From positions 1 to 54,244 of the IMG/VR virus record IMGVR_UViG_3300005468_000024: DNA of 54,244 bases, one strand, 5' to 3'. The position numbers were made by a program, and so were the translations under genes. The notes under the pieces were generated by a model. It saw only the letters and a program-made list of their open reading frames with translations, did no database searches and had not been told where the DNA came from. How positions within the stretch are numbered: the first letter of the stretch is position 1; every line of letters starts with the position of its first letter. The DNA comes from a virus. Of the stretch, positions 1-54,244 are shown piece by piece.

Positions 1-3000
1 AGATCTCCCGCTCCACGTGGCGGCCGCCGTGCTTCCCGTAGACGGTCATGCCCGGTTCGGTGACCGAGCCCCGGCCGCTGGCCTGGCGCATGGACACCTT
101 CGGGTGCACGCGCCCCTCGGGCGTCAGGTACTTCTGCGCGGTCTGGTAGACGGTGCGGGTGGTGGTGACCACGCGCATCAGCTCCAGCGCCCGCTTCAGC
201 TCCGCAGGGCACCGCGGGTGCTCCGCCACCCGGTCCAGCGTGTCGGCCGCCGTGCTCAGCCTGCCGTTCTCGGTCTTCGGGGGCTGGGTGACGCCGTGCT
301 GCTTCCACAGGTCCGTGAGCCAGGCGATCCCCTCCGTGGTGGCGAGAGGGGAGCTGAACGGCTCCCTGACGGCCTTGCGTGCCTTCCCCCGCCCCCGCAT
401 CACCTCCCGGGACAGTGGGAGCCCGTAGCCCTCGCTGAGCTCTTTGAGGGCTGCCTGCTTCTTCTCCTCCCCGTCCCGCAGCCGCTGGTTCAGCAGCTCC
501 GTGTTGACCTTGAACCCGTTGAGCGTCATCCGCCCCATGAGGGGGAGGATCCTGTGCTCGCGCCGGGTGTAGTCGTCCGAGGGCAGGATCCCGCGCACCG
601 CCCGGGAGGCTTCAAGATCGCCCCGCAGGTAGTCGTTGTACTCAGAGTCATCTTTCGGGATCTTGTCGAACCCGCCGTGCTTGCGCGCCAGAACCCGGAT
701 GTCGTTGGTCTTCCCGGCCACCCCGTAGCGCTGAGCCACATGATCCAGATCGTACTCGTCCACCGACGACTTGCCCCGGCTCCTCGGGGGGTGCGCCTGC
801 CGGGCGAGAGGTTCGGTGTCGACCGCCTTGCGGGCGAACGCGTCGAAGTCCATCCGGTGCCAGTGCGCGAGTGCAGGACCGTCGAACCCGAGGATGTTGT
901 GCCCGTAGACCTCCGGTGCCCGGGAGATCATTTCGACCAGTTCCGCGGGGGGCACGCCCGTCCTCGAATTGCCGTGCTGGTCGATCACTCCGGCAAGGCG
1001 CACGAAGCCCTCCCCGTAGGTGAACGCGGCGGACGCGTCAGCGGTCTCCAGGTCGAACCCGATGGGGCCCGAGAGGTCGATTTCCACGGGGGGTGCGGGG
1101 TCCGCAAAAGGATCTACGGAGAGGTCGAAATCAAGATCGTCCCCAAGGGCGTTCCAAGATCGGGTACCGTCAGTACCGTCAGCGCCGTTAAGTCCTCGTG
1201 ATGGCTCATTTTTTCTGGTTAACCGGGCTGACGGTACTGACGGTACCTGATCTTGGTCCAGCTCTGTGACGTGCATTTTTTCATTTTTCGCTTGTTCAGT
1301 GTTCAACGACTTTTCTCCCTCCAGAATTTTTTCTGCGCCCGTTTTGTACCCATTCTCGCGACCGGCCGCGGGACCCTCCGACGGACCCCGGAAAGGATCA
1401 TCAGGACAGTCCGTGCAGTCGTCCCCGGGAAGATCGTCCGGGGTGAATTTCAGCCCCCTCCAGGCGTAGTAGGTCGACCCGAGGGGAACGGACATTCCGG
1501 ACGGCCGGGAGAGCCCCGACTGCTTTTTGATCTTCTTCCTGTCGACCGGATTCTGCGACACCAGGTCGTGTCCCCCGAACCGGCTCACGAAGGTTTTGTC
1601 CCCCCATTCCTTCTGTCCCTTGTCCTTGATGTAGGAGTTGAAATCCGCGTACAGCTCCTTTGCGATCACGTGTGAGGCGTCGTCGAACTCCAGCCGGTCC
1701 TGGATGTACGACATGATCAGATCGGAGGACCGGCGCCATTCCTGGGTGTCCTTGTCCACCCGGTCCGGAGGAGGGGGCATGATCGTACCCAGCTCGTACC
1801 AGCGCCGGGCACCGGCCGCCATCCACGCCAGAACGGCCTCCTGGATCTTCGGATCGGCCTTGCAGCGGTCACGGAGCGTAGCGTCACCGAGCCGGTCGTT
1901 CGGCCCTTTCACCTCTTCCTGCGTCTTGCGGTAGGTGTAGGGCCAGCGCACCAGCGCCAGGCGCCTCCAGGTGCCGTGGTCCGTCTCGTCGACCACCGGC
2001 TTGTGGTTGGAGTTGATGAACAGGCTGTGCGTCGCCTTGAAGGTCACCGGGTCCTGCCGGATGCGCCGGGCCGTCACGTACGCCGTACCGGCCAGCTTCT
2101 TCGCCCGGTTGGTGTCCAGGCGCCGGGCCTCCGGCGTCTCCTCCAGCACCGCGTAGCGCGCCCCCATCAGATCCATCATTTCGGTGGGGTGGTTGTCGTT
2201 CGCGTTGCCGAGCATCACCCGGTCGCTGACCTGCACGTGGTACTTCCCGGCTGCTTTGGCGCACGCGTCGTAGATCGTGCTCTTGCCGTTGGCCCCGCCG
2301 CCCTGACAGATCAGGATCAGGTCGTCCGGAGTCATGTGCCCGGTGATCGCCTGTCCCTCCCTCAGCTGGAACCACTCCACCACGTCACCCGGCAGGGCCA
2401 GCAGCGCCTTGTCCCAGTCCGCGTGGTGTGCGTCCTTGACGAAGTCCACTCCCGCAATCTTCGTCATCAGCTGGTCGGGATCATGCGGCGTCAGCACCCC
2501 GGTCTTCAGGTCCACCACACCGTTGGGGCAGTTGAGCAGATCCGGATCGCCGTCGAAGCTCTCCGCGTCGCACTCCAGCGTTCCCTTCGCCAGCCGGATC
2601 ACCGCACCCACCCGGCTCGCGCTCAGCACGCCCCGCCAGCCGTCCACCGCCGCACCCAGGTCCCTGCCCGTGCCGCTGTGCTGCGCGTCCACGGCCCGGT
2701 GGTAGTGCTCCAGTGCCCAGCGGCTCACCGTCTCCACGACAGTGACCTCCGTGGCCTCCTTCCACACCTTGCCGGTCCACTGCATCCACCCCATGCCCGC
2801 AGCCCAGCGGAAGCGGCCGTCCAGCTCCTCGTCGCACACCGTGTCGGCCAGCACCCTGTCCGTGAACGTGGCGTCGCGCGACTCGTTGGGCAGCTGGTCC
2901 ATGCTGGCCTGGCCGAGGACTTCCAGCGTCCCCCCGGCATGGAAGAAGTCGTCCACGCCCTTCACGGCCGTGCCGTCCACCTCGGCCGGGATGATCAGGT

Positions 3001-3631
3001 ACCGGACCGTGGCACCCTTGCTCTCCAGCCAGCGGCCGAGCCGCTGCATGGCCAGAAGAACGTTTCTCTTCTCCCGGGCGTCCGCGTCGAAACAGACCAC
3101 GACCGTCCGGTCCATCAGGGGAATGTCTTCCCAGTCCCCGAGCGTTCCCATCTTGCTGCGCCAGTTGAACACCCCGGTCAGCGTGATCACTGCCTTGCCC
3201 AGGGAGGCCAGGCAGTCGGCCTTCTTCAGCCCTTCCGTGATCCACAGCGGTTCGCTCGGGTCGCGCACCCCGTCGCTCACGGGCGGGGGGACGTCCAGCC
3301 GGTTGGGCACGCCGGTCTGGCTGGCGTACTTCTGGAGCTTGCCGCCGGGGGCCTCCTGCGGAATGGCGGGCTTGAACTGGCAGCCGATCTTCTCGCCGGT
3401 CACCCGGTACATCGGGATGAGCAGCCCCGGGAACGCCATCGGGTCCCGCCATGCCCAGCGCGGCACCCGCAGGTCGTGCAGCCGGGCCTGGTCGTCGTCC
3501 GAGCCGTACAGGGTCTCGTACCCGCGGGCGCGGCGCACCTCCTCGCTGATGCAGCTCTCCTCCAGCTCCCGCAGGTGCCCGGCCATCAGCTCCTGGGCAG
3601 CTGCCACGGGTGGTTCCTCGGTGGTCGTCAC
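1..3631 (-). CDS. Primase / SF3 helicase / family A DNA polymerase fusion (C-terminus beyond window)
   Basis: Replication enzyme, open for about 1,210 codons from a GTG at 3631 to the window edge. Domains in order: a TOPRIM/DUF3854-like region (residues ~125-225, WITEGLKK and VVVCFDADA); a D5_N-like segment (~350-400) leading into an SF3 helicase with Walker A GGGANGKST at ~443-451; a polar, less GC-rich linker (~735-850); then a polymerase A unit opening with a 3'-5' exonuclease (FDLET at ~859-863, then GHNILGFD and YNDYLRGDLE). The last residues seen (VHPKVSMRQASGRGS) resemble the start of a pol A polymerase domain. The GTG start overlaps the stop of the upstream helix-turn-helix gene (GTGA), so translation is probably coupled. 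Priming, unwinding and synthesis thus sit on one chain. The linker contains a 30-bp inverted repeat. Domain calls are by motif reading and strong for helicase and exonuclease. Confidence 0.88.
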   Translation of the reverse strand, partial: MTTTEEPPVAAAQELMAGHLRELEESCISEEVRRARGYETLYGSDDDQARLHDLRVPRWAWRDPMAFPGLLIPMYRVTGEKIGCQFKPAIPQEAPGGKLQKYASQTGVPNRLDVPPPVSDGVRDPSEPLWITEGLKKADCLASLGKAVITLTGVFNWRSKMGTLGDWEDIPLMDRTVVVCFDADAREKRNVLLAMQRLGRWLESKGATVRYLIIPAEVDGTAVKGVDDFFHAGGTLEVLGQASMDQLPNESRDATFTDRVLADTVCDEELDGRFRWAAGMGWMQWTGKVWKEATEVTVVETVSRWALEHYHRAVDAQHSGTGRDLGAAVDGWRGVLSASRVGAVIRLAKGTLECDAESFDGDPDLLNCPNGVVDLKTGVLTPHDPDQLMTKIAGVDFVKDAHHADWDKALLALPGDVVEWFQLREGQAITGHMTPDDLILICQGGGANGKSTIYDACAKAAGKYHVQVSDRVMLGNANDNHPTEMMDLMGARYAVLEETPEARRLDTNRAKKLAGTAYVTARRIRQDPVTFKATHSLFINSNHKPVVDETDHGTWRRLALVRWPYTYRKTQEEVKGPNDRLGDATLRDRCKADPKIQEAVLAWMAAGARRWYELGTIMPPPPDRVDKDTQEWRRSSDLIMSYIQDRLEFDDASHVIAKELYADFNSYIKDKGQKEWGDKTFVSRFGGHDLVSQNPVDRKKIKKQSGLSRPSGMSVPLGSTYYAWRGLKFTPDDLPGDDCTDCPDDPFRGPSEGPAAGRENGYKTGAEKILEGEKSLNTEQAKNEKMHVTELDQDQVPSVPSARLTRKNEPSRGLNGADGTDGTRSWNALGDDLDFDLSVDPFADPAPPVEIDLSGPIGFDLETADASAAFTYGEGFVRLAGVIDQHGNSRTGVPPAELVEMISRAPEVYGHNILGFDGPALAHWHRMDFDAFARKAVDTEPLARQAHPPRSRGKSSVDEYDLDHVAQRYGVAGKTNDIRVLARKHGGFDKIPKDDSEYNDYLRGDLEASRAVRGILPSDDYTRREHRILPLMGRMTLNGFKVNTELLNQRLRDGEEKKQAALKELSEGYGLPLSREVMRGRGKARKAVREPFSSPLATTEGIAWLTDLWKQHGVTQPPKTENGRLSTAADTLDRVAEHPRCPAELKRALELMRVVTTTRTVYQTAQKYLTPEGRVHPKVSMRQASGRGSVTEPGMTVYGKHGGRHVEREI
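1154..1256. repeat. 30-bp inverted repeat inside the polymerase linker
   Basis: Arms at 1154-1183 and 1227-1256 are complementary over 30 positions with one G/T mismatch, separated by 43 nt. The core arm carries GGTACCGTCAGTACCGTCAG, itself a tandem TACCGTCAG. It lies in the coding linker between helicase and exonuclease, which is locally poorer in GC than its surroundings. It could be an operator, an origin-related structure or the scar of a fusion. Confidence 0.8.
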
Positions 3632-3834
3632 AGCGCAGCCTCTTTCCTGGCCGGGCTGGCGACGGGCTGCGGGGTGATGAGCTGCATGAGCTCACTCCGC
3701 CGCACCCGCACGCTCCTCGGGCCGACGCGGTACTTGGTCAGCCGCTGCTCGTTGAACCAGCGGCGGATGGTCTTCGGGTCCTTACCGGCCAGCCGTGCAG
3801 CCTCCGGAACCGTGATGTACTCGACTTCTTCCAC
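3628..3834 (-). CDS. Small MerR/excisionase-type helix-turn-helix protein
   Basis: 68-residue DNA-binding protein. The core EYITVPEAARLAGKDPKTIRRWF followed by a basic wing (RVGPRSVRVRR) is typical of excisionase/MerR-like winged HTH proteins. Start choice: a GTG at 3834 has a textbook AAGGAGG 8 nt upstream. A longer reading from the ATG at 3855 would put that ribosome site inside the gene, so the GTG is preferred. It is directly upstream of, and overlaps by 4 nt, the polymerase fusion. A role as repressor or activator of the replication operon is inference. Confidence 0.8.
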   Translation of the reverse strand: MEEVEYITVPEAARLAGKDPKTIRRWFNEQRLTKYRVGPRSVRVRRSELMQLITPQPVASPARKEAAL

Positions 3835-3940
3835 CTGGAGCACCTCCTTCCACATGTAGGGGTCAACTGACCTCACTGTACCCCGCGAGGGGTCAGGGGG
3901 GTATATTGGAGGGAGCATACCGAGAACAAGGAGACTGATC
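3835..3940. promoter_or_regulatory. Divergent promoter region
   Basis: The 106 bp between the leftward replication genes and the rightward genes. It holds TATATT at 3902-3907 (a possible -10 for the rightward unit), two AGGGGTCA copies (from 3858 and 3889) and a clear ribosome site (AAGGAGA) for the gene at 3941. Promoter assignment is by position and base composition only. Confidence 0.5.
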
Positions 3941-4447
3941 ATGGACCAGTGCCTCAGGTGCGCCCATCCGGCGCATCCCACGAAGACCTGCCAGGAGAAC
4001 ACCGATCCCGACTTCCCCGACGCGGGCACGGACTGCGGCTGCACTCCGGTGCAGGTGCACGAGGTGTTCGCGGCCGAGCGCCGGGCACAGCACCTGGCCC
4101 GGTTCAGCGACGGAGAACTGCGCAGCCGCCTGAACGACCTGCTGGTCCAGTGCGACAAGGAGCAGAAGGCGTACCCCGCTACGGGCAAGGCGGGTTACCT
4201 GTACGTCGAGGAGATCTACCGGCTGCTGGGCCTGTCGCCCGAGGGGAAGATCCGGGAGAGCCGCGCGGCCGCGGAGCTCACCCGGATGATCGAGCAGGGC
4301 CGCGCGGCCGAAGTGCTGGAGGCGTACGACGACCATCACCTCAGCTGCGGCTACGTCGCCGGGATCATCAGCCACGTGGTGGCCGAGGGCAGCGAGATGA
4401 CCGCGCAGGAGTTCGCCCGGTCCCTCCAGGAAGAGGCGCAGAAGTGA
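3941..4447 (+). CDS. Hypothetical protein with Cys-rich N-terminus
   Basis: 168 residues; family not recognised. The N-terminus holds CxxC (C4, C7), C17 and CxC (C32, C34), suggesting metal binding. The rest is charged and helical (for example RFSDGELRSRLNDLLVQCDKEQ). AAGGAGA lies 9 nt before the ATG. First gene of the rightward recombination/replication operon; it overlaps the next gene by 4 nt (GTGA). Confidence 0.75.
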   Translation: MDQCLRCAHPAHPTKTCQENTDPDFPDAGTDCGCTPVQVHEVFAAERRAQHLARFSDGELRSRLNDLLVQCDKEQKAYPATGKAGYLYVEEIYRLLGLSPEGKIRESRAAAELTRMIEQGRAAEVLEAYDDHHLSCGYVAGIISHVVAEGSEMTAQEFARSLQEEAQK

Positions 4448-4560
4448 AGGCCGGACAGGACACGACCCCGTGCCCCTGCGCGTGCAGTCCGGGAACCCGG
4501 TGCAGCTGCACCGGCTGTGTCTGCGAGGAGCACCACCCGGAGGAAACCGATGAGCGCTGA
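4444..4560 (+). CDS. 38-residue Cys-rich peptide (metallothionein-like spacing)
   Basis: GTG start overlapping the previous stop. The centre reads CPCACSPGTRCSCTGCVC, seven cysteines in 18 residues mostly spaced CxC, which resembles small metal-binding peptides. No hydrophobic segment. It overlaps the helicase start by 11 nt, so it is probably translationally coupled on both sides. No known family recognised. Confidence 0.55.
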   Translation: MKAGQDTTPCPCACSPGTRCSCTGCVCEEHHPEETDER

Positions 4561-7207
4561 CATGATCCGCCTGCGCGACTACCAGAACGAGTGCGTGGAC
4601 AAGGTGATTGCCGCCTGGCTCACCAACACCCAGCGTCCGGCCGTCGTGCTCCCGACCGGCTGTCATCGGGCGGGGCAACGCGTTCTCATGTACGACGGCT
4701 CCGTCTGCGCTGTCGAGAACGTCCGGGCTGGTGATCGCCTCATGGGTCCTGACAGCACCCCTCGTGAGGTTCTGTCCCTGGCCCGGGGTACCGGACCCAT
4801 GATGGAGGTCCGGCCGGTCAAAGGACGCCCCTGGGTGGTCAATGATGAGCACGTGCTGACTCTGGTCCGCACCGCAGCCGGGGGTAAATACCCCTCGGAG
4901 CAGGGGGGCGTGATCACCGACGTAGCGCTGCCGGACTGGTGGCAGTGGGCCCGGTACCGGAAGCACACCCATAAGATCTTCAGGGTGCCGGTCGACTTTC
5001 CCGCTCAGCCTGTGCCGGACCTCGATCCGTATTTTCTCGGAGTAGTGCTCGGAGATGGGTCACTGTCCGTCCGGCACCGGCTGTCGATCGCCACGGCGGA
5101 CCAGGAGATCACGGAACTGTGCGAGCAGGTGGCACAGGACCACGGCCGACGGGGCGGGGGCAATCCCCTGGTGACAAAAATCCGTGCACTGGGACTGTGC
5201 CCGATCGCATGCGCAGACCGGTTCGTTCCGGAGATCTACAAACTGGGCAGCCGGAAGGTCCGGCTGGAGACCTTGGCCGGTCTGATCGACTCGGACGGAG
5301 CTCTGTCCGGGGACGGATACGACTTCGGATCCAAGTCAGAACGGTTGGCCGATGACGTGGCGTTCATGGCCCGGAGTCTCGGGCTGGCTGCGTACGTAAC
5401 CAAGCGTCCGAGAGGCCATTACCGGGTGTCGGTCTCCGGGGACTGCACAGTCATCCCGGTGCGGATCAGGCGTAAGAAAGCACCAGCACGGACGGCAGTC
5501 AAGGATGTGCTGCGTACGGGATTCGATGTGATCCCCACGGGCACTGTGGAGCCGTATTACGGGTTCCACCTGGACGGCGACCACCGATACCTCCTGGACG
5601 ATTTCACGGTGACGCACAACTCGGGCAAGACTGTGATCTTCTCCCATCTGGCGGACGACTGGCTCAACCACCGCGGCCGGGGCACCCGCGTCGTGATCCT
5701 GGTGCACCGTGATGAGCTGGCCGACCAGGCGATCCGCAAGCTGCACGACGTCGCACCCCACATGAGCGTCGGCAAGGTCAAAGCGGCGGACAACGACGTC
5801 CATGCCGACGTCATGGTCTGCTCCGTGCAGACCCTGGCCCGCCAGTCCCGTCTGGACCGGCTGATCAGCAGCCAGTACGCGTTCTCTCCCCCGGGAGAAC
5901 CGGCTCCGCTGGAGCGGCCGATCGGACTGGTCATCGTGGACGAATGCCATCATGCCGCCGCACCCAGCTACCGCCGGATCATGGAACAGCTGGGCTGCTT
6001 CACCCTGGAGCCGGAAAATGCCTACGGCCACTGCGCCGGTACCCGGGCGGTGGGCTTCACCGCCACCCTGGCCCGCGGTGACGGGGTGGGGCTGGGCTCC
6101 GTGTGGGACAGCGTGGCCTACACCCGCACCACCCTGGAGATGATCCGGGACGGCTTCCTGACGGACGTCAAGGGGCGTAACGTCGATCTTGATTTCGACC
6201 TGTCGGGGGTCAAGACCTCCGCGGGCGACTACCAGGCCAAGTCGCTCGGAGAGGCGATCGTCTCGGCCGACGGTCCGCGCAAGATCGCTGCCGCTGTCCT
6301 GGAGTACGCGGAGGACCGGCGCCCGATCGTCTTCACGCCCGACGTGGCCAGCGCCTATCTCACCGCGGCGGAGCTGGACAAGCTCGGCATCCTGTGTGAC
6401 GTGGTGGAGGGCAACACCAGCCGCGAGGAGCGCCAGCTGATCTACAAGAAGTACCGCACCGGGGAATTGCAGGCCGTGGTCAACTGCATGGTGCTGACCG
6501 AGGGAGCCGACTTCCCCTGGGCGGACTGCGCGGTGATCGCCCGTCCGACCAGGAGCGCCCCGCTCTACATTCAGATGGTCGGCCGGGTGCTGCGTCCCTG
6601 GCCCGGCAAGTCCGACGCGCTGGTGCTCAACGTGATCGGCCAGGGCGGCACCATCTCCACCCTGATCGACCTGGACCCGGGCCTGGTCACCACGCCCCGG
6701 CCGGGGGAGTCACTGGCCGACGCCTACACCCGGCAGGAGGAACGGGCGGACTCGAAGGTCCCCGCCGGATCACTCGCCTTCGAGCTCAAGTACCGCGACA
6801 TGGACCTGTTCGCCGCCTCCAGCCAGGCGTGGCTGCGCACCCCCGGCGGGGTGATGTTCCTCCCCCTGGGGCAGGGAGAGGTCTTCCTGTGGCCGGACGC
6901 AGAGGGCACCTGGGCGGTGTGCTTCGCCCCCACCCAGGGCCGCAAGTGGGTCCGCCTGCACCGGGAGCTTCCCCTCGGCCTGGCCATGGCATGGGCGGAG
7001 ACCGAGGCGGGCGCAGCGGTCTTCGCCCTGTCCGCCAAGGACAAGCGCTGGCGCAAGGAGAAGGCCGACGCCAAGCAGATCGGCAAGGCCCGCTCGATGG
7101 GTATCGACGTCGGGCCCGACCCCCGCAAGGGGTCAGTGTCGGACGCCATCAGTACAGTGCTCGCGAGCTGGAAGTTCGATGAGCGCGTGAAGAAGGTCCA
7201 GGTATGA
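4550..7207 (+). CDS. SF2 DEAD/DEAH-type helicase carrying an intein
   Basis: Precursor of 885 residues. ATG 4550 is chosen because GGAGGAAA precedes it; a GTG at 4517 would add 11 residues. N-extein LRDYQNECVDKV is a Q-motif-like start and reaches LPTG. The intein follows (residues 38-357), then SGKTVIFSHLAD, so splicing rebuilds the P-loop LPTGSGKT. C-extein: HRDELADQA (motif Ia region), VIVDECHH (motif II, ~460-467), GFTATLAR (motif III), QMVGRVLRP (motif VI, ~674-682). Probably an ATP-dependent DNA helicase for replication or recombination. Activity should depend on splicing, because Walker A is split. The RecB-like nuclease gene downstream overlaps by 4 nt (ATGA), suggesting the two act together. 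Confidence 0.92.
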   Translation: MSADMIRLRDYQNECVDKVIAAWLTNTQRPAVVLPTGCHRAGQRVLMYDGSVCAVENVRAGDRLMGPDSTPREVLSLARGTGPMMEVRPVKGRPWVVNDEHVLTLVRTAAGGKYPSEQGGVITDVALPDWWQWARYRKHTHKIFRVPVDFPAQPVPDLDPYFLGVVLGDGSLSVRHRLSIATADQEITELCEQVAQDHGRRGGGNPLVTKIRALGLCPIACADRFVPEIYKLGSRKVRLETLAGLIDSDGALSGDGYDFGSKSERLADDVAFMARSLGLAAYVTKRPRGHYRVSVSGDCTVIPVRIRRKKAPARTAVKDVLRTGFDVIPTGTVEPYYGFHLDGDHRYLLDDFTVTHNSGKTVIFSHLADDWLNHRGRGTRVVILVHRDELADQAIRKLHDVAPHMSVGKVKAADNDVHADVMVCSVQTLARQSRLDRLISSQYAFSPPGEPAPLERPIGLVIVDECHHAAAPSYRRIMEQLGCFTLEPENAYGHCAGTRAVGFTATLARGDGVGLGSVWDSVAYTRTTLEMIRDGFLTDVKGRNVDLDFDLSGVKTSAGDYQAKSLGEAIVSADGPRKIAAAVLEYAEDRRPIVFTPDVASAYLTAAELDKLGILCDVVEGNTSREERQLIYKKYRTGELQAVVNCMVLTEGADFPWADCAVIARPTRSAPLYIQMVGRVLRPWPGKSDALVLNVIGQGGTISTLIDLDPGLVTTPRPGESLADAYTRQEERADSKVPAGSLAFELKYRDMDLFAASSQAWLRTPGGVMFLPLGQGEVFLWPDAEGTWAVCFAPTQGRKWVRLHRELPLGLAMAWAETEAGAAVFALSAKDKRWRKEKADAKQIGKARSMGIDVGPDPRKGSVSDAISTVLASWKFDERVKKVQV
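4661..5620 (+). other. Intein with LAGLIDADG-type homing endonuclease domain
   Basis: 320 residues, from Cys-1 (CHRAGQRVLMYDGS) to the terminal His-Asn (FTVTHN), followed by Ser+1 of the C-extein. Splicing blocks: N-terminal Cys, a block B-like NDEHVLTL, and C-terminal YGFHLDGDHRYLLDDF...VTHN. Endonuclease blocks: YFLGVVLGDGS (~residue 122) and LAGLIDSDG (~205), both with the acidic residue kept, so the endonuclease looks intact. Third codon positions use more A/T than the exteins, consistent with separate ancestry. Confidence 0.93.
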
Positions 7208-9645
7208 CCACGGAAGAAAAGGATCAGAAGATGACCAAGGTTGTGTGCCCCGGGTGCCGGAAGGACTTCGTCCCGATCGCCTCGGGGAAGATCAAGGTCC
7301 ACAGGATCAAGGGTGTGGAGTGCGAGGGGGTCGGCGAAGACCCGTACACCGGGGAGGAAGGCTCCCCGTCGGGCAGCCAGTGCCGGGTGTGCAAGGGACC
7401 GGTCGTGCTGGAGCCCAGCGGCCGCACCAAGCCCCACCTGACCCGCGAGCAGGTTCCGCAGCCGTGCGACGGAGGCAGCGACTGGCCGCTGGGTGTCTAC
7501 CCGGACATCGAGGGTTCCACCCGGGGTCCTGCCCGCAGCGACGTCGCCACCGCGGGGGACGAGAGCTGGCGGCCGGGTTCCGGCTGGCAGCTGGCGGACC
7601 ATGACCACACCTACGAGTGGGGCGACGACAACAACGGCCACAGCGGCAGTTTCTGCACGACCTGCGGCAAGGAGGAGCCGCAGGACCCGCCGGACCGTCC
7701 GCTGATCTCCGGCGGATCCATGGGAGACATGGAGGACGACCGTTTCCCGAGCGGCGGACACACGATGGTCGGCTCCGGAACGGTGAAGGCCCGTCCCGTC
7801 GATGCGGCGAACGACTTTCTCAGCGGCACCCGGAAGGCCCTCACTCCCCCCGGCGCGGCCGACGACTTTCTCAGCGGCAGCGCGGAGGATGACGGAGACG
7901 ACGACGAGAGCAGTGGTCCGGGCTCCTGGTTCGAGGCCCGGTACGACGGGGATTGCGGCACCTGCGGAACGCACTTCGAGGCGGGAGACCGCATCCGTGC
8001 CGACGGGTCGGGCGACTGGGAGGCCGAAGACTGCTGCGGGGACGAGATCGAGACCCCCGCGGAGAAGGCCGCGGAGAAGGCCCGGCAGCCGGTCACCGCT
8101 GACCCCTCCCTGCCGGTGCGCAATGGCCGGTACGTCGCCCCGCACCCCAAGACCGGCAAGCAGGCCAAGTTCACCCGCACCACCACCTTCGCCGAAGCCG
8201 TCTCCGACTCCATCGCTCTGGACCAGTGGAAAGGCCGGATGGAGGCCATGGGCCTCGCGCTCAATCCGGACCTGATCGCCAAGGTGCGCAGCGCGGTGCA
8301 GGGCCGTGTGCCCTACGAGGTCGCCAAGGAGCAGCGGGAGTTCCTGAACGGCGTGGTCGAGCAGGCCAAGCTTGCTGCCGGATCCAAGGACCGGGCGCGC
8401 AAGGGCACGATCCTCCACAAGCACACGCAGGAGATCGACTCGGGCCGCCGGACGCTGGCCGAGGTGCCCGAGGAGTTCCGGCCGGACGTCGCCGCCTACC
8501 TGACAGCGATGGAGGGAGCGGGTCTGCGCCTGCTGCCGCAGCTGATCGAGCGTTCCGTCGTGACCACGGAGCTGGACGTCGTCGGTACGTTCGACCGGAT
8601 CGTCGAAGTCCTGTGGGACCAGGAGGCACAGGATCTGAGCGGACGGCCGGTCCGGCTGCGCAAGGGTGACCACGTCATCGGGGATGTGAAGTCCGGCGCC
8701 AGCCTGCTGTTCGCCTGGCCGGAGATCGAGATCCAGCTGGCCATCTACGCGCACGCGGTCAACGAGAACGGCGTGGCCGTCCCCGACGGACCCCGGGGCC
8801 AGACCACCTGGCGCTGGGCTCCGCTGGCCGAGTTCGGGGTGCCCGCAGTGCGCCAGGACGTCGGCATCGTCATGCACATGCCGTACGGAGAGAAGACGTG
8901 CGAGCTGCACCTGGCCGATCTGGTCGAGGGCTGGCGCGGGGCGCAGCTGTGCAAGGTCGTCCGCGAATGGCGCAGGATCAAGTTCCCCGACGCGCCGTTC
9001 TTCCGCCATGTCGAGCTGGTCAAGGAGGCACCCCGGGAGGACCGCCCCACCGGCTTCGACGTGACGCCGACCGGCGAGAGCTGGGAGGAGCGGTTCCGCG
9101 CCGTGCAGACCAAGGAGGAAGGCAGTGCGCTGTGGCGCGAGGCGAAGGCGGCCGGAATGCCCCCGGACGAGCTGAAGCGGCTGACCGGCCTGGTCCGTCT
9201 CCCGGCCGTCGTTCACGCAGCGGCAGGGGACCACGCAGACTCCGAGCCGCTGCCTTCCCCGGAGCTCTCCGAAGCGCTGCATCACAAGCGTGAGGCTGAC
9301 AGTGCTCTGGACCAGCAGGAGCGGTACGGGGGGTCCGGGGGAACCTCCCGGGCCGAGGACCCGTGGCCCACGTGGGAAAGCCGGTTCCGCGCCGTGCAGA
9401 CCAAGGAGGAAGGCAGTGCGCTGTGGCGCGAGGCGAAGGCGGCGGGTGTCGTGCCTGTCGAGCTCAAGCGGCTGACCGGTCTGGTGAAACTGTCCCCTCC
9501 CACCCTGGAGGAACGCGCCGCCGCAGTGACCACCCGGGCCGAAGCGTCCGCCCTGTTCCAGGAGATGCGAGACAACGTGGAGACGATCGGCAAGCCCCGT
9601 ATCGCGGGGCTGGTAAAGATCATGCAGGAGGCTCTACCGGCCTAG
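7204..9645 (+). CDS. RecB/Cas4-like PD-(D/E)XK nuclease with zinc-finger N-terminus and C-terminal repeats
   Basis: 813 residues. N-terminal Cys pairs (CPGC, CRVC, CTTC, CGTC) suggest several zinc knuckles. Two AADDFLSG-like motifs lie in the middle. The nuclease core (~390-520) has GTILHKHTQEID, GTFDRI, GDVKSG and QLAIYAHA, the order expected of RecB-family nucleases. The C-terminus carries an ERFRAVQTKEEGSALWREAK module twice (near identical in DNA) and a third worn copy at the end. The start overlaps the helicase stop (ATGA); an internal ATG at 7231 is possible. Probably end processing or recombination together with the helicase and the downstream ssDNA-binding-like protein. Confidence 0.85.
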   Translation: MTTEEKDQKMTKVVCPGCRKDFVPIASGKIKVHRIKGVECEGVGEDPYTGEEGSPSGSQCRVCKGPVVLEPSGRTKPHLTREQVPQPCDGGSDWPLGVYPDIEGSTRGPARSDVATAGDESWRPGSGWQLADHDHTYEWGDDNNGHSGSFCTTCGKEEPQDPPDRPLISGGSMGDMEDDRFPSGGHTMVGSGTVKARPVDAANDFLSGTRKALTPPGAADDFLSGSAEDDGDDDESSGPGSWFEARYDGDCGTCGTHFEAGDRIRADGSGDWEAEDCCGDEIETPAEKAAEKARQPVTADPSLPVRNGRYVAPHPKTGKQAKFTRTTTFAEAVSDSIALDQWKGRMEAMGLALNPDLIAKVRSAVQGRVPYEVAKEQREFLNGVVEQAKLAAGSKDRARKGTILHKHTQEIDSGRRTLAEVPEEFRPDVAAYLTAMEGAGLRLLPQLIERSVVTTELDVVGTFDRIVEVLWDQEAQDLSGRPVRLRKGDHVIGDVKSGASLLFAWPEIEIQLAIYAHAVNENGVAVPDGPRGQTTWRWAPLAEFGVPAVRQDVGIVMHMPYGEKTCELHLADLVEGWRGAQLCKVVREWRRIKFPDAPFFRHVELVKEAPREDRPTGFDVTPTGESWEERFRAVQTKEEGSALWREAKAAGMPPDELKRLTGLVRLPAVVHAAAGDHADSEPLPSPELSEALHHKREADSALDQQERYGGSGGTSRAEDPWPTWESRFRAVQTKEEGSALWREAKAAGVVPVELKRLTGLVKLSPPTLEERAAAVTTRAEASALFQEMRDNVETIGKPRIAGLVKIMQEALPA
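9091..9443 (+). repeat. 62-bp direct repeat in the nuclease gene
   Basis: 9091-9152 and 9382-9443 are identical in sequence and frame and encode RFRAVQTKEEGSALWREAKAA. Identity at silent positions points to a recent duplication or conversion. A third, diverged unit follows as ERAAAVTTRAEASALFQEM. Confidence 0.9.
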
Positions 9646-9647
9646 GC

Positions 9648-9661
9648 GATTTAGCAAAATC
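9648..9661. promoter_or_regulatory. AT-rich palindrome (operator-like), family member
   Basis: GATTTAGCAAAATC has 5-bp arms GATTT/AAATC. It starts the 103-bp leader of the ssDNA-binding-like gene and matches a family of sites found at the head of other units (14495, 35965, 50522 and others). Confidence 0.55.
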
Positions 9662-9670
9662 CCCGTATCA

Positions 9671-9735
9671 TGGGTGGGGTAGCAGTACCCCACCCACTCA
9701 CAGGTTCAAGCACTCACAGGTTCACAGGCTCACAG
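9671..9735 (+). promoter_or_regulatory. Leader hairpin and direct repeats
   Basis: TGGGTGGGGTA (9671-9681) pairs perfectly with TACCCCACCCA (9686-9696) across a 4-nt loop. Directly after it ACTCACAGGTTCA occurs at 9696-9708 and 9712-9724, with a partial third CTCACAG at 9729. No T-run follows, so this is more likely a regulatory leader or protein-binding site than a terminator. Confidence 0.6.
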
Positions 9736-9748
9736 AAGAGGCAGGAAC

Positions 9749-10345
9749 ATGACCACTCAGGCAGACCCGTTCAGCACCCAGAAGCGCGAGGCCGACGAAT
9801 TCCTCTCCGGTGGCGGCTCCACCATGATCGCGGCCAAGTGGCCCACCGTCGGTGCCGTCGTGGAGGGGACCATCACCGCGTGGGAGGGTCCCGTCCAGAA
9901 GACCGACATGGAGTCCGGGGAGCTCCTGTACTTCGAGGCCAAGAAGATGGTCAAGGAGTCCGACCTGAGGGGCAACCCGGCCACCGCACGCAAGGCCATG
10001 GAGCTCCGCGTCGATCTCCAGTGCGAGGCGACCGGCATCACCTGGAAGACCAACCAGTACATCGAGGAAGAGGTTCCGGACGACGACGGCATGCGCCGCA
10101 TGTACGTCAGCGGAGCTCTCCAGAAGGCGTTCGCCGCAGCCAAGGAGGCCGCGGGCACCGACGGTGTTCCCGCGCCGCTGGAGACCGGAGCGTACGTGAA
10201 GATCACCCGGACCAAGTCGAAGAAGATGCCCAACGGGTTCTTCGCCTACACCTTCGAGGGTGAGTGGACCCCCGCCAAGCAGAACGCCAAGGCGGCGGAC
10301 GGCTTCCTGAGTGACGACGCGGAAGAGAACCCGTTCGCCGAGTAG
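9749..10345 (+). CDS. Probable OB-fold ssDNA-binding-like protein
   Basis: 198 residues. The beta-rich body (WPTVGAVVEGTITAWEGPV and TGAYVKITRTKSKKMPNGFFAYTFEGEW) suggests an OB fold, and the acidic tail ends EENPFAE, like the protein-docking tip of SSB proteins. An EADEFLSG motif near the N-terminus and AADGFLSD near the C-terminus repeat a motif seen twice in the preceding nuclease. Own leader with hairpin, and a strong terminator 11 nt after the stop, so it may be expressed as a separate, abundant transcript. Function inferred; family not recognised outright. Confidence 0.6.
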   Translation: MTTQADPFSTQKREADEFLSGGGSTMIAAKWPTVGAVVEGTITAWEGPVQKTDMESGELLYFEAKKMVKESDLRGNPATARKAMELRVDLQCEATGITWKTNQYIEEEVPDDDGMRRMYVSGALQKAFAAAKEAAGTDGVPAPLETGAYVKITRTKSKKMPNGFFAYTFEGEWTPAKQNAKAADGFLSDDAEENPFAE

Positions 10346-10355
10346 TCCCCCATGC

Positions 10356-10390
10356 AGAAGGCCCCCGGGAGAGATTCCCGGGGGCCTTCT
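10356..10390. terminator. Strong bidirectional terminator hairpin
   Basis: 15-bp perfect stem (AGAAGGCCCCCGGGA and its complement) with loop GAGAT. It lies between the rightward ssDNA-binding-like gene and the leftward resolvase operon, so it can serve both. Confidence 0.85.
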
Positions 10391-10410
10391 GTTGTGCGAG
10401 GTCTTGTGTA

Positions 10411-10554
10411 CTACTCGCCGGTCCTGCCCTCTTCGCCGCAGTGGCACTCATCGGTCGACTGAGCATCTGGGTGGTGCGCGGCCATGTGCTCCAGCATTTC
10501 CCCGAATCCCTCGGGGATACCGGCCTTCGCCAGCAACTTTTCCCAGATATCCAT
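10411..10554 (-). CDS. 47-residue hypothetical protein
   Basis: MDIWEKLLAKAGIPEGFGEM then HMAAHHPD and CHCGEEG. GAAGGAGG lies 8 nt before the ATG at 10554. Second gene of the leftward RuvC operon. The His/Cys-rich tail may bind a metal. No family recognised. Confidence 0.7.
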   Translation of the reverse strand: MDIWEKLLAKAGIPEGFGEMLEHMAAHHPDAQSTDECHCGEEGRTGE

Positions 10555-10586
10555 TACGTACCCTCCTTCAACAGCTGTGTGGAGCC

Positions 10587-11129
10587 TCAGGCAGCGTTCT
10601 GAGGACTCCGGGGCCGCAGTCCGGCACGGGTGGCCGGGGTCCAGTCCACCCGCTCCAGACGGGCCCGCTGAGCGGCGGGAAGAGGGAACGCAGGCTCCCC
10701 CGCCCAGTCCAGTCCGAGCCAGCGCAGCCAGGCCGCGTCGCACTCGTTGTCATCCGTGAACTCGACGCCGGAGCGCTTGTACGCAGCCATGATCATCGCT
10801 GCCTTGTCCCCCGTCCTGCCCAGCGCGTACGCCTTGAGCGTGCTCGGGTTGACCTCCACATAGGGGAATCCCCGGCTCAGCAGCTCGACCCGCACGGCTC
10901 CGTGGACCATCGGGATCTGCCGGGCGGAGGCCCCCTTGAGACCGGCGCGGATGTCCTCCAGGATCACCAGGTCCGGCCAGGCGTCGAGCAGCGCGACCGC
11001 CAGATGATCGCGGATGTGCAGCAGACGGCCGTCTCCCCCGCCGTCCTTCGTCCTGATCAGTCCGGTGGAGCCGTCCGGATAGGCGAGCCCGGTGCGGGTG
11101 AGCGCAGCGTCTATTCCCATGATCTTCAT
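10587..11129 (-). CDS. RuvC-like Holliday junction resolvase
   Basis: 180 residues. RNase H-fold acidic motifs in order: MGIDAALTRTG (catalytic Asp near the start), LVILEDI (Glu), then NPSTLKAYALGRTGDKAAM and DDNECDAAWL (paired acidic residues). These are the hallmarks of RuvC resolvases. Expected to cut four-way junctions formed during phage recombination or before packaging. GGAGGA lies 6 nt before the ATG. Transcribed leftward from an AT-rich divergent region, opposite to the neighbouring replication genes. Confidence 0.88.
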   Translation of the reverse strand: MKIMGIDAALTRTGLAYPDGSTGLIRTKDGGGDGRLLHIRDHLAVALLDAWPDLVILEDIRAGLKGASARQIPMVHGAVRVELLSRGFPYVEVNPSTLKAYALGRTGDKAAMIMAAYKRSGVEFTDDNECDAAWLRWLGLDWAGEPAFPLPAAQRARLERVDWTPATRAGLRPRSPQNAA

Positions 11130-11149
11130 GTCGTTCCTCCGTGGTCTGT

Positions 11150-11162
11150 TTGATTAAATCAA
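11150..11162. promoter_or_regulatory. AT-rich palindrome between divergent units
   Basis: TTGATTAAATCAA, 6-bp arms around a central A, between the leftward resolvase and the rightward small genes. A shortened relative of the GATTTA..AAATC family. Confidence 0.5.
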
Positions 11163-11194
11163 CCGTACCACCTAGGATGGAACAGGAGTGCATC

Positions 11195-11260
11195 GTGAAC
11201 ACCGACCAGATGATCAAGGAGTGGTATGGCTCTCGACCCGGCGGCGAAACCCGCCTATGA
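11195..11260 (+). CDS. 21-residue leader peptide candidate
   Basis: GTG start 8 nt after AGGAG, encoding NTDQMIKEWYGSRPGGETRL. It overlaps the next gene, whose ribosome site AAGGAG lies inside this frame. May only serve translational coupling. Confidence 0.35.
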   Translation: MNTDQMIKEWYGSRPGGETRL

Positions 11261-11489
11261 CGCTCTTGTGGAAGAACACAACGCTCTGCTGAAGGAAGTG
11301 GGACGCAGTCCCCTGACCCGCGCACAGCTGGCGGGGGTGCGCACCCAGCTCTCGTACGCCGCCCGCGGTTTCCGCATCACCTCTCTCATGGTTCCCCGCG
11401 AGGGAGAGAAGGGCGAGAACTTCTGGAGGGGCCTCGCGAGCATCCGTAAGAACCTGGCGGCCGCCCGCGCCGGACTGGAGGAGCGATGA
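11226..11489 (+). CDS. Hypothetical 87-residue protein
   Basis: Helical and charged (AYDALVEEHNALLKEVGRSPLTRAQL). AAGGAG precedes the ATG. Overlaps the following gene by 4 nt. No family recognised; context suggests it belongs to the ParB-like operon. Confidence 0.7.
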   Translation: MALDPAAKPAYDALVEEHNALLKEVGRSPLTRAQLAGVRTQLSYAARGFRITSLMVPREGEKGENFWRGLASIRKNLAAARAGLEER

Positions 11490-11926
11490 GCTTCACCACA
11501 GGACAGCTCGGCATGCAGGCATACGAGATCTACGTGGCCGAGGAGATCTCCCAGGAAGCGGCCTGTGCCCGGGCGGGCACAGGCCGCAACAACCTGCGCC
11601 GGGTACTGGAGATCATCCGGAACGACCCGAGCGAGGAACTGCTGCTCCAGCTGAAAGCCGGAGAGATCTCCCTGATGCAGGCACTGGCGGACAGCCGGAA
11701 GAACATGGACATCCCGGACCGGCTCAGTGTTCAGCAGATCCGCACCGCCATGGAGCGCTTCGTCGGATTCGACAGTGTGCGTGCCGAGTTCACCGACGCG
11801 CTGCTGCTCCGGGTGCCTGCCGATGAACTCGCGGAGTTCGAGCGCAGGCTGTGCGCCAGCCGCGCTGCCACCTGGAACCTGATCAACGCAATCCGGAAGA
11901 CCAACGAACAGAGGATCACAGAATGA
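11486..11926 (+). CDS. ParB-like helix-turn-helix protein
   Basis: 146 residues. EEISQEAACARAGTGRNNLRRVLEII reads as a helix-turn-helix, and LKAGEISLMQALADSRKN resembles the ParB HTH region (G-x-IS followed by helix). The neighbouring gene supplies a ParB N-terminal-like domain, so the two together look like a ParB split in two with reversed order. Overlaps both neighbours by 4 nt. DNA partition or transcription control are both possible. Confidence 0.6.
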   Translation: MSFTTGQLGMQAYEIYVAEEISQEAACARAGTGRNNLRRVLEIIRNDPSEELLLQLKAGEISLMQALADSRKNMDIPDRLSVQQIRTAMERFVGFDSVRAEFTDALLLRVPADELAEFERRLCASRAATWNLINAIRKTNEQRITE

Positions 11927-12735
11927 GCGAGATCATGAAGGACGGCGAACTCCGGTTCGTCATCGAGCACCTGAGCGCCAACCTGCTCGAAGTCGACCCC
12001 GCCGTCCAGCGGGACATCAGCCAGGCCCGGGTGAAGAAGATCGTCAACAACTTCGCCGAGCAGAGCCTCGGAGTCCTGGTCGTCTCCCGCCGGGGAGGCG
12101 TCACCTCGGAGCCCCGCTACGTCGTCCTGGACGGCCAGACCCGCCTGGAGGTGATCCGCCAGGTCGCCGGAACGGCGGAGACCACCATGCCCGTGCTGTG
12201 CCAGGTGTACCTCAACCTGAGCCGCAGGGAGGAGGCGGAGATCTTCCTCACGCACAACGACCGGGCCGCCGTGCGCAAGCTGGACGGCTTCCGGATCTCC
12301 CTGGTGGCGCAGGAGCAGTGGGCCGTGGAGATCAACGCCGTGGCCGACCGCTACGGCTACCACGTGAACAGGGACAAGGATCCCGGCCACCGGTTCCTGG
12401 CCGTGGGTGTCGCGGAGCGGCTGTACCGCGGGGAGCGGGGCCTGGACGTTCTCGACCGGACGTTCGACACGATCAACCGGGCCTGGAACCACACCCCCAA
12501 CGCCGCTTCCGCGGAGGCAGTCATCGGACTGGGGCTGCTCTACCAGCGCCACCCCGGGGACATCGACTTCAAGGGACTGGCGAGCAGGCTGGCCAAGGCA
12601 GGCAGCCCGCAGCAGTTCATGGGGGTCGTGGCTCAGCACCGGCACGCCCTGGGCATCACCATGCCCGAGGCTGCCTACCGGTACGTGGTCCAGCTGCACG
12701 ACAAGGGCCGCAAGTCCCGCCGTCTGAGCGGCTGA
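11923..12735 (+). CDS. ParB/Srx-like N-terminal domain protein
   Basis: 270 residues from ATG 11923 (ATGA overlap). The core DPAVQRDISQARVKKIVNNF..LGVLVVSRR..YVVLDGQTRLEVIRQ matches the ParB/sulfiredoxin-type fold, with DGQTR in place of the usual DGxxR. The rest (EEAEIFLTHNDRAAVRKLDGF, then a helical C-terminus) resembles phage ParB-like proteins of unknown role. No ParA gene is visible, so plasmid-style partition is unproven. Confidence 0.7.
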   Translation: MSEIMKDGELRFVIEHLSANLLEVDPAVQRDISQARVKKIVNNFAEQSLGVLVVSRRGGVTSEPRYVVLDGQTRLEVIRQVAGTAETTMPVLCQVYLNLSRREEAEIFLTHNDRAAVRKLDGFRISLVAQEQWAVEINAVADRYGYHVNRDKDPGHRFLAVGVAERLYRGERGLDVLDRTFDTINRAWNHTPNAASAEAVIGLGLLYQRHPGDIDFKGLASRLAKAGSPQQFMGVVAQHRHALGITMPEAAYRYVVQLHDKGRKSRRLSG

Positions 12736-12812
12736 CGGACACGGGCGGGGGCCGTCGGGGCTCCCGCCCTGCCGTACGATCTAGCTCAACGACCACGGAC
12801 TGAGGAGAACCA
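12736..12812 (+). promoter_or_regulatory. Intergenic GC-rich hairpin
   Basis: GGGCGGGGGCC (from 12744) pairs with the following GGGCTCCCGCCC with one bulge. Possible weak terminator after the ParB-like gene. Confidence 0.4.
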
Positions 12813-13283
12813 GTGAATACGAACACGCAGCTCCCCGGGGAGGACGATGCCGGGACCGAAGGTGTCTGGACCTTCACGGACCAGTACAACGAGACGTTCA
12901 CCGTCACCGGGACGTTCCTGGGCGTGGGGTCCTCGCACCGGCCGCGCCACAAGGGTCATGAAGCGGGTACGTTCATCCCCCGCCGGGAGCACTGCTCCAC
13001 GTGCCGCTGGACGGAGATCCGCATCTTCGTGGAGGCCGGGGAGCGCACCCGGTACGCCGTCGTCAACCGTGGCGTGTCCATCGTTCCCGGTGAACGGGAG
13101 CTGGTCACCTGCGAGAGGTTCACCACCGGATTCTCCGTGGTGGAGGGTGTCACCACCCGCAAGACCCAGAGGGACGGCAGCCAGGTCGTTGCCCTGACCC
13201 TCCCGGCCGCCCGTGCGCTGGCGCAGGCGGCCGCCCATGACGAGAGCATCCGGGACGCGTACGTCAACCGGGCCACCGTCTGA
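12813..13283 (+). CDS. Hypothetical 156-residue protein
   Basis: GTG start with TGAGGAGA upstream. A beta-rich middle (GVWTFTDQYNETFTVTGTFLGVG) and an EHCSTCRWTEIRIF segment with a Cys pair. No family recognised. Confidence 0.7.
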   Translation: MNTNTQLPGEDDAGTEGVWTFTDQYNETFTVTGTFLGVGSSHRPRHKGHEAGTFIPRREHCSTCRWTEIRIFVEAGERTRYAVVNRGVSIVPGERELVTCERFTTGFSVVEGVTTRKTQRDGSQVVALTLPAARALAQAAAHDESIRDAYVNRATV

Positions 13284-13313
13284 GCGCATCCGCACAACGA
13301 CCAGGAGACCGAC

Positions 13314-13511
13314 ATGAACAGACCCTCCGTAACCGCCTTCGCCGAAACCGCCGTCGTCTATGCCGTGATCGAAGGCCGTACGGACGAAGCCCGACGACTC
13401 CTCGGCAACATGCTGGACGACGAGCTGAGGGACTACCACCGCCAGGTCAGCACAGTTCTCGACCTGGTCAACGACGAAGGCAACGGACGTCGCCTGGAGG
13501 GCGGGTTCTGA
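13314..13511 (+). CDS. Hypothetical 65-residue protein
   Basis: Helical and acidic (EGRTDEARRLLGNMLDDELRDYHRQVSTVLDLV). AGGAGA lies before the ATG. Its TGA overlaps the next ATG (TGATGA). Not recognised. Confidence 0.65.
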   Translation: MNRPSVTAFAETAVVYAVIEGRTDEARRLLGNMLDDELRDYHRQVSTVLDLVNDEGNGRRLEGGF

Positions 13512-13708
13512 TGACCGGCTTCCCCTGGACGGATCCTCCCTGTACCTGCGAGGAGTGCCGTCCGGGGCCCGGCATCGACTACGCCAGCACGCACCTGAGC
13601 CGGATGCTGAACAGGCTGGACGAGGAGCGTGCCCAGCGGGCTGTGGAAATCACAGCATGGATCGACGGATGTCACGGCAACCCCGTGATCAAGAAGGAGC
13701 CCTCATGA
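13511..13708 (+). CDS. Hypothetical 65-residue protein with CxCxxC
   Basis: The start overlaps the previous stop by one base. CTCEEC near the N-terminus may bind metal; the remainder is a helix (LSRMLNRLDEERAQRAVEI). Not recognised. Confidence 0.65.
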   Translation: MTGFPWTDPPCTCEECRPGPGIDYASTHLSRMLNRLDEERAQRAVEITAWIDGCHGNPVIKKEPS

Positions 13709-13782
13709 TGAAGCTCATCGGTTGCCTGGTGTTTCTCACCGCGCTAGCGCTGATCTTCCTGATAGCCACGAACAAGATCTGA
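13705..13782 (+). CDS. 25-residue single-span membrane peptide
   Basis: MMKLIGCLVFLTALALIFLI followed by ATNKI: one transmembrane helix with a basic start. GAAGGAG lies 5 nt before the ATG, and the start overlaps the previous stop. Small membrane peptides of this kind are common in phages; role unknown. Confidence 0.6.
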   Translation: MMKLIGCLVFLTALALIFLIATNKI

Positions 13783-13784
13783 CC

Positions 13785-13982
13785 GTGGGCAGGCACCGCG
13801 CCGGGCCACCGGTCACACCACGCGCCGCGGAGGCTGTACCTCACCCTCCGCGGCGCGTACTGCGTCAGGAGTACGAGCGGCTGTACCGCTTCTACAAAGA
13901 CCTCCAGCGGGAGCACAGTGCCCTTCTGGACAGGCTGGAGCAGGACACCGAGGAGGTTCCCCTCCCCCTTCCGGCCGACTGA
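13785..13982 (+). CDS. 65-residue coiled-coil protein
   Basis: GTG start directly after the previous gene. The C-terminal half (LRQEYERLYRFYKDLQREHS) is a coiled coil. A perfect 13-bp inverted repeat (13820-13832 and 13846-13858) lies inside the coding region and could act as an RNA hairpin. Not recognised. Confidence 0.5.
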   Translation: MGRHRAGPPVTPRAAEAVPHPPRRVLRQEYERLYRFYKDLQREHSALLDRLEQDTEEVPLPLPAD

Positions 13983-14006
13983 GAAATCGACCAAGGAGAA
14001 CAGATC

Positions 14007-14447
14007 ATGACCATCCGCTTCATCGCTGTAGCCGGGTACATCGACAAGATCACAACGGACGGCCGCATCCTGGAACACACCCCGGGTGTTCCCCTCGCTC
14101 CCGAGGACATGCGCTCACTGATGGTCCACGACCATTCCCGGGGTGAGCACGTCGGCCGGATCGACCGGGTGAGTCTGATCGGGGACCAGATCGTCCTGAT
14201 CGGCATCCTCTTCGAGGACAGCTGGGCCAGGCCCTCCGTCGATGCGCTCCGCGCCGGTACGGACAGGCTCAATCTCGACGTCGGCTCCCGTAGTTCCAGC
14301 TGGGACTCGCGGGACTCCGGGAAGCCCTTCAAGACGTATGCCGAGGTGATGCGCATCCACGACTGGTGGATCCGGGCCGCACATGTCCACAGCAATCCCT
14401 GCTGGCCCCTCCCGGCGGCAGACGTCTGGGCGGACCCCGGATGCTGA
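14007..14447 (+). CDS. Hypothetical 146-residue protein
   Basis: AAGGAGA then GATCATG. Beta-rich N-terminus (IRFIAVAGYIDKITTDGRIL) and a VGRIDRVSLIGDQIVLIGILF strand pair. Not recognised. Similar Ile-rich openings occur in other small proteins of this genome. Confidence 0.7.
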   Translation: MTIRFIAVAGYIDKITTDGRILEHTPGVPLAPEDMRSLMVHDHSRGEHVGRIDRVSLIGDQIVLIGILFEDSWARPSVDALRAGTDRLNLDVGSRSSSWDSRDSGKPFKTYAEVMRIHDWWIRAAHVHSNPCWPLPAADVWADPGC

Positions 14448-14494
14448 CTGCCCCTCCCGCCACAGGGGGTTCTGCTGTTAAGGTAAATTGACCC

Positions 14495-14508
14495 GATTTA
14501 CTGAAAGG
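14495..14508. promoter_or_regulatory. AT-rich operator-like site before the AT-hook regulator
   Basis: GATTTACTGAAAGG, 10 nt before the ATG at 14518, with TTGACC at 14488 just upstream. Matches the left half and centre of the perfect site at 35965. Possible autoregulation by the downstream DNA-binding protein. Confidence 0.5.
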
Positions 14509-14517
14509 GGTACCACC

Positions 14518-14769
14518 ATGACCACCACCAAGCGACCCAGGGGACGACCCCGTCCCATCGAGACGATCGAGCGGGACGAGAAGATCCTCAAGCTGCTCCA
14601 GCAGAGCGGATCGTTCACCCGCAATCAGATCGCCGAAGCCCTGGGCCTGGACACCACCATCACCTACCTCTCCCTGGACCGGCTGCGCCGCCAGGGACGC
14701 GTCCGCAAGTGCGCGGGCACCGGCTCGAACACCCTGTGGACGAGCGAGGCGAATGCCCCGTGCCCCTGA
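14518..14769 (+). CDS. AT-hook plus winged-helix DNA-binding protein
   Basis: 83 residues. The N-terminus TKRPRGRPRP holds an AT-hook core (RGRP), which binds the minor groove of A/T tracts. The rest is a winged helix (EKILKLLQQSGSFTRNQIAE then LSLDRLRRQGRVRK). AAAGGGG precedes the ATG. A protein made to read AT-rich sites, beginning next to one of the genome's few AT-rich palindromes, is a reasonable candidate regulator of that family (inference). Confidence 0.75.
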   Translation: MTTTKRPRGRPRPIETIERDEKILKLLQQSGSFTRNQIAEALGLDTTITYLSLDRLRRQGRVRKCAGTGSNTLWTSEANAPCP

Positions 14770-14975
14770 TCGCCGGACCTGCGGACGAGCAGGAAGAGGC
14801 GCTGGGACCGCGGGAGATCTGCGAGCTGGGAGAGATCTGCGTAAAGATGGCCCGGCAGCTGCGGGAAACGAGCGAGGCAGCGGCAGCCATCTTCAGATCG
14901 CTCCCCGCCGCGGGAGCCCTGCTGACGTCCCCGGACGCCATGCGCTGGACCCCCGGGGAAGGAGTTGCGCTGTGA
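14760..14975 (+). CDS. Hypothetical 71-residue protein
   Basis: GTG start overlapping the previous gene by 10 nt. Helical: PREICELGEICVKMARQLRE. Overlaps the glycosyltransferase start by 4 nt (GTGA). Not recognised. Confidence 0.5.
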   Translation: MPLIAGPADEQEEALGPREICELGEICVKMARQLRETSEAAAAIFRSLPAAGALLTSPDAMRWTPGEGVAL

Positions 14976-15601
14976 GCGGTGACCGGCTCACCGTGGCTGT
15001 GTGCATCCCGACCATCGACGGCCGGGAGCGCATGCTGGCCAACGCCATGCGCACGGTAAGGATCCAGCGCCGCAAGCCCGACCAGATCCTGATCGAGCGG
15101 GACCGGGAAAGGACGGGCGCAGCAGCCACACGCAACCGGCTGCTGGCCCGGGTGGAGACCGACGTGATCGCCTGGCTCGACGATGATGACCTTCTGGAGC
15201 CGAACCACCTGATCGCCAACCTCCGGGTGCTCAAGGAGCGGCCGGAGGTCACACTCGTCTACCCCCGGCCACGCATGGTCGGCGGGAAGGACCCCACGGC
15301 AGTGACTTACCAGGGACGGTTCCCGACCCCTCCCTGGGGCCTGCGCTGGTGCCCGGAGTTCGACAAGCACCTGAGGATGCGCGGCTCCTTCATCCCCATG
15401 ACGCACCTCGTGCGCACGCAGGCGGTGCGCGACGCCGGAGGATTCCCGCCCGGTGAAGTCCTGCCGGACGGCCGGTACCGGGGTGAGGACGAGGCGTACC
15501 TGATCAGGCTTCTCGATCACGGCGCGGTGTTCGAGCACCTGGACGCGAAGACCTGGAAGTGGGTCGTGCACACCCGGCAAACCGCCGGACGGGGTGTATA
15601 A
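14972..15601 (+). CDS. GT-A (family 2-like) glycosyltransferase
   Basis: 209 residues. VAVCIPTIDGRERML is the nucleotide-binding strand, and RTGAAATRNRLL with VIAWLDDDDLLEPNHL gives the DxD metal site (an Asp run). EDEAYLIRLLDHGA resembles the catalytic ED region. GGAAGGAG precedes the GTG start. Likely transfers a sugar to a phage or host surface polymer. It is related to the gene at 21619: both end with a TWKWV segment. Confidence 0.85.
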   Translation: MSGDRLTVAVCIPTIDGRERMLANAMRTVRIQRRKPDQILIERDRERTGAAATRNRLLARVETDVIAWLDDDDLLEPNHLIANLRVLKERPEVTLVYPRPRMVGGKDPTAVTYQGRFPTPPWGLRWCPEFDKHLRMRGSFIPMTHLVRTQAVRDAGGFPPGEVLPDGRYRGEDEAYLIRLLDHGAVFEHLDAKTWKWVVHTRQTAGRGV

Positions 15602-15629
15602 CTACCCGCGGATCAGGAGGAATCGGGCA

Positions 15630-15806
15630 ATGACCGTTTTGACCGATTCGTTAAAACCACTCCCTGACCAGCGAAAACTCCTAGGAGAAGAGGGGCTGGG
15701 CCTCGTTGAGGGGTGGTTCTGGAAGGTCCGGAGAAGGGAACCTCCGGACTTTCCTACTCTACGGACCGGTAACCAGAGCGGATCAGTCCGTTCGGTTACG
15801 GATTAA
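15630..15806 (+). CDS. 58-residue ORF overlapping a conserved hairpin element (leader-peptide candidate)
   Basis: ATG with CAGGAGGAA 10 nt upstream. It encodes LPDQRKLLGEEGLGLVEG then WFWKVRRREPPDFPTLRTGNQ. That second segment recurs word for word in a minus-strand ORF at 50339-50626, but the 66 nt behind it are identical even at silent positions and form a long hairpin. So either a short duplicated peptide or a regulatory RNA read through by chance. WFW codons just before a hairpin would suit ribosome-controlled attenuation (inference). Confidence 0.35.
   Translation: MTVLTDSLKPLPDQRKLLGEEGLGLVEGWFWKVRRREPPDFPTLRTGNQSGSVRSVTD
15659..15776 (+). repeat. Conserved leader element, copy 1
   Basis: Block A (ACTCCCTGACCAGC, 15659-15672), a 38-nt variable spacer and block B (15711-15776) recur in inverted orientation at 50450-50567 with the same spacing. 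Block B is identical over 66 nt and contains a 13-bp stem (GGAAGGTCCGGAG with CTCCGGACTTTCC, one G-U) around the loop AAGGGAAC. The spacer keeps TCCTAG and a short stem whose bases differ between copies. Confidence 0.9.
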
Positions 15807-15815
15807 TTAAACAGG
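15801..15815. promoter_or_regulatory. AT-rich site upstream of the transfer-like module
   Basis: GATTAATTAAACAGG, in the gap before the gene at 15856. A looser member of the AT-rich family. Possible promoter or operator for the genes that follow. Confidence 0.4.
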
Positions 15816-15855
15816 CATCCGTATAACGATACCTGCCGGACGAGGGAGAACGATC

Positions 15856-16113
15856 ATGTCATCTCGGTTCGATCACTCGGAAACAGAGCGTGCGGGACTG
15901 CTCGAAGACAGCACCGATCCGCCCGAGAAGCGGGACAGTGAGGTACCGGCCGGGGCGGAAGTCGAAGCACTGTGCGCGGTGTTCAACGAGAACGGGACCA
16001 GGGCCCGGGAGATCGTCAGGAGCATGCCCCGGCGGGACCGGGCGATCTTCACCTTCTGGCTGCTGGAGCTCACCAACATCATCGACGAGATCCAGCTGGG
16101 TGACCGCTTGTAG
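15856..16113 (+). CDS. Hypothetical 85-residue protein
   Basis: GAGGGAGA then GATCATG. Acidic N-terminus; C-terminal helix RDRAIFTFWLLELTNIIDEI. Not recognised. The GGACA repeat field begins right at its stop codon. Confidence 0.7.
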   Translation: MSSRFDHSETERAGLLEDSTDPPEKRDSEVPAGAEVEALCAVFNENGTRAREIVRSMPRRDRAIFTFWLLELTNIIDEIQLGDRL

Positions 16114-16427
16114 GACAGGACACCCGGACAAGACAAAGACAGGACAGGACACGGTGTCCTGTCCTGTCTTTGTCTTGTCTGCCCCCTTGTCCAATGCGCC
16201 CCCGGGTGCGCCCGTACACCTGTCCGTGCGCCGTCCCGGGACAGGACATCCCGGCAGGACGCTCCTGGACAGGACACGGTGTGCCAGTCCACCTGGACAA
16301 ATATGCCGCTGGACATGTCCAGTCAACGTCCTGGACAACCCCGGGTAATACAGCACTGGACAAGCGCGCTGGCTGCCCCGTACATTGACTGGACCGATTA
16401 AAGAAAATCGACCAGGGAGGACAGGCC
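16114..16427. repeat. Non-coding GGACA/TGTCC repeat field
   Basis: 314 bp without a gene. About fifteen GGACA pentamers point rightward and about five point leftward, many as GGACAGGACA, including both arms of the palindrome at 16127-16179. An AT-rich palindrome CGATTAAAGAAAATCG (16395-16410) precedes the ribosome site of the next gene. The array continues inside that gene. A cis-acting recognition locus for the downstream translocase, like the clt repeats of Streptomyces plasmids, is an inference. Confidence 0.75.
16127..16179. repeat. 53-bp perfect palindrome
   Basis: 26-bp arms (16127-16152 and 16154-16179) match perfectly around one central base. The arms are built of GACAAGACAAAGACAG then GACAGGACAC. 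No T-run follows. In RNA it would be a very stable hairpin after the gene at 15856; in DNA it could extrude as a cruciform. Confidence 0.95.
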
Positions 16428-17522
16428 ATGCGAACCAGGACAGAGCGCAGGACACGGATGGTGTCCAGGACGGTGGGGGACAAGACACACCCCGTCTCCC
16501 AGGAGTACGAGGTCCAGGTCCCGGTTGTCCCGACAGACTGGGACGCCGTCGCGCTGTCCACTGTCCGGGCCGCGACCACCCTGTCCGTCCTGGGCGCCAT
16601 GGCCTGGAGCACGGTGTCCATCGGGGACCTGCTGTCCATGGTGGCCCCGAGCTGGGTGGCGTACACCGTCGCCGGGGTCTTCGACCTGGCCTGGATCGTC
16701 TGCATGATCCTTGAATGGCTGTGCCGCTACGACCCCGCCCGTGCACGCATTCCCCGCCGGGCTGGCTGGTCGGCCCTGGGCATCAGCATGGTTCTCATCG
16801 CAGGTCACGGCTATGCATACGGCGTGCTCAACGGCCACGGACGGAGCTTCCTGGCTGTGGGCATCGGAGGTGCGCTGGTCTCCGCCATCGCGAAGAGCAT
16901 GTGGTCGGTGGTCATGAACCACACGGCCGTGAAGCTCTCCGCGGAACACGAGGAATGGCTGGCGGCGGAGCGTGCAGAGACCGGCACGGAGCTGGCCCTG
17001 ACGGCTGAGCGCCGCAGGCTCGCCCGGACACGGGACTCCATCGAAGCCGAGCGCCGCGCACTGGGGCAGGACACAACGCCGGAGCCGGACGTCCAGGACA
17101 TCCGGCCGGAGCCGGACGGGACACTGTCCGCCTCCCTGGACACGGACAAGGAAAAGGCTGTCCGGGCACTCGCCAAGGCCATGGACATCCCCGTGGAGCT
17201 ATTCGGCCTGGACAGGACAGCCGGACAGGACACGGACAGCCGGACAGGACAGCCGGACAGGACAGCCGGACAGGACACGGACAGCCGGACAGGACGGCCG
17301 GACAGGACACGGACAGTCGTCCCCCTGGACAGGACACGCAGTGTCTCGTCCTATGTCCTGTCCCTCCTGTCCGAAGCGCCGGACATGGACGGGACAGCGG
17401 TCAGGACAGCGGTCCGGCTCGAATTCCCGGGCGCCTCGGAGGACAGCATCGCCAAGGCGATCACCCGCACACGTCTGAAGATCAGGAACACCGAGAAGAG
17501 GGATGGAGAGAACCATGGCTGA
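16428..17522 (+). CDS. SpdB-like (DUF2637-type) four-helix membrane protein
   Basis: 364 residues. Four predicted membrane spans (TLSVLGAMAWSTVSI; AYTVAGVFDLAWIVCMILEW; LGISMVLIAGHGYAYGV; FLAVGIGGALVSAIAKSMW) precede a cytoplasmic coiled region (AEHEEWLAAERAETG) and a low-complexity stretch DRTAGQDTDSRTGQP. The C-terminus (SVSSYVLSLLSEAPDMDG...AKAITRTRLK) looks like a winged helix. This layout is that of SpdB/DUF2637 proteins of Streptomyces conjugative plasmids, thought to help spread plasmids between hyphal compartments. GGGAGGACAG lies upstream. Codon choice is bent toward GGACAGGAC repeats, as if the DNA sequence itself were selected. Confidence 0.7.
   Translation: MRTRTERRTRMVSRTVGDKTHPVSQEYEVQVPVVPTDWDAVALSTVRAATTLSVLGAMAWSTVSIGDLLSMVAPSWVAYTVAGVFDLAWIVCMILEWLCRYDPARARIPRRAGWSALGISMVLIAGHGYAYGVLNGHGRSFLAVGIGGALVSAIAKSMWSVVMNHTAVKLSAEHEEWLAAERAETGTELALTAERRRLARTRDSIEAERRALGQDTTPEPDVQDIRPEPDGTLSASLDTDKEKAVRALAKAMDIPVELFGLDRTAGQDTDSRTGQPDRTAGQDTDSRTGRPDRTRTVVPLDRTRSVSSYVLSLLSEAPDMDGTAVRTAVRLEFPGASEDSIAKAITRTRLKIRNTEKRDGENHG
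17221..17316 (+). repeat. Tandem CCGGACAGGACA repeats in coding sequence
   Basis: Six head-to-tail units of 19, 13, 13, 19, 13 and 19 bp: CCGGACAGGACACGGACAG or CCGGACAGGACAG. Units of 13 and 19 bp change frame, yet the gene stays open through them. Part of the same GGACA field as 16114-16427. Confidence 0.95.
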
Positions 17523-18120
17523 GCACAACGGCTGGCCGTCTGCGCCGGACTACCCGGCAGGCATGCAGCGTCCGGCGAACCGGACCACGCTGACCGCGGA
17601 CGAAGCCACAGCACGGGGCACAGACGGATTCGGGCACCCTCTGGGACCCGACTCCACGTTCCCCAACGGCACCGGAGAGATCTTCCCCCCGGGCACCCGG
17701 GGCACGATGTCCTCGGGCAAGGGGGGAAAGCACAGCAACCTGCTGGATCTGATCAAGACCCTGGAGGACGGCGATCTGGGTGACCAGGTCGAGATGCACG
17801 CCTATGTCGAGGACGCACGCGCACTGTTCATGCGCATCGCAGTGATCATCGCACTGGCGTCCGGCGGGATGAAGGAAGACGCCAAGCGCAAGGCCCGGGA
17901 GTCCGCGGACGGCCGCATGACCCTCGGGGACAAGATCAAGCTGGCTGCCGCGCTGCGGAAGATCTCCCGCAAGTTCGGCGCGGCCGCCGACCACGCCGCT
18001 GACGCGGCCGCCGACATGGCAGCCTCCTGGCGGATCATGGAAAGCTGCCTGGACGATCTGGAGCAGGGAGCGGCAAAGCCGCAGGCCAAGCGCGGTTTCA
18101 ACATCACTCGCGGTCGTTAG
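17515..18120 (+). CDS. Transfer-module companion protein
   Basis: 201 residues. ATG 17515 with GGAGAG upstream, overlapping the previous gene by 8 nt. A polar Pro/Gly-rich N-terminus, a hydrophobic helix MRIAVIIALASGGM, and a C-terminal Ala-rich helix (AAADHAADAAADMAASW). Family not recognised. Tight linkage to the membrane protein and translocase suggests it works with them. Confidence 0.65.
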   Translation: MAEHNGWPSAPDYPAGMQRPANRTTLTADEATARGTDGFGHPLGPDSTFPNGTGEIFPPGTRGTMSSGKGGKHSNLLDLIKTLEDGDLGDQVEMHAYVEDARALFMRIAVIIALASGGMKEDAKRKARESADGRMTLGDKIKLAAALRKISRKFGAAADHAADAAADMAASWRIMESCLDDLEQGAAKPQAKRGFNITRGR

Positions 18121-18132
18121 GGGGTGGCCAGG

Positions 18133-20097
18133 ATGAGCATCAACTTCGGTGCACGATTCGGCTGGCTGATGGCTGAGAAAACGGCTCCCTTTTCGGCGCC
18201 GGTACTGCTCAGCCTGGCTGCTATGCCGCTTGCCGTTCTCGCCCACTGGGGCTGGGGGGACGATCCGGTCTGGATCGCTGTCCTGGCTGTGGTCTCCACG
18301 ATCCTGACCGCCTCCACGTACTGGACCTGGGGCCGCCGCAGCCGGGAGAGCCAGCGGGTGGCCACAGTGTTCACCGCCCTGGTACTGGGCTGGATCACCT
18401 TCGCGGCCGCGTCCAGCCCCTTCAACTCCGGCATGGTCAGTGCCTGGCTGCTCGGAACCGTCGCTCTCGGCATCCTGTGGGGTATCCGGCACGCCGGTCT
18501 CAAGCCCTCCAGCGAGAACGACAAGCAGGTCAGCGAGCCCGACCCGCTGGGCGGCCGTGTGGGCGTGCTGAGGGGAGCCCGGACAAAGAAGATCAAGGGG
18601 GACGACGAAGCGGTGGAGGCACGGGTGCAGATGCCCCGTGGTGGAGCCACCGTGGCGGATGTCCAGGCAGCCCGGGACACCATCGCTTCGGCCGTCAGCA
18701 TGGGGACGGACCAGGTCACCGTCCGGCCGGTCAAGGGACGTGCGGACCAGGTTGACCTGGCCTTCACCCAGCCCGTGGACATGGACAAAGTCCTGGCCTG
18801 GACAGGTCCGTCCCACCCCGGGAAGTCCATCGCGGATGCCCCGATCCGTCTGGGCTACCGCATGAACGGCAGCGAGATCGCCTGGTGGCTGGTCGGGTCG
18901 GGAGACCCCGCCAACCCCCGGGTGCTGTCCCACACGCTGTGCACCGGCATGACCGGCTCCGGGAAGACGGAGACGATCTGCACGGCGATCATCGAGATGC
19001 GCTCCCGCACGGACATCGTGCCGATCGTGGGAGACCCCGCCAAGTTCGCACAGAGCTTCGGGGACATCGCGGACTGCCTGGAGATCGCGGCCAAGACCCC
19101 GGCCGAGGTCAAAAAGCTGATCAAGAACCTGCCGGACGCCGTGGTCTACCGTGCCGGGCTGCTGGGCACCCTGACCAGGGCAAACGGCCAGGTCGGGTAC
19201 AAGGAGTGGATCCCGGAGTGCTACACCCTGCACGGGATCCCGGCAGTGTTCATCGACATCGAGGAAGCGGCCGACGTCGCCGATCTGATCGCTGATGAGC
19301 TGGACGAAGCAGTGCGCAAGCTCCGCTCCATAGGCATCCACCTCTGCATCTCGATGCAGACCGCACCGCACGACAACATGGCGCGCAAGACCCGCGGGCA
19401 GTTCGGCCAGTCGCTGGCCCACGGGTGCCAGGAAGCCCAGGATGCCAAGTATTCCCTGAACTCGAACACTCTCGACGCAGGGGCGGATCCCACCAAGTGG
19501 GGCAACGAATCCCCCGGCTCGCTGTATGCGGAGCTGGTCGGCACGGACAAGCTGCACTGGTCCGTGGACGGCAAGGTGCTCGCCACGACGTACGAGCAGA
19601 AGCGCACGTCGATCAGGGACACGAAGCGGTACTGGGCACACCTGGACGCCGGGACGAAGCAGATCCTCGGCCGGGGGATCATCCTCCAGGACGAGCAGTT
19701 CCTGGCCGCGCTGCCGAGCGTTCCGGCCGACAGGGAAGTACCCGAAGAGGATGTGAGGCGGGACCTGCACGCGGTCCCGACCGACGAAGGAGTGGTGGAT
19801 GTGACACAGGAACTTCAGCCTCCGGTAGGTCCCCGGGTGGCCTTCGGGTCGCCCGAGCGTGACCGGATGAGCACCGAGGATGCACGTGCGCTGATCGAGG
19901 GAAGGATCGACGATCTGGAAGCCGGGGGCCGCGATTCGGTGGGCTTCGGAGACCTCGAAGATCTCGCCGCAGTGACCGGCCGCCAGCGCACCTGGATCTA
20001 CCAGGAGCTGACACGGCTGGTAAAGGAGGGACGCCTGGTGGAGGGAACGAAGCCCCCGTACGCCATCAAGAGGCGTTCCGAGACAGCTGTCAGCTGA
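18133..20097 (+). CDS. FtsK/TraB-like DNA translocase
   Basis: 654 residues. ATG 18133 (TAGGGGG 8 nt upstream) is preferred to GTG 18124. Four N-terminal membrane spans (~16-115), a linker, then the motor: Walker A GMTGSGKTETI (~272-282), Walker B AVFIDIEEA (~370-378), and SIGIHLCISMQTA typical of FtsK/TraB ATPases. The C-terminus (GFGDLEDLAAVTGRQRTWIYQELTRLVKEGRLVEGT) is a winged helix, the place where FtsK gamma and TraB read DNA repeats. In Streptomyces, TraB alone moves double-stranded plasmid DNA between cells. Here it follows an SpdB-like gene and sits between two repeat clusters. Transfer, concatemer handling or exclusion of other DNA are the main options. Confidence 0.85.
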   Translation: MSINFGARFGWLMAEKTAPFSAPVLLSLAAMPLAVLAHWGWGDDPVWIAVLAVVSTILTASTYWTWGRRSRESQRVATVFTALVLGWITFAAASSPFNSGMVSAWLLGTVALGILWGIRHAGLKPSSENDKQVSEPDPLGGRVGVLRGARTKKIKGDDEAVEARVQMPRGGATVADVQAARDTIASAVSMGTDQVTVRPVKGRADQVDLAFTQPVDMDKVLAWTGPSHPGKSIADAPIRLGYRMNGSEIAWWLVGSGDPANPRVLSHTLCTGMTGSGKTETICTAIIEMRSRTDIVPIVGDPAKFAQSFGDIADCLEIAAKTPAEVKKLIKNLPDAVVYRAGLLGTLTRANGQVGYKEWIPECYTLHGIPAVFIDIEEAADVADLIADELDEAVRKLRSIGIHLCISMQTAPHDNMARKTRGQFGQSLAHGCQEAQDAKYSLNSNTLDAGADPTKWGNESPGSLYAELVGTDKLHWSVDGKVLATTYEQKRTSIRDTKRYWAHLDAGTKQILGRGIILQDEQFLAALPSVPADREVPEEDVRRDLHAVPTDEGVVDVTQELQPPVGPRVAFGSPERDRMSTEDARALIEGRIDDLEAGGRDSVGFGDLEDLAAVTGRQRTWIYQELTRLVKEGRLVEGTKPPYAIKRRSETAVS

Positions 20098-20200
20098 CAG
20101 TGTCAGACAGTGTCAGAAAGGCTGTCAGAAGCCGTGTCAAAGGCTCCTGACAGCCCCTCTGGCCTAAGACTCTCCCCGCCTGACACGATCACGTGTCAGG
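20087..20200. repeat. TGTCA iteron-like cluster
   Basis: Nine TGTCA/TGACA pentamers in about 110 bp. Direct copies start at 20088, 20101, 20111, 20123 and 20135 (steps of 10-13 bp). A perfect palindrome CTGTCAGCTGACAG (20087-20100) overlaps the translocase stop codon. A second perfect inverted repeat CCTGACACG-ATCA-CGTGTCAGG ends the cluster. Helical spacing suggests a multi-protein binding site. Confidence 0.85.
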
Positions 20201-20232
20201 AACACCGAACACAGAGAAACGGAAGGATCATC

Positions 20233-20442
20233 ATGACTCGTATCCTTGCCCGCTGGACGGCGGAGATCGTCGTCTTCGTGGGTGCCCTCATAGAGATCTA
20301 CTTGTTCGCCAGCCTGCTCCCCGGGGACAGTGTCGATCTCCCTGTCGGCGGCACCCTGGTGACCATGCTCCTGATCGGAGCAGTCACCGCCGCTGTCGCC
20401 ATTCCGCTCTGGTCGCACGGCCGCAAGCGCGACCGTGCCTAG
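20233..20442 (+). CDS. Two-span small membrane protein
   Basis: 69 residues. GGAAGGATC before the ATG; spans IVVFVGALIEIYLFASLL and GTLVTMLLIGAVTAAVAIPLW, ending GRKRDRA. Placed after the TGTCA cluster and just downstream of the translocase. Not recognised; could be part of the transfer-like module. Confidence 0.65.
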   Translation: MTRILARWTAEIVVFVGALIEIYLFASLLPGDSVDLPVGGTLVTMLLIGAVTAAVAIPLWSHGRKRDRA

Positions 20443-20557
20443 GCATCACCACGGGCGCCGGGGACACCGTCGCCGTCACAGCGGGAACGGAGACCTGATC
20501 TTCTGGGTCGGCCTGTTCCTCACCATCGTCTGGATCGCGGACCACTATGGAAAATGA
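20435..20557 (+). CDS. Possible 40-residue membrane peptide
   Basis: GTG start inside the end of the previous gene. The only notable feature is the span LIFWVGLFLTIVWIADHYG. Overlaps the next start by 11 nt. Coding status uncertain; no clear ribosome site. Confidence 0.35.
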   Translation: MPRHHHGRRGHRRRHSGNGDLIFWVGLFLTIVWIADHYGK

Positions 20558-20939
20558 GATCGAGCGGCGGCAGCGTCTCGGGGAACTCACCGAGTACCTG
20601 CGGACGCAGCCGCTCACGAACACAGACCAGGGACAGCACGTCCACATCCACTACCACCAGGCGCCCGCCAGTACAGCGCCGGTCGACCAGAACCCGGGAC
20701 AGAGCGTCCTGGACAAGTACACCCCGTACTTCATCCTGCTCCTGGCGGGGTGCGTGATCCTCGCGATCGTCGCGGTGATCGCCGTCATCCTCCTGCCCAT
20801 GGTCGTGACCATGCTGATCGCCGTTGCGGTCTGCCTGGGCGCGGTCGCCGTGCTGGCGCTGGCCGTCAGCGGCTCGCTGCGCAATATGCGGCTCCAGAAA
20901 ATGGATGAAACCCTCCTGAAGAAAGTGATCAAAAAGTGA
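20547..20939 (+). CDS. Membrane protein with HVHIHYH motif
   Basis: 130 residues. A charged N-terminus, the segment HVHIHYHQAP, then two hydrophobic spans (YFILLLAGCVILAIVAVIAV and VTMLIAVAVCLGAVAVLALA). Similar layouts occur in small proteins of actinobacterial mobile elements. Weak ribosome site; probably coupled to the upstream frame. Overlaps the glycosyltransferase by 4 nt. Confidence 0.6.
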   Translation: MENEIERRQRLGELTEYLRTQPLTNTDQGQHVHIHYHQAPASTAPVDQNPGQSVLDKYTPYFILLLAGCVILAIVAVIAVILLPMVVTMLIAVAVCLGAVAVLALAVSGSLRNMRLQKMDETLLKKVIKK

Positions 20940-21622
20940 GCAGAGACCCGATGCTGGTGATCGTCCCCACCCGGGGACGGCCGGAGAACATCGTCCGGCT
21001 GGAGGCCGCACTCACCGAGACCGGCACGATCGAGGCCGACTTCCTGTACGTGGTCGATCATGACGATCCGGCGCTGGACGACTATCTCTCGCTCGGCCTG
21101 CGCCGGATCACGGTCATGCAGCGCCGGGCGCGTCTCGGCCGGACCCTGAACCATGTCTCCCAGCTCTACCGGGAGGCGTACGACGTGATCGGTTTCATGG
21201 GGGACGACCACTGCCCGCGGACCCCGGAATGGGACAAGCGGATCATGGACTCACTTCTGGAGGGCGCACCGCGGGTCGTCTACGGCAATGACCTCCTCCA
21301 GGGGGCGAACCTGCCGACGGCCGTCTTCATGCACAGCAGGATCATCAAGGAGCTCGGCTACATGGTTCCGGCGACCATGGTCCACCTGTACCTGGACAAC
21401 TTCTGGAAGGAGCTGGGCGCCGGACTGGACGGCCTGGTCTACCGGCCGGACGTGGTCATCGAGCACATCCACCCGGCTGCGGGCAAGGCCCCGATGGACG
21501 ACGGGTACCGTGAGGCGAACTCGTCGGAGCAGGACCGGGCGGACCGGGAAGCCTGGCTGGCGTACCAGCAGAACTCTCTGCCCTACGCGGTCAAGAGGAT
21601 CCGGGAGGCGTACGACAAGTGA
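20936..21622 (+). CDS. Glycosyltransferase-like protein
   Basis: 228 residues. LVIVPTRGRPENIVRLEAAL is the GT-A nucleotide strand; FLYVVDHDDPAL and VIGFMGDDHCPRTPEWD supply acidic metal-site candidates. Starts with GTG (GTGA overlap). First of a run of sugar genes (20936-23596). Acceptor unknown; virion or host-surface glycosylation are both possible. Confidence 0.8.
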   Translation: MSRDPMLVIVPTRGRPENIVRLEAALTETGTIEADFLYVVDHDDPALDDYLSLGLRRITVMQRRARLGRTLNHVSQLYREAYDVIGFMGDDHCPRTPEWDKRIMDSLLEGAPRVVYGNDLLQGANLPTAVFMHSRIIKELGYMVPATMVHLYLDNFWKELGAGLDGLVYRPDVVIEHIHPAAGKAPMDDGYREANSSEQDRADREAWLAYQQNSLPYAVKRIREAYDK

Positions 21623-22215
21623 CCTTGAAATCAGGCGTAACAGCCGTCGTGTCTGCACACACTCCCCGTGTGCAGACACGCTTGCATTCCGCACTGGACA
21701 GTGTGCTGATGCAGACCCGTCCGGTGGACGCAATCAGCGTCTCCGTCGATCATCACCACGAAGGTGCCGCTGCCACGAAGAACCGGGCGCTGGCGGCCGT
21801 GGGCACCGAGTGGTCGGCCGTGCTGGATTCGGACGATCTCTGGTTCCCCGAGCACGTCGCACTCCTGCTCATGCATGCCGAGCAGACCGGAGCCGACATG
21901 GTCTACCCGTGGTTCGAGGTGGAGAACGGGTGGGATCCGTTCCCGGTGTTCGAGGGCCAGCCGTTCGACCCGAACGCGCTCAACGAGCAGAACTACATCC
22001 CGACCACGGTGCTCGTCAGGACAGAGCTGTTCCGGAGCACCGGGGGCTTCCAGCCCCTGGGACCGGAGGAGAATCCCTGCGACGACTGGGGGGCCTGGCG
22101 CGCGCTGCGGAACGCGGGAGCGAAGATCGAGCACCTGAACCGGCGGACCTGGAAATGGGTCTGGCACGATACGGACGGGGACCGCAACACCTCGGGGAGG
22201 GGGAACGCGTGGTGA
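21619..22215 (+). CDS. GT-A glycosyltransferase, paralogue of 14972 gene
   Basis: 198 residues. VTAVVSAHTPRVQTRLHSAL start, EGAAATKNRALAAV and AVLDSDDLWFPEHV (DxD region). C-terminal RRTWKWVWHDTD parallels AKTWKWVVHTRQ of the earlier enzyme, so the two are likely paralogues. GTG start overlapping the previous stop. Confidence 0.82.
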   Translation: MTLKSGVTAVVSAHTPRVQTRLHSALDSVLMQTRPVDAISVSVDHHHEGAAATKNRALAAVGTEWSAVLDSDDLWFPEHVALLLMHAEQTGADMVYPWFEVENGWDPFPVFEGQPFDPNALNEQNYIPTTVLVRTELFRSTGGFQPLGPEENPCDDWGAWRALRNAGAKIEHLNRRTWKWVWHDTDGDRNTSGRGNAW

Positions 22216-22364
22216 GGAAGAAGGCCACCCGCGACGGACCGGAGAAGTGCATCCATGGTCACCGGTACGACGAGAAGAACACGTACCGGCACAAGGGGAA
22301 GAAGTTCTGCCGGAAGTGCCACGCGGCGGGCCAGCGTGCGCGCCGGAGGAGGGGAGCCGCGTAA
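22212..22364 (+). CDS. Small Cys/His zinc-binding basic protein
   Basis: 50 residues from GTG 22212 (GTGA overlap). KCIHGHRYDEKNTY..KFCRKCHAAGQRARRRR: C-x2-H and C-x2-C with a basic tail. Such mini zinc proteins are common beside HNH genes in phages, and the next gene is an HNH protein. Confidence 0.65.
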   Translation: MRKKATRDGPEKCIHGHRYDEKNTYRHKGKKFCRKCHAAGQRARRRRGAA

Positions 22365-22675
22365 TGATCAAAACCCTGCTGGTCACGGACAACGTGATCC
22401 GCCCGCAGCAGTGCGAGCTGTACCGGGGGCACACGTGTGCTGTGGTCAACAAGCACCACATCTGCCCGGAGTCCTGGTGGCACGCGGCCGGGGTCCTGGT
22501 GGACACTCCGATGATCGTGCTGTGCCCGAACTGTCACTACAACACGCACGCAGCCATCGACGGCATGATCCGGGAGCGGGACCTGCACTGTCTGCCGCCC
22601 CGCTGCATCAAGCTGGCGGAGCAGGCGTTCACGCTCGCTCTTGCCGCCGGTCTCACTCCCGCCCTTACTCTCTGA
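22364..22675 (+). CDS. HNH endonuclease-like protein
   Basis: 103 residues. CELYRGHTC, NKHHICPESWW and LCPNCHYNTHAAID give the HNH/zinc pattern (paired HH, then CxxCH...H). The start overlaps the previous stop (TAATG). Could be a homing-type nuclease or a DNA-processing enzyme. Unlike the HNH next to terminase in many phages, it sits in a sugar gene cluster. Confidence 0.75.
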   Translation: MIKTLLVTDNVIRPQQCELYRGHTCAVVNKHHICPESWWHAAGVLVDTPMIVLCPNCHYNTHAAIDGMIRERDLHCLPPRCIKLAEQAFTLALAAGLTPALTL

Positions 22676-22684
22676 GGACTGATC

Positions 22685-23596
22685 ATGAAGGCACTCGTCA
22701 CCGGCAACAAAGGGTTCCTCGGCCGTCACTTCGAGGCTGAACTCGTCCGGCGCGGCTACGACGTGACCGGCCTGGACATCAAGACCACGAAGAGCCAGGA
22801 CTGCCGGAGGTTCTTCCAGAGCTCGGAATCTCTGAAGAAGGAGTTCGATCTGGTGGTTCACGCCGCTGCTGTGATCAAGGGGCGGGAGACGATCGACGGG
22901 GCTCCGCTGGCCACCGCGGTGAACCTCGGACTGGACGCGGACATGTTCCGCTGGGCTTCGCTGGCCCGTCCGGGACGGGTGCTCTACCTCTCCAGCTCCG
23001 CCGCGTACCCCGTGTGGGCACAGGACGGGGAGCCCTCCTCCCCTTCCACCCAGGGTGGTCTGGGAGAGTTCTCGGTAGACGTCACCCGGGACGGAGGAGT
23101 CTCCCGGCCGGACCAGGTCTACGGCTGGAGCAAGGTCGTCGGAGAGGTGCTGACGCACGAGCTGCGCCGGACCGGCGTACCGGTCAGCGTGGTCCGGCCG
23201 TTCAGCGGATACGGCGCGGACCAGGACGACACGTACCCCTTCCCGGCCTTCGTCCGCCGGGCACTGGAGCGCCAGGACCCCTTCGAGGTCTGGTGCGGCT
23301 CGTGCGTCAGGGACTTCATCCATGTCAGCGATGTGGTGGCGGGTGCGCTGGCCGTGGCTGAGGACGGCACCGAGGATCCGGTCAACCTGTGCACCGGACG
23401 CGGGACCAGCTTCGACGACCTGGCAGAAATGATCACCGATGCCGCCGGATACTCCCCGGAGATCCTGGAACGGGCCGACAAGCCGACCGGCGTCCGGCAC
23501 CGTGTCGGAAGCACGCTGCGCATGTCCAAGATCTATGAGCCGGTGGTCACGCTGGAAGCCGGGATCGCGCTGGCGCTGGAGAAGTCGGCGGACTGA
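22685..23596 (+). CDS. NAD-dependent nucleotide-sugar epimerase/dehydratase
   Basis: 303 residues, extended SDR. The TGNKGFLGRHF glycine motif lies at residues 6-16 and VVHAAAVIKG follows; the catalytic pair is YGWSK (Y-x3-K) with a preceding SSSAAYP serine, and VRPFSGYG and FIHVSDVV complete the family pattern. Probably makes or converts an activated sugar for the neighbouring glycosyltransferases. GGACTGATCATG start context. Confidence 0.88.
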   Translation: MKALVTGNKGFLGRHFEAELVRRGYDVTGLDIKTTKSQDCRRFFQSSESLKKEFDLVVHAAAVIKGRETIDGAPLATAVNLGLDADMFRWASLARPGRVLYLSSSAAYPVWAQDGEPSSPSTQGGLGEFSVDVTRDGGVSRPDQVYGWSKVVGEVLTHELRRTGVPVSVVRPFSGYGADQDDTYPFPAFVRRALERQDPFEVWCGSCVRDFIHVSDVVAGALAVAEDGTEDPVNLCTGRGTSFDDLAEMITDAAGYSPEILERADKPTGVRHRVGSTLRMSKIYEPVVTLEAGIALALEKSAD

Positions 23597-23604
23597 GCGT
23601 GTTG

Positions 23605-23648
23605 TGAGCCGCTTGGCGCAGGGTGTACTGTTTAACTAAACAACTGAA
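23605..23648 (+). promoter_or_regulatory. Promoter/operator before the WYL gene
   Basis: TTGTGA near 23603 and TACTGT near 23627 are about 18 bp apart, a fair sigma-70-like pair. GTTTAACTAAAC (23630-23641, arms GTTTA/TAAAC) overlaps the second box and is followed by CAACTGAA (23641-23648). Assignment by pattern only. Confidence 0.5.
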
Positions 23649-23672
23649 ACAGACCAGGGACCAGTGATCATC

Positions 23673-24365
23673 ATGCGCACCGTCACCAGCACCCAGACCC
23701 TCCGCACCGTCATCGAGCGGGCCATCGCCAAGCAGCACCCGGTGACGATCTCGTACGTCACGGCCAGCGGCCGGAATGTTGTCCGCACCGTGGAGCCCTA
23801 CCGGATCAGCGTGTCGGCCGCTGGTGACGTCCTGGTCAAGACGATGGACCGCGAGTCGGGCGACTACCGCAGGTTCCGGCTCGACCGGATCACGCACTAC
23901 ACCGTGCACCGCACCTACTTCTCGATCAAGAACCCGACCCACCTGACGGAGGTCGTCCTGTCCGTCGACAGCGGCGTTCCGGCCACGGCAGCCGAAAAGA
24001 TGACCATGATCCGCGAAGCGGTCCTGTTCACGATCAAGCACAGCAACGGCAACCCTGCCGACGTCGACATCGACGGAACGGTCGGACTCCTTGCAGCGGA
24101 GACCGGGGAGATCACACCGAGCCGTATCTGGAAGGCAATCCGCATGAACAAGACCCCCGAGTACCGCACCAGCAACGGTGTGGCCATCCGCGCCGGTCTG
24201 CGGGTGCTCGACTACGACCGTAAGACCGGCAGCGTCGGCCACGCGCAGTTCACCCGCGGCGGCAGCTGTGACCCCGGTGGCGAGTACTTCAATGGCTGGT
24301 TCGAGGTCGTCCGGGACGACGGCAGCACGGCCCTGTTCAACGGTGAGCGCCTGCGGGCGCTCTGA
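23673..24365 (+). CDS. WYL-domain protein
   Basis: 230 residues from ATG 23673 (GTG 23664 possible). HPVTISYVTASGRNVVRTVEPYRI..YRRFRLDRITHYTVH has the WYL-domain pattern (PYRI then F-R-L-D-R-I). WYL domains sense ligands, often nucleic acids, in regulators linked to phage defence and CRISPR. Here there is no HTH; the C-terminal part (RIWKAIRMNKTPEYRTSNGVAI..YFNGWFEVVRDDGSTALF) is unrecognised. First gene of the accessory array, with its own promoter-like region. Confidence 0.75.
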   Translation: MRTVTSTQTLRTVIERAIAKQHPVTISYVTASGRNVVRTVEPYRISVSAAGDVLVKTMDRESGDYRRFRLDRITHYTVHRTYFSIKNPTHLTEVVLSVDSGVPATAAEKMTMIREAVLFTIKHSNGNPADVDIDGTVGLLAAETGEITPSRIWKAIRMNKTPEYRTSNGVAIRAGLRVLDYDRKTGSVGHAQFTRGGSCDPGGEYFNGWFEVVRDDGSTALFNGERLRAL

Positions 24366-24377
24366 CCCACCATCCCG

Positions 24378-24401
24378 GCCGGGAGGCAGACGCCTCCCGG
24401 C
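24378..24401 (+). terminator. Hairpin, terminator-like
   Basis: GCCGGGAGGC and GCCTCCCGGC pair perfectly around AGAC, 13 nt after the WYL gene. Followed by TCCGTCTATG rather than a clear T-run. Confidence 0.6.
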
Positions 24402-24422
24402 TCCGTCTATGAAAGGAAGATC

Positions 24423-24677
24423 ATGGCCAGGGACAAGTACCGGCACCGGACCGAGGACCGGGGGCGCGGCATCGTCGCCGTCTTCTCGGAGGGTCCGAGC
24501 AGCGAGGTGGACGCGGTCGACCGCGAAGGCCGGTCCTTCGCCAAGCGGGAGCTGACGTTCGAGCCGGGGCTGACCGGCAGGCCGGTTTCGGGCGGCGGCC
24601 GGTTCTACGACCATGGCGCCATGTACGAGGCGCAGCAGATCTTCGTCACGAAGAAGCTCACCCCGAGGGAGGACTGA
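24423..24677 (+). CDS. Hypothetical 84-residue protein
   Basis: AAAGGAAGATCATG start. Basic N-terminus (RDKYRHRTEDRGRG), then a strand-rich body. Not recognised. Stop and next start are separated by 2 nt (TGATCATG). Confidence 0.65.
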   Translation: MARDKYRHRTEDRGRGIVAVFSEGPSSEVDAVDREGRSFAKRELTFEPGLTGRPVSGGGRFYDHGAMYEAQQIFVTKKLTPRED

Positions 24678-24679
24678 TC

Positions 24680-24904
24680 ATGGCACGCAAAACCGACTAC
24701 CCCACAGGCAATCCGAACGGCATGTCGTTCATCGGCAACAAGTGGGTGTTCACCGGTCCGCAGGGCTACCGCGTCCAGAAGCAGGGCGACAAGTGGAGCG
24801 TCGTCTCGTACACCGCGAACGACACGCGTCCGGTGTCCAGCGGTGCCCGGATGACCGAGGACGACGCGCACGCGCTGGCAGCCGAGCTGGCCGGAGGTCA
24901 CTGA
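24680..24904 (+). CDS. Hypothetical 74-residue protein
   Basis: Strand-rich (MSFIGNKWVFTGPQGYRVQKQGDKWSVVSY) with a C-terminal helix (EDDAHALAAELAGGH). Probably a small beta-sheet fold. 2-nt gaps to both neighbours. Confidence 0.65.
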   Translation: MARKTDYPTGNPNGMSFIGNKWVFTGPQGYRVQKQGDKWSVVSYTANDTRPVSSGARMTEDDAHALAAELAGGH

Positions 24905-24906
24905 CC

Positions 24907-25383
24907 ATGCCGATTCGCGATGTCCTCCAGGCAGCCCTCCGTCGGCTCAGCTGGTCTCAGCACGAGATCGACACGGCGCTGACCGAGCTCCAGGAGGACG
25001 TACTGACGGACCCCACGCTGTCCGACCACACGGCCTACCGGGAACTGGCGGACGCAGTGGTGGAGCAGATCGGCTGGCTCTCCGGGGACGGGGACAGCTG
25101 GGACGGCGACGACGACGAACTGACCATCCTGAAGAACTGGCTCACGGTCTCCGGGAAGTGGCTGCCGGAGATGTACGCACACCTGACTGCGGAGAAGATC
25201 AGGTTCTGCTGCAACTGCCTCGCGGGAGCGGGCTCGTGCGATGCGGCGGCCGACCGGATCGACCCGTGGCTCTCCAGCACGGAGCACGAGAGCTGGGGAA
25301 CTCTGGTCCGGAAGTCGGACGGCACCGAAGTGCCCTGGAAAATCATGAACGCCGTGGAAGTCCTGAGGAACAAGGAGAAGTGA
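24907..25383 (+). CDS. Hypothetical 158-residue acidic protein
   Basis: Helical (VLQAALRRLSWSQHEIDTALTE), an acidic patch SGDGDSWDGDDDE and a Cys pair RFCCNCLAG. Not recognised. 2-nt gaps to both neighbours. Confidence 0.65.
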   Translation: MPIRDVLQAALRRLSWSQHEIDTALTELQEDVLTDPTLSDHTAYRELADAVVEQIGWLSGDGDSWDGDDDELTILKNWLTVSGKWLPEMYAHLTAEKIRFCCNCLAGAGSCDAAADRIDPWLSSTEHESWGTLVRKSDGTEVPWKIMNAVEVLRNKEK

Positions 25384-25385
25384 CC

Positions 25386-25595
25386 ATGAAGAAGACGATC
25401 ACCATCCGGCTCACGCTGGACAACATCGAGACCGCACTGAAGCCGGGCGACGTGTTCGCCGACGACCCCGAGTTCGGGGCTGTCCGGTCCGCCCGCAAGC
25501 ACGCCAACGGCACGGACGCCATGGTGTACACCGACAAGGGCAGCCGGGACTCCCTCGGCCTGCCGCAGACCGTGCGCGTGATCCGGGAGACCTGA
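25386..25595 (+). CDS. Hypothetical 69-residue protein
   Basis: MKKTITIRLTLDNIETALKP then DVFADDPEFGAVRSARKH. Strand-helix mix, no motif recognised. TGATCATG junction to the next gene. Confidence 0.62.
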   Translation: MKKTITIRLTLDNIETALKPGDVFADDPEFGAVRSARKHANGTDAMVYTDKGSRDSLGLPQTVRVIRET

Positions 25596-25597
25596 TC

Positions 25598-25807
25598 ATG
25601 GAGAAGAAGCTGTACCTCGTGGGGGTTTCGCAGGGGGCTCCGGTGAGCGTCCTCGGCCCGTACCAGGAGAGCGAGCTCCGTCCGCTCATGACCGGCCGCA
25701 GGCAGCTGGAGGACGCGGGAGCCGACGAAGGCGTCTACCGGGCGCGGGCGCTCAGCGCCGAGGAAGCGCTGGCGCAGGTCGAGCGGGACCTGAGGGAAGG
25801 GAACTGA
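25598..25807 (+). CDS. Hypothetical 69-residue protein
   Basis: EKKLYLVGVSQGAPVSVLGP, then acidic helix AEEALAQVERDLREGN. Not recognised. 2-nt gaps to both neighbours. Confidence 0.62.
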   Translation: MEKKLYLVGVSQGAPVSVLGPYQESELRPLMTGRRQLEDAGADEGVYRARALSAEEALAQVERDLREGN

Positions 25808-25809
25808 TC

Positions 25810-26022
25810 ATGGGACAGCGGGAACGGCTGGAAGCGCTGCGCAAGGACGCGAATGATCCGACACTTGAGGCCGGAGACCTCGTGTTCTGCCGGGGCATCT
25901 ACGCCAAGGTTCGGATGATCAGGGAACACAAGCCGGGTACACACTCGTGGTCACCGATCAAGAACGAAATGACGGCCCGGGAGATCGTGACAGACCTCGG
26001 CTCACGGTGGTTCGGACGCTGA
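25810..26022 (+). CDS. Hypothetical 70-residue protein
   Basis: N-terminal helix (RERLEALRKDANDP) and a compact beta part (GDLVFCRGIYAKVRMIREHK). Not recognised. Last gene of a five-gene run with 2-nt junctions. Confidence 0.62.
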   Translation: MGQRERLEALRKDANDPTLEAGDLVFCRGIYAKVRMIREHKPGTHSWSPIKNEMTAREIVTDLGSRWFGR

Positions 26023-26032
26023 GAGACCGGTC

Positions 26033-26060
26033 GGGTGCAGGGGCTGACGTCCCTGCACCC
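26033..26060 (+). terminator. 10-bp perfect hairpin
   Basis: GGGTGCAGGG pairs with CCCTGCACCC around an 8-nt loop, 10 nt after the preceding stop. No T-run. Terminator or RNA-processing/stability hairpin. Confidence 0.55.
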
Positions 26061-26111
26061 CCTCAGGCCGTCAGCCTGGAACAAGATCACAGACCAGCAC
26101 GAGGAGAGATC

Positions 26112-26372
26112 ATGGAAAAGGGATACACCGTCGTCCAGGTCACGGACCTGGCCCCCGGGGACCGGATCGCGCAGGTGTTCCCCGTCAGGGAGCGCGGCAT
26201 CGTCCGCAAGGGGGAGCGGGTGGTGAAGATCCTGGACGTCCAGCCGGAGACGGTTGAGCGCTGGGGCGAGAAGCTTCCGGTCTGCCGCGTCCTCGGTATC
26301 GACCCTGATCAGGGGGACGGGGTCGTGAAGTGGCTGGCCGTGCCGTCCCGCCGGTACGTCGTCGTCCGCTGA
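26112..26372 (+). CDS. Hypothetical 86-residue protein
   Basis: GAGGAGAGATCATG start. Beta-rich: YTVVQVTDLAPGDRIAQVF, RVVKILDVQPETVERW, KWLAVPSRRYVVVR. A small barrel is plausible. Ends 4 nt before a strong terminator. Confidence 0.65.
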   Translation: MEKGYTVVQVTDLAPGDRIAQVFPVRERGIVRKGERVVKILDVQPETVERWGEKLPVCRVLGIDPDQGDGVVKWLAVPSRRYVVVR

Positions 26373-26376
26373 CTGA

Positions 26377-26400
26377 GGGGCCCTTCGGGGCCCCTTCTTC
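26377..26400 (+). terminator. Rho-independent-type terminator
   Basis: GGGGCCC-TTCG-GGGCCCC (7-bp stem, UUCG-type tetraloop) followed by TTCTTCCTT. Ends the preceding run of small genes. Confidence 0.8.
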
Positions 26401-26401
26401 C

Positions 26402-26490
26402 TTAAAAATCATGGTTTATTTTTAAAGCCCCAGGTCAGGGCGTTGATCGAAACTTTACAACGAGCCGGATTAGCTGTTTACTTAAAGCAG
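26402..26490 (+). promoter_or_regulatory. AT-rich control region of the non-coding transcript
   Basis: TTAAAAAT (26402-26409) and ATTTTTAA (26418-26425) form a perfect inverted repeat, striking in a GC-rich genome. TTGATC at 26443 could be a -35 box. CTGTTTACTTAAAGCAG (26474-26490) belongs to the AT-rich palindrome family. Likely promoter plus operator for the 500-nt non-coding stretch that follows. Confidence 0.5.
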
Positions 26491-26961
26491 AACAACAAAA
26501 CAGCACGACCGAGCCACCGGGGGTCCAATCCCCCCGGAGCCCGGGGAAGATCGGGAAGAGGACGCTACGGTCAGCCTCACCGGATCACCCCACAGGGGCA
26601 GCGGATCGGGAGTCGAGATCTTCTCCTCCCCCGCAGGATCGGAGCCCGGAACATAACCGGGCGGGTCACGCAGCAGACCTCAAGCGCTCGTCGCAGCTGG
26701 AGACAGGCACCGGACCTCCGCAAAACCGGTAGACGAACCGAGTAGGAGATCGGGCGCGGCTGGCATGAGGGTCAGTCACCGTACCTCCCAAAGGACGAGT
26801 CGGAAGCACCGGCCAGCAACGGCGTAAGGGCAGCGAGCTACAGACTGCATCTCACGGGGCCGCCGGTGACGCACTACACACGACCCTCCGCTCACAGTCG
26901 AAGTCCAGATATGACCCCGCACTGGAGTGACTGCCCGTTCGAGTCGGGCCCGGAGGGACCA
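26491..26961 (+). ncRNA. Candidate large structured non-coding RNA
   Basis: About 470 nt with no plausible gene between a terminator/promoter region and the gene at 27000. Readings of 60-100 codons exist but l lack ribosome sites and natural composition. Many complementary blocks are visible: CCGGGG/CCCCGG near 26516-26533; CCCGG-AACATAA-CCGGG near 26645-26661; CACCGGC (26807) with GCCGGTG (26862); and a cloverleaf-like 3' end. Not matched to tmRNA by eye: no tag frame and no 5' acceptor partner. Boundaries are guesses. Confidence 0.5.
26884..26961 (+). ncRNA. tRNA-like 3' domain of the non-coding region
   Basis: Acceptor-like pairing CCCTCCG (26884) with CGGAGGG (26951), then A and CCA (26958-26961). 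A perfect T-arm GCCCG-TTCGAGT-CGGGC follows tRNA rules. The middle has TCCAG/CTGGA around a 13-nt loop and no normal D-arm (no GG). So it is tRNA-like but not a standard tRNA. Confidence 0.5.
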
Positions 26962-26999
26962 ACCGCACACCGACTGAAGATCACAACAAGGAGCACACC

Positions 27000-27203
27000 A
27001 TGATGGAATTCCCCCTCGGCACGCCGGTCGCCTACAAGGGGTCCGAGCGGTGGCCCAGCGCCATCGCTGCTGTGGTCGTCGAGCCCTTCATCGTGAACGG
27101 CCAGACCGACCCCGAGCGCGTGATCATCGACTGCGGGCCGACCCGGTACGCCGCTCCTTACGACCGGGACACCCGGATCGTCTGGACCGACCAGCTGACC
27201 TGA
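27000..27203 (+). CDS. Hypothetical 67-residue protein
   Basis: CAAGGAGCACACCATG start. FPLGTPVAYKGSERWPSAIA, then IIDCGPTRYAAPYDRDTR. Small beta protein, not recognised. Confidence 0.62.
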   Translation: MMEFPLGTPVAYKGSERWPSAIAAVVVEPFIVNGQTDPERVIIDCGPTRYAAPYDRDTRIVWTDQLT

Positions 27204-27308
27204 TCATCGCTATCCCCCGATAAGGCGAAACCGGCGCGAGCCGGTCGGCCGGAGATCACCTCCCGGTCCTGACGAGCCAGGTCAGTCCAACTGAATGACG
27301 GAGAGATC
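27204..27308 (+). other. Intergenic hairpins and CAACTGAA leader motif
   Basis: ACCGGC-GCGA-GCCGGT (27230-27245) and CTGAC-GAGCCAG-GTCAG (27269-27285) are perfect small hairpins. CAACTGAA lies at 27288-27295, 14 nt before the next ATG. The region may be a worn tRNA-like element. Confidence 0.5.
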
Positions 27309-27602
27309 ATGGACAAGGACATCACCGTCCGGCGGCACTCGGCCGTCCCCGGCCTCAAGGACGTCCACCTGAAGGCCCAGCCCGCCTACACCTTCACCTA
27401 CCGCGGAGAAAACTACTCCGCGGCCTACGACCGGCTGAGCGAGATGTGGAGCGTCAGCTGGGTGAGCTCGCCCGACGGTGCGACGCACCCCATGGCTGTG
27501 CGCTCCTCGCTGGAGCAGGCCGTGCGCGACGCCATGAGCGATGTGGACCTGATCGCCCGGCACCTCCCCAAGGTGCCCCAGACCACGACCCGGGAGAACT
27601 GA
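27309..27602 (+). CDS. Hypothetical 97-residue protein
   Basis: GGAGAGATCATG start. YTFTYRGENYSAAYDRLSEMWSVSW suggests a beta hairpin, followed by the helix SSLEQAVRDAMSDVDLIARH. Not recognised. 2-nt gap to the next gene. Confidence 0.65.
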   Translation: MDKDITVRRHSAVPGLKDVHLKAQPAYTFTYRGENYSAAYDRLSEMWSVSWVSSPDGATHPMAVRSSLEQAVRDAMSDVDLIARHLPKVPQTTTREN

Positions 27603-27604
27603 CC

Positions 27605-27817
27605 ATGCGTGACCTGACCGAGCCGGTCGACTGGCAAGTGCTCATCAGTCACCCAGCCTCACGGACTGAGTACCAGGAGGCCGAGACCAGCAGGGGCACA
27701 GTGGCCCGGGTGACCGAGGACGGGCACGAAGTCGTCTCCCCCAGCGGTGACACCGAGCAGGTGCGACGGCAGTACAACGGCCGGGTTCAGGCGTACCTGA
27801 AGTCCTACGGTCTGTAA
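27605..27817 (+). CDS. Hypothetical 70-residue protein
   Basis: MRDLTEPVDWQVLISHPASR, polar, then a strand VARVTEDGHEVVSP and helix VRRQYNGRVQAYLKSYG. Not recognised. Confidence 0.62.
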   Translation: MRDLTEPVDWQVLISHPASRTEYQEAETSRGTVARVTEDGHEVVSPSGDTEQVRRQYNGRVQAYLKSYGL

Positions 27818-27848
27818 ATCGCACCACCCGTGAACTGTACTGATCAAA

Positions 27849-27876
27849 GGCCCTCCACCGGCTACGGTGGAGGGCC
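27849..27876 (+). terminator. 12-bp perfect hairpin before tRNA-Glu
   Basis: GGCCCTCCACCG pairs with CGGTGGAGGGCC around GCTA, 31 nt after the preceding stop and 5 nt before the tRNA. No T-run; may define the tRNA 5' end or end the upstream mRNA. Confidence 0.6.
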
Positions 27877-27881
27877 CGCCA

Positions 27882-27952
27882 GCCTCCATGGGGTAATGGA
27901 TGCCCGCCGGGTTCTCAGCCCGGAGATGCCGGATCGTGACCGGCTGGAGGTA
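27882..27952 (+). tRNA. tRNA-Glu (CTC)
   Basis: 71 nt, no encoded CCA. Acceptor GCCTCCA/TGGAGGT, D-arm GGGT-AATGGAT-GCCC, anticodon arm CCGGG-TTCTCAG-CCCGG (anticodon CTC at 27914-27916, codon GAG), T-stem GCCGG/CCGGC. The T-loop is ATCGTGA instead of TTCGANY: positions 54 and 58 are A and T, the reverse of normal. Sister of the tRNA-Glu at 31221. Confidence 0.88.
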
Positions 27953-27993
27953 CGCAGGAACGACCAACTGAACAGGACCACAGGGAGATCGCT

Positions 27994-28278
27994 ATGAGCA
28001 CTGCTGCCAGGCCGACCTATCTGGAGCTCGCAGTCAACTGGGAGCGCGGCTGGAAGGTCTACGAAGTGACCGGTACCCGGCACGCGCATTTCCTGCTGAA
28101 GAGGCTCGCTGCTCGCGACGGCTTCCTGGGAGCCCGGCTGCGGGATCTGCTGTACGAAAGTGACGGCACGGTGACGAACAACGTCCTGATGTTCTCCAGC
28201 CAGGACATCCTGTACGGCAGCGAGAAGTTCGGCGCGCTGCTGGACCGGGGCAACAGCAACTATGACCTGGAGCACTGA
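27994..28278 (+). CDS. Hypothetical 94-residue protein
   Basis: CAGGGAG before the ATG. ARPTYLELAVNWERGWKVYE then helix HFLLKRLAARDGFLGARLRD. Not recognised. Preceded by tRNA-Glu and a CAACTGAA motif at 27965. Confidence 0.65.
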   Translation: MSTAARPTYLELAVNWERGWKVYEVTGTRHAHFLLKRLAARDGFLGARLRDLLYESDGTVTNNVLMFSSQDILYGSEKFGALLDRGNSNYDLEH

Positions 28279-28284
28279 TCGACC

Positions 28285-28345
28285 CCTCTGTCCGGATGGA
28301 ACGGGCCGCGACCGCCTCGGGCGGGGAAGCCGGTCCGGACGGAGG
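28285..28345 (+). ncRNA. Structured intergenic RNA element
   Basis: CCTCTGTCCGG (28285) pairs with CCGGACGGAGG (28335) over 11 bp with one T-G. An inner hairpin CCGCC-TCG-GGCGG lies between. It ends 4 nt before the tRNA-like element. Function unknown. Confidence 0.5.
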
Positions 28346-28349
28346 CCAT

Positions 28350-28417
28350 GCCGGGGATATCCAGCGGGTGCTCGCGTGATCAGCACGCCCCCGGGGGTTC
28401 GAGTCCCCCGCCCGGTA
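28350..28417 (+). tRNA. tRNA-like element, degenerate or D-arm-less
   Basis: 68 nt. A perfect T-arm GGGGG-TTCGAGT-CCCCC and acceptor GCCGGGG/GCCCGGT (one mismatch, one wobble), then A. A hairpin GTGCT/AGCAC or GCGTG/CACGC sits in the middle, but no loop with a proper T33 is found and no D-arm GG pairs. Flank GTACGCA matches that of both tRNA-Glu genes. Anticodon not assignable. Confidence 0.45.
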
Positions 28418-28447
28418 CGCAGGAACACAGACCAAGGAGGACCAGCC

Positions 28448-28621
28448 ATGGATGCAAAGGGATTCAAGATCACTAAGAAGGAGGTCCGGGGACGGGTCCT
28501 CGTGACCTGCTCCGAGCACGGGAAGCTCGCGGTTCACGGCGGAGACTTTCCGTGGACGGCCGCACAGGTCACGGAGTGGACCCACGCCCGCGACGTGCAC
28601 CGCGTGCCCGTCACCTTGTAA
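28448..28621 (+). CDS. Hypothetical 57-residue protein
   Basis: CAAGGAGG before ATG 28448. FKITKKEVRGRVLVTCSEHG then FPWTAAQVTEWTHARDVH. Not recognised. Confidence 0.62.
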   Translation: MDAKGFKITKKEVRGRVLVTCSEHGKLAVHGGDFPWTAAQVTEWTHARDVHRVPVTL

Positions 28622-28623
28622 CT

Positions 28624-28977
28624 GTGGACGGCACATGTCCGGCGGGGCGGCACGCCTACCCCGCGACACGCATGGCCACGATGAGCGAAGGCAAGCTCCG
28701 GTTCTACTGCGGCGGTTGCCGAAGGGACCGGGACGGAGCCCGGAGGGAGCGGGACTACCAGCCGTACGAGCCGGACATGGAAGCCGTGAAGCGCGCGGTG
28801 TACGGCGATCCCCCCGAGTACCTGCATCCCGCGGAGCGCCGCCTGGCAGCGGAGGAGATCTACGCCGTCCCGCTGCCGCGCCGCCTCAGTCTCTCCGTAT
28901 CGGCGCAGCATCTGCGCTGCACTCCCCGGCACGTCAGCTGGCTGTTCAAGAAGATCAAGGAAGCGAAAGAGGGGTAA
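28624..28977 (+). CDS. Zinc-ribbon protein with C-terminal helix-turn-helix
   Basis: 117 residues from GTG 28624, 2 nt after the previous stop. N-terminus CPAGRHAY...FYCGGCRRDRD gives C..H/CxxC metal ligands. The C-terminus LSLSVSAQHLRCTPRHVSWLFKKIKE reads as a helix-turn-helix. Possible small regulator. Overlaps the next gene by one base (TAATG). Confidence 0.6.
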   Translation: MDGTCPAGRHAYPATRMATMSEGKLRFYCGGCRRDRDGARRERDYQPYEPDMEAVKRAVYGDPPEYLHPAERRLAAEEIYAVPLPRRLSLSVSAQHLRCTPRHVSWLFKKIKEAKEG

Positions 28978-29231
28978 TGGTCACTAAGAATCAGGCGCTG
29001 AGCGTCAACGACTTCCACTACGGCACCTGTACCCGCGAGACGGGACCCCGTGGCGGCGTGAAGGAGCGCATCGAGCGCTGGCGTCGCAACGGGTCCACCC
29101 AGACCTGGAAGACCCGTCCGCGGGAGTTCCGCCTTCCGGTCAAGTACGGCATGCGCGGCTACAGCGTGATCACTCAGGACAACGCGTCCGACTTCCACAC
29201 CGAAGCGGACTGTCCGCTGAATGGAGGCTGA
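28977..29231 (+). CDS. Hypothetical 84-residue basic protein
   Basis: MVTKNQALSVNDFHYGTCTR then KERIERWRRNGSTQTWKTRP and a D-x-H-x-x-x-D-C C-terminus (DFHTEADCPLNGG). Not recognised. TGATCATG junction to the next gene. Confidence 0.62.
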   Translation: MVTKNQALSVNDFHYGTCTRETGPRGGVKERIERWRRNGSTQTWKTRPREFRLPVKYGMRGYSVITQDNASDFHTEADCPLNGG

Positions 29232-29233
29232 TC

Positions 29234-29479
29234 ATGGGTGCCACGTACAGCACGGTCCGCATCAGCCCGGTCCGGGTGGGCAACGGTCTCTGGAACCGCT
29301 GGGACTTCACCCGGGACGGTGCCACTGTCGGTGAGATCACCGAAACGGAGCGAGGCTACGTGGGCAAGCTGTTCGGTCCCCACGGACCGAACGGCAGGCC
29401 CGCGTTCACCGGCTGCGAGCTGCCGTTCCGGCAGTCGGTGTTCGACCAGCTGACCAAGCAGGACGAGAAGAGGAGCTAG
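29234..29479 (+). CDS. Hypothetical 81-residue protein
   Basis: Strand-rich: TYSTVRISPVRVGNGLWNRW, ATVGEITETERGYVGKLFG. Not recognised. 2-nt gap to the next gene. Confidence 0.62.
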   Translation: MGATYSTVRISPVRVGNGLWNRWDFTRDGATVGEITETERGYVGKLFGPHGPNGRPAFTGCELPFRQSVFDQLTKQDEKRS

Positions 29480-29481
29480 CT

Positions 29482-29784
29482 ATGGCAATGGGGCAGGACC
29501 AGCGGGAAAAGGCACTGGACAGTCTGCGCGGCTGTTCACCTTTCAGGAGCGCGAACAGTGCCCTGTCGGCCGCGTACGGGTGCCAGGGCACAGGAAAGCT
29601 GGACCGCGAATACAAGGCCGATGCCGAGTCGGCCGGTTACGTGGTCTACAGCTACGAGACGCCGATCGCCTGGGTCCGGCAGGACGGCACGCGGGTCATG
29701 CCGTCCGCCCGCTACAGCCAGGTGACGGCTCAGCACAAGGGCATCGTCCGTCAGGCATGGGCGGGGCGTGTGCGCGAGATCTGA
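29482..29784 (+). CDS. YVVYSYxTPI-motif protein, paralogue of 38397 gene
   Basis: 100 residues. YVVYSYETPIAWVRQDGTRV plus a C-terminal TAQHKGIVRQAW align with YVVYSYRTPIGWVTQEGERV and TSQHQYTVLHAW of the gene at 38397. The motif looks like a small alpha/beta domain seen in actinobacterial phage accessory proteins; role unknown. Confidence 0.68.
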   Translation: MAMGQDQREKALDSLRGCSPFRSANSALSAAYGCQGTGKLDREYKADAESAGYVVYSYETPIAWVRQDGTRVMPSARYSQVTAQHKGIVRQAWAGRVREI

Positions 29785-29793
29785 TCTCCGCCC

Positions 29794-29839
29794 GGCTGCA
29801 CAGGCTCCGGTCTGTGCAGCCTGTGAGGCTGATCAGCCT
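29794..29839 (+). terminator. Hairpin plus 14-bp palindrome
   Basis: GGCTGCACAG/CTGTGCAGCC (29794-29821) with an 8-nt loop, then AGGCTGATCAGCCT (29826-29839), a perfect palindrome followed by TTGACC. Possible terminator or processing site. Confidence 0.5.
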
Positions 29840-29864
29840 TGACCACCGAGTGTCAGGAGACCAC

Positions 29865-29990
29865 ATGAACAAGATCGTCCGGCTTCTCTCCACTCTGTTC
29901 GGCAACTGCTCCTCGGGTGGCGATCACCTGCCGGGCACGTCCGGTGAATGGGTCGGCCGCTGTACCAAGTGCGGCAACCCCACCAGCTGA
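29865..29990 (+). CDS. 41-residue protein with CxxC
   Basis: CAGGAGACCACATG start. MNKIVRLLSTLFGNCSS then GRCTKCGNPTS: a hydrophobic start and a C-terminal CxxC. Not recognised. Confidence 0.55.
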   Translation: MNKIVRLLSTLFGNCSSGGDHLPGTSGEWVGRCTKCGNPTS

Positions 29991-30126
29991 TGGCAGGGAC
30001 CAAGCGCCCCGGAGGGCTTCAGCCCAAAGGGCCCTGGGACAACAGGCCGCAGCCTCCGAGCCCCGGCCGTATGCAGTGACGACACCGCCGCCCGGAGCCT
30101 GAGCTCCGGGCGGCCGGGAGGGAAAC
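29991..30126 (+). other. Intergenic structured region
   Basis: Contains GGGCTTCAGCCC near 30015 and a perfect 11-bp hairpin CCGCCCGGAGC-CTGA-GCTCCGGGCGG (30088-30113) directly before the GGGAGGG ribosome site of the next gene. Could regulate its translation. Confidence 0.5.
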
Positions 30127-30450
30127 ATGCCAAAGATCGTTCTTCTTCAGCCGTCGGAGTACACCGACCACATCACCGCCGACGGTACGCAGCTGACCAA
30201 GCTGCCGTATCCGGTCGGTGTGCACATGGACGGCTCCGTCACCAATCAGGAGTTCTGGCAGGGCGACCCGTATCGGGTCATCGGCTTCCAGCGTGACCTT
30301 GCCCGGCACGAGATCGACGTGTGGTGGTCCGAGGTCTCCCGTGATCCGCAGAAGGCCGTCGGTCTGTACCTGGTCACCGGGGACAGCAAGGGCGGCATGG
30401 GCGTGCACCAGACAGCCATCTCCAGCGTTGAGGTTCTGGGATCCGAATGA
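30127..30450 (+). CDS. Hypothetical 107-residue protein
   Basis: MPKIVLLQPSEYTDHITADG; beta-rich, then PYRVIGFQRDLARHEIDVWW and MGVHQTAISSVEVLG. Similar in style to the gene at 14007. Not recognised. Confidence 0.65.
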   Translation: MPKIVLLQPSEYTDHITADGTQLTKLPYPVGVHMDGSVTNQEFWQGDPYRVIGFQRDLARHEIDVWWSEVSRDPQKAVGLYLVTGDSKGGMGVHQTAISSVEVLGSE

Positions 30451-30539
30451 AGAGGATCCAGATCACAAAGACCAGGCGGCCGACCGGTCCGCCGGACATC
30501 GACACCCGGACACCGTCCGGCCGACCCCTGCCGTACTGA
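30447..30539 (+). CDS. 30-residue basic peptide
   Basis: ATG overlapping the previous stop (ATGA). KRIQITKTRRPTGPPDIDT, proline- and arginine-rich. Translationally coupled if real. Confidence 0.4.
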   Translation: MKRIQITKTRRPTGPPDIDTRTPSGRPLPY

Positions 30540-30549
30540 GGGAGGGACC

Positions 30550-30789
30550 GTGCAGACGAAGTTCGAACACGAAGTCGCGTACCTGATCGGCCGCCGGTAT
30601 CACGTCTCCATATCGAAGACCGGGGGAGGCACCGTCGGCCGCCGGTACGACGGCGACTGGTCGTACGCGATCAGGAGCCAGAACTACCGGGGCAAGCTGC
30701 TGATGTTCGGCAGCGACCTGTCCACCGGCAATCCGTCAACCCACCGCGAGGCCGCGGAACTCGCGGTCGAGATGTACGAGGGGATCTGA
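30550..30789 (+). CDS. Hypothetical 79-residue protein
   Basis: GTG start with GAGGGAGG upstream. YLIGRRYHVSISKTGGGTVG, then helix THREAAELAVEMYEG. Not recognised. TGACCATG junction to the next gene. Confidence 0.62.
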   Translation: MQTKFEHEVAYLIGRRYHVSISKTGGGTVGRRYDGDWSYAIRSQNYRGKLLMFGSDLSTGNPSTHREAAELAVEMYEGI

Positions 30790-30791
30790 CC

Positions 30792-31001
30792 ATGAGGATG
30801 GCGTACCCCAACCTCACCTGGGAGAAGGCCAGCTGGCCGGACCAGACCTATCAGGCCAGGCTCGGGGAGTGGTCGTTCACCATTGACTACGTCGGCCCGG
30901 AATGGCGCCTGCGCGGCTGGCACTCCAAGGAATTCTCGGCCTGCCGTTATGCCAGGACCGCTGCTGAGCTCCAGCAGTGGGCCGACGACAACGTTCAGTA
31001 A
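30792..31001 (+). CDS. Hypothetical 69-residue protein
   Basis: Aromatic-rich: LTWEKASWPDQTYQARLGEW, FTIDYVGPEWRLRGWHSKEF. Small beta protein with a C-terminal helix. Not recognised. Confidence 0.62.
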   Translation: MRMAYPNLTWEKASWPDQTYQARLGEWSFTIDYVGPEWRLRGWHSKEFSACRYARTAAELQQWADDNVQ

Positions 31002-31009
31002 GGATGATC

Positions 31010-31189
31010 ATGGACAAGTGCACGAAGTGCGGCATCGCACACCCGCCCAGTCTCAAGCAGTGCGAGGGCTGTTCCGGTCCGCTGGAGAGCTACCTGAAGG
31101 CATACGAGAACGGCTGTCTGAAGGTGACATGGACCCTGTGCCCCTCGCACTACTCGCAGACGCTCAGCAGTCACCACGACGAATACTGA
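31010..31189 (+). CDS. 59-residue zinc-ribbon protein
   Basis: MDKCTKCGIAHPPSLKQCEG then CSGPLESYL: two CxxC pairs 13 residues apart, a treble-clef or ribbon pattern. GATGATCATG start context. Role unknown. Confidence 0.65.
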   Translation: MDKCTKCGIAHPPSLKQCEGCSGPLESYLKAYENGCLKVTWTLCPSHYSQTLSSHHDEY

Positions 31190-31220
31190 TCAAGCACGAC
31201 ACCCGGCTTGCGCCGGGCCA

Positions 31221-31291
31221 GCCTCCATGGGGTAACGGATGCCCGCCAGGCTTTCAATCTGGAGATGCCGGATCATGACCGGCTGGAGGTA
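31221..31291 (+). tRNA. tRNA-Glu (TTC)
   Basis: 71 nt, no CCA. Acceptor GCCTCCA/TGGAGGT, D-arm GGGT-AACGGAT-GCCC, anticodon arm CCAGG-CTTTCAA-TCTGG (anticodon TTC, codon GAA), T-arm GCCGG-ATCATGA-CCGGC with the same reversed A54/T58 as the CTC gene. Near identical outside the anticodon arm, so the two arose by duplication. A CCCGGC/GCCGGG hairpin precedes it. Confidence 0.88.
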
Positions 31292-31325
31292 CGCACCGCA
31301 ACTGAACAACGACCAAGGAGCTCAC

Positions 31326-31556
31326 ATGAAACACGAAGGCCAGCTCGTCGTACCGGCAGTGAACCGGCTGGAGGTCATGCCGTACTGGCCGATGTACGCG
31401 GACTGGATCGACCACCTGAACGAGTGTGCCCAGTGCGGCACCGTGATGGTCAGCGGCGATCAAATGATCAGCGGCCTGTGCCCGGAGGGCCAGACGCGTC
31501 AGCAGGATCTCCAGCACGACCTGATGGCTCAGTCGTCAATGGCCGCGCTCAACTGA
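31326..31556 (+). CDS. Hypothetical 76-residue protein with Cys pair
   Basis: CAAGGAGCTCACATG start, 20 nt after a CAACTGAA motif. Helix MYADWIDHLNECAQCGTVMV with CxxC and a further C (SGLCPEGQT), a possible zinc site; C-terminal helix QQDLQHDLMAQSS. Not recognised. Confidence 0.62.
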   Translation: MKHEGQLVVPAVNRLEVMPYWPMYADWIDHLNECAQCGTVMVSGDQMISGLCPEGQTRQQDLQHDLMAQSSMAALN

Positions 31557-31568
31557 AGAGGAGAAGTC

Positions 31569-31886
31569 ATGGCAACGGCAAGCGCAGTGAGCCGGTACCT
31601 CGGTCAGACGTTCACCCGGGCCGAGAGCTGGACGACGCGGGTGAAGGGCTGGCACAACTACAGCTCCGGGTTCGAGGTCCGGATGATCGGCTACGGAGAG
31701 AACCGGGGGAAGGTTCAGGTCGGCCACAGCCTCGGGGACCACGGCCACCGGATGACCCCGGAACAGCGGGCGCCGAAGATCCGGAGCATGATCTCCGAGT
31801 ATCGGCAGACGCTAGAAGTGCGGTACTCGGTGGAGGTCATCGCCGGGGGCACGCAGCTGATCGTGTCGGACAAGGGGAAGTCGTGA
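31569..31886 (+). CDS. Hypothetical 105-residue protein
   Basis: GAGGAGAAGTC before the ATG. SGFEVRMIGYGENRGKVQVG, then RTLEVRYSVEVIAGGTQLIV: beta-rich. Not recognised. Overlaps the next gene by 4 nt. Confidence 0.65.
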   Translation: MATASAVSRYLGQTFTRAESWTTRVKGWHNYSSGFEVRMIGYGENRGKVQVGHSLGDHGHRMTPEQRAPKIRSMISEYRQTLEVRYSVEVIAGGTQLIVSDKGKS

Positions 31887-32083
31887 AGCCGCTGAAGGTA
31901 GGTGACCGGGTTGTCGTCACCCCGTCTGCTAAGGGTCCGGTCAAGGGCAGTCGCGGAAAGGTGGTCTCGGTGTATGCCCACGGCCGTGGCTACGGCGTAC
32001 TGCTCGACTGGAAGTACGACCACCTCCAGCTGCCGTGCGCGTTCAAGCCGAACGAGATCAGGCCGGAGGACGAGAAGTCATGA
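31883..32083 (+). CDS. KOW-like small beta-barrel protein
   Basis: 66 residues, GTG start (GTGA overlap). VKPLKVGDRVVVTPSAKGPV then KGSRGKVVSVYAHGRGYGVL follows the KOW/SH3-like barrel pattern (G-D-x-V...G..G.V..V). Such folds bind nucleic acids or ribosomes. Not assigned further. Confidence 0.62.
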   Translation: MKPLKVGDRVVVTPSAKGPVKGSRGKVVSVYAHGRGYGVLLDWKYDHLQLPCAFKPNEIRPEDEKS

Positions 32084-32301
32084 AGACAGGGTTCACCGCA
32101 GCGGAGCTCCGCAGGGCACAGTCCGAGGGGGCGAAGATCATGGCGTATGACACTGAGGTGGAGTACAAGCCCTCCCGGGACCGGGACGTCACGCCCTGGC
32201 GGGCTCTCGGCTCCCGGGTACGCTACCGGTCCACAGAATGCCGTCCTGTGGAGCCCCGCGGGGGTGGCCCCTGGGCGGTGGCCAGGCTCATCAGGTTCTA
32301 G
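32080..32301 (+). CDS. Hypothetical 73-residue protein
   Basis: ATGA overlap with the previous gene. MKTGFTAAELRRAQSEGAKI, then basic VTPWRALGSRVRYRSTECRP. Not recognised. Confidence 0.62.
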   Translation: MKTGFTAAELRRAQSEGAKIMAYDTEVEYKPSRDRDVTPWRALGSRVRYRSTECRPVEPRGGGPWAVARLIRF

Positions 32302-32347
32302 CGTCAGACGGCCGTACAAGCCCGCCGGGGGGCCAATCCCGGCACCC

Positions 32348-32419
32348 GCCCCTGTAGCTCAGCCGGAAGAGCGGCCGCTTTAAAACCGGCACGCACAGGT
32401 TCGAATCCTGTCGGGGGCA
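32348..32419 (+). tRNA. tRNA with UAA anticodon (Leu by codon, short variable arm)
   Basis: 72 nt, no CCA. Acceptor GCCCCTG/CGGGGGC, D-arm GCTC-AGCCGGAA-GAGC, anticodon arm GCCGC-TTTAAAA-CCGGC (C-C mismatch at 31-39), T-arm ACAGG-TTCGAAT-CCTGT, discriminator A. Anticodon TAA reads UUA. Bacterial tRNA-Leu normally has a long variable arm; here it is only ACGC, so the charged amino acid is uncertain. In Streptomyces the UUA codon is rare and read by bldA tRNA. Confidence 0.8.
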
Positions 32420-32446
32420 CTCGATCACGACCAGGGAGGAAAGGTC

Positions 32447-32635
32447 ATGGAAAAGAAGATCACGAAGGTGCGCGTCAGCATGCTGGTCGCGGTCGACGTG
32501 GAAGGCTACGCGAACGAGTACGGCCTGGAGCCGAAGCCCAACATCGTCCGCGCGGATGTGAAGCAGTACATCGAGGGGTGGATCAACGACGGCCCCGCGG
32601 GTTTCGAGTTCATGGAGATCATCGAACCGGGATAG
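32447..32635 (+). CDS. Hypothetical 62-residue protein
   Basis: GGGAGGAAAGGTCATG start. KKITKVRVSMLVAVDVEGYA, then helix VRADVKQYIEGWINDGPAGF. Looks like a small alpha/beta protein common in phage accessory arrays. Not recognised. Confidence 0.65.
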   Translation: MEKKITKVRVSMLVAVDVEGYANEYGLEPKPNIVRADVKQYIEGWINDGPAGFEFMEIIEPG

Positions 32636-32646
32636 GAGAACAGATC

Positions 32647-32859
32647 ATGACCAAGACCATGGAAGACAAGGTCGAACTGGTCCGGCTGAACCGGCTGTAC
32701 CGCGAGGCCATCGGTTCGGAGTACTTCCTGTACACCGAACCGGCCGGTGGAGGAGACACCCGGTGGGTGTTCACGGACGGCTCGGTGTACAGCCTGGACA
32801 CTGCGCTTGTGCTCATGCGCGGAGCGCTGGAAGCCCTCGGTCTGGACTCCGTCCGATGA
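32647..32859 (+). CDS. Hypothetical 70-residue protein
   Basis: KVELVRLNRLYREAIGSEYF, WVFTDGSVYSLDTALVLMRG. Overlaps the next gene by 4 nt (ATGA). Not recognised. Confidence 0.62.
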   Translation: MTKTMEDKVELVRLNRLYREAIGSEYFLYTEPAGGGDTRWVFTDGSVYSLDTALVLMRGALEALGLDSVR

Positions 32860-33074
32860 GCACTCCGGAGTGGGAAGGTCCCGCGTACCCAGATGTCTCG
32901 GTCCAGCTGTCCGGCCAGGACGGGAATACTTTCGGCATCATCGGTTCCGTGTCCCGGGCCCTGCGCAGGGCGGGACACCGGGAAGCGGCCGAGACGTTCT
33001 CCCGGGAAGCCGTGGACTCCCCGTCGTACGACGCGCTGATTCAGCTCGCCATGCGCACGGTGGACGTCCGGTGA
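32856..33074 (+). CDS. Hypothetical 72-residue protein
   Basis: PDVSVQLSGQDGNTFGIIGS then VSRALRRAGHREAAETFSRE: a beta hairpin and a helix. This NAFGI/NTFGIIG pattern recurs in small phage proteins, function unknown. GTGA overlap with the next gene. Confidence 0.65.
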   Translation: MSTPEWEGPAYPDVSVQLSGQDGNTFGIIGSVSRALRRAGHREAAETFSREAVDSPSYDALIQLAMRTVDVR

Positions 33075-33199
33075 GCCCGGTCAAGCGGGCCAAGGTGTAC
33101 AAGGCGGGGGAGGAGCCTCCCGAGGAGTACACCGGGGAGCTTCGGCTCCCGAAGGACAGGGCCGCGCGCAGGCGCATGATGAAGGACAGGAAGGTCTGA
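33071..33199 (+). CDS. 42-residue basic protein
   Basis: GTG start overlapping the previous stop. SPVKRAKVYKAGEEPPEEYT and a basic tail DRAARRRMMKDRKV. Not recognised. Confidence 0.5.
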   Translation: MSPVKRAKVYKAGEEPPEEYTGELRLPKDRAARRRMMKDRKV

Positions 33200-33204
33200 A
33201 CAAA

Positions 33205-33237
33205 GCATCCCTCCCGCTCATGCGTCGGGAGGGATGC
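33205..33237 (+). terminator. 12-bp perfect hairpin before tRNA-Phe
   Basis: GCATCCCTCCCG pairs with CGGGAGGGATGC around a 9-nt loop, 5 nt after the preceding stop and 2 nt before the tRNA. Confidence 0.6.
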
Positions 33238-33239
33238 GG

Positions 33240-33312
33240 GGGTCCCTAGCTCAGCCGGAAGAGCGCCGGAGTGAAATCCCGGAGGTCACAGGTTCGATCC
33301 CTGTGGGGCCCA
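33240..33312 (+). tRNA. tRNA-Phe (GAA)
   Basis: 73 nt, no CCA. Acceptor GGGTCCC/GGGGCCC, D-arm GCTC-AGCCGGAA-GAGC (same loop as the UAA tRNA), anticodon arm CCGGA-GTGAAAT-CCCGG (A-C at 31-39), anticodon GAA, T-arm ACAGG-TTCGATC-CCTGT, discriminator A. Confidence 0.88.
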
Positions 33313-33338
33313 CGCGTACAACCGAAACGAGGAGTCAC

Positions 33339-34520
33339 ATGATCACCCCCAAGCAGTGGCCGGACGCTCTCAAGTCCGTGCTGTGTTTCGCCGTGGCTGC
33401 CGTGCTGTTCGCGGCGGCTCCCGCGTGCGGCACGGCGCAGCGTCCGGCCGTCCACCGGGACACCCTGGAGCTGTCTGTGGTCGCCGCCACGCAGCAGCAG
33501 GTGAAGCTCGATGCGCTGTCCGTCAGTCCGGCCGCCCCGCAGGAGGGCCAGCCGGTACGGGCCACGGCCCGGCTGCACGTCACCTCCGGAACCCTGACAG
33601 CGCAGAGGATCAAGATAGCCGTCCGGGACAGCGCCGGACGCAACCTGGACTTCACCGGAGGGCTGACCGGCTACACGGTCACCTCCACGCCGCACAGCTT
33701 CACCACGGCCGCCCGGACCTTCGCGCCGGGGACCTACCGGTACTTCGCCAGCTACCGCTACCGCGACGTCTGGCACCCCTTCCCGGCGAAGACGTTCACC
33801 GTCTCCGCCCGCCCGGTCCCGCCGGGCAGCGGTCCGCTGGGAGTCCCCGGATCGTGGGCGCTGGCCCGCGCGGACGACTTCAGCGGCACATCGCTGAACA
33901 CCGCGCTCTGGCGCAAGAACTGGGGCGGGGGTCCGGGCCCGATCAACTCGGCCGAGACTGCCTGTTACGCCTCTGATCACGTCACGGTGTCCGGCGGCAT
34001 GCTGAACCTCGCGCTCACCCCCGGCTCGTCCTGCGGCAAGGCGTGGACCGGCTCCGCGGTGACCACCGACCCGAGCGACGGGCGGGAATCCGGCGGCTGG
34101 CAGTCCAGCGGAACCACGGTGTTCGAGGCCCGGGTGTTCGTCCCGGCGGACAGCACCGGCAAGGTGAGCAACTGGCCTGCCTGGTGGGCGACCGGTCAGA
34201 GCTGGCCCGCCACGGGAGAGATCGACATAGCCGAGGGACTGAGTGGTCAGGTCTGTTCGTACTACCACTCCAGCTCCGCCAACGACGGCGACTGTGCACC
34301 GGGCAGCTACGCCGGAGCCTGGCACGTCTACTCCGCACAGCTCGTGCCCGGATCGAAGGTCACCTGGTACTACGACGGCCGGGTGGTCCACACGCAGACT
34401 TCCGGAGTGGCAGCCTCCCCGCTGTACCTGGTGATCGACAACACCAATGGGGACTTCGGAGGGACCAAGGAATCCAGCACCCTGAAAGTCGACTGGGTGC
34501 GCGTCTGGAAGAAGGCATAG
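33339..34520 (+). CDS. Secreted GH16-type glycoside hydrolase
   Basis: 393 residues. The N-terminus has a basic start and hydrophobic core (LKSVLCFAVAAVLFAAAPAC), a signal peptide, possibly lipoprotein-type with Cys after APA. Residues ~45-165 form a beta-sandwich-like module (TLTAQRIKIAVRDSAGRNLD). The catalytic domain has WALARADDFSGTSLNTALW and the diagnostic GEIDIAE (E294, D296, E299), the double-Glu site of GH16 glucanases/galactanases, and ends KVDWVRVWKKA as the family does. Export suggests it acts outside the host, on mycelial matrix or cell-wall glycans. GAGGAGTCAC precedes the ATG. Unusual cargo among tRNAs and tiny genes. Confidence 0.87.
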   Translation: MITPKQWPDALKSVLCFAVAAVLFAAAPACGTAQRPAVHRDTLELSVVAATQQQVKLDALSVSPAAPQEGQPVRATARLHVTSGTLTAQRIKIAVRDSAGRNLDFTGGLTGYTVTSTPHSFTTAARTFAPGTYRYFASYRYRDVWHPFPAKTFTVSARPVPPGSGPLGVPGSWALARADDFSGTSLNTALWRKNWGGGPGPINSAETACYASDHVTVSGGMLNLALTPGSSCGKAWTGSAVTTDPSDGRESGGWQSSGTTVFEARVFVPADSTGKVSNWPAWWATGQSWPATGEIDIAEGLSGQVCSYYHSSSANDGDCAPGSYAGAWHVYSAQLVPGSKVTWYYDGRVVHTQTSGVAASPLYLVIDNTNGDFGGTKESSTLKVDWVRVWKKA

Positions 34521-34522
34521 TG

Positions 34523-34630
34523 ATGATGGAATTCGCGGTGGTCCTCATGGCCGCTGTACTGGCAGTCACCGCAGGTTCGTTCGGCCTGTTCCGGGCGTAC
34601 TTCGGGTACTGGCCCTGGAAGGGAATGTAG
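34523..34630 (+). CDS. 35-residue membrane peptide
   Basis: MMEFAVVLMAAVLAVTAGSF then GLFRAYFGYWPWKGM: one membrane span with an aromatic tail. Starts 2 nt after the hydrolase stop. Could assist export or be independent. Confidence 0.5.
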   Translation: MMEFAVVLMAAVLAVTAGSFGLFRAYFGYWPWKGM

Positions 34631-34657
34631 ATCAGCGCCGGGCCACGGCCCGGTTGG

Positions 34658-34730
34658 TCCCCGGTAGCTCAGCAGGCAGAGCAGCGTCCTGTTAAGGCGT
34701 GGTGCGCTGGTTCGAATCCAGCCCGGGGAG
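34658..34730 (+). tRNA. tRNA-Asn (GTT)
   Basis: 73 nt, no CCA. Acceptor TCCCCGG/CCGGGGA, D-arm GCTC-AGCAGGCA-GAGC, anticodon arm GCGTC-CTGTTAA-GGCGT, anticodon GTT (34691-34693), T-arm GCTGG-TTCGAAT-CCAGC, discriminator G as expected for Asn. Confidence 0.92.
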
Positions 34731-34733
34731 CGA

Positions 34734-34806
34734 GGGGGTCAGCAGTGCAGTGACGGATCATGCGAAGCCTCCGGGCGTCCGTCGCTGACCAGAGCTGCTG
34801 ACCCCC
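34734..34806 (+). ncRNA. 73-nt closed hairpin element after tRNA-Asn
   Basis: GGGGGTCAGCAG (34734) pairs perfectly with CTGCTGACCCCC (34795) over 12 bp. Inside, GACGGA pairs with TCCGTC and GCC with GGC. Followed at once by CAACTGAA and a ribosome site. Size and position suggest an RNA element that is processed or regulatory. Confidence 0.55.
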
Positions 34807-34834
34807 GCAACTGAACACCGAAGGAGGAAAGATC

Positions 34835-35203
34835 ATGGGAAGCCTTAAAGGACTCAAGACGGGTGACGAGGTTTACCTGGTGACCCGTTACGGGGGTCGC
34901 CGGGAGAAAGACCAGACACCCCTGACAGTCACCATTCACAAGGTCGGCCGCACGCTGGTGCACGTCCTCCGCTATCCGGAAAGGCTCGACCTCGGGACCG
35001 AAACGTACCGGATCGAAGACGGCGTTCGGAACGACAACTACGGGCACAGCTACCTGATCACCCGGGAAGAATACGAAGCCCGGAAGATCCAAAGTGAACT
35101 GCTCGAAGAACTGCGCAAGCTCGGAGTCCGGTTCGACCACGGCCGGACTCCGGAGAGTCCCAGTGTTCTGCGCGCCATGATCGCAGCACTGGGCTGGCAG
35201 TAA
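34835..35203 (+). CDS. Hypothetical 122-residue protein
   Basis: AAGGAGGAAAGATCATG start. A beta part (LKTGDEVYLVTRYGGRREKD, TYRIEDGVRNDNYGHSYLIT) and a C-terminal coiled part (EYEARKIQSELLEELRKLGV). This architecture recurs in phage accessory proteins of unknown role. Confidence 0.68.
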   Translation: MGSLKGLKTGDEVYLVTRYGGRREKDQTPLTVTIHKVGRTLVHVLRYPERLDLGTETYRIEDGVRNDNYGHSYLITREEYEARKIQSELLEELRKLGVRFDHGRTPESPSVLRAMIAALGWQ

Positions 35204-35252
35204 CACGGCATTGGATCCCCGCAGGACAACTGAAACCGAAAGAGGAAAGACC

Positions 35253-35669
35253 ATGGGAAAGATCACGCCCTACCAGCAGGTGGGGACAGACGGCCGGATG
35301 GTCCTGGAGTTCGGGCCCCGGTACAGCCGGGTACCGCAGGACGACACCACGCTCCTGAGCGTGTTCCACCGGACCACGAACGGCGGTGTCAGCTTCCTGC
35401 TGGAGCGGGACGACTTCGCTGTGCTGGCCGAGTGGTTCCGGGGCAGTGAGCCGGAGATCGAGTTCTCCGACCTGACCCACCGGGCAACGGTGCGCCGGTA
35501 CGAGAGCGGCTACGGCGTTGTCACCGTTGCCTGGCACAATGCGTCGGGCGGCTCCCGCTCGGTCGCTCTGTCGGCCGGGGACATGCGCTCCGTGGCTGCC
35601 TGGCTGGACAAGGCCGACCGGCAGGGCTGGGAGGGCTGGAAGTCCGGCCAGAGGCGGGTGAACGTATGA
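35253..35669 (+). CDS. Hypothetical 138-residue protein
   Basis: GAGGAAAGACCATG start, 19 nt after CAACTGAA. Beta-rich (TLLSVFHRTTNGGVSFLLER) and a helix (MRSVAAWLDKADRQGWEGWK). Not recognised. Overlaps the next gene by 4 nt. Confidence 0.66.
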   Translation: MGKITPYQQVGTDGRMVLEFGPRYSRVPQDDTTLLSVFHRTTNGGVSFLLERDDFAVLAEWFRGSEPEIEFSDLTHRATVRRYESGYGVVTVAWHNASGGSRSVALSAGDMRSVAAWLDKADRQGWEGWKSGQRRVNV

Positions 35670-35929
35670 GGATCCACACCAGGCTGGCCGTCGGTACCCG
35701 CGTCTACCACGGCGCGCAGCAATGGGCACGGGCACAGATCGGCGGTACCGGCGTCATCGTTGCCGTGGCCGATCATCCCTGCTCCGACGGCAGCTGGGAG
35801 TACCAGGTGCGCACCGGCAAGGACTTCAGCCGGATGCCGGGACCGGGCAATCCGGAGACCGACCTGCGCTGGTGGAACTCCTGCCATACCCGCAGGGCAC
35901 TGACCGTGAAGGACCTGGAGCACCTGTGA
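35666..35929 (+). CDS. Hypothetical 87-residue protein
   Basis: RIHTRLAVGTRVYHGAQQWA then GGTGVIVAVADHPCSDGSWE: SH3-like barrel style. ATGA overlap. Ends 2 nt before a strong hairpin. Confidence 0.65.
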   Translation: MRIHTRLAVGTRVYHGAQQWARAQIGGTGVIVAVADHPCSDGSWEYQVRTGKDFSRMPGPGNPETDLRWWNSCHTRRALTVKDLEHL

Positions 35930-35931
35930 GA

Positions 35932-35959
35932 GGAGGCCGGGGGTTGTCCCCCGGCCTCC
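35932..35959 (+). terminator. 12-bp perfect hairpin
   Basis: GGAGGCCGGGGG pairs with CCCCCGGCCTCC around TTGT, right after the preceding stop. Followed by an AT-rich operator-like site rather than a T-run. Confidence 0.65.
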
Positions 35960-35964
35960 CACCT

Positions 35965-35978
35965 GATTTACTGAAATC
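35965..35978. promoter_or_regulatory. AT-rich palindrome, clearest family member
   Basis: GATTTACTGAAATC: 5-bp perfect arms GATTT/AAATC around ACTG. Lies between the hairpin and the DUF932-like gene, 35 nt before its ATG. Best reference copy of the family. Confidence 0.6.
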
Positions 35979-36012
35979 GCAAGTCCAACTGAACGAACAA
36001 GGAGCAAAGATC

Positions 36013-37194
36013 ATGACCGACACTCTCCGCCGCACCGGATTCGACACCCTGCTGGCCACGCTGGACGAGCAGCAGGAGCGCAAGGTGGACGTCGTCGTCC
36101 CCGCGACCAACCTCTGCTTCTCCGGCGGGAACCTGCGGGTCCTGCGCAGCGACCTGGAGCCGACCCTGACCGAGACCGGCGTGAAGTCCCCGGTGCAGGT
36201 GTTCCGCCCCACGGACATCTTCGACGAGGGGGTCAGCTCCCGCGTCGGCATCCCCCGGGCCTTCCTGCGCACGCTGCGCGAGAACGGATGGACCGACCTG
36301 ATCGACGGCACCCTCAACGGCCTGATCTTCGGCAAGACTGTCTCCGACGGCAGCTCCCCCGAGCCCCGGGTGATCCGCGAGCCGCTGGACAAGTCGTTCA
36401 TGCTCCGCGCGCTCAAGGATGCGGACGGCGGCGAGATCGGCAGCGCCCGCGCGCTCCTCAGCAACGCGTACAAGATCGTGGACCACACGGAGACGCTGCG
36501 CGCCGCGATGGCGGGCATGAAGGCCGCCGGACTCGGCCCGCAGAACATCACCTCGTGTGACCTGACCGGCCGCCGGATGTACGTCACGGTGGAGGTCCCC
36601 GAAATCCGGGTGCAGGCCGAGAGCCTGCTCAAGAACTACGTGAGCCCCTTCACGGGCAACCGCGGAGCCGAGAACCCGGTCGTCCACGCGGGCTTCGTCC
36701 TCGGCAACTCCGAGACCGGGCACGGGTCGTTCTTCCTCTACCCCCGCATCGTTGCGGAGGTCTGCACCAACGGGATGACCATCAAGAAGGACGTCGGTGC
36801 GCTGGCGCAGCGTCACCTCGGGGCCCGGCTGGACGACGGCCTGGTGGACTACTCCGACGCCACCCGCAGGGCGAACCGTGAGCTGATCATGAGCATGGCT
36901 CGGGACACCGTCCGCACCTTCATGACCGAGGACTACCTGCACACGGTCGTGCGCAAGCTGGAGGAGAAGGCAGGCGAGCCGGTCCGCCAGCCGGAGAAGG
37001 CGATCAAGGAGGTCACTCAGAAGCTTGAGGTCTCCGCGCTGTACGACGACGTGCTGGCCCACTTCATCAAGGGCTCGGACCTCACCCGCGGCGGCATCAT
37101 GCACGCGGTCACCGCAGCCGCCCAGTCCGGTGACATCGACGCCGACAAGGCGTTCATGATGGAAGAGCGCGCCACGGCCATGCTGCTCGGCTGA
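36013..37194 (+). CDS. DUF932-like phage/plasmid protein
   Basis: 393 residues. SRVGIPRAFLRTLRENGW, ALLSNAYKIVDHTETLRAAM, and the C-terminal part with VCTNGMTIKKDVGALAQRHL fit the DUF932 / plasmid-like protein family, found on phages and plasmids and sometimes near defence or recombination genes; role unknown. CAAGGAGC before ATG 36013, CAACTGAA motif 20 nt upstream, own operator-like site. A terminator follows. Confidence 0.72.
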   Translation: MTDTLRRTGFDTLLATLDEQQERKVDVVVPATNLCFSGGNLRVLRSDLEPTLTETGVKSPVQVFRPTDIFDEGVSSRVGIPRAFLRTLRENGWTDLIDGTLNGLIFGKTVSDGSSPEPRVIREPLDKSFMLRALKDADGGEIGSARALLSNAYKIVDHTETLRAAMAGMKAAGLGPQNITSCDLTGRRMYVTVEVPEIRVQAESLLKNYVSPFTGNRGAENPVVHAGFVLGNSETGHGSFFLYPRIVAEVCTNGMTIKKDVGALAQRHLGARLDDGLVDYSDATRRANRELIMSMARDTVRTFMTEDYLHTVVRKLEEKAGEPVRQPEKAIKEVTQKLEVSALYDDVLAHFIKGSDLTRGGIMHAVTAAAQSGDIDADKAFMMEERATAMLLG

Positions 37195-37238
37195 GCAGCC
37201 GCCAGACGGCCGGTTACAACTCCCCCCGTGACCGGCCT

Positions 37239-37287
37239 GCCGGACCCTCCCCCGCCCCATCCCCCCGGGAGGGTCCGGCACCCTTTT
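37239..37287 (+). terminator. Rho-independent terminator after the DUF932-like gene
   Basis: GCCGGACCCTCCC pairs perfectly with GGGAGGGTCCGGC (13 bp, 15-nt loop), followed by ACCCTTTT. Directly before a tRNA. Confidence 0.85.
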
Positions 37288-37288
37288 G

Positions 37289-37379
37289 GCCTCCGTAGCT
37301 CATATGGACAGAGCGCCGGACCCCCACGTTTGACAGTGGGGGTATCCGGAGGCAGCAGGTTCGAATCCTGCCGGAGGCA
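37289..37379 (+). tRNA. tRNA with extended anticodon arm (anticodon uncertain, TTG possible)
   Basis: 91 nt. Acceptor GCCTCCG/CGGAGGC and T-arm GCAGG-TTCGAAT-CCTGC are perfect; the D-arm is GCTC-ATATGGACA-GAGC. The anticodon stem CCGGA/TCCGG encloses 24 nt instead of 7: CCCCCAC pairs with GTGGGGG around GTTTGACA, with TA bulged. So the arm is either about 12 bp long with an 8-nt loop, or carries a roughly 17-nt insertion. TTG (Gln) fits a T33 reading; TGA or GAC are alternatives. Confidence 0.65.
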
Positions 37380-37420
37380 CGCAAGACCAGACGATCACAT
37401 CCACCGATCAAGGAGTCCTC

Positions 37421-37540
37421 ATGAAGTCCAGTCTGACCCGCGCTCTCGCCCGCATCCTCGGCACGCTGGGTGATGTGTGCATCTCCTGCAAGCTCGGATC
37501 GTGCTGTGGCGGGTGCGGCTGCTGCACGAGCCGTCCCTGA
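37421..37540 (+). CDS. 39-residue Cys-rich peptide
   Basis: AAGGAGTCCTCATG start. Amphipathic N-terminus KSSLTRALARILGTLGDV, then CISCKLGSCCGGCGCC: seven cysteines in 16 residues. Different sequence from the Cys-rich peptide at 4444 but similar idea: metal binding or a disulfide-rich peptide. Confidence 0.55.
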   Translation: MKSSLTRALARILGTLGDVCISCKLGSCCGGCGCCTSRP

Positions 37541-37553
37541 CCCCTCAGCATCC

Positions 37554-37582
37554 GGGCCCGGCCGTCGCTGGCGGCCGGGCCC
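37554..37582 (+). terminator. 11-bp perfect hairpin
   Basis: GGGCCCGGCCG and CGGCCGGGCCC pair around a 7-nt loop, 13 nt after the Cys-rich peptide. No T-run. Confidence 0.55.
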
Positions 37583-37610
37583 TCCCGAACAACAGATCAA
37601 GGAGAACAGA

Positions 37611-37973
37611 ATGATCATCACGTACCTCACGCTGGGGATGCTGATCACCACCTCACTCCTCAACATCGTCGCCAAGGTGATGCTGGTCGGGAAGAAGCCC
37701 CCGGTCCTCGGGAACGGCGTTGCCGTGGCCTCGGTATTCCTCTCACTGTCGATGATCGCCGGGCTGGCCTTCATCGTGTCGCAGCACCGGGAGGACGCCT
37801 ACGTGATCTTCTCGGTCGCTGCCCTGTGCTTCTGGACCGGGATGGAGATGGCCCGGGACATCAGCCGGATCGGCAAGGAGACGGTGGTCCGCACCGCGCA
37901 GTCAGCCCGGCAGGCTGTACTGAGGGAAATGATCTATATCTCCCTGGCAGTCCTCGTCCTGGCCCACATCTGA
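37611..37973 (+). CDS. Three- to four-span membrane protein
   Basis: 120 residues. CAAGGAGAACAGA before the ATG. Spans: YLTLGMLITTSLLNIVAKVM, VASVFLSLSMIAGLAFIVSQ, YVIFSVAALCFWTGMEM, and IYISLAVLVLAHI. Not recognised; resembles small phage membrane proteins. Confidence 0.65.
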   Translation: MIITYLTLGMLITTSLLNIVAKVMLVGKKPPVLGNGVAVASVFLSLSMIAGLAFIVSQHREDAYVIFSVAALCFWTGMEMARDISRIGKETVVRTAQSARQAVLREMIYISLAVLVLAHI

Positions 37974-37988
37974 CAGGGAGAAATGACC

Positions 37989-38156
37989 ATGGCACAGCCA
38001 AGGGGTTATCAGTTCCGGCAGCGTCCCGGGGGGCGCGGTGCGGTCGTCCGCATCAGCGAGACGGGCGGGGCCAAGGTGATCGCCGTCTACAACGACCAGG
38101 CCACGGCAGACCGCGTGGCAAGGCTGCTGGACGGCTTGAAAGACCAGGAGGCGTGA
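37989..38156 (+). CDS. Hypothetical 55-residue protein
   Basis: AQPRGYQFRQRPGGRGAVVR then IAVYNDQATADRVARLLDGL. Looks like a strand-helix unit. Not recognised. Confidence 0.6.
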   Translation: MAQPRGYQFRQRPGGRGAVVRISETGGAKVIAVYNDQATADRVARLLDGLKDQEA

Positions 38157-38160
38157 AGAC

Positions 38161-38397
38161 ATGACCTACGTTTTCTCCGCCCCCCGGCGGGCGGCCGACG
38201 CACAGGCGACCCTCACCCACCGGGGTGAGGGGTACCAGATTCTGGCCTGGAACCGGCGCATGGAGATCCAGGTATGCGCCTGGAAGGGCGAACGGCCGAA
38301 GGACAAGGCCGCCGCGCCGCTGCACGACTGGGCGTACCCGAAGGCTCTCGGGCTCCCCGGTGCGATCGAACTGTTCTGCAAGGAGGCGTTCCGGTAA
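38161..38397 (+). CDS. Hypothetical 78-residue protein
   Basis: MTYVFSAPRRAADAQATLTH, MEIQVCAWKGERPKDKAAAP. Overlaps the next start by one base (TAATG). Not recognised. Confidence 0.62.
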   Translation: MTYVFSAPRRAADAQATLTHRGEGYQILAWNRRMEIQVCAWKGERPKDKAAAPLHDWAYPKALGLPGAIELFCKEAFR

Positions 38398-38765
38398 TGG
38401 CGAATCTCGTCCGGCGTCTAGATGAAGCAGAGGGAAAGATCAAGCGGGAGGAGGCGTTCTACAACCAGGGCCGTGCCTTCTGGGCGGGTACCGGCGGGGC
38501 GCGCTCGACTGGCTCACTCCCGCCGCGGTACCACGACGCAGCCCGGCGTGCGCGCTACGTTGTCTACAGCTACCGGACCCCTATCGGCTGGGTCACCCAG
38601 GAGGGTGAGCGGGTCGTGCCGGACGTCGGGTACAGCGACACCACGTCTCAGCATCAGTACACGGTCCTGCACGCATGGGAGATCCGCCGGTTCCCCGCCC
38701 GTGGCCGGGAAGTCCGGCGGGCAGGCGGAGGCCCCCGGCGCGGAGGTATCGACGACCAGCACTGA
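38397..38765 (+). CDS. YVVYSYxTPI-motif protein, second copy
   Basis: 122 residues. Central YVVYSYRTPIGWVTQEGERV aligns with the gene at 29482, while the N-terminus (KIKREEAFYNQGRAFWAGTG) and Gly/Arg-rich tail differ. Paralogues diverged in the same genome. Followed by a strong terminator. Confidence 0.68.
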   Translation: MANLVRRLDEAEGKIKREEAFYNQGRAFWAGTGGARSTGSLPPRYHDAARRARYVVYSYRTPIGWVTQEGERVVPDVGYSDTTSQHQYTVLHAWEIRRFPARGREVRRAGGGPRRGGIDDQH

Positions 38766-38773
38766 CGCACCCG

Positions 38774-38804
38774 AAAAGGCCCTCCGGAATCCGGAGGGCC
38801 TTTT
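38774..38804. terminator. Strong bidirectional terminator
   Basis: AAAAGGCCCTCCGG pairs perfectly with CCGGAGGGCCTTTT (14 bp) around AAT. A-run before and T-run after. Confidence 0.92.
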
Positions 38805-38824
38805 CGTATTTAGGGGGTTCCGGC

Positions 38825-38877
38825 TTGACATTTCAGACGGATAGTTAAAGCAAGAACGAACATGGAAGGAGCCGCAC
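38825..38877 (+). promoter_or_regulatory. Promoter region of the WhiB gene
   Basis: TTGACA at 38825-38830, AT-rich GGATAGTTAAAG from 38839. The spacing is not the usual 17 bp, so the -10 is uncertain. GGAAGGAG ribosome site follows. Confidence 0.5.
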
Positions 38878-39288
38878 ATGCCTCCAGCCGAGCTGTCCTG
38901 GGCCGCTACGGAGGTCCGCTGGCAGGACGAAGCCGAGTGCAGGAACCACCCCGGTATTGACCTCTGCCCCGACCGGGAGACAGCAAAGGAGCGGGACGAG
39001 ATTGCCGGGCTCCTGTGCAATCACTGCCCGGTCCGTGAGCAGTGCCTCATGTACGCACTGATGAACCGGGCGGAGGGCTACTGGGGAGGAACGGACACCG
39101 CGCAGCGCCGCAAGCTGAGCGCGAAGAAGGACCGGGCCAAGTGCCCCGTCTGTTCGAGCAAGAACCTGGTCAGAACCAGCATCCACGAACTGTGCCTCTC
39201 CTGCGGCCTGTCGTGGACCAGGGCCAGCCGACCGGCACTGGGGCTGGTCCGTGAGCTGGATCCGGCTGCCATGGAAAGGTACGTGTAG
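38878..39288 (+). CDS. WhiB-family iron-sulfur regulator with added zinc ribbon
   Basis: 136 residues. Four WhiB cysteines: C21, then C47-x2-C50-x5-C56, plus the turn GYWGG (67-71). This protein class binds a 4Fe-4S cluster and sigma factor and is found only in Actinobacteria and their phages, so it supports the host call. A second part (~85-115) CPVCSSKNLVRTSIHELCLS then CGLSW is a zinc ribbon, unusual for WhiB proteins. The phage WhiB may redirect host transcription or block superinfection. Confidence 0.88.
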   Translation: MPPAELSWAATEVRWQDEAECRNHPGIDLCPDRETAKERDEIAGLLCNHCPVREQCLMYALMNRAEGYWGGTDTAQRRKLSAKKDRAKCPVCSSKNLVRTSIHELCLSCGLSWTRASRPALGLVRELDPAAMERYV

Positions 39289-39290
39289 TC

Positions 39291-39518
39291 ATGACGATGA
39301 CCCCCGGCGAACTGCTGGAGCATGCGGAAAGGCTCCAGGCAGACATCGACGTGAAGCGTCACCAGATTCTCAGCAGCGGCTGCACGGCCTCGCGCCGTGC
39401 AGCTCTCCTGTATCAGATCAACGCCATGTCCGACCGCGTTGACGAGATCCGCGCGCTGTGCGCCCCTCAGGCCGCGCCGGTCCCTGCTGAGATCATCCCT
39501 GTCCCTGCAACCATCTGA
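39291..39518 (+). CDS. Hypothetical 75-residue coiled protein
   Basis: MTPGELLEHAERLQADIDVK and ALLYQINAMSDRVDEIRALC are helices; tail rich in Ala/Pro. 2 nt after the WhiB stop. Its end overlaps the convergent glycosyltransferase gene by 52 nt. Confidence 0.65.
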   Translation: MTMTPGELLEHAERLQADIDVKRHQILSSGCTASRRAALLYQINAMSDRVDEIRALCAPQAAPVPAEIIPVPATI

Positions 39519-40561
39519 ACGCGTAGCGCCTGCTCCCAGACTTCGAGCCAGCGCCACGCCTGCCGCTCGATGCGGAGGTCATCCACCGCCGCGCGACCGG
39601 CAGCCGACAGTTCCTCGCGTGCCTGTGCACTTTCGTGGAGCCTCTTGAGCTCCCGGTACCAGGCACGCGGGCGGTCCGCGAGGATCCCCGTCCCCATCCG
39701 GTGCAGCCGCTCGTACTCGGCCCGCGGGGACGCCACCCACGGAACTCCCAGCGCGGACATCTCAAGGGGTTTCAGCCAGCTTTTGGACCGGTTGAACTCC
39801 GTGTCCGCGAGGGGCGCGATCCCCACCCCGATCTTCGCCACTTCCAGGGGCCATTCATGCGGGGAGCACGAAGCTCCTGGAGGGTCCTGTGAGAGCCCGA
39901 AAGCGATGCCTGCACCCGTGGGGTCGGAGACGACGCGGAAGTCCGCTCCTGCACTGCACAGCCGCGACACGGCCCCACCTACGGGTGTCGGGTCGTCCGG
40001 GTGCGACTGGATCGCGGCGGGCCAGCCGAGGATGTTACTGTCCTGACGCTCCACCCCGAAGTAGATCTCCGGCAGGTAGTTGTAGAGCACGGCTCCGCGC
40101 CCGTGCTTGGCGTAGACGTTCAGCAGCTGCGGAGTGCTCACCGTGACCAGGCTCGCGTTGCGGCAGGCGGTCACGAGGTTCGCCCAGCTGTGGCGTCGCG
40201 GCCGTCCGTTCTCCACCTTCATCTCGTTGCGCGGGTGCATGGCCTCGAAGGCGGGGTTGCGGGGATGGATGCGTCCCAGGTCGTCGTCGATGTCCACCAC
40301 GACGGTGTAGCCGCGCTCCCGCAGGATCCCGAGGCCCTGCGCCAGCCAGCGGTGCGTCACCCGCTGGAACACGATCACGTCCGCCTCGGGAGGGTCGACC
40401 ACGTCGACAACCGTCTCCCCCTGCATCTTGAACTTGAGCTGCCGCTCCCGGCTGTCAATGATCGTGACGTCGTGGCCCTGGCGCTGGAGCGCTTCGGCGG
40501 GCCAGATCATCCGGAAGTGACCGCACCCGCCCTGGTCCGCAGGGTAGAGGAGAATCTTCAC
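39467..40561 (-). CDS. GT-B-type glycosyltransferase
   Basis: 364 residues. LLYPADQGGCGHFRMIWPAE opens like GT-B enzymes (family 4/1); VIVFQRVTHRW, VVDIDDDLGRIHP, VTVSTPQLLNVY, and the donor-side region LKPLEMSALGVPWVASPRAE with KPxEMSAxGxP is typical. Last gene of the late operon. Probably glycosylates virion proteins or host surface glycans. Overlaps the coiled-coil gene by 4 nt. Confidence 0.85.
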   Translation of the reverse strand: MKILLYPADQGGCGHFRMIWPAEALQRQGHDVTIIDSRERQLKFKMQGETVVDVVDPPEADVIVFQRVTHRWLAQGLGILRERGYTVVVDIDDDLGRIHPRNPAFEAMHPRNEMKVENGRPRRHSWANLVTACRNASLVTVSTPQLLNVYAKHGRGAVLYNYLPEIYFGVERQDSNILGWPAAIQSHPDDPTPVGGAVSRLCSAGADFRVVSDPTGAGIAFGLSQDPPGASCSPHEWPLEVAKIGVGIAPLADTEFNRSKSWLKPLEMSALGVPWVASPRAEYERLHRMGTGILADRPRAWYRELKRLHESAQAREELSAAGRAAVDDLRIERQAWRWLEVWEQALRVQMVAGTGMISAGTGAA

Positions 40562-40764
40562 TTATGGGCCGTCCCGGTCGCTTCCGCGGCGGCAGCCTTG
40601 GCCTCCCGGGCAGCGCGGGCGGGGGCCGTCTTGGCTGCGTTCTCCAGCTTGGCCACCTTGGCTTCCAGCTCTTCCACCCGCTTCTCCAGTCCGCCCGTGG
40701 CAACCTCCACCAGGTTCTCCACGCTGGAACGGACCTGCTCCAGGATCTTCTGTTCGAGCGACAT
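40558..40764 (-). CDS. 68-residue coiled-coil protein
   Basis: MSLEQKILEQVRSSVENLVE then KRVEELEAKVAKLENAAKTA: a clear heptad coil with an Ala-rich tail. GGAGAGATC before the start. Position after the amidase is common for small lysis or structural helpers. Not recognised. Confidence 0.72.
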   Translation of the reverse strand: MSLEQKILEQVRSSVENLVEVATGGLEKRVEELEAKVAKLENAAKTAPARAAREAKAAAAEATGTAHK

Positions 40765-40773
40765 GATCTCTCC

Positions 40774-41721
40774 TCACTCGGTCCAGTACGAGCCACGGAC
40801 CAGACGATGGGCGACGCTTGCGTTCTGTCCCTCGGGGTTGTGGACGAAGACCTCGAACCGGAGCTCGTATCCGTCGTCCAGGACTCCCCCGGCGGAGAAG
40901 TCCAGGTAAGCGTCGCCGCCTGATCCAGGAGAGTACCGGTCAATGGCCAGACCGTTGGAATGCACGCCGTCGGCCACCCGGTAGTGGAAGAACCGTCCCT
41001 GCACCTTGACGTCGGGAGCCAGGTCCCTCAGCCGCAGCTGCACCAGGGCGTGGTAGCCGAAGCCCGGTCCGAGGATGGTGGGCTTCTCGGTGAATCCGAG
41101 CGTCTGCCACTGCTTCGGCTCGACGGCCGTCAGTTCGGGAGAGGTGACCGACAGGGACTTCACTTCGTCCTCCAGGGGGACGGGCGGTGCGGGGTTCTTG
41201 GCGCGGGCGATGATGCCCGGCATGAGTACGTTGTGGAACTGCTTGACGCGTGCGTCCCCGGGGCAGGAATGCAGGTCGGGGTTCCAGGTTCTGAAGAGCC
41301 TGTGGTAGCCGAAGCCCGGCTCCCCCGGTCCGGGGCAGACGCGCAGGGGAATGCCGTGCTCCTTGTGCACCCACACCCCGAGCTTGATCATCGTCTCGAT
41401 CTGTGCAGGGGTCCACGGGTCCGTGGCGCCGAGGTTGGAGGCGGACTCCAGACTGATGGCTCCCGTGCCGTCCGGCCGCTTGTTGGCTGCTCCGGTGGCG
41501 TCCGCCCGCGTCTGCGTGCCGATGAACTGGCCGAGGGACCCGTCATAGTCGAGTCCGAAATGGGACTCCAGGTTGGTGCTGTCCCGCCAGTATTCGTAGA
41601 TCCTTTTCTCGTCCCACGGTGCTGTGATCGAGTGGAAGATCAGTTGCGTCGGCCGGATCGCCGGTTGGCTGTCACTCTCGGGCTGGAGCTCCATCCGGAT
41701 GGCTCCGCGATACCAGCTCAT
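40774..41721 (-). CDS. Endolysin: N-acetylmuramoyl-L-alanine amidase
   Basis: 315 residues from ATG 41721 (AAGGAG 8 nt upstream; an earlier GTG at 41742 lacks one). The N-terminal ~190 residues are an amidase-2/PGRP domain: LIFHSI (first zinc His), ATDPWTPAQIETMIKLGVWV, and DLHSCPGDARVKQF (His and Cys ligands). The C-terminal part (~200-315: FGYHALVQLRLRDLAPDVKV, AYLDFSAGGVLDDGYELRFE) is beta-rich and probably binds the wall. No signal peptide, so it needs the holin encoded just upstream. Confidence 0.92.
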   Translation of the reverse strand: MSWYRGAIRMELQPESDSQPAIRPTQLIFHSITAPWDEKRIYEYWRDSTNLESHFGLDYDGSLGQFIGTQTRADATGAANKRPDGTGAISLESASNLGATDPWTPAQIETMIKLGVWVHKEHGIPLRVCPGPGEPGFGYHRLFRTWNPDLHSCPGDARVKQFHNVLMPGIIARAKNPAPPVPLEDEVKSLSVTSPELTAVEPKQWQTLGFTEKPTILGPGFGYHALVQLRLRDLAPDVKVQGRFFHYRVADGVHSNGLAIDRYSPGSGGDAYLDFSAGGVLDDGYELRFEVFVHNPEGQNASVAHRLVRGSYWTE

Positions 41722-42025
41722 CGGGATTCTCCTTGGTTGCACGGCTCAGTATTATGATCATGAAGGTCTGGTACCAGAGTACAAAACCCACGGTGACCTG
41801 GAGCCCGACCCAGACGACGCTGAACCAGGCCGGGTTGATGTGGAGCACAACGGCAGCTGCGAAGATCCCCGACATGCCCGTTTCCGCCATGGCGTACGTG
41901 GCCAGCATGCGGCCGGTGTGCGACTTCCACCAGGCTGTCACATAGCTGTAGACGAGAAGCATGGCGAGACCGGCCGTGCAGGTGAACGTACCGGAAACTG
42001 CATAGACCACTTCCGTGCTGGTCAC
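41672..42025 (-). CDS. Holin-like membrane protein
   Basis: 117 residues, GTG start (GTGA overlap). Spans VYAVSGTFTCTAGLAMLLVY, MLATYAMAETGMSGIFAAAV, FSVVWVGLQVTVGFVLWYQT; charged C-terminus. Location directly before the endolysin (50-nt overlap) supports a holin role. Sequence family not recognised. Confidence 0.75.
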   Translation of the reverse strand: MTSTEVVYAVSGTFTCTAGLAMLLVYSYVTAWWKSHTGRMLATYAMAETGMSGIFAAAVVLHINPAWFSVVWVGLQVTVGFVLWYQTFMIIILSRATKENPDELVSRSHPDGAPARE

Positions 42026-42237
42026 TTCGCGCCCCCAAGGGCTTCTTTGATCGCTCGGGCGAAGTTGTTCTGTTCGCCGTACCGCTTGAGAATGTCGGCT
42101 TTCCTGGTGATCTCAGGGGTGTCCCGCTCTGCCTTCCGGAGGTCTCCGCTGGCCTTGGCCAGTGCCTTGTCCGCCTGCACCTGACCCTTGGACGTGCCGG
42201 TTTCCTTATCCTTCCGCAGAAGCTTTAGCAGCCCCAT
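42022..42237 (-). CDS. 71-residue charged protein in lysis cassette
   Basis: ATG 42237 preceded by AAAGGGG. MGLLKLLRKDKETGTSKGQV, then KASGDLRKAERDTPEITRKA. Highly charged helix. Not recognised; possibly a holin accessory. Confidence 0.62.
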   Translation of the reverse strand: MGLLKLLRKDKETGTSKGQVQADKALAKASGDLRKAERDTPEITRKADILKRYGEQNNFARAIKEALGGAK

Positions 42238-42526
42238 GACCGCCCCTTTCACTGTTCATCCCGGCTACCTGGGGGAGCGCCTGGATCACGCTGGTACTGA
42301 CTTTGTTGGCCTCCAGGAGTGTGGTCACTTGCTGCCGCAGGACTTCGTTGGCGTCCTGGGATTTCTCGTATGCCGCGCGCCACGTGTCGATCTGCTTGTC
42401 CTTGTCGGCACGGATGTCATCGAGCATGGCGCGCGGGATCAGCTTGCCCCACAGCACGAGGAGAACCACCAGGGTCAGAATGCCGGTTGCACCGGCCGTC
42501 GGAGTGAGGAACGACGTGAATTCCAT
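42206..42526 (-). CDS. Single-span membrane protein, second holin candidate
   Basis: 106 residues from ATG 42526 (GGGAG 6 nt upstream). One span TGILTLVVLLVLWGKLIPRA followed by a coiled region (DKDKQIDTWRAAYEKSQDAN). Type III-like or accessory holins have this form. Overlaps the next gene by 32 nt. Confidence 0.68.
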   Translation of the reverse strand: MEFTSFLTPTAGATGILTLVVLLVLWGKLIPRAMLDDIRADKDKQIDTWRAAYEKSQDANEVLRQQVTTLLEANKVSTSVIQALPQVAGMNSERGGHGAAKASAEG

Positions 42527-42527
42527 T

Positions 42528-42809
42528 TCATACTCCCGTGACCGGGGTGACGTCGTCCCAGCCTGTGGCATCGACAGGCTCACGGTTGTAGACCGCCTGG
42601 CGGACCTGGTCGAGCGTTGCTTTCAGTTCCGCATCGGTGATCACGCCTTTGTCCACCAGGGACTTCATCAGGATGGCGGTCACCGTCAGGTTCGAGAGCA
42701 TGAGCGCCCGCATCGGAGCGTCCGACATGGACAGGTCGGTACCGAACTTCAGGGCCACGTCGTACTGAGCGTCCCGCAGATTCTTGACGTACTGCTTGAT
42801 CGTGGCCAC
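42528..42809 (-). CDS. Hypothetical 93-residue helical protein
   Basis: GTG start with AAGGAGA. MATIKQYVKNLRDAQYDVAL; all-helical: LTVTAILMKSLVDKGVITDA, LKATLDQVRQAVYNREP. Often seen between tail fibre and lysis genes of actinophages. Function unknown. Confidence 0.7.
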   Translation of the reverse strand: MATIKQYVKNLRDAQYDVALKFGTDLSMSDAPMRALMLSNLTVTAILMKSLVDKGVITDAELKATLDQVRQAVYNREPVDATGWDDVTPVTGV

Positions 42810-42818
42810 GGACTCTCC

Positions 42819-43340
42819 TTACAGCGGCAGAACGACGATCTCTCTGAAAGAGAACGAGGCTGTGGTGGCCGACTGGCTCACGTACTTCATGGTGAAGGTA
42901 TTGGAGCCAGGCGTCAGGGTTTCCTTGCTACAGGCCCCGTAACGGCACGGGTTGGTGGCTGAGGCACCGTCGCGGGCGATCCGGCGGGAGTTGTCCGCAC
43001 CCTGCGTCGTAGCCCCGGAGATGGCGAACGAGGCACTTGCGCTGCCGTCCACGGTGCCGTTGTCGAGTGTGGCATTGATCCAGACGATTGCAGCCGATCC
43101 GGTGGTCACGGTGACGGCAGGGCCCGGGGTCGCCAGGTCGACATAGGACGTGGACGTCGTCGTCTCCGTCGTGTCGATCCGCTGGTTGCTGAAGCTGCGC
43201 GCCGCAATCGAGTTGGCGCCGGTCGCCACGAAGAGCTGACCGCTGGTGGTGGCCTTTGCGGGAGATGTCTCGTTCAGGTTGTCGCGGATGTAGGTGTTGA
43301 ACTGAGCGGCGGTGAAGATGCTCCCCGCCACCGCGGTCAT
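42819..43340 (-). CDS. Minor tail / appendage protein
   Basis: 173 residues. MTAVAGSIFTAAQFNTYIRD then NLNETSPAKATTSGQLFVAT is a frequent start of actinophage tail-tip proteins; the rest is a beta sandwich (TVTTGSAAIVWINATLDNGT). Likely a tail tip or receptor-contact component. Confidence 0.75.
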   Translation of the reverse strand: MTAVAGSIFTAAQFNTYIRDNLNETSPAKATTSGQLFVATGANSIAARSFSNQRIDTTETTTSTSYVDLATPGPAVTVTTGSAAIVWINATLDNGTVDGSASASFAISGATTQGADNSRRIARDGASATNPCRYGACSKETLTPGSNTFTMKYVSQSATTASFSFREIVVLPL

Positions 43341-43391
43341 TGGCGCTGTCCAGGTAATTTGGACCGCCCCCTCTCTGGCTGTGTCCGACGA

Positions 43392-43751
43392 TTACCGGGG
43401 GTCGACTCCGTTGGCTGCGTTCTCTTCGCGGAGCTGTTCGACGCTCTGGCCGTGCTCGATGCGGAAGCGCACCGCGGTTTCGTGATCCGCCGGATACCAG
43501 TTCCGGGTATGGGGGATCGGGCGGAGCATCAGGACTTCCATCAGCCCGCCCATGTCGGAGGGCCATTCGATTACTGTGTCCATACCGCAGTAGGTGCAGT
43601 GGAACGACGGTGCCTGAATGGTGCGGGGCCCACCCTTGCGGATGGGGAGGTAGAGGTGGTCCACGTTGCCGCAGCCGGGGCGCGGGCAGTCGGCCACCCA
43701 GTCCCCGGCATACACATATGCGCGGGCCACCGTCTTCAGCAGCATGGTCAT
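43392..43751 (-). CDS. Zinc-ribbon protein in tail operon
   Basis: 119 residues. DCPRPGCGNVDHLYLPIR and SFHCTYCGMDTVIEWP give C-x4-C and C-x2-C metal ligands. Overlaps the large minor tail gene by 4 nt. Role unknown; may be structural or regulatory. Confidence 0.7.
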   Translation of the reverse strand: MTMLLKTVARAYVYAGDWVADCPRPGCGNVDHLYLPIRKGGPRTIQAPSFHCTYCGMDTVIEWPSDMGGLMEVLMLRPIPHTRNWYPADHETAVRFRIEHGQSVEQLREENAANGVDPR

Positions 43752-46099
43752 GTCGCGAATACTCCTAGATCGAATTGCCCCCGGATGGGGTCGTCGAAGG
43801 TGAACACCGAAGCGGGGTCGTCCGAGCTGAGCGGATCGAAGACACCTTCATCGAATCCGGCGCCGCGTTTGTCGAACGTGAAGGGGTTCGACTCCACGGC
43901 TTCCGGCTCTTTCTCGCAGCCGAGCACGACGGAATGGACCGGCTCCTGATCGCTCCAGATGCGGCGGATATCGTGGGTGACCCGCTCCACGAAGAAGTCG
44001 GAGTTCAGACCCATCTCGTCGTTCTGGACGGTGATCCTGTCGGACACCGTCCGTGTCACCACCTGGTTGAAATGGGACGGGTCCTTGGAGGCGACGCGCA
44101 GCTGAATGATCGGTTTGCGCTGGGCATAGCGGAACACGATCTTTGACGCGACGGCCAGCGCGTCGTGCACGTTCACCCAGGGGACGGTGTCCGGGTACGA
44201 GCGGTCCCCGTGCTCGCCGACGGAAGCACTGTCCACCTGACTGATGTTGATCGTCCGCTGAACCGTGACCGGCCGCGCCCGCACCTGGAGATATGTGATC
44301 ACAGCTGTGCCGCCGGTAGATGTGATCCGCAGGATGATGGACTGTCCGCTGGTCCGGTTGAAGGTCGCAGTCACGACCGGTCCGGCCGCATAGACGATGT
44401 CCGTACCGTCGATCAGATCCTGCGCATCCGTGAACGGCTCGGAACTGGAGATGTGCAGGGAGATCGTTTCGTTCGGTCCGACGACCGTGGTCGACTCGGA
44501 CGACCAGACGACTTCCAGTTCCAGCGACGGGGTGCGCTCCCCCACTTCGATCTGCGCTTTGTTGATGATGTCCCGCCAGCCGTGCGCGTAGGTGAACGGG
44601 GCCGTGTAGTTGAAGCCGGTCACGGGCGGGGCCGCGCAGTCGATCGCTTCAGCGGCGAACCGTCCCTGCGAGATGACAGAGTGCTCCCGCACGATCCGGT
44701 GGTGCCGGTCGCGGAAGACGAACGTACCGTCGGGTGCCTGGTAGGCCATGGCGGGCGGACCTTCGGACCGGACGATCTCCTGCATGGCGGCAAAGGCGTC
44801 CGTGCCGTCCACCCACCAGTAGGGGAAGAACGACGCGCCCAGGTCGATGTCCCTCGGACCGGTCCATCCGATCTCGTCCAGGATGACGCTCACGGCCGCG
44901 CCGGAGCGGATCGAGGTGTACAGAGCAGTGGACAGTTTGGTCCCCTGGAGCAGCGCCTGTCCGTCCAGGAAGGTGAAGGATGCCGTACGGCTCTTGCGGT
45001 CGGAGCTGACGTTGTAGTCGTCGATCCGGCCGCGGAAGAGCGGATAGGTCACGCCGCTGTAAGTGACCTGAGCACGGGTTTCCCGGGCGGGGTCCAGATC
45101 ACCGAACAGGGGAGAGCTGGCGTTCTCCGGACTGTAGGTCCGGCCGGAGTTGTTCAGGTTGAAGGCCATCGTGCCCACGGACGTCGGGGAGAGCTGACGC
45201 TCCTGGTCCCGGCCGTAGCCGACGGAGATTCCGGCGCTGGTGATGTCCTGGCTGACTTCCTCGTTCGGGTCGGTGAAGTCCCCGTCCGCATTCCAGTCGA
45301 TGGCGAAGGAGTACTGCGCGCCGGACACGCAGAAAGCCCATGTCGGCTGGACCACCGTCACCGAGGGGTTGTACGCCGTCCCTGTGGCGGAGGCCAGTCC
45401 GGCGGGGGCCTGCGTACTGCCCGCAGCGGTCGGCGGCCGGATCGCCAGCGTCGACATGTTGTTGCCGAAGTACGGGGTGTTACTGGCCGTGGTCTGGCGC
45501 AGGGCCGAGGTACCGGTGGACACCGTGGCGTTGGAGTCGTACAGCGCTACGGACAGCTCCCCGAAGCCGTCGGTGTCGTCCACCCGTTCGGCGTCCCCGC
45601 CCACCGAGTCCGTGAAGGTGCACGCCACCAGGGCACTGGCAGCCCGGAAGGTCACGAGCCAGCTGTTGGCGGAGGTGACGTTGATCTGCGGGTGATCGAC
45701 CGTGGTGCTCGGGTTGGTGGTGTCGTCGGGCTCCCAGTCGTTCAGCGGCGTGGTCAGGTGCGTCCCGGACCAGGCCGCGATGAAGGACAGGATGTTGGGC
45801 GTGCCCGAGGGATAGGAACCCGAGGGGTAGGTGACCGAGACGTTCGCACCTTCGGAGCCGGTGGCGATGCGCCAGAAGAAGGTGGTCCGGGGCCAGGGGT
45901 GGGGGGCCGACTGGTCGTACCGTCCGGCAGTCATCAGGACGTTCCACCCGGCGGGAGTGGTCTCGTCCGTCCGGCTGTCCTGCGTGCTGAACATGATGAG
46001 CAGGTCGTTCGCGACCACACCCGCGGGCATGGGGACGTTCTTGGCACCGCCTCCGATGGTCTTCAGGCGGGCTCCTGCGGCGCGGAACGCGATAGCCAT
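43748..46099 (-). CDS. Large minor tail protein
   Basis: 783 residues. The N-terminal third is jelly-roll-like (VVANDLLIMFSTQDSRTDET, SFIAAWSGTHLTTPLNDWEP). In the middle lies one unit of the motif PAGLASATGTAYNPSVTV, also seen in the repeat protein at 52652. Then FAIDWNADGDFTDPNEEVSQ and RELxxPSxVGTMxFxLNN-like text that resembles tail-tip baseplate proteins. Follows the tape measure, as expected for a distal tail protein. Confidence 0.82.
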   Translation of the reverse strand: MAIAFRAAGARLKTIGGGAKNVPMPAGVVANDLLIMFSTQDSRTDETTPAGWNVLMTAGRYDQSAPHPWPRTTFFWRIATGSEGANVSVTYPSGSYPSGTPNILSFIAAWSGTHLTTPLNDWEPDDTTNPSTTVDHPQINVTSANSWLVTFRAASALVACTFTDSVGGDAERVDDTDGFGELSVALYDSNATVSTGTSALRQTTASNTPYFGNNMSTLAIRPPTAAGSTQAPAGLASATGTAYNPSVTVVQPTWAFCVSGAQYSFAIDWNADGDFTDPNEEVSQDITSAGISVGYGRDQERQLSPTSVGTMAFNLNNSGRTYSPENASSPLFGDLDPARETRAQVTYSGVTYPLFRGRIDDYNVSSDRKSRTASFTFLDGQALLQGTKLSTALYTSIRSGAAVSVILDEIGWTGPRDIDLGASFFPYWWVDGTDAFAAMQEIVRSEGPPAMAYQAPDGTFVFRDRHHRIVREHSVISQGRFAAEAIDCAAPPVTGFNYTAPFTYAHGWRDIINKAQIEVGERTPSLELEVVWSSESTTVVGPNETISLHISSSEPFTDAQDLIDGTDIVYAAGPVVTATFNRTSGQSIILRITSTGGTAVITYLQVRARPVTVQRTINISQVDSASVGEHGDRSYPDTVPWVNVHDALAVASKIVFRYAQRKPIIQLRVASKDPSHFNQVVTRTVSDRITVQNDEMGLNSDFFVERVTHDIRRIWSDQEPVHSVVLGCEKEPEAVESNPFTFDKRGAGFDEGVFDPLSSDDPASVFTFDDPIRGQFDLGVFAT

Positions 46100-46100
46100 G

Positions 46101-49100
46101 TCAGCCCGTCGCCGCCCTCACGATGCCCTGGAGCCTGCCCTTGCGCCGCAGGTTGTCCAGCGATTCGGTGAGCCAGTTCTCCATCTCGTGCTGCGAGCCG
46201 ATCACGCCGTGGTTCTCGATGGTCAGCTGGACCAGCATGCCCCCGCCGCCCAGGAGGCTGGAGGTCTGGCGGGAGCCGAGCACGCGGCCGCCGGACTGGA
46301 AGTGTGCGAGCTCGATGCCGTGCTCGCCCACGGTGTGCCAGCCTGCCGAGGTGCCGTTGCTGCCGTTGGCGTAGCCCCCGGCACGGTTGAAGGCCCGCGG
46401 CAGCGAGCCGTAGGCAGCCAGCGCGTAGCGCATCGCGGCGTAGACGTTCGCCAGCGGGTTGACCGAGGTGCCGTACAGGAACGGCCCCGTCTTGAGCATC
46501 TTGCCCGCGTAGGCCCGGAAGGTCGGACCGATCACCTGCATCAGGCCGACCGAGGGATGTCCGGCCTTCCAGTTGGAGTCCCATTTATTAACCACGGTCG
46601 GGTTGCCGCCGGATTCCTGATTCATCCGGCGCAGGGTCATCGCGGTGTACCCGGCGGGCTGACCGAGCATCCGCAGGGCCATCTGGACCACGCCGGTCCA
46701 GCGCTTGACCCCCGCGCCGCCTCCCCCGGTGGCGCTACCGGCGCCGAGCCCGAACATCCCCGCAAGGCTGCCTGCGGCGTTCTTCAGGATGCCGCCCAGG
46801 CCGTCCACCATGCGCTGGGGCATGCTCCGGACCAAGTCCGCGATGCCTCCGTTGCCCAGACCGGCGTTGACCGACTTCATCAGGGGTCCGGTGAGCTTCT
46901 TCCACATGCCCAGGGGATCCATGAACAGGTCCCCCGCCAGACTGGCCGTGTCCTTGAGCAGGCCACCGACGCTCTTGGCTGCGCCACCGAGCCAGCCGAT
47001 CACTCCGCCGTCCTTGTATCCGGGGATCTGCCCTCCCCCGGCGAACGGCAGGCGGCCGGTGCTGTTGATGTAGTCCAGCGCTCCGTAGCCGACGCTCTTG
47101 GCAGCCCGACGGTTGATCATGAACTCGTCCGCCATGGCCAGAATGGGGATGGAGTCGACTCCCGGCTGTCCTCCCCGGGTGCGGCCGCCCTGCGCGAACT
47201 TGATCGGGTTGAGCTTCCCAACCTTCGTAATCTTGGCCACGGCGTTCCAGGTGGGAACGATTCCGCGGTTGTATACCCAGTTGACCATGAAGGAGATGGG
47301 CCCCCGGGCAATCGCGTACAGCTTGTCCCAGGCCACCTTGATGCCGTGCACCCCGGTGTCGAACCCGAGCTTCACCAGGTGGACCGCAGACTTGATCTTG
47401 TCGAACACCGGACGCAGATACCGCTCCCAGACCAGGGAGATGGCCTGGCGCAGGACGGTCCAGGCCGCGACGATCCCGTCCTTCGCCGTGCGGAAGCCGC
47501 GCACGAGGGGACCTACGACATACTGGACAAACAGGCCCAGAACGACCTTGATCCCCGCCCAGGCAAGGGAGATCACCTGACGGATCCCGTTCCAGGCCGG
47601 TACGACGTAGCTGCGCCAGAGCAGCATGACCACGGAACCGACCAGGCGGAAGATCGACATCATGTTGTTCAGCGCAGGCTTGATGATCACGAGCCAGACC
47701 AGCTTGATCGCAGAACCGATCCCGTCGAATGCTGGCTTCAAGATCGTTTTCCAGAGCCAGGTCCCCGCAGCCGCCAGCGCCTTGAAAAGCAGGATGATCG
47801 GATAGACGACCAGCACACCGATGATCGTGGCCATGATCCGGGCAGCCAGACTGATCCCCTCGAACACGGGCTTCAGATAGCGCCAGGCCCACTCCCCCGC
47901 AGCCTTGATCGCATTCCAGGCGTACTTCCAGGCCGTCTGGAACCAGGTGGTCTTGGTGGCGATCCAGATGATTGCGCCCACCAGCGCGGCAATGGCCACG
48001 ATGATGATCCCGATCGGGTTGGCAGTCATCGCGGCGTTCCACAGCCACTGCGCAGCGGTGACGATGCCGGTCCAGACGGCGACGGCCTTCTGGGAGATCC
48101 AGAGGATGGCGAGCTGGGCGCGCATGATCATAAGGCTGTCCGTCTGTGCCATGGTGGCGACGGTCCAGGCCACTGTTGCCGTGGTGGCCAGCGCAGTGTA
48201 AACGGCGAAGATCTTCATTCCGAGGTAGACGGCCATCGTGCTCGCGAGCAGCAGAGTCAGGGCCCCGACCAGCGTCATGGTGATCTTCTGGTGGCGGCCG
48301 AAGAAGTCGACAATTCCTGTGACGACCGGGATCAGCTTGGTCCCGATCTGGATCGCGAATGCGGCTACGGTCTGCTTGGCCATGTCGAGCCGGACGTTGA
48401 AGAGCTTCTGTGTAACGCCCCAGCCCTCCACGTCCTTGGACGCGTTGTGCATGGAATGGCCAGTCTTCTCCACACGCTCCTTGAAGCCCGGCAGGCTCTC
48501 CCCGGTGAGCTGGAGAATGGTGTTCAGACCGATGGCGCCGCCGGACATCTTCCGCAGCGCGTCGGTGTAGGTCTTGGAGGCCGAGCCACCGGCCTTGAGC
48601 TCCCGGCTGAAGCCCTTGGACCGGTTGACCAGCGTGGCGAAGTTCTGGAGCATGGGACGGCTCTCGACCGGCACGCCCTTGAGGAACTTCGTCCAGTCCT
48701 CCAGGATCATCTTCCCGCCCAGGAACTCCCGGGCCATGTCCTGGAACTCCGGGGGGATCTTCTTCAGCATCTCCTGCGCTGCGGCGGCCGACTGCTTGGT
48801 TCCCTCGAACGCGCTCATGAGGACAGTGCCCGAGGGGCCCATCCTCTTCAGGATCGTGTCAGTGAGCAGTTCGAAGGTCCCGGTCAGTCCGCGCTTGCCG
48901 ATCTTTGTGGAGACGTCCACACTGCTCAGGCCGAACCGGGCCATCTCCCGCTGCGCCACCATGTTGGGCGCGGTGAGGTTACGGATCGTCGCCGACAGTT
49001 CCTGGGTGGCTTCCCGGGCGCTGGTGCCGTGCTGGGTGAGGGTGGCGATGGCGCCGCCGACTTCCTCAAAGCTGATCTTGTTGGCGGAAGCGATCGGGAT

Positions 49101-49700
49101 CACGGTGGAGAGCGCGCCGGAGAACTGCTCCATGGTGATCTTGCCTTCACCCGCGGAGGTCTTCAGCGCGTTCATGACGCGGACGGCGTCCGAGGATTCC
49201 AGGTGGTACGAAGCCATGACGGAGGTCATGGCGTTGGTCACGTCGGCCAGGTCCGCGTTCTCCTCGCGCGCTCCCTGCGCGGCCGCCTTCAGGATGACCA
49301 GGCCCTTGGCTCCCCGGTACCCCGCCTTCTCAATGGTGTACATGCCTTCGGTGAGCTCGTTCATCCCGGTGCCGGTACCCCGGGCAATGTCCATGATCCC
49401 AGCCCGGACCACCTTGAGTCCCTTGGCCGTCTCACCGGCAGCCGTCTGGAGCACCGCGGTGTGCGCCTGGAAGTCACCAGCCATCTTGAGGGAGGCGACC
49501 GCGGCACCGGCCGCCACCATCGTGGTGCCCTTGCCGATGCGCGCCATGCTGGCGCCAACGGTGGCGGCCGCAGCCTTGAACCCCCTGGACGACCCGTCCA
49601 TCTGGGTCTTGGCCAGGGCCATCTCAGCCTTGAGCTTCTTACCGAACCCGCTGAAGTCCGGGAGGATGTGTACGAGTCCCTGGCCGACCAGCTCAGCCAT
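46101..49700 (-). CDS. Tape measure protein with C-terminal lytic transglycosylase domain
   Basis: 1,199 residues. Helical N-terminus (HILPDFSGFGKKLKAEMALA), a TP901-type core with LSATIRNLTAPNMVAQREMA, then hydrophobic stretches (VGALTLLLASTMAVYLGMKI, IGIIIVAIAALVGAIIWIAT, MATIIGVLVVYPIILLFKAL). Near the C-terminus (~1030-1130) NQESGGNP and PSVGLMQVIGPTF mark a soluble lytic transglycosylase fold that would open the wall during DNA entry. It determines tail length; 1,199 residues at about 1.5 angstrom each suggest a tail near 180 nm (rule of thumb). Confidence 0.95.
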   Translation of the reverse strand: MAELVGQGLVHILPDFSGFGKKLKAEMALAKTQMDGSSRGFKAAAATVGASMARIGKGTTMVAAGAAVASLKMAGDFQAHTAVLQTAAGETAKGLKVVRAGIMDIARGTGTGMNELTEGMYTIEKAGYRGAKGLVILKAAAQGAREENADLADVTNAMTSVMASYHLESSDAVRVMNALKTSAGEGKITMEQFSGALSTVIPIASANKISFEEVGGAIATLTQHGTSAREATQELSATIRNLTAPNMVAQREMARFGLSSVDVSTKIGKRGLTGTFELLTDTILKRMGPSGTVLMSAFEGTKQSAAAAQEMLKKIPPEFQDMAREFLGGKMILEDWTKFLKGVPVESRPMLQNFATLVNRSKGFSRELKAGGSASKTYTDALRKMSGGAIGLNTILQLTGESLPGFKERVEKTGHSMHNASKDVEGWGVTQKLFNVRLDMAKQTVAAFAIQIGTKLIPVVTGIVDFFGRHQKITMTLVGALTLLLASTMAVYLGMKIFAVYTALATTATVAWTVATMAQTDSLMIMRAQLAILWISQKAVAVWTGIVTAAQWLWNAAMTANPIGIIIVAIAALVGAIIWIATKTTWFQTAWKYAWNAIKAAGEWAWRYLKPVFEGISLAARIMATIIGVLVVYPIILLFKALAAAGTWLWKTILKPAFDGIGSAIKLVWLVIIKPALNNMMSIFRLVGSVVMLLWRSYVVPAWNGIRQVISLAWAGIKVVLGLFVQYVVGPLVRGFRTAKDGIVAAWTVLRQAISLVWERYLRPVFDKIKSAVHLVKLGFDTGVHGIKVAWDKLYAIARGPISFMVNWVYNRGIVPTWNAVAKITKVGKLNPIKFAQGGRTRGGQPGVDSIPILAMADEFMINRRAAKSVGYGALDYINSTGRLPFAGGGQIPGYKDGGVIGWLGGAAKSVGGLLKDTASLAGDLFMDPLGMWKKLTGPLMKSVNAGLGNGGIADLVRSMPQRMVDGLGGILKNAAGSLAGMFGLGAGSATGGGGAGVKRWTGVVQMALRMLGQPAGYTAMTLRRMNQESGGNPTVVNKWDSNWKAGHPSVGLMQVIGPTFRAYAGKMLKTGPFLYGTSVNPLANVYAAMRYALAAYGSLPRAFNRAGGYANGSNGTSAGWHTVGEHGIELAHFQSGGRVLGSRQTSSLLGGGGMLVQLTIENHGVIGSQHEMENWLTESLDNLRRKGRLQGIVRAATG

Positions 49701-50058
49701 CGAGAACCACTCCCATCGACTTCATGAAACTCGCGGACGCTTCCTCTTCGTCCACCCACCACAGCGGAGCGCCCGGCTCCCGCGCGGCAGGCTCCCTGAC
49801 CTTCTGTCCCGGTACCGTCCACCCGGCCACGCCCAGCTGCTCGTCGAACCTGCGGCGTACGTCCTCGTACTTCTCGTTCTCACCGACAGGCAGGCGCTCG
49901 GTCATGGCGTAGTAGACGACGTTCAGGAATCGGTCGGCAGGGAGATCGCTGAGATCGACACCTCGGCTTGAGTGTTCTCCGTCGAGCTCGTGCCAGATTC
50001 CGGGCTGGGTGACCCATCCGAGGAGCGCTCGGATGGCAGGGTAGGGCGCATCCCGTAC
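49693..50058 (-). CDS. Tail assembly chaperone, downstream frame (T extension)
   Basis: Open in the -1 frame relative to the upstream chaperone, from just after a TGA at 50059-50061. It reads RALLGWVTQPGIWHELDGEH, then GVDLSDLPADRFLNVVYYAM and TERLPVGENEKYEDVRRRFD, the usual body of such extensions. No ribosome site at the internal ATG (49905) fits, so it is most likely made as a fusion by -1 frameshifting. A canonical slippery heptamer was not found. Confidence 0.75.
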   Translation of the reverse strand, partial: VRDAPYPAIRALLGWVTQPGIWHELDGEHSSRGVDLSDLPADRFLNVVYYAMTERLPVGENEKYEDVRRRFDEQLGVAGWTVPGQKVREPAAREPGAPLWWVDEEEASASFMKSMGVVLDG

Positions 50059-50342
50059 TCACTCATGATCCACTGAACGACGTCGTTCACCTGGTCCAGT
50101 TCTATGGGGTGCTGTGGATCACCCATCCTGGCCCGGAAGTGCTGGAAGGACTCCGGTACCAGAACCGTCTCCAGAACAGTGACCATGGCGAGCTGAGCCT
50201 TGGCTCCGTCGTTCTCGTCCATGCCCTCGAACTGCGTGGCGAAGTCCATGAGCGTGTCGGCGGGAAGAGCCGGGGCAGCCTCGAAGACGTCGCCGTCGAT
50301 TTCGAACTTCAGTTCCTTGCGCACCTTCGTGAAGCTCTTCAT
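49923..50342 (-). CDS. Tail assembly chaperone, upstream frame
   Basis: 139 residues from ATG 50342 (GTG 50351 possible). Helical DVFEAAPALPADTLMDFATQ, then IELDQVNDVVQWIMSEYGM. The last ~40 residues are Ser-rich filler after the likely frameshift site. No Shine-Dalgarno is visible; its ATG overlaps the stop of the ORF at 50339-50626 (ATGA), so it may be started by translational coupling through the duplicated leader element. Confidence 0.8.
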   Translation of the reverse strand: MKSFTKVRKELKFEIDGDVFEAAPALPADTLMDFATQFEGMDENDGAKAQLAMVTVLETVLVPESFQHFRARMGDPQHPIELDQVNDVVQWIMSEYGMRPTLPSERSSDGSPSPESGTSSTENTQAEVSISAISLPTDS

Positions 50343-50626
50343 GGTCGACACCGTACGCGGGGATCAGACAAGATCATTCCGGAGGATGTTCCGGAGCCTG
50401 GTATACGGAAAGCCGTATACCTATGTGGTAGCTCTTCGTAGGGTTCGTCCTGGTTACCGGTCCGTAGAGTAGGAAAGTCCGGAGGTTCCCTTCTCCGGAC
50501 CTTCCAGAACCACCCTGGTACCTGTTTATCTAAATCAGATTCTAGGAATAGTGGCTGGTCAGGGAGTTGATCGTTTCGGCACCTCTGTCCGGTTCCCCTC
50601 CCGGACGGGGAAGACCGTATATCCAT
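50339..50626 (-). CDS. 95-residue ORF through the duplicated element (uncertain)
   Basis: Runs across the second copy of the 66-nt element and ends in the chaperone start (ATGA). It shares LPDQ and then GWFWKVRRREPPDFPTLRTG with the ORF at 15630. The rest has no recognisable fold. A weak ribosome site. Either a leader peptide coupling into the chaperone or simply an open frame over an RNA element. Confidence 0.3.
   Translation of the reverse strand: MDIRSSPSGRGTGQRCRNDQLPDQPLFLESDLDKQVPGWFWKVRRREPPDFPTLRTGNQDEPYEELPHRYTAFRIPGSGTSSGMILSDPRVRCRP
50450..50567 (-). repeat. Conserved leader element, copy 2 (inverted)
   Basis: Block B at 50450-50515 is the exact reverse complement of 15711-15776. 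Block A (GCTGGTCAGGGAGT on the plus strand, 50554-50567) has the same 38-nt spacing. The spacer here contains the AT-rich palindrome CTGTTTATCTAAATCAG (50522-50538). Located before the tail chaperone and tape measure genes. The whole 50352-50636 gap is otherwise free of clear genes. Confidence 0.92.
50522..50538. promoter_or_regulatory. AT-rich palindrome before tail genes
   Basis: CTGTTTATCTAAATCAG, arms CTG-TTTA/TAAA-CAG with one bulged base. Member of the GATTTA..AAATC family, inside the spacer of leader copy 2. Confidence 0.55.
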
Positions 50627-50636
50627 ACCTTCGGTC

Positions 50637-51011
50637 TCAGCGCGTCCGGGATCCGATCAGCGCCTTGAGCAGGAAATTGTTGGGCTTGGTTCCGGGGTGG
50701 TGGACCACCCGGGCGAAAACGGTCTTGCCCCTCACCTCGAACTTCAGCACCTTTTTGTTCCGCGGGCGGATCTCGTGAGGGTTGGTCCCGTGGATGACAA
50801 AGCTCGTCGCGGGGTGGTCGCACATGACGATGCCCAGGGGCGCCGGTCCGCCTTTGAAGATCGGGCGGATGTGGTGCTTCATCGAACCGGGGGCGAGCAG
50901 CCGGGCACGGGCAGCGACTGCTTCGGTCTTGAGGGCGATGTGAGCAGAAGCCGTCTTGCGGGCAAGGCGCATGGCCTTCTCCGGCGACACGGTGATGAAG
51001 TCCTTGGCCAT
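50637..51011 (-). CDS. Head-tail connector (HK97 gp10-like)
   Basis: 124 residues. MAKDFITVSPEKAMRLARKT, helix, then IVMCDHPATSFVIHGTNPHE and KFEVRGKTVFARVVHHPGTK. Position between the tail terminator and chaperones, and the basic beta part, match gp10-like connector or stopper proteins. Confidence 0.72.
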   Translation of the reverse strand: MAKDFITVSPEKAMRLARKTASAHIALKTEAVAARARLLAPGSMKHHIRPIFKGGPAPLGIVMCDHPATSFVIHGTNPHEIRPRNKKVLKFEVRGKTVFARVVHHPGTKPNNFLLKALIGSRTR

Positions 51012-51014
51012 GGT

Positions 51015-51509
51015 TCAGCCTCTCGGAAGCCCGACACGGATGCGGAGCTCGGTACCGACGCAGCCGCCCTCCGGACCCTTGACGATCTGTGTGTCAATGA
51101 TGAAGTCCTCAATCTCCACGTCCTTCATCAGGCAGAGCTTGTGGGACACAGCATTGAGGACTTCCTGTGCGTCCACCCGGACCTGGAGGGCCGAGGTGTC
51201 CAGCTCGGGACAGGGCACCTCCATGTTCTGGCCGGTGGGGTTCGGCGCACAGCGCATCAGGGCGAAGATGAGCTCCTGCGTTTCGTACGGGGAGTCGCAC
51301 GGGGACAGGACAACACCACGCTGCTCGGGGAAGGTGTCCGAGAGCACGAGGATCGTGTGGCCGACGTACAGAGCGCCGCAGGTGCAGCCGTCCCACGCGA
51401 TGTCCCCGGGCACGATGCAGCTGCGCTGGACCGGGGTGGTCAGTCCGGCGACAACCGCGTCCCGCAGGGCAGCGGCCACCTGGTACCACTTGTCCGTACC
51501 GGTGATCAC
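51015..51509 (-). CDS. Tail terminator-like protein
   Basis: 164 residues, GTG start (overlap with the previous gene). WYQVAAALRDAVVAGLTTPV, then HTILVLSDTFPEQRGVVLSP and LQVRVDAQEVLNAVSHKLCL. Many cysteines. Order and size match tail completion proteins of actinophages; assignment by position. Confidence 0.62.
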   Translation of the reverse strand: MITGTDKWYQVAAALRDAVVAGLTTPVQRSCIVPGDIAWDGCTCGALYVGHTILVLSDTFPEQRGVVLSPCDSPYETQELIFALMRCAPNPTGQNMEVPCPELDTSALQVRVDAQEVLNAVSHKLCLMKDVEIEDFIIDTQIVKGPEGGCVGTELRIRVGLPRG

Positions 51510-52303
51510 GTCCCTGCCCTCCGGTGGCGCGGCCTGTCGATGCTGTACACCCGGGCCTTCTGTGCCAGGCCGTAAGGATTGTCGGACGCCAGGAACAGAT
51601 CAACCAGGTAGAGTCCGGTCCGCCCGTCCTTGAGCAGCTGACCCACGTCGGGGTAGCTGATGGTGATCCCCTGCCGTACCAGCTGTGTGACCCCCGGCGG
51701 CAGGCGGCAGTCCTCCCCGCTCATGGCCTTCAGGATCTCGCAGGCCATCTCCCCCACGGCGAGACGTCCCGCTACGGGAACCTCCTGGCCGTACTCCGCA
51801 GTGACGGACCAGGTACCCACCTGTGTGTCCGCAAGCAGCAGATTGTTGCAGCGGGGCCAGTCCGATCCGTCCGTGCGCACCAGAAGCCGGTTGTCATCCA
51901 CCCGGTAGGCCCCGGTGACCAGGGCAACGCCGTCCACCTTCACGCTGACGATCCGGCTCACCGGGGAGGGGAGGATGACCTCGGGCACCTGGTTGCAGGA
52001 GCAGCTGTTGCCACAGGCGCCGCACAGCTGGGGAAGCCAGTACCAGTCGAAGTACGGGCCGCTGTAGCTGAGCCCGGACCAGATGGGGTAATCCCAGCTG
52101 AGCCAGTTCTCGTTGCCGCAGTACTTCCGGCACGGGCGCAGGGTGATCTCACAGGTGCCGTACCGGCGGCCGGACAGCGCCCACAGGATTTCGGTTGCCG
52201 CGGTCACGGCGTTGCCGGTCGCGGTGGGGCTCGATGTGGAGACCAGCTCAGGACAGTTCCAGATGACGGGCCAGTCGGAGCAGGGACCGAAGTCAGCAGT
52301 CAT
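51506..52303 (-). CDS. Head-to-tail adaptor
   Basis: 265 residues. AVTAATEILWALSGRRYGTC then LRPCRKYCGNENWLSWDYPI, VSRIVSVKVDGVALVTGAYR, VPVAGRLAVGEMACEILKAM, PPGVTQLVRQGITISYP. This is the usual text of head-tail adaptor proteins of Gram-positive siphoviruses, here with many cysteines (CGACGNSCSC). Confidence 0.8.
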   Translation of the reverse strand: MTADFGPCSDWPVIWNCPELVSTSSPTATGNAVTAATEILWALSGRRYGTCEITLRPCRKYCGNENWLSWDYPIWSGLSYSGPYFDWYWLPQLCGACGNSCSCNQVPEVILPSPVSRIVSVKVDGVALVTGAYRVDDNRLLVRTDGSDWPRCNNLLLADTQVGTWSVTAEYGQEVPVAGRLAVGEMACEILKAMSGEDCRLPPGVTQLVRQGITISYPDVGQLLKDGRTGLYLVDLFLASDNPYGLAQKARVYSIDRPRHRRAGT

Positions 52304-52310
52304 GATCGCC

Positions 52311-52649
52311 TCAGATGCTCGGGACAGGGCCGACGGCTACACGGACGTTGTACTCCAGGCGCAGGGAGCAGAACTTCTGGACGGTGTTGCCGACCCAGAA
52401 CTCCGCCCAGAAGTCGCCCGCCGACGGGAACTCCGCGCCGGTCCAGGTGTGGGTCACCTGTCCTGTAAGGGGAGTGGTCACAGTGGCCAGGCCCGCAGTC
52501 GACGTACCGTCCACCGGCCTGAAGTTGAACACAGCCGTGTACCCGGTCAGGTTGATGGCTGCGCCCGCGCTGTCCAGGAACTGATAGACCAGCGGTGGGG
52601 GCTTCTCACCCTGAACGTACGGGCCGATCGTGACGGACGTAGCGGCCAT
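52311..52649 (-). CDS. Small structural beta protein
   Basis: 112 residues. GEKPPPLVYQFLDSAGAAIN and LTGYTAVFNFRPVDGTSTAG, VTHTWTGAEFPSAGDFWAEF: Ig/BppU-like fold reported for phage baseplate or head proteins. Sits between the repeat protein and the adaptor. Confidence 0.7.
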   Translation of the reverse strand: MAATSVTIGPYVQGEKPPPLVYQFLDSAGAAINLTGYTAVFNFRPVDGTSTAGLATVTTPLTGQVTHTWTGAEFPSAGDFWAEFWVGNTVQKFCSLRLEYNVRVAVGPVPSI

Positions 52650-52651
52650 GG

Positions 52652-54244
52652 TCAGGGCTCCCTTCCCGATATCGAACTGGTCGGTCCTCTGCCCGTGATC
52701 GACGATACCGGCTCGCGCGCCACTGGCCTTTCCGCACCGTACCGGCCGGACGCCGTATCCCCCGGCTCATGGCCGTACACCTGCTCCCGGGAGGACGTAT
52801 GAGGATCAACGGTGTCGTACGCCGTACCGGTAGACTGCGCTGTGCCTGGAAGGGCCGTCGCCGCAGCCATAGGGCTGGACGCAGCACCGGCTGCGGCGGC
52901 AACTCCGGCGAATGCCTGGTAGTTCGCGTCCACCGTGGCCCCGAAAGCAACGGCAGTCATACCGGCAGATGTTGCCAGTGCTTCGATCCGGGCCAGTTCG
53001 GTATCAACTGTTGCGGCCGCACTGGCAACATCTGCCGCTGCACCTGCGCCCGTACTGGCACCGGACGTGCTGCCTGCGGCAGCCGCCGTCCCCGGGAAGA
53101 CCTCCAGTGCCGCCCCGGCGTCCTGCGCCGCACCCGAACCTGAGGAAGCCTGCTCCGGAACTGTGATCGCAGTACTCGGGGTGAGGGCAGTTCCGGACGC
53201 TGCGATGTCCTGCGCCGGGGCGTTCGTGTTGCCGCTCGTGCTGACAACCGGATCTTCGCTCGTACCGGTCGCGGCTGCTGTGCCAGCCCCCGGGGCGGCA
53301 GCGACCGACGGATCCGGAGCTGACCCCGTGGCTGTAGCTGCCTGGGCAGGAGCTTCGCGCCCGGTGAGCACCGCAGCGTCGGACGCTGCCCCCGTGGCGG
53401 ACGCTACACCCGCACCGGCCGTGACGGACGTGCTGGGACTCTCAGCACTCGCGGCAGCAGATGCAGCGTCCGCCGTCACGGTACCCGAGACGGCCGCTGC
53501 CAGGGCCGTCGCTGCCGCGGAGGGGGTATCTGGGGCGGTGGTACCAGCCACAGAGGGATCGGCCGCTACAGCGGAAGCTGAAGCCGTCTGTGCAGGTGCG
53601 CTGGTCTCCGCCACCGTGCTGACAGTGGCATCGAACGCCGTACCTGCGGCTGCGGCCTGGCCGGAATTGACGGTGGCATCCGTGGAGGGGGCCAGCGCTG
53701 AACCTGTTCCCGCGGGAGTGTCCGGCTGCGCACCAGCGGCCGCCTGCGGACTGCTAGCCGAGCCGCTAGCACTCGCAGCCTCCGCAGGAGCGTCCTTGCC
53801 CACGGCCGCGGTGGCGTCGAACGCCGTGCCTGTGGCTGCGGCCTGTCCGGCGTTCGCCGTGAGCGCCGCGGAGGGATCAGTGGCCGTGCCTGTGGCTGCG
53901 GCCTGTCCGGAATTCGCCGTGAGCGCCGTGCTCGCGGTGTTCGCCGTGCCTGCCCCTGTCGGGGTATCCGGCTGCGCACCCACGGCCGCGGTGGCGTCGA
54001 ACGCCGTGCCGGTCGCGCTCACTGCCCCGGCGGGAGCCTCGCGTCCGGTGAGCACGGTGGCGTCGGATGCTGCACCTGTTGCTGCGGCCTGACCCGCGTT
54101 CGCCGTGAGCGCCGTGCTCGCGGTGTTCGCCGTGCCTGTGGCTGCCGGGGTATCCGGCTGCGCACCAGCGGCCGCCTGACCCGCGTTCGCCGTGCCTGTG
54201 GCTGCCGGGGTATCCGGCTGCGCACCAGCGGCCGCCTGACCCGC
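52652..54244 (-). CDS. Ala/Thr/Ser-rich repeat protein, N-terminus beyond window
   Basis: Open from the right edge to a stop at 52652, at least 530 residues. Made of irregular repeats of about 20 residues such as SGQAAATGTATDPSAALTAN and NAGQAAATGTAFDATAAVG, then a helical part (VDTELARIEALATSAGMTAV) and a tail with SSITGRGP and SSISGREP. Likely a surface fibre or decoration of the capsid or neck, given its place just before the connectors. The repeat unit ATGTAY/FD also occurs in the minor tail protein. DNA at the edge is an exact 60-bp tandem repeat. Confidence 0.75.
   Translation of the reverse strand, partial: AGQAAAGAQPDTPAATGTANAGQAAAGAQPDTPAATGTANTASTALTANAGQAAATGAASDATVLTGREAPAGAVSATGTAFDATAAVGAQPDTPTGAGTANTASTALTANSGQAAATGTATDPSAALTANAGQAAATGTAFDATAAVGKDAPAEAASASGSASSPQAAAGAQPDTPAGTGSALAPSTDATVNSGQAAAAGTAFDATVSTVAETSAPAQTASASAVAADPSVAGTTAPDTPSAAATALAAAVSGTVTADAASAAASAESPSTSVTAGAGVASATGAASDAAVLTGREAPAQAATATGSAPDPSVAAAPGAGTAAATGTSEDPVVSTSGNTNAPAQDIAASGTALTPSTAITVPEQASSGSGAAQDAGAALEVFPGTAAAAGSTSGASTGAGAAADVASAAATVDTELARIEALATSAGMTAVAFGATVDANYQAFAGVAAAAGAASSPMAAATALPGTAQSTGTAYDTVDPHTSSREQVYGHEPGDTASGRYGAERPVAREPVSSITGRGPTSSISGREP
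54126..54244. repeat. 60-bp tandem repeat at window edge
   Basis: 54126-54184 and 54186-54244 are identical over 59 nt (period 60). They encode two copies of AGQAAAGAQPDTPAATGTAN. The window stops inside the repeat, so the true copy number cannot be known here. Confidence 0.95.

Follow-up and report, generated by a model that had tools for sequence, protein, structure and literature searches.

A dispersed non-coding element of related phages and its possible role as a transcription-control cassette

The stretch of viral DNA analysed here (54,244 nt, IMG/VR record IMGVR_UViG_3300005468_000024; hereafter the window) contains two copies of a dispersed non-coding element of about 200–240 nt, which also occurs in related phages. 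We are virtually certain that this element constitutes a genuine family reaching beyond near-identical phages. Judged from sequence and placement, it may be a cis-acting DNA cassette for transcription control, tolerant of orientation and located at operon junctions, a tentative reading whose chances we put somewhat below even. The element is a testable regulatory or structural unit common to a phage group known from metagenomic records, and a profile is available for its recovery. If it is a control cassette, scattered phage operons would be wired together independently of orientation; if it acts as a fold of RNA or single-stranded DNA, it would represent a family absent from Rfam 15.

Two copies in the window and the family to which they belong

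The element was first noticed as a long inverted pair. Positions 15711–15776 (+) equal the reverse complement of 50450–50515 (copy 2, minus strand) in 66 out of 66 nt, as the first-pass annotation had stated, and an exact match of 66 bases within 54 kb rules out chance. Likewise, the companion 14-mer ACTCCCTGACCAGC was confirmed 38 nt upstream of this core in both copies (15659–15672 (+) and 50554–50567 (-)); its family-conserved part is CTGACC[A/T]G. Together with the motif TCCTAG, which had also been reported, it lies inside a second inverted pair, 15659–15684/50542–50567. Copy 1 extends over 15632–15831 (+), equivalent to model positions 29–228 of 240 in a full-length profile, lacks the 5' CCGTAT palindrome, and is flanked by a glycosyltransferase gene (end at 15601) and a small gene (start at about 15857). 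Copy 2 extends over 50394–50628 (-), model positions 4–229 of 240, between a connector-type gene (50637–51011) and a tail chaperone gene (49923–50351). The limits of both are those of profile matches in the near-identical genome G001, carried over via the alignment of the window with G001. Compared with each other, the two copies are saturated outside the core, and each is sense to the module downstream of it.

The genome extends beyond the window. G001 (IMGVR_UViG_3300005518_000002; 81,859 bases, 120-nt terminal repeat) matches it at 99.5–99.7% in three large blocks and has both copies at the corresponding places, where they form its sole long-distance inverted pair of exact 20-mers. A third record, IMGVR_UViG_3300028380_000098 (L012), contains copy 2 with 1 substitution in the 66 nt, located at the base of the stem described in the first-pass annotation. 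The phage genome encodes siphophage-type tail genes, a ParB-like protein and a TraB/FtsK-like protein. The latter shares 47.5% identity with a protein of pS1D4-14.2, a 98.8-kb Streptomyces plasmid annotated with, among others, portal, major capsid and tape-measure proteins. The host of the carrier phages is probably an actinobacterium; the carriers met so far are all metagenomic records. Outside the window, at G001 41258–44644 (L009 1258–4644), there are genes matching Pfam Tet_JBP, Ploopntkinase3 and ADDT (amino acid:DNA transferase), which suggests DNA hypermodification. The Tet_JBP-type family, assigned by Pfam on the G001 member, is present in six out of six element carriers compared and in none of four non-carriers; as these genomes are few, related and partly fragments, the link to the element is a lead only.

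Several other features of these genomes were recorded. A perfect 26-nt inverted repeat with a 1-nt centre (16127–16179) is located shortly after the gene following copy 1, and tandem GGACAGGACACGGACAGCC-type repeats (17210–17331) lie inside the frame 16428–17522, near the TraB-like gene. Streptomyces TraB systems recognise DNA via short repeats. Matches to type II hammerhead ribozymes were found in a tRNA gene region, in the window at 27223–27286 and in G008 (L109 6936–7004). At 37289–37380, both Rfam and ARAGORN report a tRNA gene, with an incomplete anticodon in ARAGORN. On pS1D4-14.2 (L094, L095), ATTAATTAA followed by AAACC occurs at seven intergenic places, several of them beside a hairpin; G001 has ATTAATTAA once, after copy 1.

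That the element is a family became evident from G008, in which self-comparison yielded four dispersed intergenic copies of 190–225 nt with a recognisable window core. Two sequence patterns gave 24 extracted copies, and a sequence-only core model of 98 nt, built from 21 copies, detected 33 copies in 19 out of 24 related records. These records were hand-picked, 17 having already been matched by pattern or relation and two of the seven others holding a copy, so that 19 out of 24 is not a prevalence. G001 has 2, G008 4 and G013 5 copies, all three genomes with end repeats (G013: 84.1 kb, 127-nt end repeat), and 4 copies were found in the 87.8 kb of G010, where no end repeat was seen. By the core model no full copy is present in G006, G005, G004, G002 or plasmid pS1D4-14.2; over a set of 61 sequences it returned six copies, two from the window and a single one from each of L017, L018, L019 and L021. 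With the full-length profile, E values for the copies of the compared genomes are 1.3e-37 or better, partly by construction. By the same profile, G006 has one truncated copy at the adaptor junction (model positions 3–102 of 240, E 2.8e-4), oriented like the full copies there. The first 24 copies were fetched via patterns that demanded conserved bases, therefore the invariance of these bases is partly a matter of selection; nine profile-found copies show exceptions. Of the 24 extracted copies, 22 were used for the length of the 62-nt region described below and 21 for alignment, model, consensus fold and energies; from the 33, we used 30 for mismatch counts, 31 for boxes and 29 for arm tests, perfect helices and spacing. 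The non-redundant set comprises 16 copies, and the copies of G001 are represented by those of the window.

Searches of databases returned little beyond these phages. For the window elements Rfam 15 gave sub-threshold matches only, with E 0.99 or worse and none at the gathering score, in agreement with the earlier statement that no known RNA class was recognised; at the gathering score there was no match for the element in G008 either. With blastn, three copies against phages and two copies against plasmids produced nothing or chance-level short matches, and a search with the model R1 recovered the known copies, weak hairpin-only matches and nothing else. A widespread host repeat was rejected, as two exact patterns had no match in the GTDB species genomes. 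At the level of titles and abstracts, the element is not described in the phage and regulatory literature surveyed.

Anatomy, genomic junctions and folding

In the orientation of the first-pass annotation, the element begins with a CCGTATnn/ATACGG end, followed by GTTAC, CTGACC[A/T]G and a 62-nt region of saturated sequence (61–63 nt in 22 copies). Thereafter come AGAnGGnAACCTC, nine variable bases, CTACnCTACGnA..GTAA, GGTAACCGTATAG and a final CCGTATA. These blocks are not universal; for instance, three copies have AGCCTC and three have GTAG for CTAC. From TGACC to AACCTC, 25 out of 29 copies measure 74 nt and the other four 73 or 75 nt; the mean identity of the region in between is 40% among the 16 non-redundant copies.

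Both ends often carry an outward CCGTATA box. Copy 1 has one at 15819–15825 (+), 37 nt ahead of the next start codon (ATG), and copy 2 has one at its gene-facing end (50402–50408 (-)) and another at the opposite end (50615–50621 (+)). With at most one mismatch, the box is found at 65% of gene-facing ends and 61% of other ends (n=31), compared to 2% of random windows; 53 positions were searched at the 5' end, compared to 30 for 3' end and background alike, which gives a slight advantage to the 5' end. The gene-facing box is no better conserved (mean mismatches 1.29, other end 1.23), and the centre of the element is better conserved than its ends. A start codon follows the box at 18–38 nt in 21 of the 31 copies, whether sense or antisense, and at 52–91 nt in seven; no start was found in three. 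Only eleven of the 21 closely spaced boxes have at most one mismatch. Outside the elements, two exact CCGTATA were counted in six carriers, as a Markov model predicts; an avoidance of this sequence, strong against the base-composition expectation, vanished against the Markov expectation and was discarded. Consensus scans showed no sigma-70-type promoter and no simple terminator at either window copy; a terminator alone would in any case be insufficient, leaving the 66-nt identity and the 14-mer at fixed distance unexplained.

The elements occupy the same junctions in different phages, with one orientation per junction. All copies between the glycosyltransferase and the small-protein gene are sense (window copy 1, G008 at 60 kb, L137, L175), as are all between the connector and the tail chaperone gene (window copy 2, L122, L125, L136, L140); those at the head-tail adaptor junction are all antisense (L128, L126, L134, L174, L180). 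Altogether, 31 copies could be placed in context; relative to the nearest called genes, 21 are sense and 10 antisense. In 29 of them the closest called frames on either flank are co-directional; L130 and L176 are the exceptions, with an opposite upstream frame. Where the glycosyltransferase junction has no copy, the gap measures 43 nt (G006), 6 nt (pS1D4-14.2), 87 nt (G010) or 80 nt (G002), and G005 has a different neighbour there. The adaptor junction without a full copy is 7–17 nt long in four genomes and 113 nt in G006, where the decayed copy resides; the tail junction without element measures 36 nt in G005, 179 nt in G013 (coding sequence still included) and 376 nt in G002. The short junctions of these relatives are too divergent to fix an insertion point. 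A different inverted pair, 73% identical, was observed in G002 (24845–25002 / 50735–50888; L020, L105), again at the tail junction; it contains GTGTGG/CCACAC repeats as well as nested inverted repeats. Sharing the junction and not the sequence, it was left uncounted as a family member.

At the tail junction, a further motif deserves attention. The tail gene with its start at 50351 has no Shine-Dalgarno sequence, which confirms an earlier observation. Its likely leaderless promoter is the motif CCGGAATGATCTTG at 50369–50382 (-), outside the element and kept in relatives without it. L014 and L015 (neighbours 54–56% identical) have the same gene order with a 36-nt gap according to simple gene calls; read by eye, this gap contains CCGGAAnGATCnTGG, after which TAnnnT occurs a few nt ahead of the ATG. 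The CCGGAAnGATCnTGG/TAnnnT motif is conserved before the tail chaperone ATG in the window (50352–50385), in L014–L020 and in pS1D4-14.2, and the window keeps its first part at 50369–50382, downstream of copy 2. Judged from its conservation, the motif is likely to be a leaderless late promoter, apparently an older one, with copy 2 lying between it and the upstream gene. Such a promoter would explain a tail gene without ribosome site, and with an independent promoter-like motif between copy 2 and the tail gene, the element would not be needed for the tail unit. Elsewhere in the window, at 1154–1256, two 38-nt arms that are 92% complementary overlap the end of the frame 17–1201; one of them includes GATCTTGG, a sequence shared with the putative tail promoter motif.

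Two regions of the element can form hairpins. Hairpin A belongs to the 62-nt region (15675–15730 (+), where it is weak, and 50495–50551 (-)). Hairpin B (15721–15754 (+) and 50472–50505 (-)) is the 13-bp stem with the 8-nt loop AAGGGAAC reported before, and within the 66-mer it folds as described (-29.6 kcal/mol, z -2.1, 5 of 200 shuffles as good). At 118 nt, the copies are matched in stability by many shuffles (62 and 24 of 200; z -0.44 and -1.33). RNAalifold found no consensus fold for 21 copies, with three invariant pairs and 0 co-varying pairs; therefore the arms of each copy were tested for pairing against the arms of other copies. Own arms scored 8.41 versus 6.70 for swapped ones in hairpin A (p=0.0002, n=29) and 5.09 versus 4.39 in hairpin B (p=0.0004), and six other region pairs gave p values of 0.14–0.99. 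For the 16 non-redundant copies, p was 0.0001 and 0.006, respectively. Perfect helices of at least 8 bp are formed by hairpin A in 10 out of 29 copies, with 0.39 expected. Hairpin B is less robust, showing no excess in clade i when only Watson-Crick pairs are counted (p 0.23). Thus, the stem of the first-pass annotation holds in so far as the arms of its region co-vary in the family; in many copies, however, the stem differs or is weaker. A short spacer stem with changed bases and kept pairing, also proposed there, is by eye out of register between the two window copies; a longer co-varying stem does exist in the family.

Hairpins A and B share bases and would therefore partly exclude each other. 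Column-wise covariation in an ungapped alignment shows no clear helix, because the stems shift in register, and stable consensus folds exist only within clades, being slightly more stable on the reverse strand among the values listed. Fold energies, too, slightly favour the reverse strand. G-T and A-C mismatches are balanced in helices of at least 8 Watson-Crick pairs (23 versus 23, no strand bias) and not significantly different over 30 folded copies (53 versus 44, p 0.42); in the 13 strongest hairpins they number 23 versus 9. Allowing G-T or A-C brought no consistent gain in the arm test. Hairpin A of the window copies is weak by energy and middling by pairing score (z 1.5 and 2.2). Pairing between the two ends of a copy is not superior to pairing with the ends of other copies (p=0.14).

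Possible functions

If the element is a control cassette, as we tentatively propose, the gene-facing CCGTATA box would be a promoter or part of one, and the central blocks would bind a common phage or host regulator, making scattered operons respond together. The foldable centre might form a cruciform, or a hairpin active in transcripts of either strand, where it could, for instance, insulate the upstream operon; if the 66 nt comprise the bound core, this would explain their identity between the two window copies. The near-fixed block spacing despite the saturated sequence in between points to such a cassette, and so do the box-like ends near start codons in both orientations, the co-directional flanking frames, the recurrent junctions with constant orientation and the covariation of the arms. 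The balance of mismatches in the longer helices is as expected of an element acting at the DNA level. Among the mechanisms suggested in the first-pass annotation, twin promoters are the candidate that comes closest to this evidence, through the box-like ends near start codons; of the 21 boxes at 18–38 nt from a start, only 11 have at most one mismatch. Against a control cassette speak the gene-facing box being no better conserved than the other one, the failure of the sigma-70-type scan at both window copies, the separate promoter-like motif at the tail junction, and relatives that lack the element at the same junctions or, like G006, have a truncated copy only. Moreover, co-varying arms are unusual for a protein-bound double-stranded site, and the G-T excess in the 13 strongest hairpins would favour a sense-strand RNA; the energies lean slightly the other way. 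A bolder version, which appears rather unlikely to us, would see here a new class of double-ended, orientation-independent phage control elements, in which a centre extruded as single-stranded DNA (or a hairpin of either strand) and a phage-specific factor couple distant operons. A Tet/JBP-type DNA-modification gene coexists with the element in the carriers examined.

The co-varying arms, the surplus of perfect helices and the G-T pairs of the strong hairpins would also suit a small non-coding RNA gene in each copy, whose product acts in trans through hairpins A, B and the core, so that orientation is irrelevant. We consider this unlikely, given that 21 copies yield neither a consensus fold nor a co-varying pair, that G-T is not in excess in the longer helices or over 30 copies and does not consistently help in the arm test, and that the two hairpins share bases. 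Independence of gene orientation is also expected of a multi-copy DNA site (origin-, parS- or clt-like) that serves replication, partition, transfer or packaging, to which the palindromic ends and repeated GTAAC motifs read by eye, the phage-plasmid-like genes (TraB/FtsK-like, ParB-like) and a foldable centre suited to single-stranded DNA could be related. Such a site is quite unlikely: G006, G005, G002 and pS1D4-14.2 do without a full copy yet share the large primase-type and other replication-type gene families, and in four genomes the GC-skew extremes are not consistently matched, with a copy within about 0.3 kb of an extreme in G008 and within 2 kb in G013. An old non-autonomous mobile element, MITE-like and by now largely fixed at its sites, would account for the inverted ends TATACGG/CCGTATA, for junctions that hold a copy in one phage and are short in its relatives, for both orientations and for the decayed copy in G006. 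We regard it as improbable, since conservation is higher in the centre than at the ends, the ends of a copy show no preference for pairing with each other over those of other copies, the window copies are saturated outside the core and the GTDB genomes have no match to two exact patterns.

The remaining idea of the first-pass annotation was an RNA acting in cis; it could be an attenuator equipped with a leader peptide or, in the manner of put/nut, an antitermination leader for the two modules. This idea draws on both window copies being sense to the following module, and on two stem regions in about 118 nt and two copies heading two units, which resemble HK022 putL/putR (PMC9378689). The leader peptide did not survive comparison: the open frame with WFW is broken at both copies in the 99.5–99.7% identical G001, upstream of copy 1 by a 1-nt deletion that shifts the ATG out of frame and upstream of copy 2 by a TGA. 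A shared leader RNA in cis is likewise not supported, given ten antisense copies out of 31 and no consensus RNA fold over 21 copies; with a third of the copies antisense, mechanisms that work on the sense strand only do not fit. Together with the promoter-like motif between copy 2 and the tail gene, this makes an RNA acting in cis highly improbable.

Relation to known systems

MITE-type elements are short and non-coding, have inverted ends and show both occupied and empty junctions. The element is likewise short and non-coding, and related phages have junctions with and without a copy; the outward CCGTATA boxes at both ends are candidate inverted repeats, but the two ends of a copy pair no better with each other than with exchanged ones. 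Moreover, its centre is better conserved than its ends, and the same junctions are kept in divergent phages.

A different resemblance is offered by HK022 putL and putR, two related copies of about 70 nt with two stem-loops, heading two gene blocks, the RNAs of which act in cis on the sense transcript (PMC9378689). In the window, too, two related copies stand ahead of two gene blocks. Unlike put, the element is antisense in 10 out of 31 copies, and its two co-varying stem regions share bases and favour no strand.

The SAS/ESAS of cluster K mycobacteriophages are dispersed non-coding repeats tied to particular gene starts across relatives (PMC3203893). The SAS is the 13-bp asymmetric GGGATAGGAGCCC, located 3–7 bp from start codons in 11–19 copies with nearly always one orientation, about half of them with inverted repeats (PMC3203893). 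The SAS consensus has five chance-level matches with 1–2 mismatches in the window, where 2.4 are expected, and none in the two elements. With about 230 nt, 2–5 copies, both orientations and another sequence, the element differs from the SAS; dispersed non-coding repeats near particular gene starts are common to both, here in a probable actinobacteriophage genome. The element stands apart from both systems and is closest in kind to the SAS/ESAS repeats and closest in layout to HK022 put.
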